A stretch of DNA of 64,000 nt from Eublepharis macularius (lineage: Eukaryota; Chordata; Lepidosauria; Squamata; Eublepharidae), in assembly GCF_028583425.1 (NCBI RefSeq), contig NC_072801.1, positions 17,752,001-17,816,000 of the forward strand, in the 5' to 3' direction. Each line of letters opens with the position of its first letter. The stretch's first letter is position 1. The notes under the pieces are model-generated. The model was not told the origin of the DNA. It did no database searches and saw nothing but the letters and a program-made list of their open reading frames with translations. The position numbers and the translations under genes were made by a program. Positions 1-64,000 of this stretch are shown here, piece after piece.

Positions 1-344
1 CACACACACAGCGCTGGCCATTGACAAGTGCTCTGACACGGCTCTCATACAATAGCCTAACGTTCTGCAAAAAGCAGCTGTGCCAGTTAGGACTGTGTAA
101 ACATAGGCAAGAAAGGTCACAAAACACGCATCTTGCCTAAACAGAATCCTAAAGTTGTATAAAGATGCAAATAAGCATCAAAGTATTATTTGAGGACTCA
201 CAAAGGGGAATTTCTCTCCCCCCCCTCCCCATCTGCCATTGTGGGGCTTCTTCCACAAGCCCCCCTCTCTGCACTGCCTCTCTCTACTCCTCCACCTTCT
301 CTTTTTTGACTCCCCCCTCAACTTCCCTGCCTGCCCCCTTGCAC
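1..344. other. No gene seen; left edge inside an SNX29 intron
   Basis: This stretch is the distal part of the SNX29 intron that follows exon 4. It starts in a short CA run and becomes pyrimidine-rich at about 215-345. I see no exon, RNA gene or clear transposon end in it. Confidence 0.5.
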
Positions 345-1156
345 CAGCTCAAAACAGCTCCCCCACAGGATAATTCCAAGCAGTCCAACCATACTCGGTG
401 CAAACAGCACTCTATGTATTAACAATGATAATAAGGAACGTTTGAACACAGTCAAAAATACTACAAATATAAAAGTAACAAATCTCACAGTAATTTAACA
501 ATCAATGCAAATAGAATTCAATAGCCATAGTCCACAAGCGCTTGATAAGCCTCTTCCCTGGAAGTGAAGAAGCAGAGGTGATGAAAGCTTCAAAAACATG
601 AAGAATTTCTTCAATGAATGTATGAAAGAACGCTCATAAAGTAGCCACGCCCTACTTTATGAGCGTTCATTCATACATAAGACTCTTCACTTCCAGGGAA
701 GAGGCTCAGGGCTTTTTTTCAGGGGGAACACGGGGGAACGGAGTTCCGGAACCTCTTGAAAATGGTCACATGGCTGGTGGCCCCGCCCCCTGATCTCCAG
801 ACAGAAGGGAGTTTAGATTGCCCGGAGGGCAATCTAAACTCCCCTCTGTCTGGAGATCAGGGGGCGGGGCCACCAGCCATGTGACCATTTTCTCTGAGGG
901 CAACCTACTGAGTTCCACCACCTCTTTTCCCAGAAAAAAGCCCTGAAGAGGCTTATCAAGTGCTTGTGGACTATGACTATTGAATTCTATTTGTATTGAT
1001 TGTTAAATTACTGTGAGATTTGTTACTTTCATATTTGTAGTATTCTTGACTGTGTTAACATGTTCTTTATTATCATTGTTAATACACAGAGTGCTGTTTG
1101 CACCGAGTATTGTTGGACTGCTTGGAATTATCCTGCGGGGGAGTTGTTTTGAGCTG
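345..1156. repeat. Long inverted repeat (palindrome), interrupted by a hAT MITE
   Basis: The left arm from 345 (CAGCTCAAAACAGCTCCCCC) is mirrored by the right arm ending at 1156. The arms converge on a short spacer around 645-655 (CCACGCC). Matching inner blocks include TTGATAAGCCTCTTCCCTGG near 541 and its complement split around the MITE at 707-945. The arms contain AT-rich blocks such as AATTCAATAG paired with CTATTGAATT. The layout resembles the other palindromic retroelement termini in this window, but I could not find a convincing hammerhead core, so the family is unassigned. Confidence 0.75.
707..945. mobile_element. hAT-type MITE, family H (copy 1), 8-bp TSD
   Basis: The element begins CAGGGCTTTTTTTC and ends GAAAAAAGCCCTG. 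It is flanked by AAGAGGCT at 699-706 and again at 946-953, an exact 8-bp target duplication typical of hAT transposons. The interior is a near-perfect palindrome around CTGATCTCCAGACAG and its complement. There is no transposase frame, so it is non-autonomous. It landed inside the right arm of the 345-1156 palindrome and is therefore younger than it. Confidence 0.88.
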
Positions 1157-1719
1157 TTTCAGGTTTACTCCCTGTGATGTACCCCTTTTTTGTGCGTTTC
1201 TGCCCCCTTGCATCTTCAAGTCCAAGGTCTGCACCTTCAGATTTTGCCCACCACCCTTTCTGGCTCCCACTTTCCCCTGTCCTTTCCAGCCCATTCTCTC
1301 ACACACACTCAGTCTCTCTTTATACCTTCCTCCCACTACGCACTCCTGATATATTGTTGGACAGCACTGCGTGGTGCTACAGCAACCCCAAATGCCACCT
1401 GAAGTTTTTTTACATCACATCTGCGTGTATGCAGACATCGGCATCATGGAAGTGGGAGAAGTTAGCCCCCAAATTTCAAACTTTTTAAAATCTGCCCTAG
1501 CCCTGTGTAACTGCACTGTACAGATTTTTTTTTAAATCTGCATGGGAAGGGAGGGGGCACTCATAGCTTTACAATTGGACTAGCATAATTGTCCTTTTGC
1601 ATAGAAATCCTTAATGGAAAGATTTGCACCTCGGTAATAAAAGAAAATAACAAAAGCCGAAGGAGAAAGGAAGTGGAAATATTCAGCAACAGAGACATAT
1701 AAAATGTACAGGAATACAT
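1157..1719. other. No gene seen
   Basis: The sequence is pyrimidine-rich on the plus strand around 1200-1330, then AT-rich. Small open frames here follow the composition and have no recognisable domain. It is SNX29 intron. Confidence 0.5.
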
Positions 1720-1910
1720 AAAACTGACATATCAGATCAGGTCATTGGTCCAGCTAGCTCAGTACAGCCTACTGTGATCAGCAGCAGCTTTCCAAAGACT
1801 TAGGCAAAGAAAGGCTTTTCCTAAACACCTAATTGGAGATGCCAAAAACTGAATCTGGGACCCTCTGCACTCAAGCCCCCTGATCCATCACTGAGCCATG
1901 ATCCCCCCGC
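1720..1910 (-). repeat. Degraded tRNA-related SINE (squamate type)
   Basis: It contains the block CAGGTCATTGGTCCAGCTAG, the block GGAGATGCCAAAAACTGAAT, and a tail ending near CACTGAGCCATG. The same order of blocks recurs better preserved at 54815-55025. The complement of the right end reads like a pol III A-box region (TGGCTCAGTG). It is old and internally diverged. Confidence 0.6.
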
Positions 1911-2331
1911 CCCATCCAACAGCTCTCCTTTTGTGTTCTAACTTAATAGCCTCAAAGTGTCATAACAAAACATTTCTTTGCACATAGATTGGTATATTTT
2001 AACATGCTGAAACACTTGTGTTCAACATCACAGCTCACAAAAACCTCAGATTCAGGATGGCATCTCATAAAGTATCCCCCACCTCCTCCCTGACATAGCA
2101 AAGCTGTCTGAAGGTCATTTTGACATCTAGAAAGAAAGTTAGCATGGCAAGAGAAAAAGATACCAGAGAAAATGAAGGGAAGGCACCCTGCCTACAGGAA
2201 CAAGAGTGACTCAGCAGTCATGCTGTTTCCTTGGAAGTTGCAAGAAGAACAGGAATGCCTGGCAGGGCAAAGGACTCCCAAATGGAATGCAACTTGAGAA
2301 GCAGCCACCAGCCAGCTTCTCAGGAAGCCAG

Positions 2332-2569
2332 TAGGGGTGTGAGGTTTGGAAATTCGATTCGGGGAAAATTCCCGAATCAGACCCAATCTATAAAGATTCG
2401 AGATTTCCGAATTGGGGTCAGATTCAGAAATCCCAAATCAAAGATTTCCGAAGCATTCAGAATGCCTCGGAAAGCTTCGGGGCTAAGTTTAAAGGGCCCC
2501 GAATTTTTTCCCTGCTTTGGGTTTACCCAAAGCGGAAAATTCGAATCGACCTGGCCCTGCACAACCCTA
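2332..2569. mobile_element. hAT-type MITE with 8-bp TSD, TTCGAATC-rich interior
   Basis: The element begins TAGGGGTGTG and ends GCACAACCCTA, an imperfect terminal inverted repeat. GAAGCCAG at 2324-2331 is repeated exactly at 2570-2577, an 8-bp target duplication diagnostic of hAT elements. The interior is dominated by short inverted motifs (GATTCG, CGAATC, TTCGG). No transposase is encoded, and open frames across it are compositional. Confidence 0.82.
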
Positions 2570-2739
2570 GAAGCCAGATCCAACTCAGAAAGCACCTTCA
2601 GACTAGCTGTAGTTAGCAATGCCTCCCGAGGGCTCTCTCCCAGTACAATTTGTGTGGTAACATAGAGCTGGATGGGTTTACATTCTCCATGCTGTGAACC
2701 AGCTGGCTCCTGGGGAACCAACAGGACAGCTACACTTTT

Positions 2740-2935
2740 TCGATAGCATTTTGTTTTATCTTCAGTAGGGCAAAATTAAGTGACGAAGACCCAACATGAG
2801 ATGCATTGATTCAATGGAAACCACCGCCTTCTCTTTGTAAGATCTGAGCAAGGTTGTCAATGTTAGGACGTTTGAGAGGTCATTGATTCATAGGGTTGCC
2901 ATAAATCAGAAGTGAATTGATGGCACGTAACATAC
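2740..2935 (+). repeat. 3' part of a squamate SINE (tail of the 5S-related family)
   Basis: The block GGGTTGCCATAAATCAGAAG, then TGATGGCACGTAACATACAC, is the tail seen in reverse at the start of the 5S-like copies at 22425 and 33497. The 5S-like head is not clearly present here, so this is a 5'-truncated or diverged copy. Confidence 0.5.
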
Positions 2936-3104
2936 ACAAAGGGCTTAGAAGCAGGACCAGAGGAAGCAAAGGGGAACAACCTATTTGGAGAGGAAGAAAA
3001 AAAACCAAGCTACAAGTATCAGTTATTTGCATGGCTGACAATAGACTGATTGTCTACTATTCACAAACAAGTAAAAACAAAGCATTTTTAAAAGCCCAAA
3101 TTAC

Positions 3105-3229
3105 CCATTTCCATTTTACTGGAGAAGCCTGCTGCCTGTTTAATGGCTGCTGCAGTTAAGGCTAATCCCCGGGTCCTCTTCAAACCATGCTGGAGCACAG
3201 ATTCGAACTGAGCGCACAGGCATGTAACT
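3105..3229 (-). CDS. SNX29: SNX29 coding exon 4 (RUN domain, partial gene)
   Basis: On the minus strand a TTTTGCAG acceptor precedes 125 nt, ending at a GTAATT donor. The exon completes the split Arg codon of exon 3 and reads VTCLCAQFESVLQHGLKR, then TRGLALTAAAIKQAAGF, then SSKMEM plus one base. From memory of human SNX29 (VTCLCAQFEAVLQHGLKR, then SRGLALTAAAIKQAAGFASK) this is close to identical. It encodes the first helices of the RUN domain, a fold that contacts small GTPases. SNX29 also has coiled-coil and PX domains, which must lie to the left of this window. I found no exon 5 in positions 1-3104, so the gene runs off the edge. Confidence 0.94.
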
Positions 3230-3614
3230 CTGCAAAAGAACAAGCAGCTTAATGAGAAATGCGGTGGAGAACAGAAGCAAGACTAGGAACTAGAGTTCAA
3301 CACTGAAATCCCCATTTGCCTGGGGAGTTGCTGATGCTGAATACTGCGATTAAACCATGAATGGTTGTCTCTGTTGCCCACCCAACAAAGGAGCTAAGCA
3401 AGTACTTTCAGCCAAGTCCAGACTGGATCAGTATAAGACCATTGCTCCAATACAGGCAGCTAAAGCATCTCCTCACCATTTACCATCTTTCAGAAAAACA
3501 GGGCAGGGGGGAGCTCACAATCTTATTTTTCCAGAGGGGTTAGCTGTGTCAGTCTGTAGTCGCAAAATAGTAAAGAGTCCAGTAGCACCTTTAAGACTAA
3601 CCAACTTTATTGTA

Positions 3615-3654
3615 GCATAAGATTTCGGGAACCACAGCTCTCTTCGTCAGATGC
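3615..3654 (-). ncRNA. Hammerhead-ribozyme-like motif, family A
   Basis: Read on the minus strand the order is stem I GCAT, core CTGACGA, stem II hairpin GAGAGC/GTTCCC around TGTG, then GAAA, then the stem I return ATGC. The stem III dinucleotide position is diverged, so activity is doubtful. Its partner in the opposite arm is 3665-3704. Confidence 0.6.
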
Positions 3655-3664
3655 ATCTGATGAT

Positions 3665-3704
3665 GCATCTGACGAAGAGAGCTGTGGTTCTTGAAAGCTT
3701 ATGC
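3665..3704 (+). ncRNA. Hammerhead-ribozyme-like motif, family A
   Basis: Stem I is GCAT (3665-3668) with return ATGC (3701-3704). The core CTGACGA is at 3669-3675. The stem II hairpin is GAGAGC (3677-3682) and GTTCTT (3687-3692) around TGTG. GAAA is at 3693-3696, followed by GC-TT, which can form a two-pair stem III (A-U, G-C) with cleavage triplet CTT. All catalytic-core positions of the hammerhead consensus are present. Confidence 0.68.
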
Positions 3705-3774
3705 TACAATAAAGTTGGTTAGTCTTAAAGGTGCTACTGGACTCTTTACTATTTTGATCTTATTTTTATTATTT

Positions 3775-4000
3775 TATCTACAGCATTTATACTCTGGCCT
3801 TCTCTCTCACCCAATGGACACCTAAAATGGATTATGTCATAACCCCCTTCTCCATTTTACCCTCAGAACAACCCTGTAAGGTAGGTTCAACTGAAAGTGT
3901 GTGTGACTGCGCCATGGCAGTGTGAGGATTCAAACCTGGGTCTCCCAGATCCTGGTTCAATACTCTAACTGCTACACAACACTGCCTCACTTTCTTTTGC
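3775..4000 (-). repeat. tRNA-derived SINE with MIR-like core (reversed)
   Basis: The plus strand shows the reverse of the family best seen at 40365-40602: a 3' end near CAGCATTTATACTCTGGCC, the block CAACCCTGTAAGGTAGG, then GGATTCAAACCTGGGTCTCC, which is a reversed pol III B box, and a reversed head at CTGCTACACAACACTGCC. It lies in an SNX29 intron in the sense orientation of SNX29. Confidence 0.65.
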
Positions 4001-5113
4001 TGACAGACACTGAACAGAACCTTCAACTCAGAAATAAGATACTGGATGGTGCAGATCTGTGCCACGTCTGGTGGCTGATAGAAGAAATTCTTCTACCAGG
4101 AAAGCCCCTTGTGCGACAGCCAGCAGAACCAATTTGCACCATTCAACCCATTGTCTTTTTTTAAAAAATGAAGTTTTGGAAGTTGCTTCACCACCAACAC
4201 TTCCAGAAATTGGTACAACGTTTATCAGTAACTTTGATGGGAGTGTAGTTCTCATCAACAAGCTGTTATCTAAATACCTTACATTAACCAATCTGATGTC
4301 TAGGTTGGTTTTAAAGACATTGTCCCAAGGTGTCTCTATCAAAGGCTGCAAATACTGCATCTAGACCAACCTTGACAAGGCCCACCTTGATCACTAGAGC
4401 AGGCAAAGGGAAAAACAATGGGACTGATATAAGCCCTGTCTGTTCTTCAGGAAAAACCTATTCTGTCACTTTTCCCACTCCTCAAAGTTATACAGAAATA
4501 TTTCTATAAAGCTGAGCTGCTGTATTTACCAAGATGAATCTCAGTTTCTATACCCTTATTAATAAATAGGAACTACAAATATTCCGATTCCAGCCCAGAA
4601 AAACAAAGCCAGTGGTATTTATTTAACTGAAAAGAGCTTGGTTGTTATCAGTACCCACCAAATCAAGTTTGCATTTAAATAATTCCCAGGAATATCTGAC
4701 GCCCATTCAAACTGAAATTAACAACGTGTGGGGTCAGAAATTCAGAAACCCCCCTTATAAAAGGTCAAAATAACACTATGAAGTACCAGCCAAAATGAGA
4801 GAGAAGAGAAACTGCAAAATGTGGAAGTTATTCAGTTTCTTCTTCTCAAAAATAAACCTGAGAACAAGTTCTAAGAAAACAACCAAAAATACCCTTCCTG
4901 AGAAGTAATTGTACCATAGCTACTGTCACCCCCTGAAAAGCCTAACATACACTCAAAGACCCCCTTGAGTACACACTGTCTTCATTCCTGGATCCTAAGA
5001 TTTAACGTAAAAGTCGCCACAATTTAGGCATCAGTGGAGACAGCAACAAAATCTGGCAAGCCCCCAGAGCCCAAGCTAACTACCTTCAGCATCCAATCTA
5101 ATTAAGGTCCCAG

Positions 5114-5400
5114 CAGGGCTTTTTTTCCTAGGAAAAGAGGTGGGAGAACTCAGCGGGTTGCCAGCACAGGGGGCAACTCTTGGTGGGAGGTGGTGCCCCT
5201 GGTACCACATGCACGTGCACGAAGTGTGTGCACACTCCCAGGACCAATGACGTCACTTTGGGTCAGCTGGAACAAGGGGGGAGTTTTTTAAAGCTTAAAT
5301 CGCCCTAGGTGAAAATGATCACATGGCTGGTGGTCCCGCCCCCTGATCTCCAGACAGAGGGGGGTTTAGATTGCCCTCCACGTCCAGCTGGGCGCACAAC
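5114..5400. mobile_element. hAT-type MITE, family H, long form, right end missing
   Basis: It starts CAGGGCTTTTTTTCC and carries the extended family H interior, including GACGTCACTTTGGGTCAGCT and CACATGGCTGGTGGTCCCGC. The mirrored right arm is not found, so the copy is truncated or rearranged. The same long-form block recurs at 19073-19350. Confidence 0.65.
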
Positions 5401-5951
5401 TCCCTGCATTGGACCACAGGCTGCATCCAAGCAAGCACAGTCAGAAGGGCAAATGCTGTGTCAGTCTTGGGTCCGGACTGTAACCCTTCAGTTTTAGCCT
5501 TACAAAATCCTATCTGTACATTTTTTTTACTTACTTAGAGTGTTTATATCCTGCCTTTTTGCCCGGCCAGGGCCATTAGGGCAGCTAGAAATTAAACCAG
5601 CATAACTACATCACATGTGCATATGTAAAAAAATCAATTTAAAACCAAAGCTGGAAAATATATCTACGAAACAAAATACTACAAATTAAAACATCAGGCA
5701 GGACAGTGGGATCACTTAGGGAATGCAAGACAAACCAAAAGAAATCTTCACCCACTGGCAGAAGTCAGCGATAGGAGGGGTCAAATATTCCTGGGGAAGG
5801 AATTTCGTAATTTTGGCGCCACATGACATACAACCAACCCCCTTCCATCCCCCTCCCCCAGACTGGCACTAATGGGGCTACCAAGTAACCAGTTTACTGT
5901 GCAGATCATTAGATAAAGATATTTTCTACGGCTGACATGGAATGGACTTAC

Positions 5952-6004
5952 CTACTATCCGAATCAGAAGCAATCTCTTTCCTTCCTCCAAATCTGATCT
6001 GACA
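5952..6004 (-). CDS. SNX29: SNX29 coding exon 3
   Basis: On the minus strand the acceptor TTATTACAG precedes 53 nt ending at a GTAAGT donor. The exon begins in frame after exon 2 and reads CQIRFGGRKEIASDSDS, with the last two bases starting an Arg codon completed by exon 4. This matches the human SNX29 segment as I remember it, residue for residue. It lies just before the RUN domain. The phase (0 in, 2 out) agrees with both neighbouring exons, which together with the sequence makes the assignment firm. Confidence 0.96.
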
Positions 6005-6299
6005 CTGTAATAAGCACAACCACATGCATTAGATAAATCAGAAGAACCGTAAATGCCTTTATTTTGAATAGAAAATATGACTCAGCATCAGATCCGTTTT
6101 ATTAAAACTTGCAAAGCAACCGAAAGAGGCAAAACCTGCCTGCGCAAGCCACATTTTGCTTGGCTGACTAGCCAGCCGTTATTTGGGAATGCCAAATGTT
6201 CCCTGCCCCGCCCCCCACAAATCCTCTATTGGTGGGACACGATGAAGAGGGCAGAGGGGCTTACATGACGTCTTTCCTTCTCTAAAGGTTGGTGTGGTA

Positions 6300-6420
6300 A
6301 GAACAGTCCAGATGGATCAGACCAACGGTCAACCAAGTCCAGCGTCCTGCCTCACACAGTGGCCAGCCTGTTGCTTCCCTTTCCCCAAGTCCTCTGGGCA
6401 AGCCTGGGGAGGAGCTGGGC
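6300..6420 (+). repeat. SINE-like fragment
   Basis: The block AGTCCAGATGGATCAGACCA, followed by GTCCAGCGTCCTGCCTCACA, recurs in related form at 30700, 42600 and 60580. It is the middle of a squamate SINE; neither end is clear. Confidence 0.5.
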
Positions 6421-6711
6421 CTTGTTTTAATTAGCACAAAAGCATTTTGTGCTAATTAATCCCAGCCTCAGTCAGGCTGGGATTGAATAGAGACTATGAA
6501 TGGTTATCTCATTATCAGAAGTAACTGACTTCCTTAACAGAAGCAAACTGATCTCCATATCAGAAGCTACTGTTTGCATCTACTCCGCCCTCCCCTCTCC
6601 ACCTATATATCTGACCAGTTTCTTCTTGCCCTCCATGCATCTGACGAAGAGAACTGTGATTGTTGTTGTGGGTTTTCCGGGCTGTATTGCCGTGGTCTTG
6701 GCATTGTAGTT

Positions 6712-6752
6712 CCTGACGTTTCGCCAGCAGCTGTGGCTGGCATCTTCAGAGG
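6712..6752 (-). ncRNA. Hammerhead-ribozyme-like motif, family B
   Basis: On the minus strand the order is stem I CCT, core CTGAAGA, stem II GCCAGC/GCTGGC around CACAGCT, then GAAA, stem III CG, cleavage triplet GTC, and stem I return AGG. All conserved hammerhead positions are met, with a two-pair stem III that has no loop, the minimal type reported for Penelope-like elements. Confidence 0.75.
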
Positions 6753-6891
6753 TGTAGCACCAAAAGGCAGAGATCTCTCAGTGTCACAGTCACTGTCACA
6801 GTCAGTCAGTGTCACAGTCAGTGTCACAGTCAGTCACCGTCACAGTCAGTGTCACTGTGACACTGAGAGATCTCTGCCTTTTGGTGCTACA

Positions 6892-6932
6892 CCTCTGAAG
6901 ATGCCAGCCACAGCTGCTGGCGAAACGTCAGG
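6892..6932 (+). ncRNA. Hammerhead-ribozyme-like motif, family B
   Basis: This is the mirror partner of 6712-6752. CCT is at 6892-6894, CTGAAGA at 6895-6901, GCCAGC/GCTGGC form stem II, GAAACGTC is at 6922-6929, and AGG closes stem I at 6930-6932. The canonical GTC cleavage triplet is intact. Confidence 0.75.
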
Positions 6933-7159
6933 AACTACAATGCCAAGACCACAGCAATACAGCCCGGAAAACCCACAACAACCATCGTTCTCCGGCCGTG
7001 AAAGCCTTCGACAATACATAGAACTGTGATTCTCGAAAGCTTATGCTACAATAAAGTTGGTTAGTCTTAAAGGTGCTACTGGACTCTTTTTGATCAGTCT
7101 CTTATACTGCTTAGCCCTTCTGCAAAGAAAACCCACTGACTCCCATCAAGAAGAAGAAG

Positions 7160-7346
7160 ATCACGCCGTTGAGCTGCAACCAATTCATGGTGACCCCGTC
7201 TATGGGGCGTTCCAGGCAAGAGATGAGCGGAGGCGGTTTGCCATTGCCTTTCTCCCCAAAGCAACCCCTCTCTTCCTTGGTGGTCTCCCATCCAAGCACT
7301 GACAGTGGCCAACCCTGCTTAGCTGGGTCTGATGAACCCGGGCTAA
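7160..7346 (-). repeat. 5S rRNA-derived SINE (reversed)
   Basis: The segment CTTGGTGGTCTCCCATCCAA followed by CCAACCCTGCTTAGCTGGG is the reverse complement of the 5S rRNA internal promoter: C box GGATGGGAGACC and A-box region AGCTAAGCAGGG. The left part (TCATGGTGACCCCGTC) is the SINE tail. It is a retroposed copy, not a 5S gene, because only the promoter half of 5S is present. Confidence 0.78.
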
Positions 7347-7742
7347 ACGGGGCTGCAAAATTAACAAAGAATCCAGGAGCAGGACTAAAGGGAGAAAAGA
7401 AGTTGACACCGCCCACTAGGCGGCATGGCAAAGCCCTGACGAGTTGCTTGTTCTTGGCAATAATGCTACCGCCACTCAAACAAAAAAATCAGTCACAGCA
7501 AAAGATTTGCTAAAAGAGATTTAAAAAAGGGAATTGCACATTGTTAGCGTGTATGGAAAAAGTCACGAAACAAACATGGCTAAAGATCAAGTATATTTGT
7601 TTTGCAAAACCAAAATTTGAGGCATGCACAAAAATGGCAAATTACAATGGCGCCTAATTATTCTGGCACGAGAGCTCCAATTATGATCAGGAAGGTTTCC
7701 AAGAGGTAAAGGGCTCTCTCATTGCGAGCTCCAGGTGCTTAC

Positions 7743-7807
7743 CTGTTTCACTGCATCCAATAACCTCTCCAGCAGAAACTGTCTTCTGTCAACATTGTTT
7801 TGCAGCC
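7743..7807 (-). CDS. SNX29: SNX29 coding exon 2
   Basis: On the minus strand the acceptor GTTTTAG precedes 65 nt ending in a strong GTAAGC donor. Joined to the single leftover G of exon 1 it reads GLQNNVDRRQFLLERLLDAV, then KQ. Human SNX29 begins MSGSQNNDKRQFLLERLLDAVKQ as I remember it, so this copy has one extra residue and a Ser-to-Leu change near the start, with the helix FLLERLLDAVKQ unchanged. Phase 1 in and phase 0 out agree with exons 1 and 3. It acts as the N-terminal lead into the RUN domain. Confidence 0.96.
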
Positions 7808-9230
7808 CTAAAACTCAAGAAAGCATAAATCAAGCGGGTGGCCTATGAGAATTCACAGAAAGGGAAACAATCTATTCTGGAATCTTACCATCCAGGATAT
7901 TACAAGGCTGCACCTGCCTGGTTTTCACAATCCTTACTCAGCTCCCAACAGCTCTCACCAGCACAAGGGTAACAAGCACACGCAGTCCTTGGGCTATCTG
8001 GGTTCTCTCTCTGCCTGTGCTATATGGGAGACTTCAAAGGGTGAAGATATACTGCGATGGAGGAATGCCTTGCAGCATCCATCCATCCCCCAAACCCAAT
8101 TTCAACACCATCGCCACCCCGTTGCAGGATACTGTAAACTCAAGAGGTTTCTGATGTGGTGCCCGTGGGCACCACAGTACCTGCCAACAGCTTGCCCCAT
8201 GCTCACCCAGTGTGTTTAAAAAGTGGGCAGGGTCAGGTGGGCTTGTACACATTAGGGCTTCTGATTGGCTGTGCAGATTAGAAGACATCTTGTTAAACAA
8301 CTTCTGCCTTAAATGTTGAAAAGTTCCTAAATTTTATGCATAACCTTACTCCCTGATATTTTGGGGTAGGCCCCACCTCCTGTGTCAGCCATTTTGTTGT
8401 TGTGCCCACCATCCTGTACCAGAATTGCAGGCTCAAAAAGGCTGGGGACTCCTGCAGTAAGAAATCCTCCACTCTCTCCCAGCTTAAAGCATCTTGTTAT
8501 GTGCATATGTGCATGTATGGGTATGGCTAATTAAGATCAGAAGTGGCATTTTCCCTCTGCTTCTTAGTAACCCTGCTTGCCTTTTATCTTCTACATTGGC
8601 AAAACATACAGTCTTTGGGCCGACAAGGGTAAGGTAGTAAGGCACCTCATGGCATGCGTTTCCCAACCATCTCTCATTATAGAACACCATTCTTAGAGGC
8701 TACGGTTCCATCCGTGGTTCCGGGAGGGCAACGAGCATCGTAAATTCTCACTGGGTTATAGGAGAAGGCACACTTATCAGTTACATATTGCATGTATGCC
8801 TACTTTTATTTCCTCATGGGACAGGAAGTAGAACACAGAGGACTCGCAAGAACCAAACAGGACCAGACGTGCTAAGCTTCTGCTAGGCTGCTGTACTGTG
8901 AGTCCTTCCACTCATATCTTGGGACCACAGTTTTTAGATTTGAGCACAAACATTCTTCTGCACATCAGAAGCACACACCCCCCCTCCAAATATGCAGAAA
9001 TTCTTCTCTCGTCTGCAGGTAGGCCCATTTCTTTGCCTACTGAGTTTCAACATTTTTCAAAAGACATCTCCAGTTGACATTGCAATTCAAGATTTTCTTT
9101 TGAAAACTGAAAGGCTCCCAAAATACTATTGGATTCGTTTGTAAAGTATCAGAGGAGTTGGCTGTGTTAGACTGTAGTAGCAAAATAGAAGAGTCCAGTA
9201 GCACCTTTAAGACTAACCGACTTTACTGTA

Positions 9231-9270
9231 GCATAAGCTTTTGAGAATCACAGCTCTCTTCTTCAGATGC
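9231..9270 (-). ncRNA. Hammerhead-ribozyme-like motif, family A
   Basis: On the minus strand: GCAT, core CTGAAGA, stem II GAGAGC and its partner around TGTG, AAAGCTT, then ATGC. The core fits the consensus, while the linker after stem II is slightly diverged. Confidence 0.55.
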
Positions 9271-9320
9271 ATCGGACGAAGAGAGCTGTGATTCTCGAAA
9301 GCTTATGCTACAGTAAAGAT

Positions 9321-9360
9321 ACATCTGAAGAAGAGAGCTGTGATTCTCGAAAGCTTATGC
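9321..9360 (+). ncRNA. Hammerhead-ribozyme-like motif, family A (tandem unit)
   Basis: Core CTGAAGA is followed by the stem II hairpin GAGAGC/ATTCTC around TGTG, GAAA, GC-TT and ATGC. Stem I pairing is imperfect (ACAT with ATGC). It is the middle of three forward units; its neighbours are at 9269-9308 and 9373-9412. Confidence 0.55.
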
Positions 9361-10699
9361 TACAGTAAAGATGTATCTGAAGAAGAGAGCTGTGATTCTT
9401 GAAAGCTTATGCTACAGTAAAGTTGGTTAGTCTTAAAGGTGCTACTGGACTCTTTTCTATTTTGTAAAGTATAACACTCCTTTTCCAAGAGGGATCATCC
9501 CAATTTTCAGTGAGTGGTGGACCTAAATTGGTGGGGGTGGGGGATTGGAATTAGCAACACTGCTCACCAGAAATCTGAGCTGGCTCAGTAATTCTTCCTT
9601 TCTGCTGTTCTCTGGGCTAATTGTTCTATGTCCCCAACTAAGCTATCAGCCATGCTACTAGCAGTTTGCCTGGGGTTGTGGGGGAGGAAAGCAGTTAGTT
9701 AATTATGATGATTAATTTCTCAGGCCAAAGATGATCATAAAAGCAGAATCATCCACACTTCCAATCCAGTAGACAGAGTGCAGAGCAAAGGCAGATAACC
9801 AAACACTCATCTTTTCCTGAGCTGACATTTTCACTCACATGCATTACTGCCTTGGAACAAAAAAAGATCCAATCATTTCAATACATTGCACTGTTTCTTA
9901 TTATGGCCTCTACTTCTGAGACCAGGACAACTGCCCCCATTGCCCCTTTAAAAATTGGGCCAGCTATATCTGAATGTAAATCCAAAACCCAATTACTCTG
10001 CTGAAATCACTGACTGCACCAGAGTAATTAACTTGTAAGATTAAAACCTTAGGACACAGTCTGGAGAAGATTAACTGAAGCTAAATTCACTAGGGCCCAG
10101 ACATACTAGCTCTCCCTGGATCACATCCTTGAAGAGAAATTCTTAATTGGGAATTAATTCCACTGAAATCATTGGGACCTTGTTTCTTTCCAAGGCAAAT
10201 ATAGGCAGAAATGAGGTGTTAAAAGTAACCCAGTCTAATCTAAAACTCAGTAATGCCACTTAATTTATCCCCCCTGGAATATGTCACCTTGATTGATCAC
10301 TTTCAAAGAATTCAGAGGTGGGGAGATGATTTGAGTTCGGTCTATGCTACACAGTAAATGGGAAAATATGCATCAAACTGTCTACTAAAATAAATGTCAA
10401 AGTTACATTCAATTATTATTATATACTTCCTGGCAGCTTAAGCTATTGCAAATTCAATAGTATTATCAACTGACGGGGGAGTTATATATAGCCATAAAGC
10501 GCATGAAAAGAGATTACGCCCATCCATCCAACGTATATTTAGAACTGAAAAGCTAAACAGCAATAGTTATTAGATAAGCTGGGGGGTGCGGGGTGACAGT
10601 CACACACCCAGTTATTCAAGTGCCAGAAATTTGGACGTCACAACAATGGTCACCAAAAAATATAGCTGCAAAGCCCAGTTGGCTGCCTTGGACATCACG

Positions 10700-10771
10700 A
10701 CAAACTACAGTTTACTGTGATGTGTATTCAGCACAACAAACTACAGTTTACTGCGACATGTATTCAGCACA
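10700..10771 (+). repeat. 36-bp tandem duplication (two units)
   Basis: Units 10700-10735 and 10736-10771 both begin ACAAACTACAGTTTACTG and end TGTATTCAGCACA, with three differences between them. The unit contains the near-palindrome AAACTACAGTTTA. No gene or known repeat family was recognised. Confidence 0.85.
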
Positions 10772-11309
10772 AATACCACCTCCACTCATAATTATTTTGA
10801 ACTCGAAAGCTATCCAATCTCCATATCCTAACAAATCAAATACATATTATCTAAGTAATGATTGCAACCCCATCTTATAAACATAGCACAAACTTTGTGC
10901 ATTGAAGCCAACTTCATGGAACGCATAAAGTGTATCCTTGGTTGTCAGATAAATACAGATCATAAACCATGAGGTCAAAAGGGCATGTACTCAACAGGTC
11001 CAGCCAGTAACAACATAAAGCTAAAATGGATACAAGATATGCACAGTGCACCAATAATTGCAGTAAATAACTGCAGTAAATAAAAATGTCTCTCCACACC
11101 AACTATTTGCAAGTAATTCCTATTATGCACCACGACAAGCGTCTTGAACCTTCTCATATATTGACACCTAAACCAAAACACTACCAAAGATGATGTAGCT
11201 TGCCTTGGGAGCAGTGAGAACCTTAAAAGCCCACCAGAAAATATTTGCTTTCAGAAGGAAATTACTTCAACAAGTTAATGGTCTGGGACGAGATTCATGC
11301 AGCCCAATT

Positions 11310-11480
11310 ACATGCATGGAGAGCCAGTATGGTGTAATTGTTAGCCTAGAACCAGGGAATCCTGGGTTCAAATCCTCAATCACTGAAAAGCTCATTGGGA
11401 GAAGAGATTGCTCCAGTCACTACCTCAGCTTAACCTGCCTCACAGGGTATAAAACAGAGGAGCACAGAAGCACATTCACT
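11310..11480 (+). repeat. tRNA-derived SINE (forward)
   Basis: GGAGAGCCAGTATGGTGTAA, then CTGGGTTCAAATCCTC, is the pol III A-box/B-box head of the family reversed at 40365-40602. The core is degraded. Confidence 0.6.
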
Positions 11481-11929
11481 ATCCTGAGTTCCTTAGGAAA
11501 AGGATAAATTAATCAAACAGAAGTCAAGAGTAGCTATTAATGATGGACTAAAACCAGGGAGACCTAAATTCAAATTGTTGCCCAACCAAATTTGCTGGGT
11601 AACCTTGAGCCAGTCGCACAGTTACATGTCTGACCTACTTCATAGGGCTGGAAGAGAGATGGACTAAGAATGCTGCTCTGAGCTACACGAAGGGATAAAA
11701 GGATAAAACAGGGGAGACAGATATATTCCAGAGGCTCATAATCTTCTATCCACTGCCACCCACCAGGAATGCAATACCACGTCTCCTCCCAGTAAAAAAA
11801 AAAAAGTATGACATTATAACAGCACCCCAAAGCAATATCATTTATAAGTGTGCATTTATGATAAACACAAACAATACACAAATGTCAGGCGTACATTTAA
11901 GGAGGTCTTTGTAACTCAGCCAACTCATT

Positions 11930-12440
11930 AATTTATTTTATTTATTTTATTTTATTAAATGTATAGTCCACTCTCCCTGCAAGTGGGCTCAGAGCAGATA
12001 ACAACATGTATAAACATATAAAACCACATTAATAAGATAAAAATACTTTCAAAAACTCAGATCTAGTAAATAATATCTCAGTTCAGCAATCCATACTGTC
12101 CAACCCATACAAGTATATCCCGTGGAGTGGGAGATAACAAGCTATTTAAGGTGAGTCAGCAGAACCTGAGGTGAGGAGGGTTCCAATTCCACGCCCCCCC
12201 CTCAGCAGGAAGCCAGGTGGGTGGCTCACCCACACCTCCACCACAACCATATGCCCAGAGGAACATCTCTGTCTTACAAGCCCAGCGGAATGATAACTGA
12301 TCCCACTGGGCCCTGGTTTCAACAGACAGTGTTCTATCAGGTTGGTACCAGGGCCAAAAACGCCCTGACTCTGGTTGAAGCCAGGTGAACATCTTTGGGG
12401 CCATGGACCACCAGTAGCTGTTTATCAGCCGATCGGAGCA
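11930..12440 (-). repeat. L2/CR1-type LINE 3' end fragment (reversed)
   Basis: The complement of 12160-12440 gives the post-coding block also seen forward at 21500-21690 (CTACTGGTGGTCCATGGCC here, CTACTGGTGATCCCTGGCCC there; both continue to a CAGGGCC and CCACTGGG pattern). The reversed AT-rich tail is at 11935-11985. It contains no intact frame. Confidence 0.6.
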
Positions 12441-13425
12441 CCCTCTGGGGAAACGTATGGTTAGTGGCGGTCCTGTAGATAAACGTTGGGACGATTCCTA
12501 TTTGCTGGGTACCAGTCTTTTTAAAGGTCTGGGGGAGAAAAAAATAATAGAATTTTATTATCAAGGCAGAGTATGTCATATGAAACAACTCTCCAGCACT
12601 GGCTGTCAAAAGCCATTGCAAGTGGGCAAAAGAGGCTACCAAAAATCCCAACTCCCTCAAAGTTCTGAACATCCCCCCAAACCTGTCGCCCCCATTTTTA
12701 AAAATCACTGCTATAATGTACACCTTGCCCACACCGGAAATATAAATTCCAACACATGCCTTGACAAATTTTCTTTGGCTCTAGGAGCCAGCCCAAAAAT
12801 TTAAGAATTGGACTTGGTTTTCAGTCTTCAAAGTTTAATATATTAATTACCATATTTTCTAAGTATTATTATCAGAAATCCTAATCCTAACCTCATAACA
12901 GTTTCTCACAATTTTATTAAAGCTATGACAAAAATGCTGTATATAAATACAAGTAACACTGACTTTGTTCACCCCTCTGAGTGGAGTACTAATCCGTCTA
13001 GAAGCACCATTATTATCATCATCATCGAGTATTTGAGCCAGTCTAGAAAGCAACTAGTTAAGAACTGAATTCTTTCATTGACACTGAATGGTGTAAAATG
13101 TTAATTTTAACAATTACAAGAACTTCAGGCACATGTATTTTATGCCACATAGCAAAATATAGTCTGATGTGAAATGATAAGTAAGCTTTGTACTTCTCAC
13201 TGAAAGGTAATGCAATAAAACCACTGCTAAAAACACTAAGTATCACTGTGAAATGTTTAGGCACCATGGCTTCTTGGCACCCAAGACTTGCCAAGCCTTG
13301 TTCCAACAGTATAGAAAAACTGCAAGAGGACCGTGTATGGAGAAAGAAGAGCTTGGATCTGTGGCATGAAGCAAAACCCAAAGCAACCTGTCAGGAAAGG
13401 AGCAGATCAGAGAAGGCCTTGGGTT

Positions 13426-13610
13426 GCAAACCTCCAGGTGGTGGCTGGAGATCTCCCAGAATTACAACTGATCTCCAGGCAACAGAGATCAGTTCTCCTG
13501 GAGAAGATGGCCCTGCTGAGGTCCCTCACCTCCCCAAAATGTGCCCTCCCCAGGCTCTACCCCTCAAGTCTCCAGGAATTTTCCAACATGGAGCTGGAAA
13601 CCCTAAGGCT
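13426..13610. repeat. Short TIR repeat, family Z
   Basis: GCAAACCTCCAGGTGGTGGC is followed by GAGATCTCCCAGAATTACAA and ends near GGAGCTGGAAACCCT. The best copy is 15885-16095, with ends AGGGTTGCCAGC and GCTGGCAACCCT. It is a non-coding palindromic-ended repeat whose class is not settled. Confidence 0.65.
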
Positions 13611-13869
13611 TCCCCCAGGGTCTTGTTTCCAATACTGAAAGACCGCACATGAAGACTGTTCCTGAGCATCTGCACTGTGCCTTTCAGCTCTGCCACACAG
13701 CCCATTCAGGCAACCTTTCTACTGTCACACACACACCTCCACCCAGAAGAACAACAGGCAACTTTCTGACAGGCGGGATCAAAAAGGAAGCCCCCACCCC
13801 CGAGCATGTTTAAAGCACCTTTCTCCTGTGCTTCAAAGAACATACAAGCAGCCTTTTGAGATAACAGGC

Positions 13870-14065
13870 AGGGGGCTGAAGTCCCCCCTTCAGGTGGCGA
13901 CGGGAGATCTCCAGCCTACAGAGAACAGTTCCCCTGGAAAAAACAGCTGCTTTGAAGGGTGGGCCCTATGGCATTTTGCCCCTCTGGAGTCCGCCTTCCC
14001 CAAACCCTGCCTTCCCAAGCTTCATCCCCCCTCCCGATCTCCAGGAATTTGTTGGCAACCCAACT
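13870..14065. repeat. Short TIR repeat, family Z
   Basis: TTCAGGTGGCGACGGGAGAT to GAATTTGTTGGCAACCC repeats the order of blocks seen at 13426 and 15885. It lies directly beside the SNX29 CpG island, downstream of the SNX29 first exon. Confidence 0.6.
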
Positions 14066-14099
14066 GAGAAAGGAGGTTGTGAGCCTGTGCGGAGGACCT

Positions 14100-14520
14100 T
14101 CCCCCCCTCAGAAGACGTGACAGCGGCTGAAAAGGGAAACGGCAATCCCGAGCGTGTGCAGAGTGCCTTTCGCCTCACACAAGACCCCCAGGCGGGGCGG
14201 CGAAAGAAAGCGCTCGCCAGCCCCGGCCCCTCTCCGCCTCGGCAGGCCCGGCCCAGCCCCGCCGCCGCCGCTCACCGCTCATGGCGCCCTCCAGCCCCGC
14301 TCGGCACCCAGGCGCAGACTCCGGCCGCCCGCCGCTCCCCGCCGCCCTCCAAGAAACAGGGACTTCACAGCCCAGCATCCCGGCCCCGGAAGTGACCCGC
14401 CTCGCCCCGGAAGCAAAACAAGCCGCGCGAGGGAGGCGGCGGTGGATTTCTTTCCTCGCTCGCTGCCGCTTGAATAAGGCGGGTTGAGGCGCCTGCTGTG
14501 TTCTCCCGTTGAAGTCCATG
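14100..14520 (-). promoter_or_regulatory. SNX29: SNX29 CpG-island promoter
   Basis: This GC- and CpG-rich block surrounds the SNX29 first exon. Upstream of the ATG (higher coordinates) are two ETS-type motifs in the same orientation, CCCCGGAAGTGA at about 14385-14396 and CCCCGGAAGC at about 14406-14415. No TATA box is evident. The transcription start probably lies between 14300 and 14450, which is inference. Confidence 0.75.
14276..14282 (-). CDS. SNX29: SNX29 coding exon 1 (start codon, 7 coding nt)
   Basis: On the minus strand the Kozak context GCGCCATGAGCG is followed immediately by a consensus donor GTGAGC. The exon therefore encodes only Met-Ser plus the first base of a Gly codon, giving MSG when joined to exon 2; human SNX29 also begins MSG. 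The 5' UTR extends to higher coordinates by an unknown length. The frame that continues through the donor into GERRRRGWAG is intronic. Position in a CpG island, head to head with GSPT1, supports the call. Confidence 0.87.
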
Positions 14521-14608
14521 GGCTTACTTCGGAGTAGAGGTATCTGGGACTGACAGCGCTGCCGACTCAGGGTTGGGAAGAAGGAGAGAGACCTCCGCAG
14601 GGTGTCCG

Positions 14609-14631
14609 TAGGGTTGCGATCTTCCAAGTGG
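14609..14631. repeat. Left stub of a family Z repeat split by the next element
   Basis: TAGGGTTGCGATCTTCCAAG is the start of a family Z repeat whose remainder resumes at 15520. The last 12 bases, TCTTCCAAGTGG (14620-14631), are duplicated at 15520-15531 as TCTTCCAGGTGG. Confidence 0.65.
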
Positions 14632-15519
14632 TAACAATCTAGGAAGGCTAAACCCGGTAAAGTCCAGCAGTCTAAAGTGTGGGACAATCCCACCCGGGAA
14701 TCACAACAATGAATCACACACTTACTAATTCTAGTTATAATAAAGTGTCAAGTGCTCAAACAATCAACCCAAACTTCTTGTACATGTCATAACGACCACA
14801 ACGTATCAATACAGACATATACTCATTTCATAGGGTTCAATTCATGTAATACAGTTCTTCTAATGATATCTCAATTCATGTAATATAGTCCTTCTAATGA
14901 CATCGCTCCCCCGGTGCGAGACAAACTTAGGGAGAAAGGCTCCAGTGCCACGTCCAAGGTAGGGAACAATCCTCTCAACTTCTAACGTAAGTCTTTGTTC
15001 TTTACTGTCCAGATGACTTGGCAGAAAGATGGAAGGTAGAAATCCGAACTCAGTGCCCAAACTGGGGCCGGCTAACTATCATGCAGATTTCGTCACACAG
15101 ACTTCCTCAGGAGCATAAGGATACCCACCCACTCATGGATCATCCTTATGCCCCTGAGGTAGTCCGTGTGATGAAATCTGCATGATAGTTAGCCGGCCCC
15201 AGTTTGGGCACTGAGTTCGGATTTCTACCTTCCATCTTTCTGCCAAGTCATCTGGAAAGTAAAGAACAAAGACTTACGTAAGAAGTTGAGAGGATTGTTC
15301 CCTACCTTGGACTTGGCACCGGAACCTTCTCCCTGAGTTTGTATTGCACTGGAGGAGCGATGTCATTAGAAGGACTGTATTACATGAATTGAACCCTATG
15401 AATTGAGTATATGTCTGTAATGATACGTTGTGGTTGTTATGACATGTACAAGAAGTTTGGGTTGATTGTTTGAGCACTTGACACTTTATTATAAGTAGAA
15501 TTAGTAAGTGTGTGATTCG
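14632..15519. mobile_element. Long palindromic insertion, possible Penelope-like terminus (family C)
   Basis: Two arms of about 390 bp meet near 15120-15150. The left begins GAATCACACACTTACTAATT at 14711, and the right ends with its complement at 15518. Inner arms read CTATCATGCAGATTTCGTCA and its near complement. The left arm has an extra internal repeat (TTCAATTCATGTAAT twice). Next to the centre is a core CTGAGGA, hairpin GTC-TGTGT-GAC, GAAA on the minus strand (about 15084-15115), a weaker hammerhead resemblance. A 12-bp target duplication flanks it. It sits about 350 bp upstream of the SNX29 start codon. Confidence 0.68.
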
Positions 15520-15725
15520 TCTTCCAGGTGGTGGCTGGAAATCTCCCGGAATTACAAGCGATCTCCAGAACAAACATCAGTTTCCCTGGAGAAAATGGCT
15601 GCTCTGAATGGTGAGCTCTATGGCATTATGCCCGGCTGAGGCCCTTCAGCTCCACATACTCCAGCCTCTCCAGGATCCACTTCCCAAATCTCCAGGAATT
15701 TCCCAACCTGGACCTGGCAACTGGG
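15520..15725. repeat. Right part of the split family Z repeat
   Basis: GGTGGTGGCTGGAAATCTCC to GACCTGGCAACTGGGGAT continues the order of family Z blocks begun at 14609. Confidence 0.6.
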
Positions 15726-15884
15726 GATTTCCCCCTCCAAAGCAGGTGTTCTCCAAGGGGACTGGTCTCTGTCGACTGAAGATCTCTGGAAAGCTGCTGT
15801 AGCAATAGTGACTAAGTGGTCAGGGTGGGAGCCAGCACCCTGCTGGGATGAATCCCACGACTAGCATTAGCTAAGTAGATAGGG

Positions 15885-16095
15885 TTGCCAGCTCCAAGGT
15901 GGGAAATTCCTGGAGATTTGGGGAGTGAAGCCTGGAGAAGGCAAGGTTTGGGGAGGGAAGGAAACCCATCTTGTTATAATTGCATAGAGTCCACCCTCCA
16001 AAGCAGCCATTTTCTCCAAGTGATCTCTGGCCTCAAGATCAGTTGTAATTCCAGGAGATCTCCAGACACCACCAGGAAGCTGGCAACCCTATCAG
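15885..16095. repeat. Short TIR repeat, family Z (best preserved)
   Basis: Ends AGGGTTGCCAGC and GCTGGCAACCCT are inverted. Inside are GGAAATTCCTGGAGATTTGG and GAGATCTCCAGACACCACC. It has no frame. It could be a MITE, but its target duplication is too short to class. Confidence 0.68.
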
Positions 16096-16179
16096 TAGGT
16101 GGCCTTGGGTAAACCCTTCTCTCAGCCCCAGCTCCCCAGCTGGATTGTGGGGATAATAACAACACTCTTTTGAGCTAGA

Positions 16180-16350
16180 TCAAGATGGGTAGCCGTGTTA
16201 GTCTACAGGAGTAGAAAAGAGCAAGAGTCCAGTAGCACCTCTAAAACTAACAAAATCTGAAGACATGAGCTGTGACTCTTGAAAGCTTATACCCTACCAC
16301 AAATTTCGATAGTCTTAGAGGTGCTGCTGGACTCTTGCTCTTTTCTAACA
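16180..16350. mobile_element. Penelope-like terminus, variant of family A
   Basis: Outer arms AAGAGTCCAGTAGCACCTCT and its mirror AGAGGTGCTGCTGGACTC enclose a central CTGAAGA, GAG-hairpin-CTC, GAAAGCTTAT segment at 16258-16290. It begins ATGGGTAGCCGTGTTAGTCT, like the copy at 30236. The hammerhead layout is degenerate. Confidence 0.65.
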
Positions 16351-16429
16351 CTGACTTTGTTCACTTTTCTGGGTGGGCTCTAATCTGTCTAGAATGGTGG
16401 CTCCCAGCCTTTTTGGGATGATGACCCAC

Positions 16430-16680
16430 ATAATAAAAACAACAACATTCAATTTATAAACCACCCTTGAGGACAACTTAACACTCACTCATAGCAGTTT
16501 ACAAAGTGTGTTGTTATTATCCCCGCAACAATCAGCCTGTGAGGTGGGTGGGACTGAGAGAGCTCTGAGACTGCTGGCACTGACCGAAAGTCACTCAGCT
16601 GGCTTCTAGTGGAGGAGTGGGGAATCAAACCTGGTTCTCCAGATTCGAGTCCTGCCGCTCCTAATCACTACACCATGTAT
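16430..16680 (-). repeat. tRNA-derived SINE (reversed)
   Basis: The order AATTTATAAACCACCCTTGA, ATTATCCCCGCAACAATC, GTGAGGTGGGTGGGACTGAG, GGGAATCAAACCTGGTTCTC, CCTAATCACTACACCAT matches the reversed SINE at 40365-40602. Confidence 0.72.
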
Positions 16681-16949
16681 GATGACCCATCCAGGCATGG
16701 CCCAAGAGGTTAAGAAGGAGCTGGGGGGTGGGCATTTGGTAGAGGAGATTTGGAAAGATAGCCAATGTCAGCAAAGAGGTGGATGGCCAGTGGCTCAGTG
16801 CAGTACATCTCCCATAGCAGGCAGAGGACAGTGAAACACTTGAGGGGGCTGGGCAAAAGGTTGGGCTGCTAAGGAACAATGCCAAGACAGAGCCTATGCT
16901 CGCACACGCTCCTTTCTTTGATCTTGCTTTTCCATGTGCTGAACAGCTC

Positions 16950-17520
16950 CCACCTACTCTCCAGACTTTTGCCCTCTTCTTTCGCTTGCTACCGTAAAGT
17001 TACTAGTCGCCAGACAGCTTCCCCCTTCCTCATTATTGTCATAAAGGGGGAGGGGGAGGCAAGAATGTGAGAAGCTGGAAAGCAAGAAGAGCACAAGCCA
17101 GAAGTTCCAAACATAAATCAGAAATAAGAGGGGGAAAGATAAACCTTGTCCAGTACCCCTTTCAAGAGGAAAGGGCGCAGAAAAGATGCCATTGGTCTGT
17201 GCCCTAGATCTGACGAATGAATAAAGACTTCTAATCCATTTCAAAAATTCTTGAAGGAAGCGAAATTTAGTCAGTGTGGCAAAAATAAATTTCCAACGTA
17301 TTTTGTCAAAAGCTTTTTCAGCATCCAGTGAAAGCATATTAACTTGATCAGATCTCTTTCTGTTTAATGCGATCCCATCGGCGACCAGCCTAAGATTATC
17401 AGAACCCTGCCAACCGTGTATAAATCCTACCTGGTCTACATGTATCCGAATTCTAATAACTTTTTGAAATCTATTAATAATGGCAGTTAATATCTTAGCA
17501 TCCACATTCATGGAAGAAAT
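16950..17520 (-). mobile_element. LINE-1 (L1 clade) ORF2 fragment, reverse-transcriptase region
   Basis: The minus-strand frame reads ILTAIINRFQKVIRIRIH, DQVGFIHGWQGSDNLRLV, NMLSLDAEKAFDKIRWKF and PFPLERGTGQGLSFPLL, which are conserved RT blocks of vertebrate L1 elements. It is truncated at both ends and lacks the catalytic YADD block and the endonuclease. It is a dead fragment in intergenic sequence. Confidence 0.8.
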
Positions 17521-17656
17521 AGGTCAAAATCTTGAGTATTGCTAGGCTTTGGGATCACAGTAAAATAAGCATCCCGCAGCAATAAACTGGATGTCACTCC
17601 ATTGATCACCAGGGTTGGCTTGGCTGATCTTGCTGGCTAGGCGGATATATCCTATG

Positions 17657-18112
17657 CAGGGGTAATTTCGTAGAAAAAGAGCTGCAAGAACTTATTAGCA
17701 CAACTCACTAGCATATGCCACGCCCCTTGCCATCACTGGAAGTGTATCATTAGCATAACTGATTTGCATATGCCAACCCCCCTGACCTCACCTATTTTGG
17801 CTGTTTTGCACCTAATCCTGCCCATTCAGGGCCGAAATTGGGCCCAAAATGGCAAAAAGGGGCTGAAAATGGCTGAAAAGGGGCCCCAAATGGTCAGAAT
17901 TGGGCAGCTGCTGAGCGGGAGAGTGATCCACCACCTGTCAGAGGCCAAATTCTGGCCGTTTTGGGACCAATCCTGGCTATTCTGGGCCCAATCCAGGCCA
18001 AAATGGGCCCAAAATGGCCAAAAATCAGATGGGCGGGGCCACCTGGCATGTGACCTCTTTGGAGAACTACCGGAACTGCATTCCTGTGCATTCCCCCTCA
18101 AAACGAGGCCTA
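17657..18112. mobile_element. hAT-type non-autonomous element with imperfect 8-bp TSD
   Basis: ATCCTATG at 17649-17656 matches ATCCTACG at 18113-18120, with one difference. The start CAGGGGTAATTTCGTAG and the end CAAAACGAGGCCTA are weakly inverted. The interior has alternating AAAATGGGCCC-type and GGGCCCAAAATGG blocks forming an inverted repeat, and ends in a family H-like segment (CACCTGGCATGTGACCTC). No transposase was found. Confidence 0.65.
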
Positions 18113-18114
18113 AT

Positions 18115-18980
18115 CCTACGTGTGTCCCATATGCTGCCATGCTTAGAGTGTGGTCAGAATCTGTTGGCCACTAAGGCGTGGCTTCATACTATCAAATATT
18201 GGTTGAGACTTCATTTTAATTCTGACCCCCCCCCCCTAGTTATATGTATCATTTATTATCTGAATCTGTCTACTCTAGTTGGTCAGCCTATATTGAAGCT
18301 AAAATAAGTAACTTGAATTTATCTATGGAATCTTTATCCTTGCTTTCTGAGTCTGAGGCCTTCTCAAAAACAAAATCTAGTCTTTTGGGATTAGAGTTAC
18401 AAACTCTCTATAGTTCTGCTAATAGAACTTGTTCTCCCCTACGTTTGGGGATTGTTCCTGATGTAAGTTTCCCAGCAGTATACCTTTACAAACTCCTGAC
18501 TCCCAATTTGCGTAGAGCCTTTTCTCTGGCCAGATTTAATGTTCTTCCTTCAGCCATTTTATCTGGTAGATTCCATGGGATTTCTTATTCTAGCAGATAT
18601 TGTCCCTGTTCGATGGACTGTGTTGAAACTGTTTCCCACGTCCTTCTCCAGTGTCCTCTTTATTTGGTGCTGCGTCACGATCTTCTACATCCTATATTAG
18701 CCCAACTTTCAGAGTTTTCTGATGATTTTAAGGTTCTTTTTTTGCTTGACAACCCAGATGTGGAAATAACTGAAATAGTAGCAAAGTTTCTCTACAGTGT
18801 TATGGCTATACACCCTGACAAGTAATATCCTATATTAGGTTTCGCTACATTGTTGTTCTGCTCTTATCTGTAATTTTAAACTTACTCTGTATGGCCTCAT
18901 TTCTGTTTCTAAAATTTTCTTAATTTGACTGACTGAATACTATATTATATATATATTCCAATAAAGGCTTGCTTGGACAT
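18115..18980 (+). mobile_element. Non-LTR retrotransposon (LINE) 3' end, clade unassigned
   Basis: A plus-strand frame at 18244-18825 includes RRAFSLARFNVLPSAILSGR, then SSRYCPCSMDCVETVSHVLL, then QCPLY. This is a C-terminal zinc-knuckle-like block (CPC...H...C) of LINE proteins common in squamates. Upstream coding resemblance (VPYAAMLRVWSESVGH) continues in another frame across a C-run at 18229-18237. The 3' end has an AATAAA-like signal near 18959. A related fragment lies reversed at about 26110-26560. Confidence 0.72.
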
Positions 18981-19072
18981 TGGACATCCTTCCTCTCTTA
19001 CTGCTACATGTGTATCACTCTTGAAGCCGTGCACTTGGTAGAAGAGGAACAACCATGGTAGATAGGAACAGT

Positions 19073-19350
19073 CAGGGCTTTTTTTCTGGGACAAGAGGTG
19101 GTGGAACTCAGGACCGCACAATGATGTCACTTTGGGTCAGCTGGAACAAGGGGGGAGTTTTTTAAAGTTTAAATTGTCCTCGGTGAAAATGGTCACATGG
19201 CCGGTGGCCCCACCCCCTGATCTCCAGACAGAGGGCAATCTAAACTCCCCTCTGTCTGGAGATCAGGGGGCAGGGCCACCGGCCATGTGACCATTTTTAA
19301 GAGGTGCCGGAAGTCCGTTCCACTACGTTCCTGCTGAAAAAAAACCCCTG
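19073..19350. mobile_element. hAT-type MITE, family H (long form)
   Basis: It begins CAGGGCTTTTTTTCTGGG and ends GAAAAAAAACCCCTG, with the family H palindrome CTGATCTCCAGACAGAGG in both orientations and the long-form block TGATGTCACTTTGGGTCAGC. Flanks GGAACAGT and GGAGTATT match at only 5 of 8 positions, so this is an older copy. Confidence 0.75.
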
Positions 19351-20353
19351 GGAGTATTCCATTGTTTGGTCAAGTTCTAAATAGAAATGTTATACATTTT
19401 AATTGATTTTTTACATTTTTATTTTTTATTGAAAACATGCTGTCTTTCCACCCACAATAGGGGTGCTTAATTATTACATCCTGTCATTTGCCAACTGTTC
19501 TTAACTACTTTATGTAATCTTTGCATAGCCTTATGACTGAGTTAAAACAAAAAATACACTCTTGCCCGACACAGTTGTCTAGAGCAGTCATTGACACCCC
19601 TCCTGCAAGGGGAAAAGAAAAATGTTAATTCGGCAATCAGCTGTGAGGCATTTGGTAGCTATTTGGCCGATAAGATCTTGTTGCTCCACCAGGATCTGCC
19701 AGCAACAGTTGATTCAGTACATGGAAGCCCCTTGGCCATCTTCAAAGTTGGTATTAGAACAATTCAGGCCATCCTCCCAGGATGAGGTGGACGAGATCCT
19801 GCATGTTGTGAACCCTAACACGTGCCTGCTGGACCTGTACTCATCGTCGCTGGTGAAAACCAGCGATGCCAGGAGTCAGGCCCCTTTAGCTGACATCATC
19901 AATATGTCCTTGAGTTCTGGGATTTTCCCACTGAAGGAGGCAGTGGTGCAGCCCTTATTGAAAAAAACATCTCTGGATCCTATTGATCCAACCAATTGCC
20001 GCCCAGTTTCGAATCTTCCATTCCTGAGCAAGGTAATTGAGAGGGCAGTAGCAGAACAACTCCAGGTATTCTTGGATGATTCCTCTATCCTGGACCCATT
20101 TCAGTCCAGTTTCCAACCTGGCCATGGTGGAGAGACAGCACTGGTTGCCCTCACACATGACCCGCGGCAACACCTGAATCGGTTGGGGCGGCGCTGCTGG
20201 TACTTGTAGATCTCACATCTGCATTCCACATGGTTGATTATGATCTTCTGACCCAGCAGCTCGCTACTGTGGGGATACATGGGACAAGACAGCCTTGCAA
20301 TGCCTGAGCTCCTTTCTCCACAGTTGGGGACAGAGGGTGGTGCTAGGGGAACA

Positions 20354-20393
<40 letters not shown>
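20354..20393 (+). repeat. (GAT)n microsatellite
   Basis: About 13 uninterrupted GAT units lead into ATTAATAATAACAACAACAA, the poly-triplet end of a reversed LINE 3' tail inserted in the host LINE. Confidence 0.95.
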
Positions 20394-20760
20394 AATAATA
20401 ACAACAACAACAACAACATTTCTAAACCGCCCTTCCCGCAAGCGGGCTCAGGGTGAGGTACAGCAGTTATAAAAATATAATACAAATATTAAAAACAATT
20501 CATAAAACAACAGTTCATAAAACAACAGTTCATCATAAAATCAACAAACATAATAACTGTCCCAAGATGGGGTCAATTCCAGATTCCTGCCCATCAGCAT
20601 ACAGGGGGAGGGAAGCGGACAGATAATGTACTGCATCCCATATGTAGGTCAGCTAACAAATGGGCACTACATAGCCCCATGCTGTACCCATATGTTGGGC
20701 AGCCAGCCGGTGGACACTGTATAACCCCACACTTAGATGTCTGCATGCCATTCTTTGGTG
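20394..20760 (-). repeat. Reversed L2/CR1-like 3' tail inserted in a LINE
   Basis: AACCGCCCTTCCCGCAAGCG followed by GGCTCAGGGTGAGG is the complement of the usual 'gagccgccctgagcc' LINE tail. It interrupts the RT frame of the 19560-22075 element. Just beyond it, TTCTTTGGTGTGT occurs twice, four bases apart, at about 20753-20782. Confidence 0.6.
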
Positions 20761-21715
20761 TGTTTTATTCTTTGGTGTGTGGCATCCCTCGGGGCAATTC
20801 TTTCCCCAATGTTGTTTAATATACACACGTGCCCCTCTTCCCAGGTGATCCGTAGCTTTGGGCTAGGTTGTCACCAGTATGTAGATGACAGCTCTATCTG
20901 CTGATGGATGGCCAGCCAGATGCTGCCCCGGATTCCTTGGCCAAGGGTCTGGATGTTGTGGCGGAATGGTTGAGGCAGAGTCATCTGAAACTGGATCCCC
21001 TGAAGATGGAGATTCTGTATCTGGGTTGTGGGACAATGGATTTGGGAATCCAGGTCCCAACCCTCGATGGAATGCAGTTAAGGCCTTTGTCAATGGTGAA
21101 GAGCCTGGGCATGCTCATGGATGCCACACTTTCAATGAAGGCCCGAGTCATGGCCATTGCCAAATCTGCATTTTTTCACCTTTGGCAGGTCAAGCAGGTG
21201 GCACCCTATCGTCCCAGAACCTGGCTTTGGTAGTCCATGCAATGTTCACCTCCAGGTTGGACTACTGTAACTTGATATATGCTGGGTTGCCCTTGAGTTT
21301 GACCCAGAAATTACAGCTGGTCCAGAATGCAGTGGCACATGTCCTTACTGAGACACCATTTAGGGCACATATCCCTCTACTGCTGTGCCAGCTGCTCTGG
21401 CTCCCGGTCATGTTCCAGGTCCAGTTCAAGGTGTTGATCTTGTTATTTAAAACCCTTCACGGACCGAGACCAGCACACCTGCAGCACCGTTTCTCCCATT
21501 AAGTCCCCCGCAGGGCCTTGCGCTCTATGGACAAGCAGCTACTGGTGATCCCTGGCCCAAGGGATGTTCGTTTAGCCTCGACCAGGGCCAGGATGGCTCT
21601 GTCCTGGTGGAATGCACTCCCAATAGAGATCCAGGTCCTGCAGGATTATATACAGTTCCACTGGGCCTTTGAGTGCCAGCAATGTCCCCCTTTCTGACCA
21701 CCACGCCCCTCCCTT

Positions 21716-21885
21716 GGGTGGGGTGACCTTGGGCTAGTCCCGGCTCTCTGGAGCTCTCTCAGCCCCACCCACCTCACAGGGTGTTGTGGGGATAATAATG
21801 ACATACTTTATAAACCGCTCTGAGTGGGCATTAAGTTGTCCTGAAGGGCGGTATATAAATCGAATGTTATTATTGTTGTTATTCC
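21716..21885 (+). repeat. tRNA-derived SINE, core and 3' end (forward)
   Basis: GTGACCTTGGGCTAGTCCCG (MIR-like core), CCCACCCACCTCACAGGGTG, and the 3' end GAGTGGGCATTAAGTTGTCC to GGCGGTATATAAATCGAA. It is the same family as the reversed copy at 40365-40602, here missing its pol III head. Confidence 0.72.
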
Positions 21886-22424
21886 CTACCACAGTGAGCA
21901 CTGTATCGTGGCTGTGCCTGTAGCTTTTATTGTAGTCTTTGTTTGTTGACGGCGCCTGAATTTCAGATTGTTTATGATTGATTTTTGTATTTTTATGGTG
22001 TTTTAAATTTGTATTTTATTGTTGTGAGCCGCTTTGAGTGCATTCATGGGGATAAATAAATAAATAAAATAAGGCTTTGACTTTCATCTGAAGTCTACAA
22101 AAATAGTGTGCTAAAAAACTGAAATAATTGGGCTCTTTTGTGCATCAGCCCTGACTTAACAAAAATCATGTGCTGTAATTAAATTCTCTTGAAAACTTAA
22201 ATCAAGTACCTTCTTTGATCATTATGACATAAAGATCTTATTTAGCAGTTGATATGATACTGCAGATTAATATTCACTGCTCATCAAATCAAATTTGTTG
22301 CCCCCCCCCCCCCGCAGTGAACAAATCTGCCTTTGAAACAAACTGTGGACAAGAGTGACACCCAGTGATGGTCTTGCATAAAGACTGTACACATTTTACA
22401 GCAAAAATGCAAGCACCATACGCG

Positions 22425-22620
22425 GTGGTGGAAAGTGCTGTCAAGTCATAGCTGACTTAAGGCAACCCCTGCTGGGGTTTTCAAGGCAGGAGACTAACAG
22501 AGGTGGTTTGCCCTTGCCTGCCTGTGCTTCCTTGGTCGTCTTTTGAGGACTCCCATCCAATTACTAACTAAAGTCAATACTGCTTAGGTTATGAGATCAG
22601 GCTTGTCTGGGCTATCCAGG
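22425..22620 (-). repeat. 5S rRNA-derived SINE (reversed)
   Basis: The tail GTCAAGTCATAGCTGACTTA is followed by GGTGGTTTGCCCTTGCCTGC and then the reversed 5S internal promoter: ACTCCCATCCAATTACTAAC, TACTGCTTAGGTTATGAGAT. The match is to 5S A and C boxes only, so it is a SINE, more diverged than the 33497 copy. Confidence 0.68.
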
Positions 22621-22899
22621 ACAGGGTGCAAACACCATATTTGGTAGGTAAAATAATAATAATAACAGTAGAAGCTCTATGACTTGAACTAAACCAAACA
22701 TTTTTCCCAGGTAAAATTAGGAATTAATTATAATTACATAGGTGCATAATAACACTGCCTTTCTGCTCAAACATAACTTTCCAGGGGAGGATATAAATTT
22801 AAATACAGGAAATGCAGTATCAAATTTAAAACAAAAACCAATCAAACAGAGGAATATGTTTATTTTAATGGAAACAAAAACCCAGAATTATTTTGATAG

Positions 22900-22960
22900 C
22901 TTGCAAATGCGTTGCGGCGTAAGCTTTCGTGGACTAGAGTCTGCGTCAGATGCATGCAAT
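22900..22960 (-). repeat. Degenerate family A-like hammerhead segment
   Basis: On the minus strand GCATGCATCTGACGC is followed by an AGTC-containing hairpin, CACGAAAGCTTACGC. It resembles family A cores, but the core and stem I are altered. Element ends are not visible. The following 22980-23480 sequence is AT-rich with nothing recognised. Confidence 0.45.
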
Positions 22961-23814
22961 GAAAGCAGTCAAAAGCTGTAGGGGGGGGGGACATGAATAG
23001 TAGGCTTAAAGGCCACAAATTAGGAAGTACAATCTATGTCGTCTCTATGACAAAACTCAGAAATAAACAAGGTAAGTATAGTAACTATTCATAATCGATC
23101 GTATGTTGTGATAAACACTGTCAAGATTAAAGTATGCAATTTAACATCTATATAGTCTAAGAAATGTGCCACCTAGTTAAGGAAACTGAACCTACTGATA
23201 TCATTAATTTGTCAGTTTAATGGTGGGGTCCCCTTTTAAAGGTCCTTTATTTAAGTGAACAGGGTGGACTTTGCCTAGCTCCTAAAAGACATTACCATAG
23301 GCACCAGGTGAACTTGTTAGAGTGGACAGTTCTATAGGTCTGAGGCCAAAATATCTTCAAATGCCGAGATAGACAAGGCGCAGGCAATTTTAAAACCGAG
23401 AAATTCCAAATCTTCAAGTCTACAAGACTATTTAAACATAAACAACCACTCACCTTCACAGTCTCTCTGCAAGAGTAAGATAGAGAGATACTAAAAACAG
23501 TTCAGGTCTGAGGCACCACCAAAGAAAAAGCCTTTGGGCTCTCTTCAGTAGCTCTTTACCTAACCGCTGAAGGGAGGTAGGAGCACAAAGGTAAAAGTTT
23601 CTGATGAACTCAACTGCCCTTAAAAATATAAACTGCTTGGCCACTGTGTGGATGACAAAAAAATCACACCAATGAAGCCACCCACAGACATACTCAGCGG
23701 ACTCCCTAAGGCTGCTGGGGCGGGGGGAGTACACTGTCAACCAAAAGAAATAGAGGGGGAAATACTTAGAAACTGAGCTGACGAGGAATACAGTCTCCAG
23801 GAACTACAACATGA

Positions 23815-24030
23815 GGGTTGCCGGGGGGGGGGGGTTGTTGAAGGTTTCCCAGAATTACAAGTTATCTCCAGGCAAGAGAGGACAAACCCCTTGAAGAAAG
23901 TGGCTGTTTTGAAGGGCGGCCTTCGTAGGTTTATTCCACAGTGACGTCCCTTCTCTTCCCAATCCCCAGCTTTCCAAGGTGCCACTCCCAAATCTCTAGG
24001 AATTTCCCAGCCCAGAGTTGGCAACCGTCT
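23815..24030. repeat. Short TIR repeat, family Z
   Basis: GGGTTGCCGGGGGGG to CCCAGAGTTGGCAACC, with internal CCCAGAATTACAAGTTATCT. It has the same order of blocks as 13426 and 15885, with a G-run expansion near its left end. Confidence 0.62.
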
Positions 24031-24129
24031 TCCCAATTCACTTGAGGAAACAAGGTACAGGTGGAAATGGAAACGACGACACATAATATGATAATGAAAA
24101 GACTACAAGAAATTAAGCTAATGAAAGTG

Positions 24130-25220
24130 AAAGGGAAACAAACATGGGGTCACACCCTTAGTCCGTCACACCCAGAGATAGGGTACCAGTCCCCCACTGG
24201 GGGTGGGGGATGCCCTGCTCCCTCCCCCTGCCACCGCTTACCTGGTTGGCAGGGGGGGAGCCAGGGGAATGCGCCTTTTGGGGTGCGGTCCTGGGTGGTG
24301 CAGTGTGCTCCCACGCTCCACAGCAGCCCGATTTGGGCACCAAATGGGTTCAATTTGACCCACTGCAGCGTGCAGGGGCACTTCCAGAAGGGCTCTGGAG
24401 AGCTCCTGTGCTTCACAGCAGGCCAACTTAGGCCCCAAACAGACCCAATTCAGCCACAAATGGGCCAAAATAGGCCTGCACAATGCCCTGTGCAATGACA
24501 TCACTTCCTGGAAGTAGCCCTGCTACCCCCCCCCCAACAGTATTTTTGATTATGTCCAGGCTGTCCTATAGCGTGCATTGACAATTACCAGGATGGGCCT
24601 TCTGTCTCAGGAATCTCATTAGCTTTGGACTAGCCCAGCTCCTGGCATTAGTCTTGCCTTTGCTTCACTAGAGCATCTCGTCTTTCTGTACACAGATCTC
24701 TATCTGGTTAAGGAAGTCCAGCATGTAAAGCATTGCTGCATTATTTAGTAAGTGCACACACTATGCCAGCGATGCTTAGTCGAGCTTGTGACTTGCCCAG
24801 CCTAGTGTTGTGTCACCCAGCCTTCACAAAGGCACAACTGCTACTGCCAGGTCTAACACTAACAATGTGATCCTAAGCAGAATTACTCCAATCAAAGCCC
24901 TTTGAAATCAATTAGTGTAGACTGGCATAACTGCTTGGGATTTCACTTTAAGAAATTCTTAAAAGTAATAAAAGCTTTCCCTGGTTTTGGCTAGTCTAAG
25001 AGATTTCCTCCTATGGAAAAGCCTTTCGTCTGGCTGTTTTGTTTAGTGCAGTGTCATTTTGTTTGCTTTTTATCTTTTATTAAAACTGTGCATGCTTTTA
25101 AAAAAAATCTGGTCTTGGCCTAAGTCACGTAGATTAGAATGCATGTTGGAAACACAGCTGTTTCAAATGAACAGGCTTGGGTGATAGCAAGTCTTGAACA
25201 CACATGAGGACACCTGGGAG
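24130..25220. other. No gene seen
   Basis: 24130-24535 is GC-rich with GGG/CCC-flanked blocks (CACCAAATGGGTTCAATTTG, AAATGGGCCAAAATAGG) resembling the interior of the 17657 element; the overlapping small frames are compositional. 24540-25220 shows a short squamate repeat-like motif (GTGATCCTAAGCAGAATTAC) and nothing else. Mammalian synteny would place TNFRSF17 somewhere in 14.5-27 kb, but I find no cysteine-rich TNFR domain. Confidence 0.5.
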
Positions 25221-25224
25221 AAAA

Positions 25225-25850
25225 CGTAGAAGCCAAAAGGTAGGGTTGAGCAGGAATTTCCGACATCCAGGATGCATTCAGCCACTTGTTCAACTTACTA
25301 AAAGATTGTTATATGGTGATAGCAACAAGAGTGCTGAATGCAGCGAAATGGAAAGTAGATGTGTGCCCTGATGTGTCAGAGTGGATAGATAAGATTTATG
25401 AATATGCATCAATGGCCAGATTGACTACTTTTGTACATAATAGACAAATAGCTGCATTCTGGGGAAAACAGAAGGCATTTTTTTTACTACTTAGCAAAAA
25501 CTAAGAAGAATCATAAGGTAACTTAGTACAAAGATAAGAAGATAAAACACAAGGAAATAACTAACCAAAGCACTTGACATTAAAGTTTGTATAAGTAGCC
25601 AAGGAGAGGGAAAGAGAGCTATTACGTAATTAAGGTTTGTTATTATAAATTTTGACTGTATCTGTTAGTTTAATATAATTTCACATGTAGTGCTTGTATA
25701 AGTTTCGAAACTAATTTCAAATATACAAAGTTTCAAATTAATTCCAAATGTAGTGTTGTATAAGTTTTTTATGTAATGTTCTTTCTTTTTAAATTTCTAT
25801 CCCCCCTGGAAAAAGAGAGAACTAATAAAAACAGGCACAAATGTGCCTTA
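25225..25850 (+). mobile_element. LINE-1 3' end fragment (ORF2 C-terminus and 3' UTR)
   Basis: The plus-strand frame at 25286-25504 contains YMVIATRVLNAAKWKVDVCP and DVSEWIDKIYEYASMARLTT, the L1 ORF2 C-terminal pattern ('ATRVLIA..WK...P...EW..K..EYAEMAKLT'). The rest is an AT-rich 3' UTR ending in an ACTAATAAAAACAGG tail. It is 5'-truncated. Confidence 0.72.
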
Positions 25851-26109
25851 ACTGGATTTAAACTGGTTGCAGGAGAAAAAAAATTCTTAGCAATGAACTG
25901 TGTTTTGTTTCCTTTGGAAAGGGAATAGTTCGTCCAGGCCTTTGAGCCATCACCTGTTGCTGGGCAATACTTCTGCTTGTATACAGGATCGAGAACAGGA
26001 GCTGTGGGTGAATACTATTCCATGCATTGATAATTCTGTACAGCAGTGCCCGCTCTATCTCTACAAGTGTCTGCCTGTCTGCCTGTTTGTCTAGTACTGC
26101 TTCTACGGC

Positions 26110-26560
26110 TATTGCCTTAAGCAGAAATTAAAATGGGAACAACCTTACTTGATATCATATCTCTGATGTTTAATGATTGCCCCATATATATTTTGCCACA
26201 GAAAGAGTATCGGAATCATTTGTATCCGATAGTAACCACGTCACCTGGACTCCCATATTAGGTAGTTCCATATTTGCATATGTTTAAGTAGATTAAAATT
26301 AAGCTAGCCCTCAACTCATTAAATACGGGACAATATAATCATATGTTCAATGGCTTCGGTTTTACCATATGGGCATCTGCATGTTCTGTTGGCATATGGT
26401 ACTTTCTTGTATCTACCCTCCAAAACTGCCGAGGGAAGAGCGTTCATTCTTGCCAGTGTAAAAGCTTTTCTGAGCTTTGGTACTGTCAGATGATAAAAAT
26501 ACTTCGGCAGTTGCATCGGGAGGGGTCCACGAGTGTCATCACTTCATTCAATCCCATTTT
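26110..26560 (-). mobile_element. LINE C-terminal fragment, same family as 18115-18980
   Basis: Minus-strand frame: LPKYFYHLTVPKLRKAFTLA, RMNALPSAVLEGRYKKVPYA, NRTCRCPYGKTEAIEHMI. The C...C...H pattern and the 'ALPSAVLEGRY' block match the 18.2-kb element. It is short and broken. Confidence 0.7.
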
Positions 26561-27090
26561 GAGAATCTGGATTTTAAAAAACATGTTAAAAGTTGTGGCT
26601 TCTGAGTTCATGCGTTGTCAGGTATCAAATCCTAGGGCAGCAGTTCTCAGGCTAAGGACCACGATGCCAAACAGCATCCGGATTGTCTCACACGTGGGTC
26701 ACAACACCAGGAGGGAGAAGGCAAGCTAGGAGGGGAGACTCTGGGAGTCAGGATGGCAAATTTGGGTTTGCCTCCTCCGCCCAAGGGGTAAAATAACCAT
26801 AAAATACAACCCATTGCTCCGTCATATTATCTGTTTGTGAGTCCTATGCTTGAAAAAAATAGAGTGCAACTTTTAATATACCGCCACAGCCACAACCCTT
26901 TCCCCCCAAGCTAGCATTGTATAGCACATAGTTGATCTTAACAAAGGGAAAAGCTTGTGAAACAAGTTTGTGTGCCCTACAAACCCAACTCAGGCAGTTT
27001 ACAAAAAGAATTCTCACTTAGGTGTGCCACATTTGGGAAACATAGGATCAGACTTCTGTATGATCAAAATTTTCCACTATTATGTAACAG

Positions 27091-28073
27091 AAAAAAAAAT
27101 GTTCACAGTGCACTCCCCACACACCTCTCCAAACAATTTGCCGTGCAATTCTGTATTTCTAATCCTCAAATTTACACAAAACTATTGCTCCAGTTTAATG
27201 CACTATACCCATATCTTTGTCGTTCCAGAATGGTCAGCTACACATTTTATCTGATCATAAGAATTCAGTCAACACAAGATGTCAGTATGACAGCCTTTTT
27301 CTTTTTCCTCTCACCAGTTAGTATCCTCCCATCTGCAGCCTTTAAATAAGTAAGAATGTTACACAAAATAGTATTTCGAGTTAAGCAGCCCAAATTTATT
27401 AATAAAGGGAGGGGGCTTTATGATTAAGGTCGACATTCAGTACATACTTACCTAGGAGCAAACTCCACTGAATCAAGTTTACTTCTGAGTAAACAAGCAT
27501 TAAGATCCTGCAATAAATGAGAAGCAGGATGGTTGGAAATGAAAACATATGGCAACGCATAACAATTTGAAGTGTTGCCATCCTACAAGAAGACTTGCAT
27601 TTTTATTTATTTAGATTTATACTCCACCTATGTCCCCAATGGGAACCCAACGTGGCATACATCACCTATCTCTCCTCCAATTTAATCTCCACAACCACCC
27701 TGCGAGGTAGGTCGTTAGGCATGCATGTTTATGCAACTGGCCCTAGGTCCCCCAGCAAGCTCTCATGGTTGAAAGAGATTTGAACCTGCGTCTCCTGATT
27801 CTTAACCCTCCACTGCACCATGCTGGCTCAAAATAAGGAAATTCTAATGTTATGCATTCTAATTTTACATAAAAATCATTAGAAGTGTATAAATTACTTC
27901 TGTCCTCAGAACAGTACTGTGCATTTATTCTCCACTTAGAGATCAGTCACTTATCCTCAGAACTACATTTCCCGAAACGTTTCAAGATCATGCGCAGAGA
28001 CCCAGCCAGTAATCCGGTCCCTAAAACTCGCTGGGATTTGTAACTCCTTGAGTAACCAGAGGCGCAGTCGCCG
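27091..28073 (+). repeat. Segmental tandem duplication, copy 1 (983 bp)
   Basis: It runs from an A9 tract followed by TGTTCACAGTGCACTCC to AGAGGCGCAGTCGCCG. The next 983 bp repeat it, with two differences noticed by eye (27184 A versus G, 27666 A versus G in the second copy). It carries a reversed SINE at about 27600-27832, and its right end carries copies of two promoter-like motifs (27961-27973 and about 28031-28045). The junctions share a G before the A-tract. Confidence 0.93.
27600..27832 (-). repeat. tRNA-derived SINE (reversed), inside duplication copy 1
   Basis: TTATACTCCACCTATGTCCC, CAACCACCCTGCGAGGTAGG, GATTTGAACCTGCGTCTCCT (reversed B box) and CACTGCACCATGCTGGCTC (reversed head). 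The identical SINE is at 28583-28815 in copy 2. Confidence 0.72.
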
Positions 28074-28582
28074 AAAAAAAAATGTTCACAGTGCACTCCC
28101 CACACACCTCTCCAAACAATTTGCCGTGCAATTCTGTATTTCTAATCCTCAAATTTACACAAAACTGTTGCTCCAGTTTAATGCACTATACCCATATCTT
28201 TGTCGTTCCAGAATGGTCAGCTACACATTTTATCTGATCATAAGAATTCAGTCAACACAAGATGTCAGTATGACAGCCTTTTTCTTTTTCCTCTCACCAG
28301 TTAGTATCCTCCCATCTGCAGCCTTTAAATAAGTAAGAATGTTACACAAAATAGTATTTCGAGTTAAGCAGCCCAAATTTATTAATAAAGGGAGGGGGCT
28401 TTATGATTAAGGTCGACATTCAGTACATACTTACCTAGGAGCAAACTCCACTGAATCAAGTTTACTTCTGAGTAAACAAGCATTAAGATCCTGCAATAAA
28501 TGAGAAGCAGGATGGTTGGAAATGAAAACATATGGCAACGCATAACAATTTGAAGTGTTGCCATCCTACAAGAAGACTTGCA

Positions 28583-28815
28583 TTTTTATTTATTTAGATT
28601 TATACTCCACCTATGTCCCCAATGGGAACCCAACGTGGCATACATCACCTGTCTCTCCTCCAATTTAATCTCCACAACCACCCTGCGAGGTAGGTCGTTA
28701 GGCATGCATGTTTATGCAACTGGCCCTAGGTCCCCCAGCAAGCTCTCATGGTTGAAAGAGATTTGAACCTGCGTCTCCTGATTCTTAACCCTCCACTGCA
28801 CCATGCTGGCTCAAA
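28583..28815 (-). repeat. tRNA-derived SINE (reversed), inside duplication copy 2
   Basis: This is the duplicate of 27600-27832 at an offset of 983 bp. It is not an independent insertion. Confidence 0.72.
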
Positions 28816-28943
28816 ATAAGGAAATTCTAATGTTATGCATTCTAATTTTACATAAAAATCATTAGAAGTGTATAAATTACTTCTGTCCTCAGAACAGTAC
28901 TGTGCATTTATTCTCCACTTAGAGATCAGTCACTTATCCTCAG

Positions 28944-28956
28944 AACTACATTTCCC
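28944..28956 (+). promoter_or_regulatory. ZNF143/SBS-like motif 1
   Basis: AACTACATTTCCC matches the ACTACAnnTCCC half of the ZNF143 (Staf) site. It is duplicated at 27961-27973 by the 983-bp repeat. Confidence 0.6.
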
Positions 28957-29013
28957 GAAACGTTTCAAGATCATGCGCAGAGACCCAGCCAGTAATCCGG
29001 TCCCTAAAACTCG

Positions 29014-29030
29014 CTGGGATTTGTAACTCC
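29014..29030 (-). promoter_or_regulatory. ZNF143/SBS-like motif 2 (weak)
   Basis: CTGGGATTTGTAACTCC is the motif in the opposite orientation to site 1, with departures from consensus. A copy lies at about 28031-28047. Confidence 0.45.
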
Positions 29031-29095
29031 TTGAGTAACCAGAGGCGCAGTCGCCGACGTACACTTTAAAAGGAGAGCTTGCCGCGCAATGATCG

Positions 29096-29112
29096 CTGGG
29101 AGTTGTGGTTCT
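29096..29112 (-). promoter_or_regulatory. ZNF143/SBS-like motif 3
   Basis: CTGGGAGTTGTGGTTCT is the complement of AGAACCACAACTCCCAG, close to the ZNF143 consensus. It lies in single-copy sequence. Confidence 0.55.
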
Positions 29113-29199
29113 TCTGTTGCCGGGGTGGCGGGGTAAAGACCTAGAGAAGAAGGAAGCAGAGTTTTCCCATCTTCCACTGCCACGTTTTCGCTAACCCTC

Positions 29200-29216
29200 C
29201 TGGGAAATGTAGTCCC
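29200..29216 (-). promoter_or_regulatory. ZNF143/SBS-like motif 4
   Basis: CTGGGAAATGTAGTCCC is the best match of the four to the complement of ACTACAnnTCCCAG. It lies about 300 bp upstream of the GSPT1 ATG. Confidence 0.65.
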
Positions 29217-29502
29217 TACAGCGTAGGTGGCCTTAACTCGAAGGAAGGACCGGCAAGCTGCGGAACTACCAAAATGTCCGCCGCGCGTGCGGGAGGACAG
29301 GGGAAGGAGCGTACGGCAGCTGAGGGAGGCCATACTGCGCAGGGCCGTCGGGGCGGTGGGCGCACGCGGAGTGGCTCGAGCGAGTGCTGAGTCGCCGCTG
29401 GTGCGTTCCCGGCCGCCGCCGCCGCCCGCCGTCCCTGCCCGGGGCCTCGGGAGACCCCTTGCGCGGGAGCGCAGCGCCAGAGAGGCTTGTGGCGGGCGCG
29501 CC

Positions 29503-29848
29503 ATGGAGGCAAACGGCAGCGGGAGCAGCAGCGATTCGGCGCCCGACTGCTGGGATCAGGCGGACCTCGAGCCGGGCAGCGGCCCTGCCGCCACCGCCGC
29601 CGCCCCGGCCGCCGAGGAGGAGGAGGCGGCGCCCTGCCCGGCCTCCTCGCTGGACGCGGACGAGCAGCAGCTGCTGGGCGCGGCCTTCAGCCGGCACCTC
29701 AACGTCAACGCCAAGCCCTTCGTGCCCAACGTCCACGCCGCCGAGTTCGTGCCGGCCTTCCTGAGGGGCGGCCCGGCCTCCGCGCCCGCCCCGGGCCTGC
29801 CGCCGCCGTCGCCCCCGCCGGGCCTGCCGCCGCCCGCCCCGACCCTGG
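29503..29848 (+). CDS. GSPT1: GSPT1 coding exon 1 (PAM2 and Pro-rich N-terminus)
   Basis: It encodes residues 1-115 plus one base. The stretch [18 protein letters not shown] and the PAM2 region match mammalian GSPT1, but the long poly-Gly tract of human exon 1 is absent, replaced by MEANGSG. The AKPF tetrapeptide (residues 70-73), the IAP-binding motif exposed in processed human eRF3a, is kept. The donor is CTGG/GTGAGC. Confidence 0.95.
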
Positions 29849-32800
29849 GTGAGCCAGCGAGCGGCCTGGCGGTTTCCGCGGGAGAGAGGCGGTGGGGTGT
29901 TTTAACTCGGGTCGGGGCCGGAGGCACCTGCTCGCCGTAGCCGCGGGTGGGGCGGGTAACGTCGGAATGGGCGCCCTCGTGTCTGCAGCGCGCTAGCAGA
30001 CGCGGGTACACCTTTTTCAAGGCCATTCCCACGTCTGAGCGTTCTGTCTCGTGTCTTGCCACCCGTGTTCAAACACAGTGAGCTGTTCTTTTTTTAAAAA
30101 AAAAACTGCCACGTCCGAATGGTCAGGTTCGCCACTGGCCAATATTTCAGAGATTATAGTTTTTATATATATATATATATATATATATCCCATGATTGAA
30201 CGTTAAGCTTTTGTTTGGTGCTCGGATTACTGGTAAATCAAGATGGGTAGCCGTGTTTGTCTGTCTGTAGCAGTAGAAAAGAGCAAGAGTCCAGTAGGAC
30301 CTCTAAGACTAACAAAATGTGGCTCACGAAAGCGTATACCCTACCACAAATTTTGTTAGTCTTAGAGGTCCTACTGGACTCTTGCTCTTTTCTACAGATT
30401 ACTGGTGTTTTTAAAAAGTGGGCTAATGTTGAGAGACTCTAGAAGTTGTGAGTGTTTTAATATCCCCAAGTCAATGTTTAACCTGTATTTTGTGCTCAGA
30501 TGGGGACAGATGTTTTTAAAAGGCTCGAGTCCAACAGGTCTTCCTCATGTTCCGGACAGTGGAAGAGGACTTCCTCCTAAGACTTGCTCGTTTATAATGT
30601 GTTCACAAGAGTTTTACAAGCGCGGCATGATTGCGGGGTGTTGGCAAAGTTTCTGTCACCTGCCAGCCTCTCCTTGTAAGCCTCATTTGAACTTAAATGC
30701 GGAAGAAGGAACCCTGTTGGGTCAGACCAGGAGTCCAGCTAGGCTTGCAAACCTGCTTCACGCAGTGGCCAACCGGTTTCCCCGCTGGCCCAACAAACTT
30801 GGGTATAAAGGACAAGACCTCCCCTGCTGATATTGATAGGGGCCTACTTCTGAGTAAATCTGTTTCGGATCAGGGTGTTTGATTGGAAAAGAATTAACAA
30901 AAATCTGTCGCTTCTTTTTCGCTCCCCCCCAGAAGTTATAAAGGAGTTTATACTGCTCCTGGCTGGAGTTAGAATTCTACTTCTTAAGGTGCAGTCCTAT
31001 CCATGTAAATGCTGGCTTCAGTGTGACCCCCTCCCCAAGCCGTTTGCAATTTTAGGCTGGAAAATATCCTGGTAAAGAGAGGCAACTTTAACAAAAATTC
31101 CTTGGCAAATCTGAACTTTAAGGAGTGGGAAATTGGAGCAAGACTGCGTGTGTGAGTGTGCACAGAGAACAAGGAGGTGAGATAAATGTTAACATTTAAG
31201 ATGATGTGAGCTGCCCTGAGCCCATTCGTGGGGAGGGTGGGATATAAATCAAATCAATAAATAAATAACAATGCCCACCTCCTATTGTGGCTTTTGACAT
31301 TTGCAGGTCCAGGAGTGTGGCAGTGTGTGTTGGATAGCGGTTGGGGGACAAGGCTATAAAGGGGGGGGGCTATATGGGAGTTGTGTTGGTGAGGGGGTTT
31401 GAAGATAAAGGGAAGTGGACCTAGAAAACAGCCGCTTTGGATGTGCTTACAGGAAGTGGCCATAGGTGACTCTGGAGGCTTTAAATATTTTGTTCTGAGT
31501 AGCAAAGCAAAGCCGTGCCAGCCCTGGCCAGATGTGGCTGGGGCAGGTAGACATGGAGAGTGACTCAGAGGACCTCGAATGCTGTGAAGCAGGGCTGGGA
31601 GGCGGAATTTGCCTAAACCGGCTGAGGGAACAGCCCTTTGATGAAAAGGCAAGTTTTCACTCGGGGTAGCTGCAATGAAAGAGGGCCATGGAGACCTATT
31701 GAGCACACTAGCCAGTTAAGTTACATTTTTGAAGAAATTGTCACATTTTATTCTGCCCCTTCATCCAAGGAGCTTGGGATAGCATATGTTATTCTCCCGG
31801 CTCCTGTTTCATCCTTGAGGTGAGAGAGGCACAACAAAATAAGGTCCGTGTCCCCCATGATTGAGTGGATATTTGCACTCTGGGCTTGCTGGTCTAGGTC
31901 TAGATGTTCCGTCCACTGCATCGTACTGTGTTTCATCCTCTTCGCTGTACGCGCGGGAACAGTGTGTGCAAAAGTTACAGGATGTTTATACGTTTGAGAA
32001 GCAAGAGAAATGATGTACCCGAGGCACTGACCCGTCTGGTTTCTTACCTGTGTGTGTTCATTAATTTTAAACGGCTGACTGCATTTCTAAGGCGTCTGCA
32101 TGGGTATGATGTCAGGCTGGCAGAAGTTTGATTAACGTGCAGGATTCTAAACAGTTCTTCCATTTGGACGTCAAGAGGTTCCTGTTGGTTCCGCAAACAG
32201 TCCACATGTGCAGCTAATACATATGTATTACCCAGTGGGCAGCAGAAGCCCTGGTAGAGTTACCAGACTTCTGAAGTTACTCTTGGGGCACCCTTTTGGC
32301 TCTCTAGTGCTTGGCATTTGATTTAACTTAAGCTAATTGGTAATTAGATTCATGCTGACATTTGCCTTATAGATGGACTGTGTAAATACTGTGTTCATGC
32401 CTAAAATGCCAGGTAACACTCTTGGCAGCTTTCTTCGGCATTGCCATTGTTTATTTTTACCTTCTTTTGAATCTTGGCATTTCCTGTAATGGATGCCTGT
32501 TTCACACTGGAGTGGGCAAGGTGAATATTTCAGTTCCTGAAGTGAATCCTGAAGATAATTTGGAACATGGAAACCACGAGTTGTAAAAACTTTCTACTTC
32601 TGCTCCAGGTTTGCAACATTTTATGTGAAGACCTTCTTTAGAATAACTTACACTTTCTTTGAACCTTTCCTGTCCCTTTTACTCAGTTCAGCAAGAGAGT
32701 TGGCTACAGTTTCTTAGCGAACGATCTGAGTGGTTGTGTGAGCTAACCAGGCTGGGGCCTGTCTTAATACACGCCTCTAATCTGAAATGGATTCCTGTTT

Positions 32801-35800
32801 TGTGGACCTGAGTTAACCTCGCACTTTAGATATGCAGATTGCTGTAATCTCGATGAAATCACACAACGGTATTGTAATTGTATGCATTTGCTATCAGAAC
32901 TTGTGCATGTTTGCAAGCATGACTGACTTTGGGAGTACACCCCATTAAATTCAGGGCGGTTTATGACTGACTGAATAGCTGCTTTAGTGATACCCCTGTG
33001 GCACGTAAGAGTTGCTTGTGGGTGGCCAAGCAGGGAACGTTTTGTCAACTGGAAGGGAATAGAATCCTTTTTTTCTTTTTTCCGTTTCAGGCTGTCATTG
33101 TGCCCCAAATGACTGACCTAGGTATGTGCAGGCAGACCACTGAACTTGTAGCGTTATAGGCAAGGCCGAAGCACATGCGGAGGATTTCAACCTTAAGTTG
33201 CCTGTAAGCCTATTCATTTAAAATATTTCTGCGCCACCTCTTCAGAATCCTGCTTGAAGTGGTTTACTGTTAAAAAAACACACTATTAAGAACACAAACC
33301 ACTAGACCTGAACAGTGTCAAAACTCTCTATAATACAGAAGCAGACCATGAAAAAGCTGATAAGAGAGCCTAGCTATCTAGATAAGAGAGCCAAGCTTTC
33401 AACACTAACTTAGCTGGAAAACTTTCTTGCTCTTTCACCTACAAAATTTTGGCCCATAAAAAGTATCACTCATCTGTTTGTGCGTCTTTTCTTTTTTGGT
33501 GCCCTCAAGTTGCAGCCAACTTACAGTGACTCCAGGATAAGAGATAGTTAGATGTGGTTTGCTGTTGCCTGCAACCCTGACCTTCCTTGGTGGTCTCCCA
33601 TCCAGTTAGTAACCAGGGCCAATTCTGCTTAGCTTCCAAGATCTGGTGAAATAGGGCTACCAGGACCTCGGTTAGGACTTGTGCGGCATGCCTTGCATCA
33701 GATCCCTTATATTTTTCCACACACTTCCTCCCAGGAATTCATCTGGCATATGATTTTTCCCCTTTATTTTATCTTCACAACAACCTCAAGATATTGTTGG
33801 GGCTGAGAGATAATGTCTGCGCCAGGATCAACCAGTGAGCTTCATGAGTGAAGGAAGACTTAAATGCAGGTCGCCCCAGACTTAGTTCTCATTTTGTAAC
33901 CCCCTTGCTACGCCAGTTGAGTAGCGAGTGCTGTGGTCTCTGAACGTTTGTATTCTTTCGTCATCTGTAAAGGTGGACTTGGTTTCACTGACTGGTTCTA
34001 AAACTTGGTATGTCTGTAGTCATAGGTGTCCTGTTCCCAGGGAAAAGATGAAAATGGAACATCTCTATCAAGAAGGCCTAGTGTAAAATGTTCTTCATAT
34101 TATCAGCTGACAGGCAGCCAAGCCCCACCTCTGATAGAATGGTCACACGCTGGAGCATTTTTTGGATTGGGAAATACGTTCCTAGCGGCAGTCAGACTGC
34201 ACTACACGTAACAGAATGCAGAGCTGTAGGAATTTTCCCCTCAGACCAGTATTATTCAACCTTTCCAGACCCGTAACCCATTTTTTAATTTAACTGTCTT
34301 TTATCATCTCTGCCTGCCTGCTTTTTAATGCTGTTTCATTCACCCCCCATGCCATCTTTTTTTGTGCTGCTTAAAAAAATCCTAAACACAATGGTGGTTC
34401 CTTGGTTTGAACCATTTGTGGATCCCAGGCTAATGCTTTAAACATGAATCCTTGGGTGGTAGATGCAGTCTTCCATCAGCATATAGGATTATCTTTGCAC
34501 ACGTTGCATGCAAGATGTGTTTAGTGGTATTTTGATTGCATTCGTGGTCAGGGGTTTAATCTTCAAGTATTCAGTATCGATGTTGCTGAAATGTTGCACG
34601 TTGTCAGATATCTTGTACAGAGATAGTGACAGATATATTCCATTTAATATCTTGGTGGTTAAAATCGAAAGATACCGATTCAAGCATAGCTGAATCTATT
34701 TACCAACAATTCTCTAGCCTTGGTGTTACATGCAGCTTCCTCAAACAGATTTATTTCACAAAATGTCTGTGCCACTTTGTCATAAAAGCTGTTGAAGGAG
34801 TCCTCAACCGGGAAAAAGACTCTAATAAAATATAATAAAATGGCCATAAAACAAGAAGCAAGCATAGAAATAAACACTGTAAGTTTGATACTTGATAGAT
34901 TTGCTGGATTAAATGGGACTTACACCAAGTAAGTATATATTAGACCATGGTCTTGATTTCCTATCTCGGGTTGTATCTCCTGAATGTTGCTTCAAAGAGC
35001 TGAAGGTGTATCAGATTCAATCTTTCCCAATATAGGCCGGGCCATGCTAGTTGAAGTCGGTAACTTCAAGCATCTGTAGATTTAAAAAAAAATTATCTTG
35101 GGACAACCAGCAGATTTATCCTTAAGTAAGCCACGTAATTAAAGGTCTGTTCCTCCTACATTCCAAGGATTGTCCACCCAGGCTAAATCACTCGGGGGGG
35201 GGTCATGTTTTGCAAACGGTTCTAGAGCAGTGGCATTAGTGAGAAATGGGTGTGCCTAGGTAGACAAGGCAGATTCCTAGGAGTGGCCTGTGACTGCTCC
35301 CCCACACCCTTGCAGTGAATAAGGGTTGGGGAGAAGCATCAGCCTGCTTCCAATAGCGACTGGATGTGAGTAATGCAGCTTGGGAGTTTGTACATCCTTC
35401 AGTGATTTGGCAGTTTACCTGAGGTTGGGAAAGCTTGTGTTTTGGGACAAGCTTTCAGTGTGCACTCCCTCTCTTGGGGATTTTCAAGCCGAGGACCTGA
35501 TTCCTTCTTTCTTGCCCCGTCTCTAAACAGCCCATGGCAACAGAGCATGCCTTCTGGATAGACCTCCTTAACTTTGGAGTTAGGAGTTGCATCATCTGCT
35601 CTCTTTGAACCCAGTTGACTGCTCTTGTACTTCTTCTTTATTCTGTGTAACTGGCCTCTTCCCCCCCCCCCAGCCTACCCAGGTGCGCTACTTCTTTGGT
35701 TCTTTCTAGTAAAGGTTAGTTCTTAGTTGCCTTTTGGGTGGGCCTAGACCTTTTTTTAAAAAAATCTCAAGGAGCCTTCTTGACAAAGTTCAAAGGACCT

Positions 35801-35822
35801 TGTAAAATTGGCACTCTACTGG

Positions 35823-35866
<44 letters not shown>

Positions 35867-38800
35867 CTGAGGGTCTAGACTAGTGGTTTTTAGCATTTAA
35901 TCTTCTACAGCCTCCCAATCATGCACTGATGTTGAATTCTGCTCCCTTCTTTATATATTTTCTTAAAATATTTATATGCTGCCTTACCTGCCGAGCACTG
36001 TGACTCAAGGCAGCTTACGAAAATAGTGGCGCTCAGATAATAAAATATACAAGAAAAACATGGCGACATGGCTTTCTCTCAAGATATTCTCCTTACGAAA
36101 TTCACCACAAAAAGACCACCTAAAAAAGAACAGCCTTATGTTTCTCGTGGAAGGAGGATAGCACGGAGGGGCCGTCTCCAAGCAAGATGGGGCCCTTGCT
36201 GCAGCTGAACTGTCAACTTAAAGGGAAGGTCCAACCAGGAGAGGGTCCTGAGAGGAGCTGAGTTGTTGAACAGGCTTATAACAAGTAAGCAAGTTCTTTA
36301 AAAGCATAAAGCATCACTCCAGACAAAGAAACAATGTTTTTATTGGTACCTTTATGATAAGCAGATTCTGGGCATATGTTCAGTTAGGCCATTGAGCATA
36401 TTAGAGCAGTTCCTTGGTGGAACAGGCTTCCTCTGTTGGTGGTGGACTCTCCTTCTTTGGAGGTTTTTAAGGAGAGGCCAGATGGTAATCTGACAGCAGT
36501 GATGATTCTGTGACTCAGTTCGAATTTAGGTAGATCTGGAGAGGGAGGGCAGGAAGGGATGAGCCAGCGCTAGGCTCTCGTGGCCCTTTCTTATATGTCG
36601 GCATAATGCTGATGGCCATTTTGAGATCAGGAAGGAATTTTCCTCCAGACCAAATTGGCTAGGGATCCTGGAGGTTTTTTGCCTTCCTCTGGGCATAGAT
36701 CAGTGGGAGAGTGGGGAACTGTGCATTTACTGCATTGCTCGTGGGGTTGGACTAGATGAGCCTTAGAGTTCCTTTCAGCTCTGTGTTTCTATGGTCCTGT
36801 GATGGCCATCAGACAACTCTTTAGTGCTGGGCTTGATTCCTTTTTCTACATGTCATTTTTTAAAAAGACCCGGGAAAGAATATTGCAATTTTTATCCTTG
36901 AAACGGGGGTGAGCAGTAGAAAACAACTCTTCTGCTGGCTGTCTGAAGCTATTACAAGCATGCTGCTGTGAAGGCCTTCTGCAGCACAGATCTGCAGGGG
37001 AGGAAATGAGCCACACATGGAATGGCATGAGCGTTTTGACTGACACTTCAGGCAGGGTTTTGTGAGGAGATGCATTACGTAGAAAAGAGACTGGAAGAGA
37101 TGTAAGTAAAAAGCAAGTACTGATTTTTGCTCTGCAGCTCCCCATCTAATCCTGAATCTGGTGAGATGGGTGGTTGAATAAGGATGCCTTCTGGTTCGGA
37201 TGTTGAAAACTATTTGTTGTGACCAACCAAATGCTTAATGATTGATGGGTGCTAAGGAGTGAAGACAGATTGGGTACAGTACCTTTGTGATTAGATCACA
37301 TGGGCAGGCCAGCTGGGGTGGTCTTACAAGGCTTTGTTCTCCCCAACCAGTTCTAGTTATTCTTCTTCAAGATGCTTACCCAGGTTCAGAGAAGCTTCTC
37401 ATTACAATTCCACCATCCTCTACATGCATCCTTCAGTTGTCCCAACAGAAAGCTGGACTTCAGCCTGCAAGGTGCTGTTAAAGTTCCAGTTCAACCAGTG
37501 ATACCAAAATAATGCTTCTGGGCAAAGGCAAAGTTTGTCATCTCAACCCACTCCCTGTTTGCCTTGAGGATAATTAAATGTTTGGCATTCTGTCCTTGTC
37601 TTCTCCTGATTCTGTGTGAAGCTTTAATTATTGCTTATTATTTACTTGGCAAAGTGGTGCTTAGAAAGGAAACAAAAAGGGTTGTGCCAGTCAGCTGTAA
37701 GCCAACAGAATTCATTGAGGATTTATCGTCTTGCTGCTTGTGAAACACTTTCAGTGAATGTTGTTACAAATGAGGTTCCTACATGCTTTCCAAGAAGTGC
37801 CAGCAAGGTTCGGTGAGCCCTCCAGCCATATAATACCAGGCTCTCGTCATGGTTGCCCTTCGGTGGTTATTGCAGAACTCCTTTTGGTTTCTGCTAAAAC
37901 GTTTGCTTTCCCCCCAACATGCTATTGAAATCTTTCAGGCGCTTGCCGCACTTCCACTATACCGTAAGCAGAATTTCATTTGAGCGAGGGCTGTGCATGA
38001 GGCCCTGAGCTCAGTGGCTGCCCAAGCTCAGCTAGTTATCCGAAGAAACTCTTCCTCAGAGCATGTGCAGAACACACTGCGCCCACCCCACCCCCAGGAA
38101 ACTAGCCCCACACATATGAGACCACGAGGAGGTCTTAAGGGATGCCTGTCGGGTACTGGGAAGTTGTACGATCTGTTGTTCTACGTATTAATCCCGGATG
38201 GTAACGCTTTAACAGTATGTAGGCAGGTCAGTGTGTAAGCCAGAGTAGTATGTAACCTGAAATTTCTGTATGATTTCCAGGCTTGCTTTTCTGCTTTTCC
38301 TATCATTGAGATCTTAAAAGGGTTGGGAAAATTTCAGGCACACTTTTAAAAAATCTCATACCAGTGCTTGGCTATTTGAATTTTGCTTAACCTTAATAGC
38401 AGAATTGGCTCCAAGAAACTAGATAAATTTTCTGGCTCAGAGTTCTCCAGGATAGGATCTTTATTTTTGTTTCAGCATTCTCTTAAATTGCATGATAGAG
38501 GGTGATCATAAACTTTTTTAAAAGTCTGGTTCCAGTTTGAGGCTGTGTTTCTATCAAGATCATCACCTCCTTTACTTGGCATTTAATACTAGTCATGTGT
38601 CCTATTCATCTCTGAAATTCTTAAGGGCCAGTCTGGAATGCTGTGTTCCTGTAATTGCTGCTCCATGTTATTATCTGAAAAATGTGTATTAAGCATTACA
38701 GATCCATTGTTGCAGTTGGGAGCCATTTCTTAGTCACATGAAGCTTAACTAATTAGAACTATACATTAAATGTTTAAAGTCCCTTTACCTTGGAATGTAG

Positions 38801-40292
38801 GTTTCCAATGTTCAGATATAAGCAAACAGATCTTTTCCGTCTTAGTCATAAACATGTGAGTTAGCTTTTTCATAGCTGCATTTTGTTTATATAATATTTG
38901 AGTTGATGGTATAGTATTTTTGTTTTTCTTTCAATATCCTTGCTGAAGATGGGTGTGTGTTGTGTGTAGTCTTGTTCCCAAATACACAGAACAAAACTGA
39001 AGAAAAAGACCATTTTCTCTAGACCAATACCTTGGATGTCACTACTGGAACAACGATATTACAGTCTAGAGAAAGAGATCTTTATTGTGTCCTGAAAGTT
39101 AAGTGGCTTTTTTCCAGCAGGTCCCGTATATGCCTGTAGGAAATGGTGTTGCTTAAATAATAACTTTATATTGCACTGTGTCTTGGTTTGCCCAGAGAAC
39201 TTAACAGTATCTGAGCAAACTGTGAGTAACTTTCTGTTTTCTTGTATGAGAAGGCAGCCATGGAAATGGGTCGAGAACTAGTATATATCCACAGCTGCTT
39301 CGCTAGTTGGTCTACATCTGTCTGCTGCTCACCAGACAGCCTGAAAGAGAAGAGAACCGGTTGTCTTTCACTTTTACTATGAATAGCAATCCTGTGCACA
39401 ATTACCTAGCAGCAGGGCTTTTTTTCAGCTGCAAAGCAGGGGAACGGAGTTCCGGAAACTCTTGAAAATGGTCACATGGCTGGTGACCCCGCCCCCTGAT
39501 CTCCAGACAGAGGGGAGTTGAGATTGCCCTCCACACCGCTCAGCGGCGCGGAGGGCAATCTAAACTCCCCTCTGTCTGGAGATCAGGGGGTGGGGCCACC
39601 AGCCATGTGACCATTTTCTCTGAGAGCAACCCACTGAGCTTCACCACCTCTTTTCCCAGGAAAAAAAAGCCCTGCCTAGCAGTAAGCCCGGTTGCCCACC
39701 GTGGGACAGGCTCCCGAGTAAATATGTATCAGCTTACACACCGAAGCTTCCTTGCCTTGAAGCAGAGTTTGCTTGCCACAAGCAGGCAGCCGCAGGTTTA
39801 ACAGGCCTACTCATGTGCTAATGCATGTGCCAGAGTTTTCCTTCCTCCTACAGAATGGAAAACTCCTCTGCTTTATTGTTTCTGTTGCAGGCAACAAAGC
39901 CTAGAAGAGGTTATGCAGTAATCACAAATTTAGCACAGCAGAATACTTTGGGTAGATAATTTTTCCCTGATTCAGCAAAGGTCTGTCTGAGAGTGGATGT
40001 CATTTTTGAATATGTAAAGATCCTGGCCTTCTGCTTGTACTTTCAGCTTATGCATATGATCTTTAGATCATTAGGCCAAATGATATATATTGGGTCCCTA
40101 TATCAGAATCAAGTTGCTTGTGAATCTTTATAAAGCAGGAGGATGAGACAAGGCATTTAATGTTCATGAACTTTTCCCAAATGTTTTTTTTCTGCTGCAA
40201 CTGGTCAGGAATTCGGAAGTAAACTCTGCTGGGGGTAAATATGCTTGAGAATAAGCAGTTTGGGAAGGGAAGCACAGTGGAGAAGGAATCAT

Positions 40293-40347
<55 letters not shown>

Positions 40348-43300
40348 CAGCAGCAGCAGCAGTAATATTCGATTTATATACTGCCCTTCAGGACAAGTTA
40401 ATGCCCACTCAGAGCGGTTTACAAAGTATGTTATTATTATCCCCACAACAATCACCCTGTGAGGTGGGTGGAGCTGAGAGAGCTCCAGAGAGCTGTGACT
40501 GACCCAAGGTCACCCAGCTGGCTTCAAGTGAAGGAGTGGGGAATCAAACCGGGCTCTCCAGATTAGAGTCCCGCGCTCTTAACCACTACCCCAAACTGGC
40601 TCCTGTCTTTTGCATGCCCCCTGGAAAGGAACTATGGCTTAGTGGTAAAACATCTGTTTGGTGACCAGAAGGTCCGGTGTTTGTTCCCTGGCACCTCCAA
40701 TTGCAAGGTTCGGGTGAGTTGGCAATGTAAAAGTCTCCGCTCGAGACCTGCAGAGCTGCTGCCAGTCAAAATAGATCATCTTGGCCTTTATATGATCATT
40801 GGTCTGATTCAGTATAAGGCCGGTGTGTGTGTGTTGTGCCCCCCCCCCACTTCATGTGAAACTGACATGGCCCAGTTTGGATTGGGTAGCTGTTGAGTCT
40901 TTTTTTGGCCAAGCTCAGAGTACCTGGAAATCTTAAAAAGCCGCAGCCCTGAACTGTACCAGACCTTTTGCCCATCGAGGTCAGAGTGATCTGTTTTTGG
41001 CTGGCATGGGCTTTGCAAGAGCACTCTCCTGGTTCCTGTTGATTGAAGATGCCAGAGATTGTATCTGGGCTTTTCTGCTTGCAAATCATATATGCTCTAA
41101 TGCTAAACCTTCGCCAGTTTGCAGAATTTATTTCAGGGATGGTGGCCAAACTGTGTTCTTCAGCCTCAGTGCCTTCTTTTAAAACTTTTTTTTTCATTTC
41201 ACAATATCAATAATAACAAAGAAACCTATAGCTACTGTAAATGCCCCCCCCTGCCACTATGTTGCTTGTTCACATCATTAGTAAATATAAATGTGTACTT
41301 CAGTGCACAGAAAATCCAAAAAGTCTTGGTGCAGCAATAGGGTATGTAATAGAGAGTAATTCCTACTCCACTTGCATCTAGGTCAGAAAATGTAGGGGGT
41401 TACTCTGAGTCAAGTGAATGATGATAGCAAAGAATTTCTGAAGTTACGTAAGTAGTGAGAATGGGTGGGGGGGCCAGTAAGAGAAAGTGAGACATAATTG
41501 GAGGGCTTGGGCAAGCCGAGCATGTAGCACATTTTGAAGCATTCAATTAGGCAAGGGTGAGATTAACTCCGTTGTGATTCATGCCAAAAGAATGGCCAGT
41601 GCCAATGGAAATGAGCACTTCAGAAACCAGAGTGAAACTTAATGCACTTCTGAATATTTGGACGCTGGATAATTTTTAATGAAGAACATGGAAAAGGTCG
41701 ATGCGTGGCACTGTCAGTCACATAGACAAGGCCTTTCACTTTGATTGGAAGGACTGCCCCCAGTCATGTGTTAAGGTATAAGAAACTGCTGAAGTAAATG
41801 ATGCATTTTATTTCAATATACAGTGTGCCAGACCAGAAGGTATGGGGGAAATTAAAGACAATGCAGAACTGAAGATAATATTATCTGTATGAGAAAGACC
41901 ACCAAAAAGTTAATTCTACCAGACTTCTTTTGGTTTGCTAAGAAGGTAGCTTCCTGAATGAGGAACAGGGAAAATGCAGTCCACTGTAGTATGTGTTGGG
42001 TTTCCAGAGAACAGTTGGTTTTGCTGTCACACAGAGTAGCAACTATTTTTTGGCAAAGTGTGGCTGCAAAAGTGAGGCAGCCAGGGCATAGCCACTGGCT
42101 GGGTAAGGCAGCTGGCGTTCATAATGCAGCCTCTTGGTGGGTGCAGGAATGGACTTCTCTGGGGAAAGGCTGTGCCTTTTGACCTTGTTTTGTGCACTGT
42201 CCACCTGTGAACGGGACGGTGATAGACGCTTGGGATAGTGACATTTGGTGTTGGCAGGAAGAAAGAAATTGAAAACAGATTAGCGCGAGGTGCTGCTGGA
42301 ATAACTAGGTGTGACACCATAGGCTTGAGTTGCCAAAATAATATGAAACCTTCCTTCAATCATAATTCATGAGCTGGAAGTGGCTGAGGAGGATGAGAAG
42401 CAGGGAAACGGTAGACCGCCAGCTGAGCAGGCATCCAGGAAGACTTCTGCAGTTCTGCATCCTTTGGTGCACGACTTATCTGGAGAACTGTCTAGTTAGT
42501 TCACCCACTTGAGAGGACTAACATAAACTGGAACAGTTGGGGGGGTGCACGTGGAGTGCCTGCATAGTCAGATTTCATACCAGCCTCTGAAAGGACTAGA
42601 TCTTAAACATAAAATTGCCTTGCTGGATCAGATTCAGGTCTGTCTAGTACAGCATCCGATGTCCAGGCAGTTGACCCTTGAAAGCCTTAAGAGGGGCATG
42701 AAAATAACTCCCCATCTGTTACTTCTTCCCAGCATCTGGTACTCAGAGGGGTATCTCTTTTCAGAACATTACATTTCTGTTTAGTTATCCTGGCTAAATA
42801 ACTGCTGTATCCTATTCTCTTACACCTAAAATGCATCAGTTGTATTCTAGTAAAGGTGGGGTCGGTGATGAGGCCCTGTAAGTTATGAGTCCCTTGGTTT
42901 CCCCCCTCCCACCCCGAAGTTCTTCTTTTTTGTGAGCTGTTTGTCTAATGTTAGTGATATAAAAGAACTTGTGATGGCACTGGGGAGCCAACTCTTCCCT
43001 AGATTTGATTGTTAGTTTTTTTCAAGGTACGAGAACGTTTTTAACTTTTCTCTTTAGATGTATTGATAAGTTAGAGTATATACAAACCTTCAAGGAAGCC
43101 TTTCCCCCGTCTCTTCTCTCCTGTTCATCTTGGGGTGGGGCGAGCTGAGTTGTAATGTGGCGCTTGCCTTTGCACTGAAGAGAATATCTCTCTGCATTTC
43201 TTCTTACTGTCTCAGTGGCCACATTTTTACAAGCTCTTGGCTGATTTCAGTGCTTGGGAGGGTCTGACTGGTATCCCAGCCCCTTCCTGCATGGGCCAGG

Positions 43301-46300
43301 TAGTTGCTGATGTGATTGGCTGTGCTCTCGGTCTGGTATCATCTGACACATCGAAGAAGGGGCTGGCTTTGCTTCTCTTCTCCATCTCCAACTTTGCCTG
43401 GCCTGCATTCACCCTGCCTACTTGCTTGGGATGTTGGCATCCTGCCAGTGTGGCTTGCAGAGCTCTGTTTGAGCCTGAAATGCAAGCAAAATTGGAGCGA
43501 AGTGGCCGAGAGCCCGATTTATTTTGCAAATCCTCCCTATTGTCATCCAGTGGTGCTGCCAGAGTGGACAAGATGCACAGCCAAACATTTGTTGTTTCCA
43601 TCTCCAACCCCAAATTGATTTTTTTTAAAATATGAGAAGTCAGCTTGTATTTCCCATATAGACAGGGCATTTCAGCATATGGAACTTGCTTGACCGCTTA
43701 GGAGCTGGTGTTTGTTTCTAATTGTGCAGCATTTTCTATACGGTTCCTTTTTTATACAGTTCGAAAACAAAGGTTCTGAACAGAATCCTGTCTTGCCAGC
43801 TTGAAAAAAATGCATAGTTAGGTGGTGATTTTCCATAACTAGTACATTGTGAGTGTTCAAGTTGAAATCTCAAGGATGGAAAAATATTTCCAGTTCCTAG
43901 TTCCCAGGCCAGGTTTGCAGAGCCTTGGAAACCAAGCATGTCTGTTAAAAGATTGCTTTTGGCTAGCATAAATGCTTCAGTTTTAACACCTATGTTCAAA
44001 GTACTTGGCTGTCTTAATTGGCATGTCGATATGGATATAGAAAATAAATTTGCATTCCACATTGCAGACAAGGTTACCTTTTTACAGGTGATAAATTGGG
44101 CTACTAGAAAAAAAACTCCAGTGGAAAGTATCCCAAATACTGACCTCACACTGTGCACATTTAAACAGATGTTTCTAGAGTCTTTTATGAATGGCCTCTT
44201 AAGCCTGGGATCTTCAAGGGTTCCAAGGGACAGGACAAAGCGAGGTTTGGGTTAGATCGAAACTCAGGAACTTTCCCCCCAGGGAGACTCATCTGTTTCT
44301 TTTTGTTGCCATGTTCCATCGGGTGAAGTCTTTTTCTGTTTCATTTGGCATTCCCTGAGTGAACCTTTCTTCCTGCCCAGTGTTTTAATTGTTTTTGCAT
44401 TTTCCATGTATTTTTAGCTCTGATTTTAATTGTTTTAATGATTTTGTTTGTTTGTTCTAGTGGTGTTTAAAATGTGACTTTATGTTTTAACATTAGCTGC
44501 CTTGGGGGTCCTTATGAGGGCAGAAAGGCAGAATATAGGTTTTGTTCAATAAAAATAAATAAGCAGTGAAGGGAAGCATTTCCTTCACTTGTTTCTAGTT
44601 TGCATGTAATGGCTATTTAGTTCTTGTTTTTATCGATTTTAACTGTTCACCGCCCAGAGCCCCCTGGGGATGGGCGGTATATAAATTGAAATATAAATAA
44701 ATAAATATTTGAGTTCTTGAACTTGCATTGCAGTTGTGTGTGGTATATGTTTCATTGTTGAATCTCTTTGTTTTCAAGGGGCATCTGCGGAATCTTCACA
44801 AGAGGACCCACCCTCATCTTGTGACGGTAATACATACGGAAAAAAACGATGCGGAGATAATTGTGTGAAACATACAATTACCAAACATTTGCTAAGCCTA
44901 TTATTTGCTCTACTGGGACAGCTGAATTCCTGCTAAATATGTAATATGTTTCTGTTTCATTAGGACTGAACACTGCAGTCAGTATGGAAATCTCGGAACC
45001 CGTTGGTAAGAGAAATTATGCTATGTGGCAAGAAATCTTGTTTGGATAGCACTGGCCTGACTCTATTATATGTGTGTAATTGAAAGCTCAGCCGTTTTGT
45101 TACAAAAGGAAGGGTGGCTAATTTTTTCTTTACTTTTAAATTTTATTAACATACAGTTATGCATAATCAGAACCAGTATACAGAGCAAACAAAATCTCCA
45201 ATTCACATATTAAAAACAAGTGAAGGAATGCACAGTTATAGTAGTTTCTTATCTAATCATTTCTAACAGGTTAAGGGTTTTTTAAAAATGCAGCCAATTC
45301 TGGCCAATTTTTGCCATCTCAAATATTCTTATAATTTTGAAGTGCTATTAGTTTGATTATTACTTGCTCTTCTGTCTTAAACCTCAACAAAAGTTTATAC
45401 ATTTTAGAAATAACGTGTTCATCATTTGTACAGAGTGCAATTTCAAATTCAGTTTTAGATTGCTCAAAGTCATATTGACTCTTATCTCGTTTAAATCTCT
45501 CTGAGATTTGGATATAGGGAAACCACTGGCAAGCATGCCCTTCTGTTACTAAATCCTCTCTTGATTTAATTTTAACTTGACCTTGAGAAAATTCCAACAA
45601 GTCATGAAAAGTTAACCATTTAGTTATACTCATCATTCCCCTTCTAAAATGAGCTTCTTGTGATGATAACCAAAGATATTTTCGAACAAAAACTAGGTTT
45701 CCATACTCTTAAAATGGCATGCCTTACATAATGATTATTAAACTCTGCATTGGCCTTAACTTTGTCATACCATAGATACCCATGCCTCCCAAATTTTAAG
45801 TTGTGCCCTTCAAGGTCCAATTGTCTTCTGTTTTTTAACATCATTCATTCCTTCATCCAAACCAAACAGTTGCCCGCAAAGTATAATCTCAAATCTGGTA
45901 GACCCAAACCTCCTCTTTCTTTTGTATCCTGTAGAACCTTACGTTTAACCCTTGGTTTTTTGCCTTGCCATATAAATCTTGATATATCCTTCTGCCATTG
46001 CTTACATGCTATTTGTTTGATTATTGATAACAATTCCCACATCTTTAGGAACCGTTTTGATTCCCCAGCCAACGTCTGTTGTTTCCAATAATGTGCAAAA
46101 CCCATTACAGGGTGACTATTATGTACGCAGATTGAACAATTCTGAAACTGGGCACTGAAATATAATTGCATTAACTCTTGTAACCCGTTTCAGAATTGTA
46201 ATTTTCTTCTTTTTAAGTTGTATTTCCAACAAACAACTCGCCTCCTATCTAAAGGTAGGGTATCTGTTTTCACAGGCCAGTCGAACCTGAGTACTGCTAC

Positions 46301-49300
46301 TTGCTTGGAGTGCAAGTAAACTAGCCATCATAAACAGCTTGATCCTTGAATTTTGCTTGCGTTTCTCCCTTTTCCAAAATTGTAATCTCCATGAATCATA
46401 GCTTGATTGCTGTTTTGCAAAAATAATACCCCAGTTAGAACACTGTTTTAAATTACAGAGCCTCTCAAGTCAGTGGAACAAAATCAGAAAAACTGGAAAT
46501 TGCAACAGTTAACTGCTTAGAAGTAAAACACTGCTGCTTTTTCAAGCCCTGTTAAGTTTTTCTTTCCGGGGGGGGGGGGGTGGCAACTAGAAGGCTTTGT
46601 CCCATCTTTGACCAAGTGCTTTTTAAAACTAAACTTCAGTAGAAAATGGAGAAACTGAAATGTCCCCAGAAGATTCATGGGACCACAAAGAAGCCCTGGA
46701 GCCTGAACTAGGAGGGGGACCTTCCGGAGATGCGGGACCTGTTGAGGAGGGTACCCAGGAGATGATGGAGGAAGAGGAGGAGATACCAAAGCCCAAATCC
46801 ATGGTAGCGCCACCAGGTGCTCCAAAAAAAGAACATGTAAATGTAGTATTCATTGGGCATGTAGGTAAGTTGCCGATAACTGTCGGGAAAGGGAGCGGGG
46901 TTCTGATAGTCAGAAGGAAGCCTTCTTCAGTGCTTCCTACGGGTAGTTACTAGATGCGTGCAGCCTTAGGCTTCGGCTTGGTAAGATGCTAGGTGTTACG
47001 CATGCAGCGTTCTCAGAGCATTTTTAGAGAGAAATCAGGCACATAGCTCCCCCCACAGTCAGATTGAAGCAAGTGTGATAGGAGGAGGGCTTAAGCCTCC
47101 ACCATGCACTAAATAGCTCCGGGAAGCTATTATGTATCCCACTGTGGCCAGCAAAGAGGTCCAACAGGCCACACCACAGCTCCCCAGGAGCATTTTGTGT
47201 CTGGAGCATGGCACATGAGAAAAGACTTAAACTCCGGTTGTGCCATGGTCCTAACTCTTATTGGGGATGCCCATGTGGTCAGTTTTGAGATGGGGGGCTA
47301 AACCCCTTTCAGGCTCTGTCTTTGGAATTCCCAGTTTCTCTTGTGGCTGAGCCCCAATTAGCCTGAGTCCACAAGTGTTCCTTGCCTATGGATTGGCAGA
47401 GTTTGGGGGCTCCAGTCAGCTCCTTAGCTTTGCTAGTCGCAGTCGATGTGCTTGCTCGTCAGAGGATGTGAATGAGACGAACTCCTTGCTACTCAGCAGA
47501 GAGCAAATTTCTGTAAATAGTTTAAATTGTAATTTCCCCCCATGTTTTTAAGTGGCATGTCTTGTAAGCTGCTTTGAGCTGAAATAAGGAAAGTGAGGGT
47601 TATAACATTTTTTAAAAAGCAAAATAAGAAGGAGGGGTAACATTCCCTCTCTCTTTCAGGAGGCAAAACGTTGTGCTGTTTGTGAACCTTGAAGAGTAGG
47701 GTGGCTTTAGAGTAGTTTTGGCTGCTGAAATTTGTTTTTTCGTGTTTGGTGTTTCACATTTCAATTTCAGGTGGGTGGCCTTGTTGGCCTGCAGTAGAAC
47801 AGCAAGGTTCAAGTTCCCTGTCCCCTTAAAGACCAACATGATTTCCAGGGTGTAAGTTCTGAGAGTCAAAGGTCTTTTTATTCTTCCTTGACAAAGGGAG
47901 CTTGACTCTCAAAAGCTTATACCCTGGAAATCTTACTGGTTTTTAAGGGGATATTGAACTTGGCTCGAGTCTTGCCATATTATTTTAAGGTGATATTTTA
48001 AAAATCTGGCTGCTAGCCACTTTGAGCATGGAGAAAGAGACTTTTTAAATAACTGCACACTGAAATTGTGGATGTTTTAAGACTGGTGCTATTACTTAAG
48101 ATCGAACATGGCCAGAGCTTGCATGTGTCCAGAAGCATGTTGCCCTTTCTATTTTGAATAGTTGGCCCCTGTGCCATACCTTATAAAAAGATGCTTCCTT
48201 TCCAAAATTATTTGTTCTCTCAGCCATGCAAGGGTGAGGGAGAAACAAGCCCAAAGACCTTCTTGTGTATGCAGGTGAAATGGCACGCTCACGTGGATCT
48301 CAACCTGCATCTTAGAAAGAAATAACTGTTCTGATTTTACTAAAAGAGGATTGAACAAAAGAAAAGTTCTCGGGGAGAAAAATCGGACTCTCTTGAAGCT
48401 AACATCCACTTGTATTTTCTGAACTGACCTCTCTTTATCCTTCTTTTTTGTTGTTTAGATGCTGGCAAATCAACAATTGGAGGACAAATAATGTAAGCGT
48501 CATTTTTGAAATAATCCGACATAGTTTATAGTTCTAAATGTTAAAGAAGTCCTTCAATCTCTTGATTGTGTGTATTGATAAAGACATATTCAAGTATTTG
48601 TGTAAGGCTGGAGGTCCTAAGGGTCTCTCCTGTTAGATTTGCGCCGATTCCAGCCCCCTCCCCAACCCACCCATGCAGCAGGGTTTGAGGGGCTGCAGCA
48701 GTTGCAGCATAAAAGTGGCAGGTAGAAAAGTTCTGTCTGCTTCCGTGCTGCTTGGGTACTGATGATCCATTCCCGTTGTCTTTTCTGGGGTCTGTACGTG
48801 GCCTTTAGCTTCAACAAGTGTAAAGACAATAGAAATAATTGCATTTAAAGCATGAAGTGTGATGCAGTACAACAATTAAAACTTTTTTTTGCAAACAACG
48901 GTTTTTAAAAGTTTCACAGGATATATATCACATATACCATGATCTCTGCTGTTTAGAAGGTGAGAAAATGTGAAACCCCTGCAAAGATCTAAGCATCCTG
49001 AAGCCTGTTTGGTGTGCAGTGCTGCATAGAATGTATCTGTATTCATGGCTTCATATACAGCTGTGTACCATTGAAACGACTAAGGGTCCTTACAGATGAG
49101 TTCGTCTTTCAAAGACAGACTCGCAACCCACATCTTTTCTCCCTTTTGTTTTTCATAGGTAGTCCTCTTCATTGCAAATTAATGTAACGTGTCTCTTTTC
49201 CAGGTACTTGACAGGCATGGTTGATAAGAGAACACTTGAAAAATATGAAAGAGAAGCTAAAGAGAAAAACAGAGAAACCTGGTATGGTGCCTGCATCTTT

Positions 49301-52300
49301 AAGAACTTTAATGTGCCTTGAACTTCACTCTGGGGTTAGAGGGTAGATTTTGCCGCAGCATCTGATTCCTGTTCTCTCCTCACGTCCCCATTTGGGGATC
49401 TCCAGTACAGCACACACAAAAACAGTGCAAGTTCAGAGACCTGTGAGTGGCTGCGGCTCACCCTTTTCACTCTCCAATCAGACATCCTGTGCTGTTGTTT
49501 CTGACAGACATGCAGCTAGGGCAAATCTTGGGTTGAAATGGAGGTGCTGGTGCACAACACTGAACAGGCAGTCTGTTGGTGTGTGAACAGATCTCCAAAC
49601 AGGAGCCAGGAGTTCACATGTTCAGCCAGAGCTACTATAGGCAGGCCCTTCCCTGAAGGAGCCCTTTGTACCTGCTGGGGATGTGGTGTGCCCTTCCTTA
49701 ACAAGGCCAGCCGAGATGGGGAGGCAGCCTGGTACCCCTGCATTTTGCCTGGGCCCCACGGGAAAAATAAAACAATAATTACTGCTTTGAGAACACTTTG
49801 TAAAGCTTTTACTATATAAAAGACAAGCCGTATTGGCGACGACCAGGGCTTTTTTTCAGGGGGAACACGGTGGAACGGAGTTCCAGAACCTCTTGAAAAT
49901 GTTCACATGGCTGGTGGCCCCGCCCCCTGATCTCCAGGCAGAGGGCAGTTTAGATTGCCCTCGCGCGGAGGGCAATCTCAACTCCCCTCTGTCTGGAGAT
50001 CAGGGGGCAGGGCCACCAGCCATGTGACCATTTTCTCTGAGGGCAACCCACTGAGTTCCACCCCATCTCTTCCCAGAAAAAAAGCCCTGACGACGACTCA
50101 CTTTTTATCCTCACGCAGGCGCATTGCCGACAACTCTGGTATCGAGGCTGCTGCCAAGCACCCACTTGCCGCTGGGAGGGGGCCTGCCGAATAGGCCGCC
50201 TAAGCACTCCTCCCTGCACCTCCCCTCAGCGTTCCCCCCCCCCCCCACTCTGGCTTCCAGGCTCCTGCAAAGCGCCCACTTGCCGCTGGAAGGGGGCCTG
50301 CCAAATTAGTTTCTAGAGCCTATTGTATTTTTTCACACAAAAGGCATTGTTTCTAGTACATACATAAAACTAGTGAGAAAGAAAGAAGTGCATCAAGCCG
50401 GAATCTCTGTTTGAAAAGGAGCAGCTAAATTTGTGTTTGAGTCTCCATTTGATAATTAGTAGGTCCTTATCTTTTTTCATGTTCACTGTGAAACATATTG
50501 TCAGCCATACTTTCAGATTTTCCTCCTTTTAATTTTGTAAATGAAAATAGTGTCTTCTGTGTTGATTCAGTTCTTGACCCCTTTGATGTTGCATGCCTTT
50601 CTGTTGTAGGCTTGTATTGTGCAAGAGGAAAGGGATTACACATGCCTGTGCCCCCTTTAAAAGTCTTGTTTCAGTACTCATGGAACAAAGCACACCTTTT
50701 CCCATCCAAGTTAAGCAATGTCTCAAACTGGGCTTGAGTTTATCCACATACAAAAGAAGCAATTGTTCATCATGTCTTGTTCCCCCCCCCCAGTCAGTAA
50801 CTGGATAGCCCATTGATACAATATCTATCTTGGCCTCAGAGTTGAGATGTAATAACGGTACTGGGGGTCATAGAATCATTGGGAAAATGAAAGGAGGACT
50901 TTAGAACAATAAACCTCTTTGACCAAAAATCCAGTACAGGGTGGAGTGGAGGGGTGTGTGTGTGCGCAGCATGGTAGAGTGGCCAGCCCAAACAAAATAA
51001 GAGGTTGCTGGGGGCAGGTGATGGTGCATCATAGGTTATGCTTGCTTATGGTATATATACCTGCAGCCTTGGCTCACGTTAGTCCACTTCTGTATTTATT
51101 TCTTCCTTCTTCCATTGGATCCTCACCACCATTTGGTTCTCCCTGGTCCAACACCCTAACCACTGTACCATACAGACTCTCCTCGTTGGGCAGCTGTGGA
51201 CTAATTTTGGGATCAACATGAGCTCCTCTGCTCCTCCTCCACAGTTGACTTCATTTAATGTCTACATATCCCAGAGATGTTGTACCATGTTTTCTTGTTG
51301 TGCGCATGCTGATTCTGCTGCTGCTGTGCAAAGCATGCCTTTAAAGGGGGCTTTTTTACTTGTTCTCAGAGGTTCGAAAGGCATTCAGGTACGTTCTCAG
51401 CACATGGCCTTCTAAAGCCATCATTCGGTCACAAAGATCAGGTGTAATCCTATGTCCTGCTCTTCTGATGCAGGTACCTCTCCTGGGCCTTAGACACAAA
51501 CCAGGAAGAGCGAGACAAAGGTAAAACGGTGGAAGTGGGTCGCGCCTATTTTGAAACGGAGAAGAAGCACTTCACAATCCTAGATGCTCCTGGGCATAAG
51601 AGCTTTGTTCCAAATATGATTGGTGGTGCATCTCAAGCCGATCTAGCTGTGTTGGTAAGAAGGCACCGCGTCCCCCTTATTTGTACTGTTGTGATGATGT
51701 ATCTTTGTGATGATGGGTCTCCATCTAGCCATATATTTTTATCCTTCCTTTTCCTCTATTGAGCTCAGGGTGATGTACATGGTCTCCTCTCCTTTCCCAG
51801 TTTGTCCTCACAACAGCCCTGTGAGGTAGGGTTAGCCTGAGCGAGTTTAACTGGTCTACGGTTCCCAGTCAAGCTTCCATAGCAGAGCGTTAAGAGTTAC
51901 ACCTGGATCCCCGTCCCCCGCCCGTCCCCATTCCTAAGTCAGGCACTCTAAGCATGATAGAGAATTGTTTTTAATAGTACTCTGCTGCCAATTACAGACT
52001 TTTCTTCTACCACTTACCCAGATATAATCCAGGATTCCAACTACAGTGATATAAAGAAATATGAGTTTTACGTATTGTCAAAGGCTTTCACGGCCGGAGA
52101 ACGATGGTTGTTGTGGGTTTTCCGGGCTGTATTGCCGTGGTCTTGGCATTGTAGTTCCTGACGTTTCGCCAGCAGCTGTGGCTGGCATCTTCAGAGGTGT
52201 AGCACCAAAAGATAGAGATCTCTCAGTGTCACTAAGTTGACACTTAGTGACACTTAGTGACACTAAGTTGTCACTGAGAGATCTCTATCTTTTGGTGCTA

Positions 52301-55300
52301 CACCTCTGAAGATGCCAGCCACAGCTGCTGGTGAAACGTTTCGCCAGCAGCTGTGGCTGGCATCTTCAGAGGTGTAGCACCAAAAGATAGAGATCTCTCA
52401 GTGTCACTAAGTTGACACTTAGTGACACTAAGTTGTCACTGAGAGATCTCTATCTTTTGGTGCTACACCTCTGAAGATGCCAGCCACAGCTGCTGGCGAA
52501 ATGTCAGGAACTACAATGCCAAGACCACGGCAATACAGCCCGGAAAACCCACAACAACCAAATATGAGTTTTATTGTTACACAAAACTCGCATGATGTTC
52601 CTGGGGCCTGATGCGTACTGAGCTACCTTATCCTTATGCTTAAATACTTTAATGCTAAATTGTTTACAGAAAAGAATGAATCAAAATATCAAAAAGATTA
52701 ATACAAATATCTCTTCAAAATTACATTTCCCAGGATACACCTCACCATACAAGCTTGAATGACAGGTCCGTCATGCCTCCCTTACAATACGAACACCTCA
52801 AATGCTGGAGCCATACTTTTGTTATGAGTTCAGAATGCTTCTGAGAAGTAACACTTCCGAAGCTGAAATCTTAGTTGTGGAATGAAAACAAAAAGATATT
52901 TACAGTTGCCAGAAACTTTCTCGCTTGTTATGAGTTCAGATTGACCTGCAGCTTAATCTCTCCAATAAAGGAGAAGGAATTTGCCACTGAAGCAAATTTG
53001 CCTTCCGGGTTCGTGTCTAACTTGAATGAATGCTCACACATGGGTTTTAGAAGAGGGGGTCCCAAAAAAGCCCCTTAACAAAGCACTAGGCCACACTGGG
53101 TCTACTAGAGGTAACAGCTGTTACAGTGCGGTCATCCTTCTGTTTGTGTTTTGTACATGCTTGGGAGTGGCAGCGGTCCTGAGACTTACTGCCTGAACAG
53201 TTCAGCCTGTGGCTGCTTCATGAGGCCTGCCACGCAAGCGCCGTCGTTGAGCTTGCTCTCCGGTCTAAGTGGAGAATCGGAAAACAGAGCTATGCCTCTT
53301 CACTCAAAGCCCCGTCTGATTCCATTTTCCTCCATGCTTAGGTCATTTCTGCAAGGAAAGGAGAGTTCGAAACCGGTTTTGAGAAGGGGGGACAAACAAG
53401 AGAGCATGCCATGTTGGCCAAAACAGCTGGTGTAAAACACTTAATAGTTCTTATTAATAAAATGGATGATCCTACTGTGAACTGGAGCAATGAAAGGTAA
53501 GAGCATGAAATTCTTCAGACATAGAAACAACGCATGGAAGTAGCAATTCTTCTGGCTTTCTGTGTGTTCTGAAGTGTGTGGTTCTTAAGCTTTCCTTTGC
53601 ATTAAAAATGGGATTTGCTTCATTATGCACTTGCATGCCCCATTATTTCAGTCTTTGGGCATCTAATGTACTTGGGCTCACGATGCCCAGATTTGGCTCA
53701 AAGATATAACATGACACACTACATCACTATGTGCCTGTTACGACCCTCTTTATTATTCAGTTAGATTTTGCCTCTGGGTAGATTGCTGCCACCAGAAATT
53801 ATATTCCAAAATAGTTAATTTAAATTTCCCTTTTAATAACGTGCCCAAGCGTTAGGCTCCTTGGTGGGACTATGTGGCCCTGAGGATAGGAATGGGATAT
53901 AGCAATGACAGATACTCTGGGATGGAAAAAAACAAACAAACCCCAAACTCTTTATTTTTACAAGAAGGTTATCGGTTTCATATTATTTCTTAAGCTTGAT
54001 GGTTTCAAAGATAATTATTAGTCCTTAAAGTTTCTTTTCATAGGCTCAGTCACACAGATATACATAAACTTTCTCAGACACACATACAGTTTGCCTGCTT
54101 CAGATAGATCACTCACTCACTCACTCACTCACTCAAATGTACATAGACTTTCTCTCAGGTGCATACAAAGTTTGCCTGTCTCAACCAGAATCAATATTTC
54201 TCTCAGAAATGCATAGACACCCTCAGGCTGCACTCAGCTTGGCTGTCAAAACCAGAAAGCAGAATGAGTCTTTTCTCTCCACTCAGTAACTAAAAACAGC
54301 AGTTCACTCTGCCCACACTCTCAGTCATCAGCCAATCATCTCACTCACTCATCCCGCTCTTTCACCCCCCACTCTTCATCTGACCCACACCAAGCATTTA
54401 AAGACACACAAATCATTACGGTGCCCTTCCTGAGAGAAGAGTTGGTATTAAGGCCACACCTTCGCTCCTAATAATACCTAAGTGCTGCTGATGGACTTGC
54501 TTGCAGGCTTCTGTTAATGTAGCCCCTCTTCATAAAAACATCGCGCCCCCACCTCCAGCTACTTGTCTGGGTCTGTGACAGCTCTGCGCATGTGCTGTCA
54601 ATTTGGAGAACAAAGGTTTTGCAGAGCACTGCCCAGAACATTTTGGGGTGGGGTGGAATCTTGCTCATAGTATAGGGAGAAAAGTTACCAGCTGTAGCCA
54701 AGAATATTGGCATGCTCTCTTCAAAATTAACGACTGGCAAATGTTCATAAGACTGCAAAAGCTGAAGGTTGCCTTACTGATGAAAATAAACCACCAGAGA
54801 GTTCCACATGTCATATGAACACATGAAGCTGCCTTATAATGAATCAGACCTTTTAGTCTATCAGTGTCAGTATTGCCTACTCAGACGGGCAGCAGCTCTC
54901 CAAGGCCTCAGGCAGAGGTCTTTCATATCACTTTCTACCTGATCCCTTTACCTGGAGATGCTGGGGATTGAACCTGGGTCTTTCTGCATACCAAGCAGAT
55001 GGTTGACTGCTGAGCCATGGCCCCTCCCTGCTCCTTCCCTCCCCACGTTCCAGATGACTTAAACCAGAGACACACCTTTTCAGTCCCAGTGAACACTTTT
55101 TTGCACTCAACCTCTGTGCTGAAAGTTGCAGATCTTAACCTGCAGGGGGTGCCAAAGTGTGATTCTCCCTGTGGCTGCACTGCATTGGGATGTATCCAGA
55201 TTGCCGCAAGCTCAAAAGCACGCATCCCCCTTGTCAAAAATAGCCTTATGTGTATGGAAGTTTGGTATTGTCGAGCGAGGGCTCCCCGCATCAGGACCTC

Positions 55301-58300
55301 TTGTTTGTACAGCTGATGTGACCATTTTATCATTGCACCTTTCCTGCCAGAAGCTTGGGACCATGTACATGGATTCCTCCCCCTTTGTTACCCTTACAGC
55401 GGCCCTGCATGGGCGAGCTAGGCTGAGAGACCGTGACTGGCCTGAAGTCACCTGATGAGCTTCCTTGTTGTTTGAGGATCTGAACTCGGGTCTCCCTGCT
55501 GAAGGCCGTGTCCTGCCGGGATAGATCTAGCGGAGGCTTTCTGGCAATGGAAAGGCAACTCGGTTGACAGAGATCGGGGACGGGGCAGACTTCTGCCGAT
55601 TCCCCCTCCCCCCTGCTTACGCAGCAGAAGCCCGCATCCCTTCCTGCCACGTGCTGTTCCTGGGTGTCTCGTGATCCCTGGAGCAGCATCGCAGGGGGCG
55701 GTATTTGTGGCTGGGAGGTCAGACAGTTCCGTTCCACAGATGGGGCTCTGGTGTTTGGATACATCCCACAGGCCCTAAGCATGTTCACATGTTTAAAGTC
55801 TGTGTTAACTCTTTATTCTGCAAGTGCTAAAAGCTAAAATGGGTGAGGGGCAAGGACTGTGTGTGTGTGTGTGTCATTTATAGTCCGCCTTTCTCACTGA
55901 GACTCAAGTCAGATTACGTAGATTAGTACAGTCAGCACTGAGGATGTTTCAATAAATAGGCAAAACAAAGAAATTAGCAAAAAAAATTCCAGCCATGTAA
56001 ATCGAGGGGGCAAAGTGAGGTCAGATAGTGGCAAAGAAGATTCCTGTGTGGTTCTTGTTATCCACTATGGTTCTCCTCCGAGAGCTTGGTCTCTTTTGTG
56101 TCTCTTGAGCTCCTGGTCTCTTGCCTATGGCCTTGACGCCTCCTTATCACATGATTCTGATATCACCTGACTTCCTGCCACAGGCTTGCCGCTCAGACGG
56201 GTCCTGGTTTTGGAAATTTGGTTATTGCTCCAGTGCGCGGCTGTCCCCAGGACCGTGTCACAAGCAGCAGATTATTTGAGAACTTTCTTCTCATTGACTT
56301 AGGTATGAAGAATGTAAAGAGAAATTGGTGCCATTTTTGAAGAAAGTGGGCTTCAACCCCAAAAAAGACATTCACTTCATGCCCTGTTCGGGACTGACTG
56401 GAGCAAACCTCAAGGAGCAATCAGACTTTTGTCCTTGGTACATGTAGGTATCTTCAAGTCGAAGCGAAGTCTTATTATCTTGCCTTTTTAAAGACCAATG
56501 GCTGCCCTTGTAATGACCTGGGTGAGTCATGCCCTTTGTAACTTCTGGGGGCCACTCACACAGGTAATGTATGGGTTTCTGCATGCTTGGAGAGACTCCT
56601 CAGTATACAAAAAAAAATACTGCTTTGCAATAAAAAGAAGTTTTGGTGACCAAGGGGCTCCGCTATTCACTTTCTCAGCTGGATGCATATTCAAAATGGG
56701 GCGGGGGGGGGGGGAATGAAGGAGCCTCTGAGGTGTTAGAGTTTTTGTTATGGTGCTGAAATTTGATAGGATTTCTTTATGCCACAGACATGAGGCAGAA
56801 GGAAGCTTATCTCAAGAAGTAAAGAGTCCAGTAGCTCCTTTAAGACTGCAGCTGCATCTGACGAAGAGAGCTGTGGTTCTCAAAAGCTTACGCTACAATT
56901 AAGTTGGTTAGTCTTAAAGGTGCTACTGAAGTCTTTACTATTTTGCAACTACAAACTATAGCAGAGTATCCCTGTTTGCCTTCACTGCAAAAAAGATTAG
57001 GGCCAAGATTGTTTCCTCAGAAACCTAACTTTTCTCATAACTATCTGGTATTTATTAAGGTCCCATTTTAATTGTATTTTATTTTTATTATTTTAATAAC
57101 TGTATTTTATGCTTGTAAGATAGATTTCTATTTTTACTGTTTTTTAACTTTGTATTGTAACGGCCTTTGGCCATATACAATTAAACCCTCTGCTGGTGAG
57201 AAACTACAAACGAACATGGCTAACTCCTCTGGATCTATTTCAAGAAGGGCATGGCTGAGTTAGTGGGTGGTTGCCTCTGGGCTGGCTGAAGGTGGCCATA
57301 CTGTCTTAATGGCGTATGTCATTTTGGTTGGAGTGTTACAGAAATAACCATAGACCTGTATGACTTTTCCTCCTTTCCCCCCTCCTTTCCTTTTTTTCTA
57401 GTGGGCTACCATTTATTCCCTATCTGGATAATTTGCCAAACTTCAACAGATCAGTTGATGGACCAATCAGGCTGCCAATTGTCGATAAATATAAGGTACA
57501 GAATAAATAGATTCCAGATAGGATGTTGCCATGGCTATGTACTTGTCAGTGTTTTGTTTCCTTTCTAGTCTGTGCGTTCAGTGGCTCACCATCTACCACC
57601 TCAAAGAATTAACAGTGAATTTGTCAGCATTGGGGAATGTTACAGTTCAGTTGCTGTGCTTGTGGACCCTCCCCTTCTTCCTTCTTGTCTGTCACATGAA
57701 GTTTCATCTACAAGTGCTTGTTTTGATCCAACTTCAGTGTTCAAATGCAAGCATCCTTGGGCATGCTGGGATTTTGCTTCAACCAGCTGGGGTTCGAAAC
57801 TGGGATTGAAACAAGGGTTAGAATCCTGACTCGTTGAGGCAAACAAACTCCAACGTGGACATGATGGCAAATTGGAGCATGATAGGACTGAGAAGTTTTT
57901 ATTTGAGCACCATTTGCAAGAGGATGAATAAAGGGAGAATGTGAGCATGGCGGACAGGTTGTGTTCATGTCACATCTCAACAGATATCTGTGTTAATTGC
58001 AGCTTGTTGCAGTGCCTTAATGCACTCTTCCACTGGACTAGAATGCACCATTTTATGTTCTACCCCTTGATCTACCATTTTGAAAGTGACAGAGGTACCC
58101 AGGGGTTGGGCATCAGGAGGGTAAGGACATAGTCCTGTCCCTTTCCCTGCAATTCTAAGTTTTGTGCGTCTAGATGGGAGAACTGTGTGGAATTCATTCA
58201 GTACTCGCATCTGAAGCAGATTTTTTTAATGCTTAGCTTTGGCTGAATCCATGTCTATTATGCCCTGAAACGAGAGTCTCAGAAATTTTGCAAGTTATCG

Positions 58301-61300
58301 GTGTTCAGGTCTTGCATACTTGTTGTGTTTGGCATTTTACCCTTATCATTATGTCCCCCGTTAGCCTTAACAGTACATTGCTACTTGCCCTGGTTCTTCC
58401 ACGACTGGGTCTCCCCAATGTTCTTTTGGGTCTGTCTGAAAAGCTTCAGTTGGAAATAACACAGTTAAAAATCAGCTAGCTCTAGTTAAAACAGTTGAAC
58501 TCCTCCCCAACTGAGGTGACAATTGGAGAGGTGAGCCCCCCCCCCCCGGGGTACATGCCTTGGAGGGTGCTGTTAACTGACCTTAAATATTGCAGCGGCA
58601 CATAGACGTCTCACTTCGCTAGCAGCATGCAGGGATGTTCTTACATGTTACCTCCTTGGTATAATTATGTATGCAGAAGAGTCCTACCACTTTAGGTTGA
58701 AATACTTTGGTATACCAGCAAATGCCTTTGAAATGACAACTGACTGAGCCTGGTCTTAACTCACGTGCCTTTGTTTGCCTTTTCAAGGATATGGGCACGG
58801 TGGTCCTGGGGAAGCTGGAATCAGGCTCCATCTGCAAAGGCCAGCAGCTTGTGATGATGCCAAACAAGGTACGTCAAGTCCCCTCTCCTTAAATCACAAG
58901 CGCTTTGTCTCTTTAAAAAAACCCTTCACTGGAAATCTTTACTCCCATCCCAAAGTTGTGCTTCTGCTCTTGGAAACTCTTGGTAGACTTCAGGGCTGCG
59001 AATAGAATTGTGCGTGTCATCGGTCTAGCTTTAATGGGGAGGAACTCTTGAGAACTGGAGTATTTGACAACTCGAAAAACAGTAGTCCCAAGATACTACA
59101 TGGTGTCACATACTACTAGTGTCCAGAATCTGAGTAAACTCTGCACCGGAACAAACTGCCCGTATGCTGCATTTTTTTCACAATGATCTGTCAATGATGC
59201 CTTTGGGTTGGATCCACTGGAGAGCTTTCACTGACCCAGGGTGAAGGGGGGGGAGCAGATTTTCACCAATTCTCCTCTTAACACGGCAGGCCTTCAACTC
59301 CTTGATCCTCCAGCTTTTCCCGAGAATCTCCTGTCCGCCCGGAGCAGCATTTTGGGCACGGGGAGGCCAACAAGTCCTGTTCCAGTGCTGAAAGCCCCTT
59401 CCATCAGCTCAGATTTTGTACAGGATCCAACCCTTTGTGTAACCTCTGCTTATTCCCCTAGTCAGTGACAGGCAGCAGTTATATGCTAGAATGTATTCTA
59501 ATAATTGAGTTACACTGTTGTTGAGGAGGGGAGGGAGTGTGCCACTGACTGGTGTTCTTGCAGGTCTCTGCATGGTTTTGAATCTGGCTTTGTGATAAAA
59601 TGTGGTGTACAATCATTGTAGTGTCTTGGAATGATCCCAGTCTCTCTTTTCTTCAAAAGCACAATGTGGAAGTCCTCGGAATCCTTTCCGATGATGTAGA
59701 AACAGAGTCTGTAGCTCCAGGTGAAAATCTGAAGATACGGCTGAAAGGAATTGAAGAGGAGGAGATCCTCCCAGGGTTTATACTCTGCGACATTAACAAC
59801 CTGTGTCATTCAGGACGCACTTTCGATGCTCAGGTATGCTTCTTGGGAGGGAACTCTTGGGGAAATTCCTAAATTCCTCAGTGGACCAATTTGAGGTTCC
59901 CCCTCTCCCTTAGTCTGAATAATTAACCAAGTCTTCAAAACGGATGATCTCAGAAGTAAAGTTTATTTTCCAATTGCACGTAGCAGACAACAAAATGCAT
60001 ACCAGAGTTTGGTAACATCCACTTTTATACTTTTCAAAAGGAGAGAATACAGGTAAACAATTTTGTTTACAGAACAAGAAATTATTATATGAATATATAA
60101 ACAATCAAATGAAAGTTACATGATGGATTGACAGGTTAAGTTCATACTTTGTCAAATACCGTAAACTAATTATTAGGGCTCCACTGATATCTACGTAGAC
60201 GTGTCTGGGAAAGGATATACCCAAGGCTGAGAGAGAGAGAGAAGCAGGAAAGAAAATCATCTGAGCCTCTGTTCGTTCAAGGCTTGTTACGTTTGCCATG
60301 TTTAACGTGGCCTTCGTCTTGGACCGACCAAGTACAGGAAGAACAGAGTAAAACGAAATGATAAGCACAGTGCGTGTGAGTGTATGTTACTCAGAGACAC
60401 TGTAGTGAATCCAGAGCATAGCAAAGATGGGTGATATTAAGAAAGAGTAGGGTACTCCAGAATTCCTTAACAGGAGCGTTTAGGTCTCCTGCACACAACA
60501 AATGCACGTGACAAGTTACCTAACAAGTGCATTGGGCTGATCTGGTACCTGGATCATTGTAAGTTGGTTCTGAAAGGTGTTCAGAGAGAGCCCTGCTGGG
60601 TCCGGCCAAGCACTTACCTAGAGCAGAATTCTGTTTTCCCAGCTAGATTCCCCCACCCTACCCCAAAAGCCTGCAAATGGCATTGGGGCCCTGGCTGCCT
60701 GTTAATTGTTGGACTCTCAGCAACTCACAGATGCAGTATCTTCAAACACAGAGGTTCTTTTTGGCCATCTTGGATAAGTAACCTGTGATGGATCTGTCCT
60801 CCATGAATTCGTTGGATCTGTTTTTATAGTCACTTAGCTAGCAGTGCTAACTTTTATAGCAGCAGGTTCTTACAGCTATGCCAGAAAATTTATCTTAAGA
60901 AACCAGTGGCTGAAACGACACTTGTATCTTGTTCTCATTTTCCTGCTGGATTGTAGAGACCTTGTTGTGGTGATAGTTGGTATTGGGTAGTGGTTTTGCA
61001 TTGGGCTAGAACTGGACAGGTCTGGATTGGAATCCCAAATCTTCCTCAAAGCTTGCTGGGTAATTTTAGGTCAATATCTCACTGTTTCAACCTACCTCCA
61101 AACAGTTCAGAGTATTAATGGGGAATGGGGAGAATCAGGGCTTTTTTTCAGGTGGAACACAGTGGAACGGAGTTCCGGAACCTCTTGAAAATGGTCACAT
61201 GGCTGGTGGCCCCGCCCCCCTCCCTGCCAAGCGGCACGGAGGGCAATCTAAACTCCCCTCTGGAGATCAGGGGGCGGGGCCACCGGCCATGTGACCATTT

Positions 61301-63452
61301 TCCCCGAGTGCAACCCACTGAGTTCCCCCACCTCTTCCCCCGAAAAAAAGCCCTGGGGAGAATCCATGTACCCTCAGCCCTTTAGAGGAAGGGTAGGATA
61401 AAATGCTAATAGATGCTCCCAGATAATGAGAATTTTTCACTTTCAAGGGGAAGATCTTGTTTGCTTATTGGTCAGTTCATCATATACAAGCATGTGCTTC
61501 TTTGGAGTAATTTGCCCCTCAGAAGAAAGATTGCAGGGTGCGGACTGGGGATCCTACATGATATCTGAAAGAAGTCGTTGATGCTTTTTCTATGTCAGTA
61601 ACAAAAAAAATCGTTGTTCCTTGCAGATAGTGATAATTGAGCACAAATCCATCATATGCCCAGGTTACAATGCAGTGCTCCATATTCATACCTGCATTGA
61701 AGAAGTTGAGATCACAGTGAGTATTAACTGGTTGGGCCAGGTGGCATTTATTTAACACTGGAATCAAAGTGTTTCCAATAATTAGTCTTTTTACCACCTA
61801 GAATTTTGAAAACCTTGTCCTGAAGTATTGCTCTGTTATAAAAGGAATTATACAACTACACAAACTTGTCCCATTTAGTGAGATCATCATCCAGGGTGGT
61901 CCAGATGAATCGTTTTTCAGAGGCTAGGCAAGTGGTAAGGCCTCTCTGGTGGTGGCACCCTGACTATGAAATACCTTCCCCAGAAATAAAATGCAGCATC
62001 GTTTTTCTCAGAGTTGTGATGGCTGACCATATGATCTCTGTAGCTATTTCAGTATTGCTTATTTACTGTAATGAGTGGTTTTTAGAGTCGTTTTTAGTCT
62101 TGCATGAATCTTTGTACTTGATTTCATTTTAGAGTGCTAATTGCCTTGTCGGCCTTGCAAGGCAGAAAGGGGTAGTCATATTGTTAGAATTAACTTTAAG
62201 TAGTGCTGCCCTGTTTGGGAAAGGGGAATCGTATTGGACAGCCTGCCTTCTCTGTAATGTGACCTTTTTTTAGCAGATAGGCAGAAACCAGGAATCCTCA
62301 TTTCAAATGGCACCTCTGCCATAAACTCAGAGATGTTAGACAAGCCATCTTCTGTCCTCATTCCCTGTAACTCTGGCCTGCCTTTCAGGGCCGTTGTCTG
62401 CATCACGGTGGTAACATGTAGTGGTGTGCAACCAGGAGGAATTCCAAGTCTATTAAAGGCACTCGAGCTGCTGTTGCAAGAGATATTTTGCAATCCTAAT
62501 ACAACTTTATCATTCTGGTTTTCTCTCACACAGGCCTTAATCTGTCTGGTAGACAAAAAATCAGGAGAGAAAAGCAAGACACGGCCCCGTTTCGTCAAGC
62601 AAGATCAAGTCTGTATTGCCCGTTTAAGGACAGCAGGAACCATCTGCCTTGAGACCTTCAAAGACTTCCCTCAGATGGGTCGCTTCACTTTACGAGATGA
62701 GGGTAAGATAGCTTGAGAAAATGGCCCCCAGTTAGCCCTTAGGTGCATGAAGAACCATGCACACCAGAATGCCAGAACCAGCCATTGCTGGTTGAAGAAT
62801 GGCAAAATTAAGAAAGGGGTTCTGGACGCCAGCTGCTTCTGAAACAGGCTGCACTTGCTCGTCTTTTCTCTCTAAGCCAGAGAGGTATTGGTTTCATTAT
62901 GAGGAATTTCCTTGAGGAGGAGGGAGTGGAGCAGCCGTTGCTGCCCGTGCATCAGAGGGCATCTTCTAAAGCTGCCTTGGCCTTATGAGGAGCTGCTGCC
63001 ATGTGGTTCCTCCCTGGGCACAAAGGTAGTCAGAAATTGCCGTGGAGGGAGCTGTAACACACACCACCTTCCTATGCCCCTTCCTGTGTCCCCTGGAAAG
63101 CCGCCCCTGTAGGTCGAGGGGCCCTGTGAAAGAGGATGGGCGTAATACCAAAGGCTGCAGCTGGAGGAGAAAATCAGCAGCAGCTGCCTTCCTCTCCTGT
63201 TACGCAAGAGCAGATGTGGGGAGGGATTTCAGCCAGTCCCCCCCCCCTTCTTGCTTCCCTGACTCCTCAAGAGCAGCTGTGCAAAGCCCAAAGATGGGTG
63301 AAATGGGAGCGTCCCACTGATGGTTCGGCAGGGTCCATCCCTGTGCAAACCATTGTGATTTTGTTCTAACAGCCATGTCTGTATTTATTTATTGCCTAGG
63401 TAAGACCATTGCAATTGGGAAAGTTCTGAAACTGGTTCCGGAGAAGGACTGA
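29503..63452 (+). CDS. GSPT1: GSPT1: eRF3a, GTPase partner of eRF1 in translation termination (15 coding exons)
   Basis: Joined coding: 29503-29848, 44779-44826, 44964-45005, 46640-46864, 48459-48492, 49204-49281, 51474-51654, 53342-53496, 56303-56443, 57402-57495, 58788-58868, 59660-59833, 61627-61716, 62534-62702, 63400-63452; 1911 nt, 636 residues, all GT-AG, frame kept throughout. eRF3a hydrolyses GTP to drive peptide release with eRF1, and binds poly(A)-binding protein in the cytosol. Seen in order: PAM2-like [19 protein letters not shown] (about 66-84), Pro-rich linker, acidic region, G1 GHVDAGKS (218-225), switch-I Thr276, G3 DAPGH (295-299), G4 NKMD (357-360), G5 SGLTG (399-403), then beta-barrel domains 2 and 3 ending LVPEKD. 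The start is GCGCCATGG with no upstream in-frame ATG. Length is within one residue of the long human form as I recall it. Confidence 0.97.
30164..30188. repeat. (TA)n microsatellite
   Basis: About 12 TA units follow a T-rich run in GSPT1 intron 1. Confidence 0.92.
30236..30398. mobile_element. Penelope-like terminus, variant of family A, with TSD
   Basis: GATTACTGGT before the element (ending about 30235) recurs right after it (30400-30409). Arms GAGTCCAGTAGGACCTCTAA and its mirror enclose a short centre with CTCACGAAAGCGTATACC. It is a compact copy with only part of the hammerhead layout left. Confidence 0.72.
30700..30800 (+). repeat. SINE-like fragment
   Basis: GGAACCCTGTTGGGTCAGAC to CACGCAGTGGCCAACCGG, as at 6300, 42600 and 60580. 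Confidence 0.5.
31190..31268 (+). repeat. L2/CR1-like LINE 3' tail
   Basis: GTGAGCTGCCCTGAGCCCAT to GATATAAATCAAATCAATAA is the usual end of this LINE group in squamates, with a TAAA-type tail. Confidence 0.65.
33497..33700 (-). repeat. 5S rRNA-derived SINE (reversed, best preserved)
   Basis: Tail GTGCCCTCAAGTTGCAGCCA, then CCTTGGTGGTCTCCCATCCA and TTCTGCTTAGCTTCCAAGAT, which are the reversed C box (GGATGGGAGACC) and A-box region (GAAGCTAAGCAG) of 5S rRNA. It lies in antisense orientation in GSPT1 intron 1. Confidence 0.8.
33735..33905 (-). repeat. tRNA-derived SINE (reversed, degraded)
   Basis: TTTATTTTATCTTCACAACA, GGGGCTGAGAGATAATGTCT and AAATGCAGGTCGCCCCAGAC follow the order of the reversed SINE family. 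Confidence 0.5.
35822..35866 (+). repeat. (GTT)n microsatellite
   Basis: Fifteen GTT units without interruption in GSPT1 intron 1. Confidence 0.95.
35930..36240 (-). repeat. LINE 3'-end-like fragment (reversed)
   Basis: TTTATATGCTGCCTTACCTG, then CAAGGCAGCTTACGAAAAT, is the complement of a LINE/SINE tail ending in a 'ggcagcatataaa' pattern. The rest to 36240 is weakly similar to such elements. Confidence 0.45.
36440..36790 (+). repeat. CR1-like LINE 3' end
   Basis: GGAGGTTTTTAAGGAGAGGC, TCCTGGAGGTTTTTTGCCTT and the terminal GGGGTTGGACTAGATGAGCC to TCTGTGTTTCTATGG follow the classic CR1 3' end ('ggttggactagatgacc...attctatg'). Confidence 0.72.
39413..39674. mobile_element. hAT-type MITE, family H, 8-bp TSD
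   Basis: CCTAGCAG at 39405-39412 is repeated at 39675-39682. Ends CAGGGCTTTTTTTCAGC and GAAAAAAAAGCCCTG. Palindromic centre around 39530-39550 (CACCGCTCAGCGGCGCGGAG). Confidence 0.9.
40293..40362 (+). repeat. (GTA)n/(GCA)n microsatellite
   Basis: About 18 GTA units pass into five GCA units and lead straight into the SINE tail at 40365. It gives fake poly-Ser and poly-Val frames. Confidence 0.95.
40365..40602 (-). repeat. tRNA-derived SINE with MIR-like core (reversed, near full length)
   Basis: On the minus strand: head GAGCCAGTTTGGGGTAGTGG, A box TAGTGGTTAAGAGC, B box GGTTTGATTCC, core GACCTTGGGTCAGTCACAG, then CCACCCACCTCACAGGGTGA and the LINE-like 3' end GAGTGGGCATTAACTTGTCC to CAGTATATAAATCGAAT. 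The trinucleotide tract next to it is its tail. It is the reference copy for the family in this window. Confidence 0.82.
40625..40835 (+). repeat. tRNA-related SINE, second family (forward)
   Basis: TATGGCTTAGTGGTAAAACA (A box), GGTCCGGTGTTTGTTCCCTG (B-box region) and the end ATGATCATTGGTCTGATTCA to AGTATAAGGC match the family reversed at 54815. Confidence 0.65.
42600..42760 (+). repeat. SINE-like fragment
   Basis: TTGCCTTGCTGGATCAGATT, GTCTAGTACAGCATCCGATG and CTTCCCAGCATCTGGTACTC follow the order of the 6300 and 60580 fragments. Confidence 0.5.
44400..44570 (+). repeat. LINE 3' tail (L2/CR1-like)
   Basis: It is rich in ATTTTAATTGTTTTAATG and ends AATATAGGTTTTGTTCAATA plus a TAAA tail. Confidence 0.55.
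44590..44708 (+). repeat. LINE 3' tail (L2/CR1-like)
   Basis: TTCACCGCCCAGAGCCCCCT to GGGCGGTATATAAATTGAAA with an ATAAATAAAT tail. It ends about 70 bp before the exon 2 acceptor. Confidence 0.7.
44779..44826 (+). CDS. GSPT1: GSPT1 coding exon 2
   Basis: Acceptor TTTTCAAG; reads [16 protein letters not shown] plus one base; donor G/GTAATA. Human has VESSQEEQSLCEG here. It is a short linker exon of low conservation in the regulatory N-terminal region. Confidence 0.9.
44964..45005 (+). CDS. GSPT1: GSPT1 coding exon 3
   Basis: Acceptor TTTCATTAG; reads [14 protein letters not shown] plus one base; donor G/GTAAGA. It matches human NSAVSMELSEPIVENG. It lies only 137 bp after exon 2, as a closely paired exon. 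Confidence 0.92.
45125..46510 (-). mobile_element. LINE-1 ORF2 C-terminal half (reversed, in GSPT1 intron 3)
   Basis: Minus-strand blocks in order: [20 protein letters not shown] and [17 protein letters not shown] (45860-46010), [16 protein letters not shown] (about 45770), then [20 protein letters not shown] and [20 protein letters not shown] (45500-45636). These are typical of L1 ORF2 downstream of the RT. The frame is broken between 45640 and 45845. It is antisense to GSPT1. Confidence 0.8.
46640..46864 (+). CDS. GSPT1: GSPT1 coding exon 4 (acidic region, start of G domain)
   Basis: Acceptor CTTCAG; reads [20 protein letters not shown], a Gly-rich acidic stretch, [20 protein letters not shown], then [15 protein letters not shown] and one base of the P-loop Asp codon. 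Donor G/GTAAGT. The exon junction splits the P-loop between GHV and DAGKS, as expected for this gene. Confidence 0.96.
47760..47965. mobile_element. Penelope-like terminus, third variant of family A (degenerate)
   Basis: Left arm to CCAACATGATTTCCAGGGTG and right arm GCTTATACCCTGGAAATCTT face each other, with GACTCTCAAAAGCTTATACC in the right arm where other copies have the GAAA core. It has the same plan as 16180 and 30236, more diverged. Confidence 0.55.
48459..48492 (+). CDS. GSPT1: GSPT1 coding exon 5 (34 nt, P-loop)
   Basis: Acceptor TTGTTTAG; reads [11 protein letters not shown] plus two bases of Met; donor AT/GTAAGC. It completes the G1 motif GHVDAGKS. Confidence 0.96.
49204..49281 (+). 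CDS. GSPT1: GSPT1 coding exon 6
   Basis: Acceptor TTTTCCAG; reads [20 protein letters not shown], then EKNRET, plus two bases of Trp; donor TG/GTATGG. As far as I recall it is identical to human over this stretch. Confidence 0.96.
49844..50089. mobile_element. hAT-type MITE, family H, 8-bp TSD
   Basis: GCGACGAC at 49836-49843 and ACGACGAC at 50090-50097 differ at one position. Ends CAGGGCTTTTTTTCAGG and AGAAAAAAAGCCCTG. It lies in GSPT1 intron 6. Confidence 0.87.
50140..50310 (+). repeat. Imperfect two-unit direct repeat (about 126-bp step)
   Basis: The block CACCCACTTGCCGCTGGGAG with GGGGCCTGCCGAAT near 50158-50192 recurs as GCGCCCACTTGCCGCTGGAA with GGGGCCTGCCAAAT near 50270-50307. A C-run separates them. 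Confidence 0.65.
51474..51654 (+). CDS. GSPT1: GSPT1 coding exon 7 (switch I and G3)
   Basis: Acceptor TGATGCAG; reads [20 protein letters not shown] (Thr276 is the switch-I Mg ligand by family analogy), [39 protein letters not shown]; ends in phase 0 at TTG/GTAAGA. Confidence 0.97.
51745..51945 (-). repeat. tRNA-derived SINE (reversed, degraded)
   Basis: CTCACAACAGCCCTGTGAGG, TAGGGTTAGCCTGAGCGAGT and TACACCTGGATCCCCG follow the reversed SINE order. Confidence 0.55.
52157..52197 (-). ncRNA. Hammerhead-ribozyme-like motif, family B (unit 1)
   Basis: Minus strand: CCT, CTGAAGA, stem II GCCAGC/GCTGGC, GAAACGTC, AGG. All core positions agree with the hammerhead consensus, as in 6712-6752. Confidence 0.74.
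52303..52340 (+). ncRNA. Hammerhead-ribozyme-like motif, family B (unit 2, stem I return lost)
   Basis: CCT, CTGAAGA and the stem II hairpin are followed by GAAACGTT, which is fused directly to the reversed unit 3. The cleavage region and the stem I return are replaced by the fusion. Confidence 0.5.
52468..52508 (+). ncRNA. Hammerhead-ribozyme-like motif, family B (unit 4)
   Basis: CCT, CTGAAGA, stem II GCCAGC/GCTGGC, GAAATGTC, AGG. Stem III carries TG in place of CG, leaving a weaker pair. Confidence 0.65.
53342..53496 (+). CDS. GSPT1: GSPT1 coding exon 8 (G4 NKMD)
   Basis: Acceptor ATGCTTAG; reads [51 protein letters not shown] and two bases of Arg; donor AG/GTAAGA. NKMD (357-360) is the guanine-specificity motif. 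Confidence 0.97.
54111..54135 (+). repeat. (TCAC)n microsatellite
   Basis: Six TCAC/ACTC units in GSPT1 intron 8. Confidence 0.9.
54815..55025 (-). repeat. tRNA-related SINE, second family (reversed)
   Basis: ACACATGAAGCTGCCTTATA, CAGTATTGCCTACTCAGACG, CCTGGAGATGCTGGGGATTG and AACCTGGGTCTTTCTGC (reversed B-box region), then TTGACTGCTGAGCCATGGCC (reversed head). It is the best copy of this family in the window. Confidence 0.75.
55322..55510 (-). repeat. tRNA-derived SINE (reversed, degraded)
   Basis: ACCCTTACAGCGGCCCTGCA, GAGACCGTGACTGGCCTGAA, GATCTGAACTCGGGTCTCCC keep the order of the 40365 family. Confidence 0.55.
56303..56443 (+). CDS. GSPT1: GSPT1 coding exon 9 (G5)
   Basis: Acceptor TGACTTAG; reads [47 protein letters not shown] and two bases of Ile; donor AT/GTAGGT. 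SGLTG is G5. Confidence 0.97.
56815..56945. mobile_element. Family A Penelope-like terminus (short copy)
   Basis: AAGAGTCCAGTAGCTCCTTT faces GGTTAGTCTTAAAGGTGCTA. The single forward core at 56854-56893 keeps GCAT, CTGACGA and the GAGAGC/GTTCTC hairpin, with the following tetranucleotide diverged. Repeat-like sequence continues to about 57240. Confidence 0.7.
57402..57495 (+). CDS. GSPT1: GSPT1 coding exon 10
   Basis: Acceptor TTTTCTAG after a long pyrimidine tract; reads [32 protein letters not shown]; donor AAG/GTACAG, phase 0. It spans the end of the G domain and the start of domain 2. Confidence 0.97.
57496..58787 (+). other. GSPT1: GSPT1 intron 10
   Basis: No exon or repeat recognised. 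The overlapping 90-100-residue frames at 57531-57948 have no domain. Confidence 0.6.
58788..58868 (+). CDS. GSPT1: GSPT1 coding exon 11
   Basis: Acceptor TTTTCAAG; reads [27 protein letters not shown]; donor AAG/GTACGT. Domain 2 beta barrel. Confidence 0.97.
59660..59833 (+). CDS. GSPT1: GSPT1 coding exon 12
   Basis: Acceptor TCAAAAG; reads [58 protein letters not shown]; donor CAG/GTATGC. Human has CDPNNLC here, so residue 520 is Ile in place of Pro, in an otherwise nearly unchanged block; DTV is ESV. Confidence 0.97.
60580..60720 (+). repeat. SINE-like fragment
   Basis: AGAGCCCTGCTGGGTCCGGC, TTACCTAGAGCAGAATTCTG, as at 6300, 30700 and 42600. Confidence 0.5.
61136..61355. mobile_element. 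hAT-type MITE, family H, exact 8-bp TSD
   Basis: GGGAGAAT at 61128-61135 is repeated at 61356-61363. Ends CAGGGCTTTTTTTCAGG and CGAAAAAAAGCCCTG. It lies in GSPT1 intron 12. Confidence 0.9.
61627..61716 (+). CDS. GSPT1: GSPT1 coding exon 13
   Basis: Acceptor CCTTGCAG; reads [30 protein letters not shown]; donor ACA/GTGAGT, phase 0. Domain 3, the face that contacts eRF1 by family knowledge. Confidence 0.97.
62534..62702 (+). CDS. GSPT1: GSPT1 coding exon 14
   Basis: Acceptor CACACAG; reads [56 protein letters not shown] plus one base; donor G/GTAAGA. Gly574 in DKKSG corresponds to the glycine of the cereblon degron loop known in human GSPT1. Confidence 0.97.
63400..63452 (+). CDS. GSPT1: GSPT1 coding exon 15 (C-terminus and stop)
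   Basis: Acceptor TGCCTAG; reads [17 protein letters not shown] and TGA at 63450-63452. The C-terminus is identical to human as I remember it. Confidence 0.97.
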
Positions 63453-63895
63453 GCCTCGCTTTCAACCAGCCTGCACAAAAATACTGTGAGGGGGGGAAAT
63501 TGACTCTGCAAAAGCCGACTTCACATTGCCGCCGCCTTCTCCTTCCCATCGATAACCTCTTCTCCCTATATTTTGCAACGACAAATTTCACAGCAAAGGT
63601 CCACATTATGTCAGCTTTCTCATATTGAGAGCTCTGCTATGCCACTGTTGAATTTTTTTCCCCCAAAGATTTTTTTTTCTCCTCCTCCTAAATTCTGCTT
63701 CCTTGGAAAGATTTGGCAATAGCTTTGTAAGTGATGTGGACATAATTGCCTAGAATTATGAAAATCTATAGGATTTATGTTTAATTCCCCCTTCCCCATC
63801 CCAGCATATTAAAAACATTTTTCAAGGCAGATCATTCGGTGCGTGCACAGGTTACAAAGACAATTACCATGTTAATAAACTATTCAATTTGAAAT
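63453..63895 (+). other. GSPT1: GSPT1 3' UTR
   Basis: It is T-rich, with no coding sequence. It probably ends 15-25 bases after the AATAAA at 63874. The mature end is inferred; a longer alternative 3' UTR beyond the window is possible. Confidence 0.7.
63874..63879 (+). terminator. GSPT1: Poly(A) signal of GSPT1
   Basis: AATAAA within GTTAATAAACTATTCAATTT, followed by a T-rich stretch (CTTTTTTTTCAG) at 63896-63906 that fits a downstream element. Confidence 0.75.
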
Positions 63896-64000
63896 CTTTT
63901 TTTTCAGTATCTTAATTGCTTTTGAATAATGTTTCTATCCAGATGTAACACCCTTGCGTTTAGCTTTTAACCTGCCCAGTAATCTGAGCCATCAATTTAC

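Follow-up and report, generated by a model that had tools for sequence, protein, structure and literature searches.

A palindrome with hammerhead-like motifs in the genome of Eublepharis macularius is best explained by insertion of a Penelope-like element

The conserved core of type I hammerhead ribozymes reads CUGANGA...GAAA...UH, and in the canonical form stem II directly follows A9. Hammerheads in Penelope-like elements (PLEs) were reportedly described by Cervera and de la Pena in 2014. Minimal PLE hammerheads, inverted pseudo-LTRs (pLTRs), junction palindromes and tails are already known, as far as the available sections of the relevant articles go (PMC6155905, PMC7229834, PMC3846280, PMC11167929). 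According to such sections, minimal type I hammerheads without helix III occur in the terminal repeats of PLEs (PMC6155905, PMC7229834). In PAc, the Poseidon element of Anolis carolinensis, reverse transcription has two internal start sites close to each other, and ‘tail’ is the name of the segment that separates them; the PAc protein cuts and extends both strands in vitro, with a start site that does not differ between strands, and the PAc hammerhead cleaves only in the presence of the PLE protein, while its mutants still insert in vitro (PMC11167929). The available part of the work on rotifers describes, for Pen2a_Av and other Penelope elements, inverted pLTRs, junction palindromes, an ORF start inside the pLTR, target duplications of 8-10 bp and a 31-bp tail that is optional on one inverted pLTR (PMC3846280); the word ‘hammerhead’ has 0 occurrences in that paper. 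Animal retrozymes also carry a type I hammerhead in short repeats, and tandems are the form described for them in the sections available (PMC7229834).

The palindrome that we study here lies in a window of 64,000 nucleotides, the whole stretch of Eublepharis macularius DNA that was analysed, and its repeat is called family B. Its arms, at 6658-6802 and 6842-6986, form an inverted repeat that is 95% complementary. The element itself occupies 6662-7019, so that the limits of the initial annotation (6661-7019) were off by a single base, and it is flanked by two copies of AGAACTGTGATT at 6650-6661 and 7020-7031, a 12-bp target duplication. The left, inverted arm (6662-6802, minus strand) is tailless and has reverse-transcription start site 1 (ACAACAAC) at its outer end. 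The palindrome centre (6803-6841) holds the 5′ ends of both arms within a TGTCAC-rich repeat, and the right arm (6842-7019, plus strand) consists of a pLTR piece, the hammerhead motif and the first 119 nt of the PLE ORF, its outer end being start site 2, with a tail. The same 41 nt are found in each arm, at 6892-6932 (plus strand) and 6712-6752 (minus strand), as a minimal hammerhead layout. In the right arm this layout reads CCT (6892-6894), CTGAAGA (6895-6901), an unpaired T (6902), GCCAGC (6903-6908) and GCTGGC (6916-6921) as the two strands of stem II around the loop CACAGCT (6909-6915), GAAA (6922-6925), and then CG, TC and AGG up to 6932. The ATG of the PLE ORF (6901-6903, plus strand) overlaps the core at A9, and the cut predicted from the hammerhead scheme, after C6929, would fall 26 nt after this ATG, whose G is at 6903. 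Further downstream, the AC-rich stretch CCCACAACAACC (6972-6983) is, judging from the ends of copies, the probable start site 1 of this arm, and the tail, the 36 nt by which the two start sites are separated, occupies 6984-7019. The initial annotation had correctly placed the layout on both arms and had left out T6902 between CTGAAGA and stem II; its spelling of the motif without this base gave 0 matches in a genome search.

The family B hammerhead layout is real and not a product of chance, as had been proposed. A scan for stem I of at least 3 bp, stem II of at least 4 bp and a short or loopless stem III, criteria shaped on the motif itself, gave 7 matches in the window, where 200 dinucleotide shuffles gave 0.02 on average and never more than 1 (4 of the 200 had any match). 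In a near-identical scan the seven comprised three family A and four family B matches, that is, two families and not seven independent events. The simpler pattern CTGANGA-N6..36-GAAAC gave 8 window matches, five of them in family B, against 1.53 expected. Family B has the conserved core CUGANGA...GAAA...UH, and it lacks helix III and sits in a terminal repeat like the minimal type I hammerheads of PLEs described in the available sections of PMC6155905 and PMC7229834. The identification as a hammerhead is right in that ribozymes of this type are known from PLEs (PMC11167929 and the available part of PMC6155905). Stem II does not directly follow A9, since the unpaired T6902 intervenes, and we therefore call it a hammerhead-like motif of the PLE kind and not a canonical hammerhead. 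The same offset appears in family A (CTGACGA-A-GAGA, one base before stem II), and the extra unpaired base, which family A, family B and a weak candidate, family C, have in common, is a difference from the minimal PLE type I hammerheads. The A-CG-U segment of family B could allow either two loopless stem III pairs or, in a dimer, pairing of the self-complementary ACGU. As a single strand, the 41-mer has a lowest-energy fold of -14.5 kcal/mol in which CUGA pairs with UCAG, whereas the hammerhead fold reaches -10.8 kcal/mol, a value that includes neither stem III nor tertiary contacts; such a preference for another fold is in keeping with a ribozyme that needs help. The covariance-model scan which the initial annotation had put forward as a check did not match the Rfam hammerhead models, neither at the gathering score in the whole window nor up to E 10 in the palindrome stretch, and the family A region likewise received no hammerhead call. 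The best sub-threshold Rfam matches (e.g., MIR4371, 63.8 bits against a gathering score of 110) look like effects of a long hairpin.

Copies of family B are extremely abundant: the 2.24-Gb genome holds 48,264 copies that differ from the 41-nt motif by no more than 3 mismatches, and a reversed control gave 0. Longer copies run from the family B pLTR, at their inner side, into an open frame with GVYRIPCSCGQVYIG and GVY...YIG (L007, L019), and in the opposite direction the PLE ORF that opens at the ATG overlapping the core stays open beyond the tail (L104, L105). The C-terminus of this frame matches the Pfam family T5orf172, which we take to be GIY-YIG-like, weakly (18.0 bits, below the cut-off of 20). 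In a tblastn search it matched 15 of the 30 loci that had been fetched with the Pfam GIY-YIG profile (E 1e-6 to 8e-4), and at one of these, L087, the strongest match is itself a copy of family B; a PDB search with the same C-terminus gave a single match at E 0.45 and was not useful. Motif, neighbourhood and tblastn together argue for a GIY-YIG C-terminus, for which the profile signal is weak. The structural marks of PLEs, namely pLTRs, an optional 30-40-nt tail, a short target duplication and a tandem or inverted arrangement, are present in family B. Family B is very probably a 5′-truncated, head-to-head insertion of a Poseidon/PAc-type PLE with a GIY-YIG-like C-terminus, the telomerase-like reverse transcriptase domain that PLEs have in the same ORF not being among the parts recovered; of this reading, the copy number, the ends, the duplications, the ORF start, the link to the GIY-YIG-like C-terminus and the variants shared between arms are observed. 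The palindrome is best explained by the insertion of such an element and not by the ribozyme.

The likeness to PAc, as judged from the published description of that element, is close. In both elements C3 and G8 of the hammerhead precede the start codon and the cut falls 26 nt after it, the start region is AC-rich and lies just inside the ORF (positions 111-118 in PAc; start site 2 at ORF position 116-119 in family B), a tail of 30-40 nt separates two start sites, the C-terminus is of the GIY-YIG type and the targets are AT-rich (PMC11167929). The organisation reported for PAc is tandem or partially tandem (PMC11167929), whereas head-to-head copies are frequent in family B and follow a rule of one start site each. 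In its inverted pLTRs, junction palindromes, short target duplications, tail on one of the inverted pLTRs and ORF start inside the pLTR, family B resembles the rotifer elements, which differ from it in their low copy number and in the self-priming mechanism favoured for them in the available part of PMC3846280.

This rule emerges from the ends of the copies. The ends of family B copies are of two kinds, one after CCCACAACAACC (site 1) and the other some 36 nt further on, after CGACAATACA (site 2), and 16,093 exact tails were counted genome-wide. We compared 44 inverted arm pairs, defined as adjacent, outward-pointing arms with distinct left flanks: 41 had one end at each site, none had the same site twice and three were untyped (two in a four-arm insertion at 52071-52559 and one that ends short at L044), with only the partner end being informative in L001-L030, which were fetched with a tail-bearing query. 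An earlier count had given 26 of 29 pairs with one end each and 0 alike. The close minus-plus pairs L091-L101, taken from the exact-motif listing regardless of tails, showed one end each in 11 of 11 cases, as did all four of L106-L109, taken from the tail list for having a nearby partner. Three apparent palindromes with two tails turned up in the tail listing, outside the 44 pairs, and none was counted as clean: at two places L102 and L103 are near reverse complements, and by eye they resemble two adjoining insertions, and in L104 one ‘tail’ continues into the ORF. In the PLE literature searched, the rule of one start site each was not found, and the available part of PMC3846280 comes close with its tail optional on one inverted pLTR; the regularity is possibly new and, if it holds genome-wide, it would offer a testable handle on Penelope insertion. 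Target duplications measured 11-15 bp in 25 insertions and had 30% GC, a figure that stands without a background GC for comparison. Some complete pairs depart from this: L008, L042 and L092 have no clean duplication, L029 has one of only 6 bp, and in L091, L098 and L101 it is only 7-8 bp long. In three further cases two tails in direct orientation lie exactly 1349 bp from each other (G000 C1:2002083/2003432, 2282601/2283950 and 2430129/2431478), which could reflect either a segmental duplication or a direct-repeat form with an internal deletion.

The best reading of the family B insertions is priming of reverse transcription on both strands of the target. The protein of the element would cut the two target strands about 12 bp apart, and each free 3′ end would then prime reverse transcription on element RNA inside the start of the ORF, on one strand at the AC-rich site 1 and on the other at site 2, about 36 nt further in. 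Joining of the two cDNAs at their 5′ ends would leave a palindrome flanked by a target duplication of 12 bp, and the hammerhead, because it lies just 5′ of both start sites, would be carried along on both arms of even very short copies. The arms of one insertion have 17 rare variants in common (7 of them at one site) where 2.57 would be expected if they were independent, an indication that both arms come from one source; a further 56 variants are confined to one arm and can be explained by later mutation. The in vitro behaviour of PAc, with a start site that is independent of the strand, does not predict the rule of one site each. A possible explanation, which we advance tentatively, is an asymmetric complex that uses site 1 on one strand and site 2 on the other with RNA from the same source; if so, Penelope insertion would be a coordinated two-site, two-strand reaction and not two independent primings. 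We also considered two templates, on the strength of pLTR site Q 13, where tail arms have C 20 times and T 3 times, and tailless arms have C 7, T 16 and A 1 times. As evidence of two templates this was rejected, since L001-L030 had been chosen for their similarity to a C-bearing query and the arms of L091-L101 all have T where covered.

Fold-back self-priming, in which the second arm is copied from the first, is the mechanism argued for rotifer elements in the available part of PMC3846280, and it would account for the source-specific variants that the arms share. However, a copied arm should bear the same tail as its template, against the 41 of 44 pairs with one tailed and one tailless arm and the 0 of 44 alike. 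Target duplications moreover abut both kinds of end, and variants confined to a single arm also speak against copying, though later mutation can account for them; we consider self-priming rather unlikely in family B. Inverted arms within a target duplication are likewise what a fold-back DNA transposon or MITE with long terminal inverted repeats would leave, but here the outer ends of the arms differ by a fixed tail, the inner distance between arms varies freely from 13 to 1318 bp, and the sequence continues into a GIY-YIG-like ORF. In addition, 23 of 60 loci have a single family B match within the roughly 3 kb examined per locus, beyond which a farther partner is possible. Such a transposon can practically be dismissed.

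A non-autonomous, retrozyme-like element spreading as a ribozyme-cut circular RNA would produce head-to-tail arrays, and tandem arrays of 131-132-bp family B monomers with the motif in each do exist, at L027 (G000 C11:89913407-89915458) and at C12:75172672-75173364 (spacing 132). Yet tandems are not the usual form in family B, since a genome-wide search for one exact junction form gave at least 18 against 48,264 motif copies, and the monomers are joined at reverse-transcription start site 1 and not at the ribozyme cut. In both respects family B departs from the animal retrozymes in the available part of PMC7229834, although a type I hammerhead in short, sometimes tandem, repeats is common to them, and we regard a retrozyme as very unlikely. 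A second family B insertion in the window (52071-52559) has four arms between copies of a 14-bp duplication, AAATATGAGTTTTA, at 52057-52070 and 52560-52573. Inside this insertion the arms meet tail to tail at GAAACGTTTC, beside the site where the ribozyme is predicted to cut. With C at its variable position, the 20-mer of this junction has 0 exact matches genome-wide (the window copy, with T there, could not match), and we treat this ribozyme-linked junction as a one-off. Selection might also keep a functional ribozyme in the palindromic copies themselves, for instance to process read-through transcripts. Among 68 arms, the hammerhead piece has 17 substitutions in 2788 cells (0.6%), fewer than the downstream piece with 119 in 3468, or 52 in 3400 (1.5%) without the one site, accounting for 67, where the window copy itself is odd. 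Against this, the upstream piece is even less substituted (2 in 792), 10 of the 17 changes fall at four CpG positions, and the hammerhead rate is a low estimate because L001-L030 are best matches and some arms found by exact motif remain (the set excludes 21 of these; the few left remain where the same insertion is shown twice at some loci). Transcripts of the palindrome would presumably allow either motif to pair with the opposite arm, and the PAc mutants that still insert in vitro (PMC11167929) point in the same direction, as does the behaviour of stem II described below. Such selection seems very improbable, and in the short palindromes the ribozyme most likely travels as a passenger.

The initial annotation had proposed compensatory changes in the stems and loss of the core as checks. 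At pair 10.1/11.1, the single stem II pair tested, no compensatory excess was seen among the family B copies listed: of the 72 listed copies with A, 7 have T opposite, compared with 15 of the 100 listed copies with G. The listed non-G copies at position 10.1 comprise 72 with A, 26 with T and 2 with C, counted by eye from 100 of 125 non-G places in which the rest of the 35-mer is exact except for the partner base. The background is 100 of 29,884 places with G, and C or T opposite, all in the first 11 Mb of C1 and therefore a non-random sample. Loss of the core is small, with one substitution in 476 cells for CTGAAGA and one in 272 for GAAA, in a partly biased sample. Both checks are uninformative in family B because the copies examined are too alike. 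The recurrence of the motif, from which function had been argued, shows that a retrotransposon carries it and not that it is active in these copies. The ribozyme palindrome is thus placed in a known class, and the insertion mechanism would spread ribozyme-like motifs by the tens of thousands without individual copies having to be selected.

The initial annotation also saw in families A and B two unrelated families converging on one layout. Both are most simply terminal repeats of PLEs: family B runs into a GIY-YIG-like C-terminus, and one copy of family A, which has 31,758 near copies in the genome, starts 313 nt past the stop codon of a GIY-YIG ORF (L088). The shared layout is then most simply a feature of one class of elements and not a convergence, a reading that for family A comes from one locus. 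Family C (CTGAAGAGGT...GAAACATC; L069:2126 and L089:2123) lies about 310 nt past the stop codon of a GIY-YIG PLE ORF, a lead and not a proof: its stem II has only 2-3 bp, its stem I is weak, and a pattern scan gave 13 matches in 30 loci. A family A hammerhead copy (6638-6661 and 7020-7050) was the target of the family B insertion at 6662-7019, which interrupts it in stem II/loop II, where the left target duplication lies. At L020 the target duplication, AGAACTGTGGTT, is nearly identical to that at 6650-6661, and family A copies may be recurrent targets of family B insertion. Elsewhere in the window, family A forms head-to-tail monomers of about 53 bp at 9269-9412, two with the full layout (9322 and 9373) and the first with a changed core, and a partial match to 7SK RNA (17592-17643, 42.1 bits) is perhaps a pseudogene fragment.
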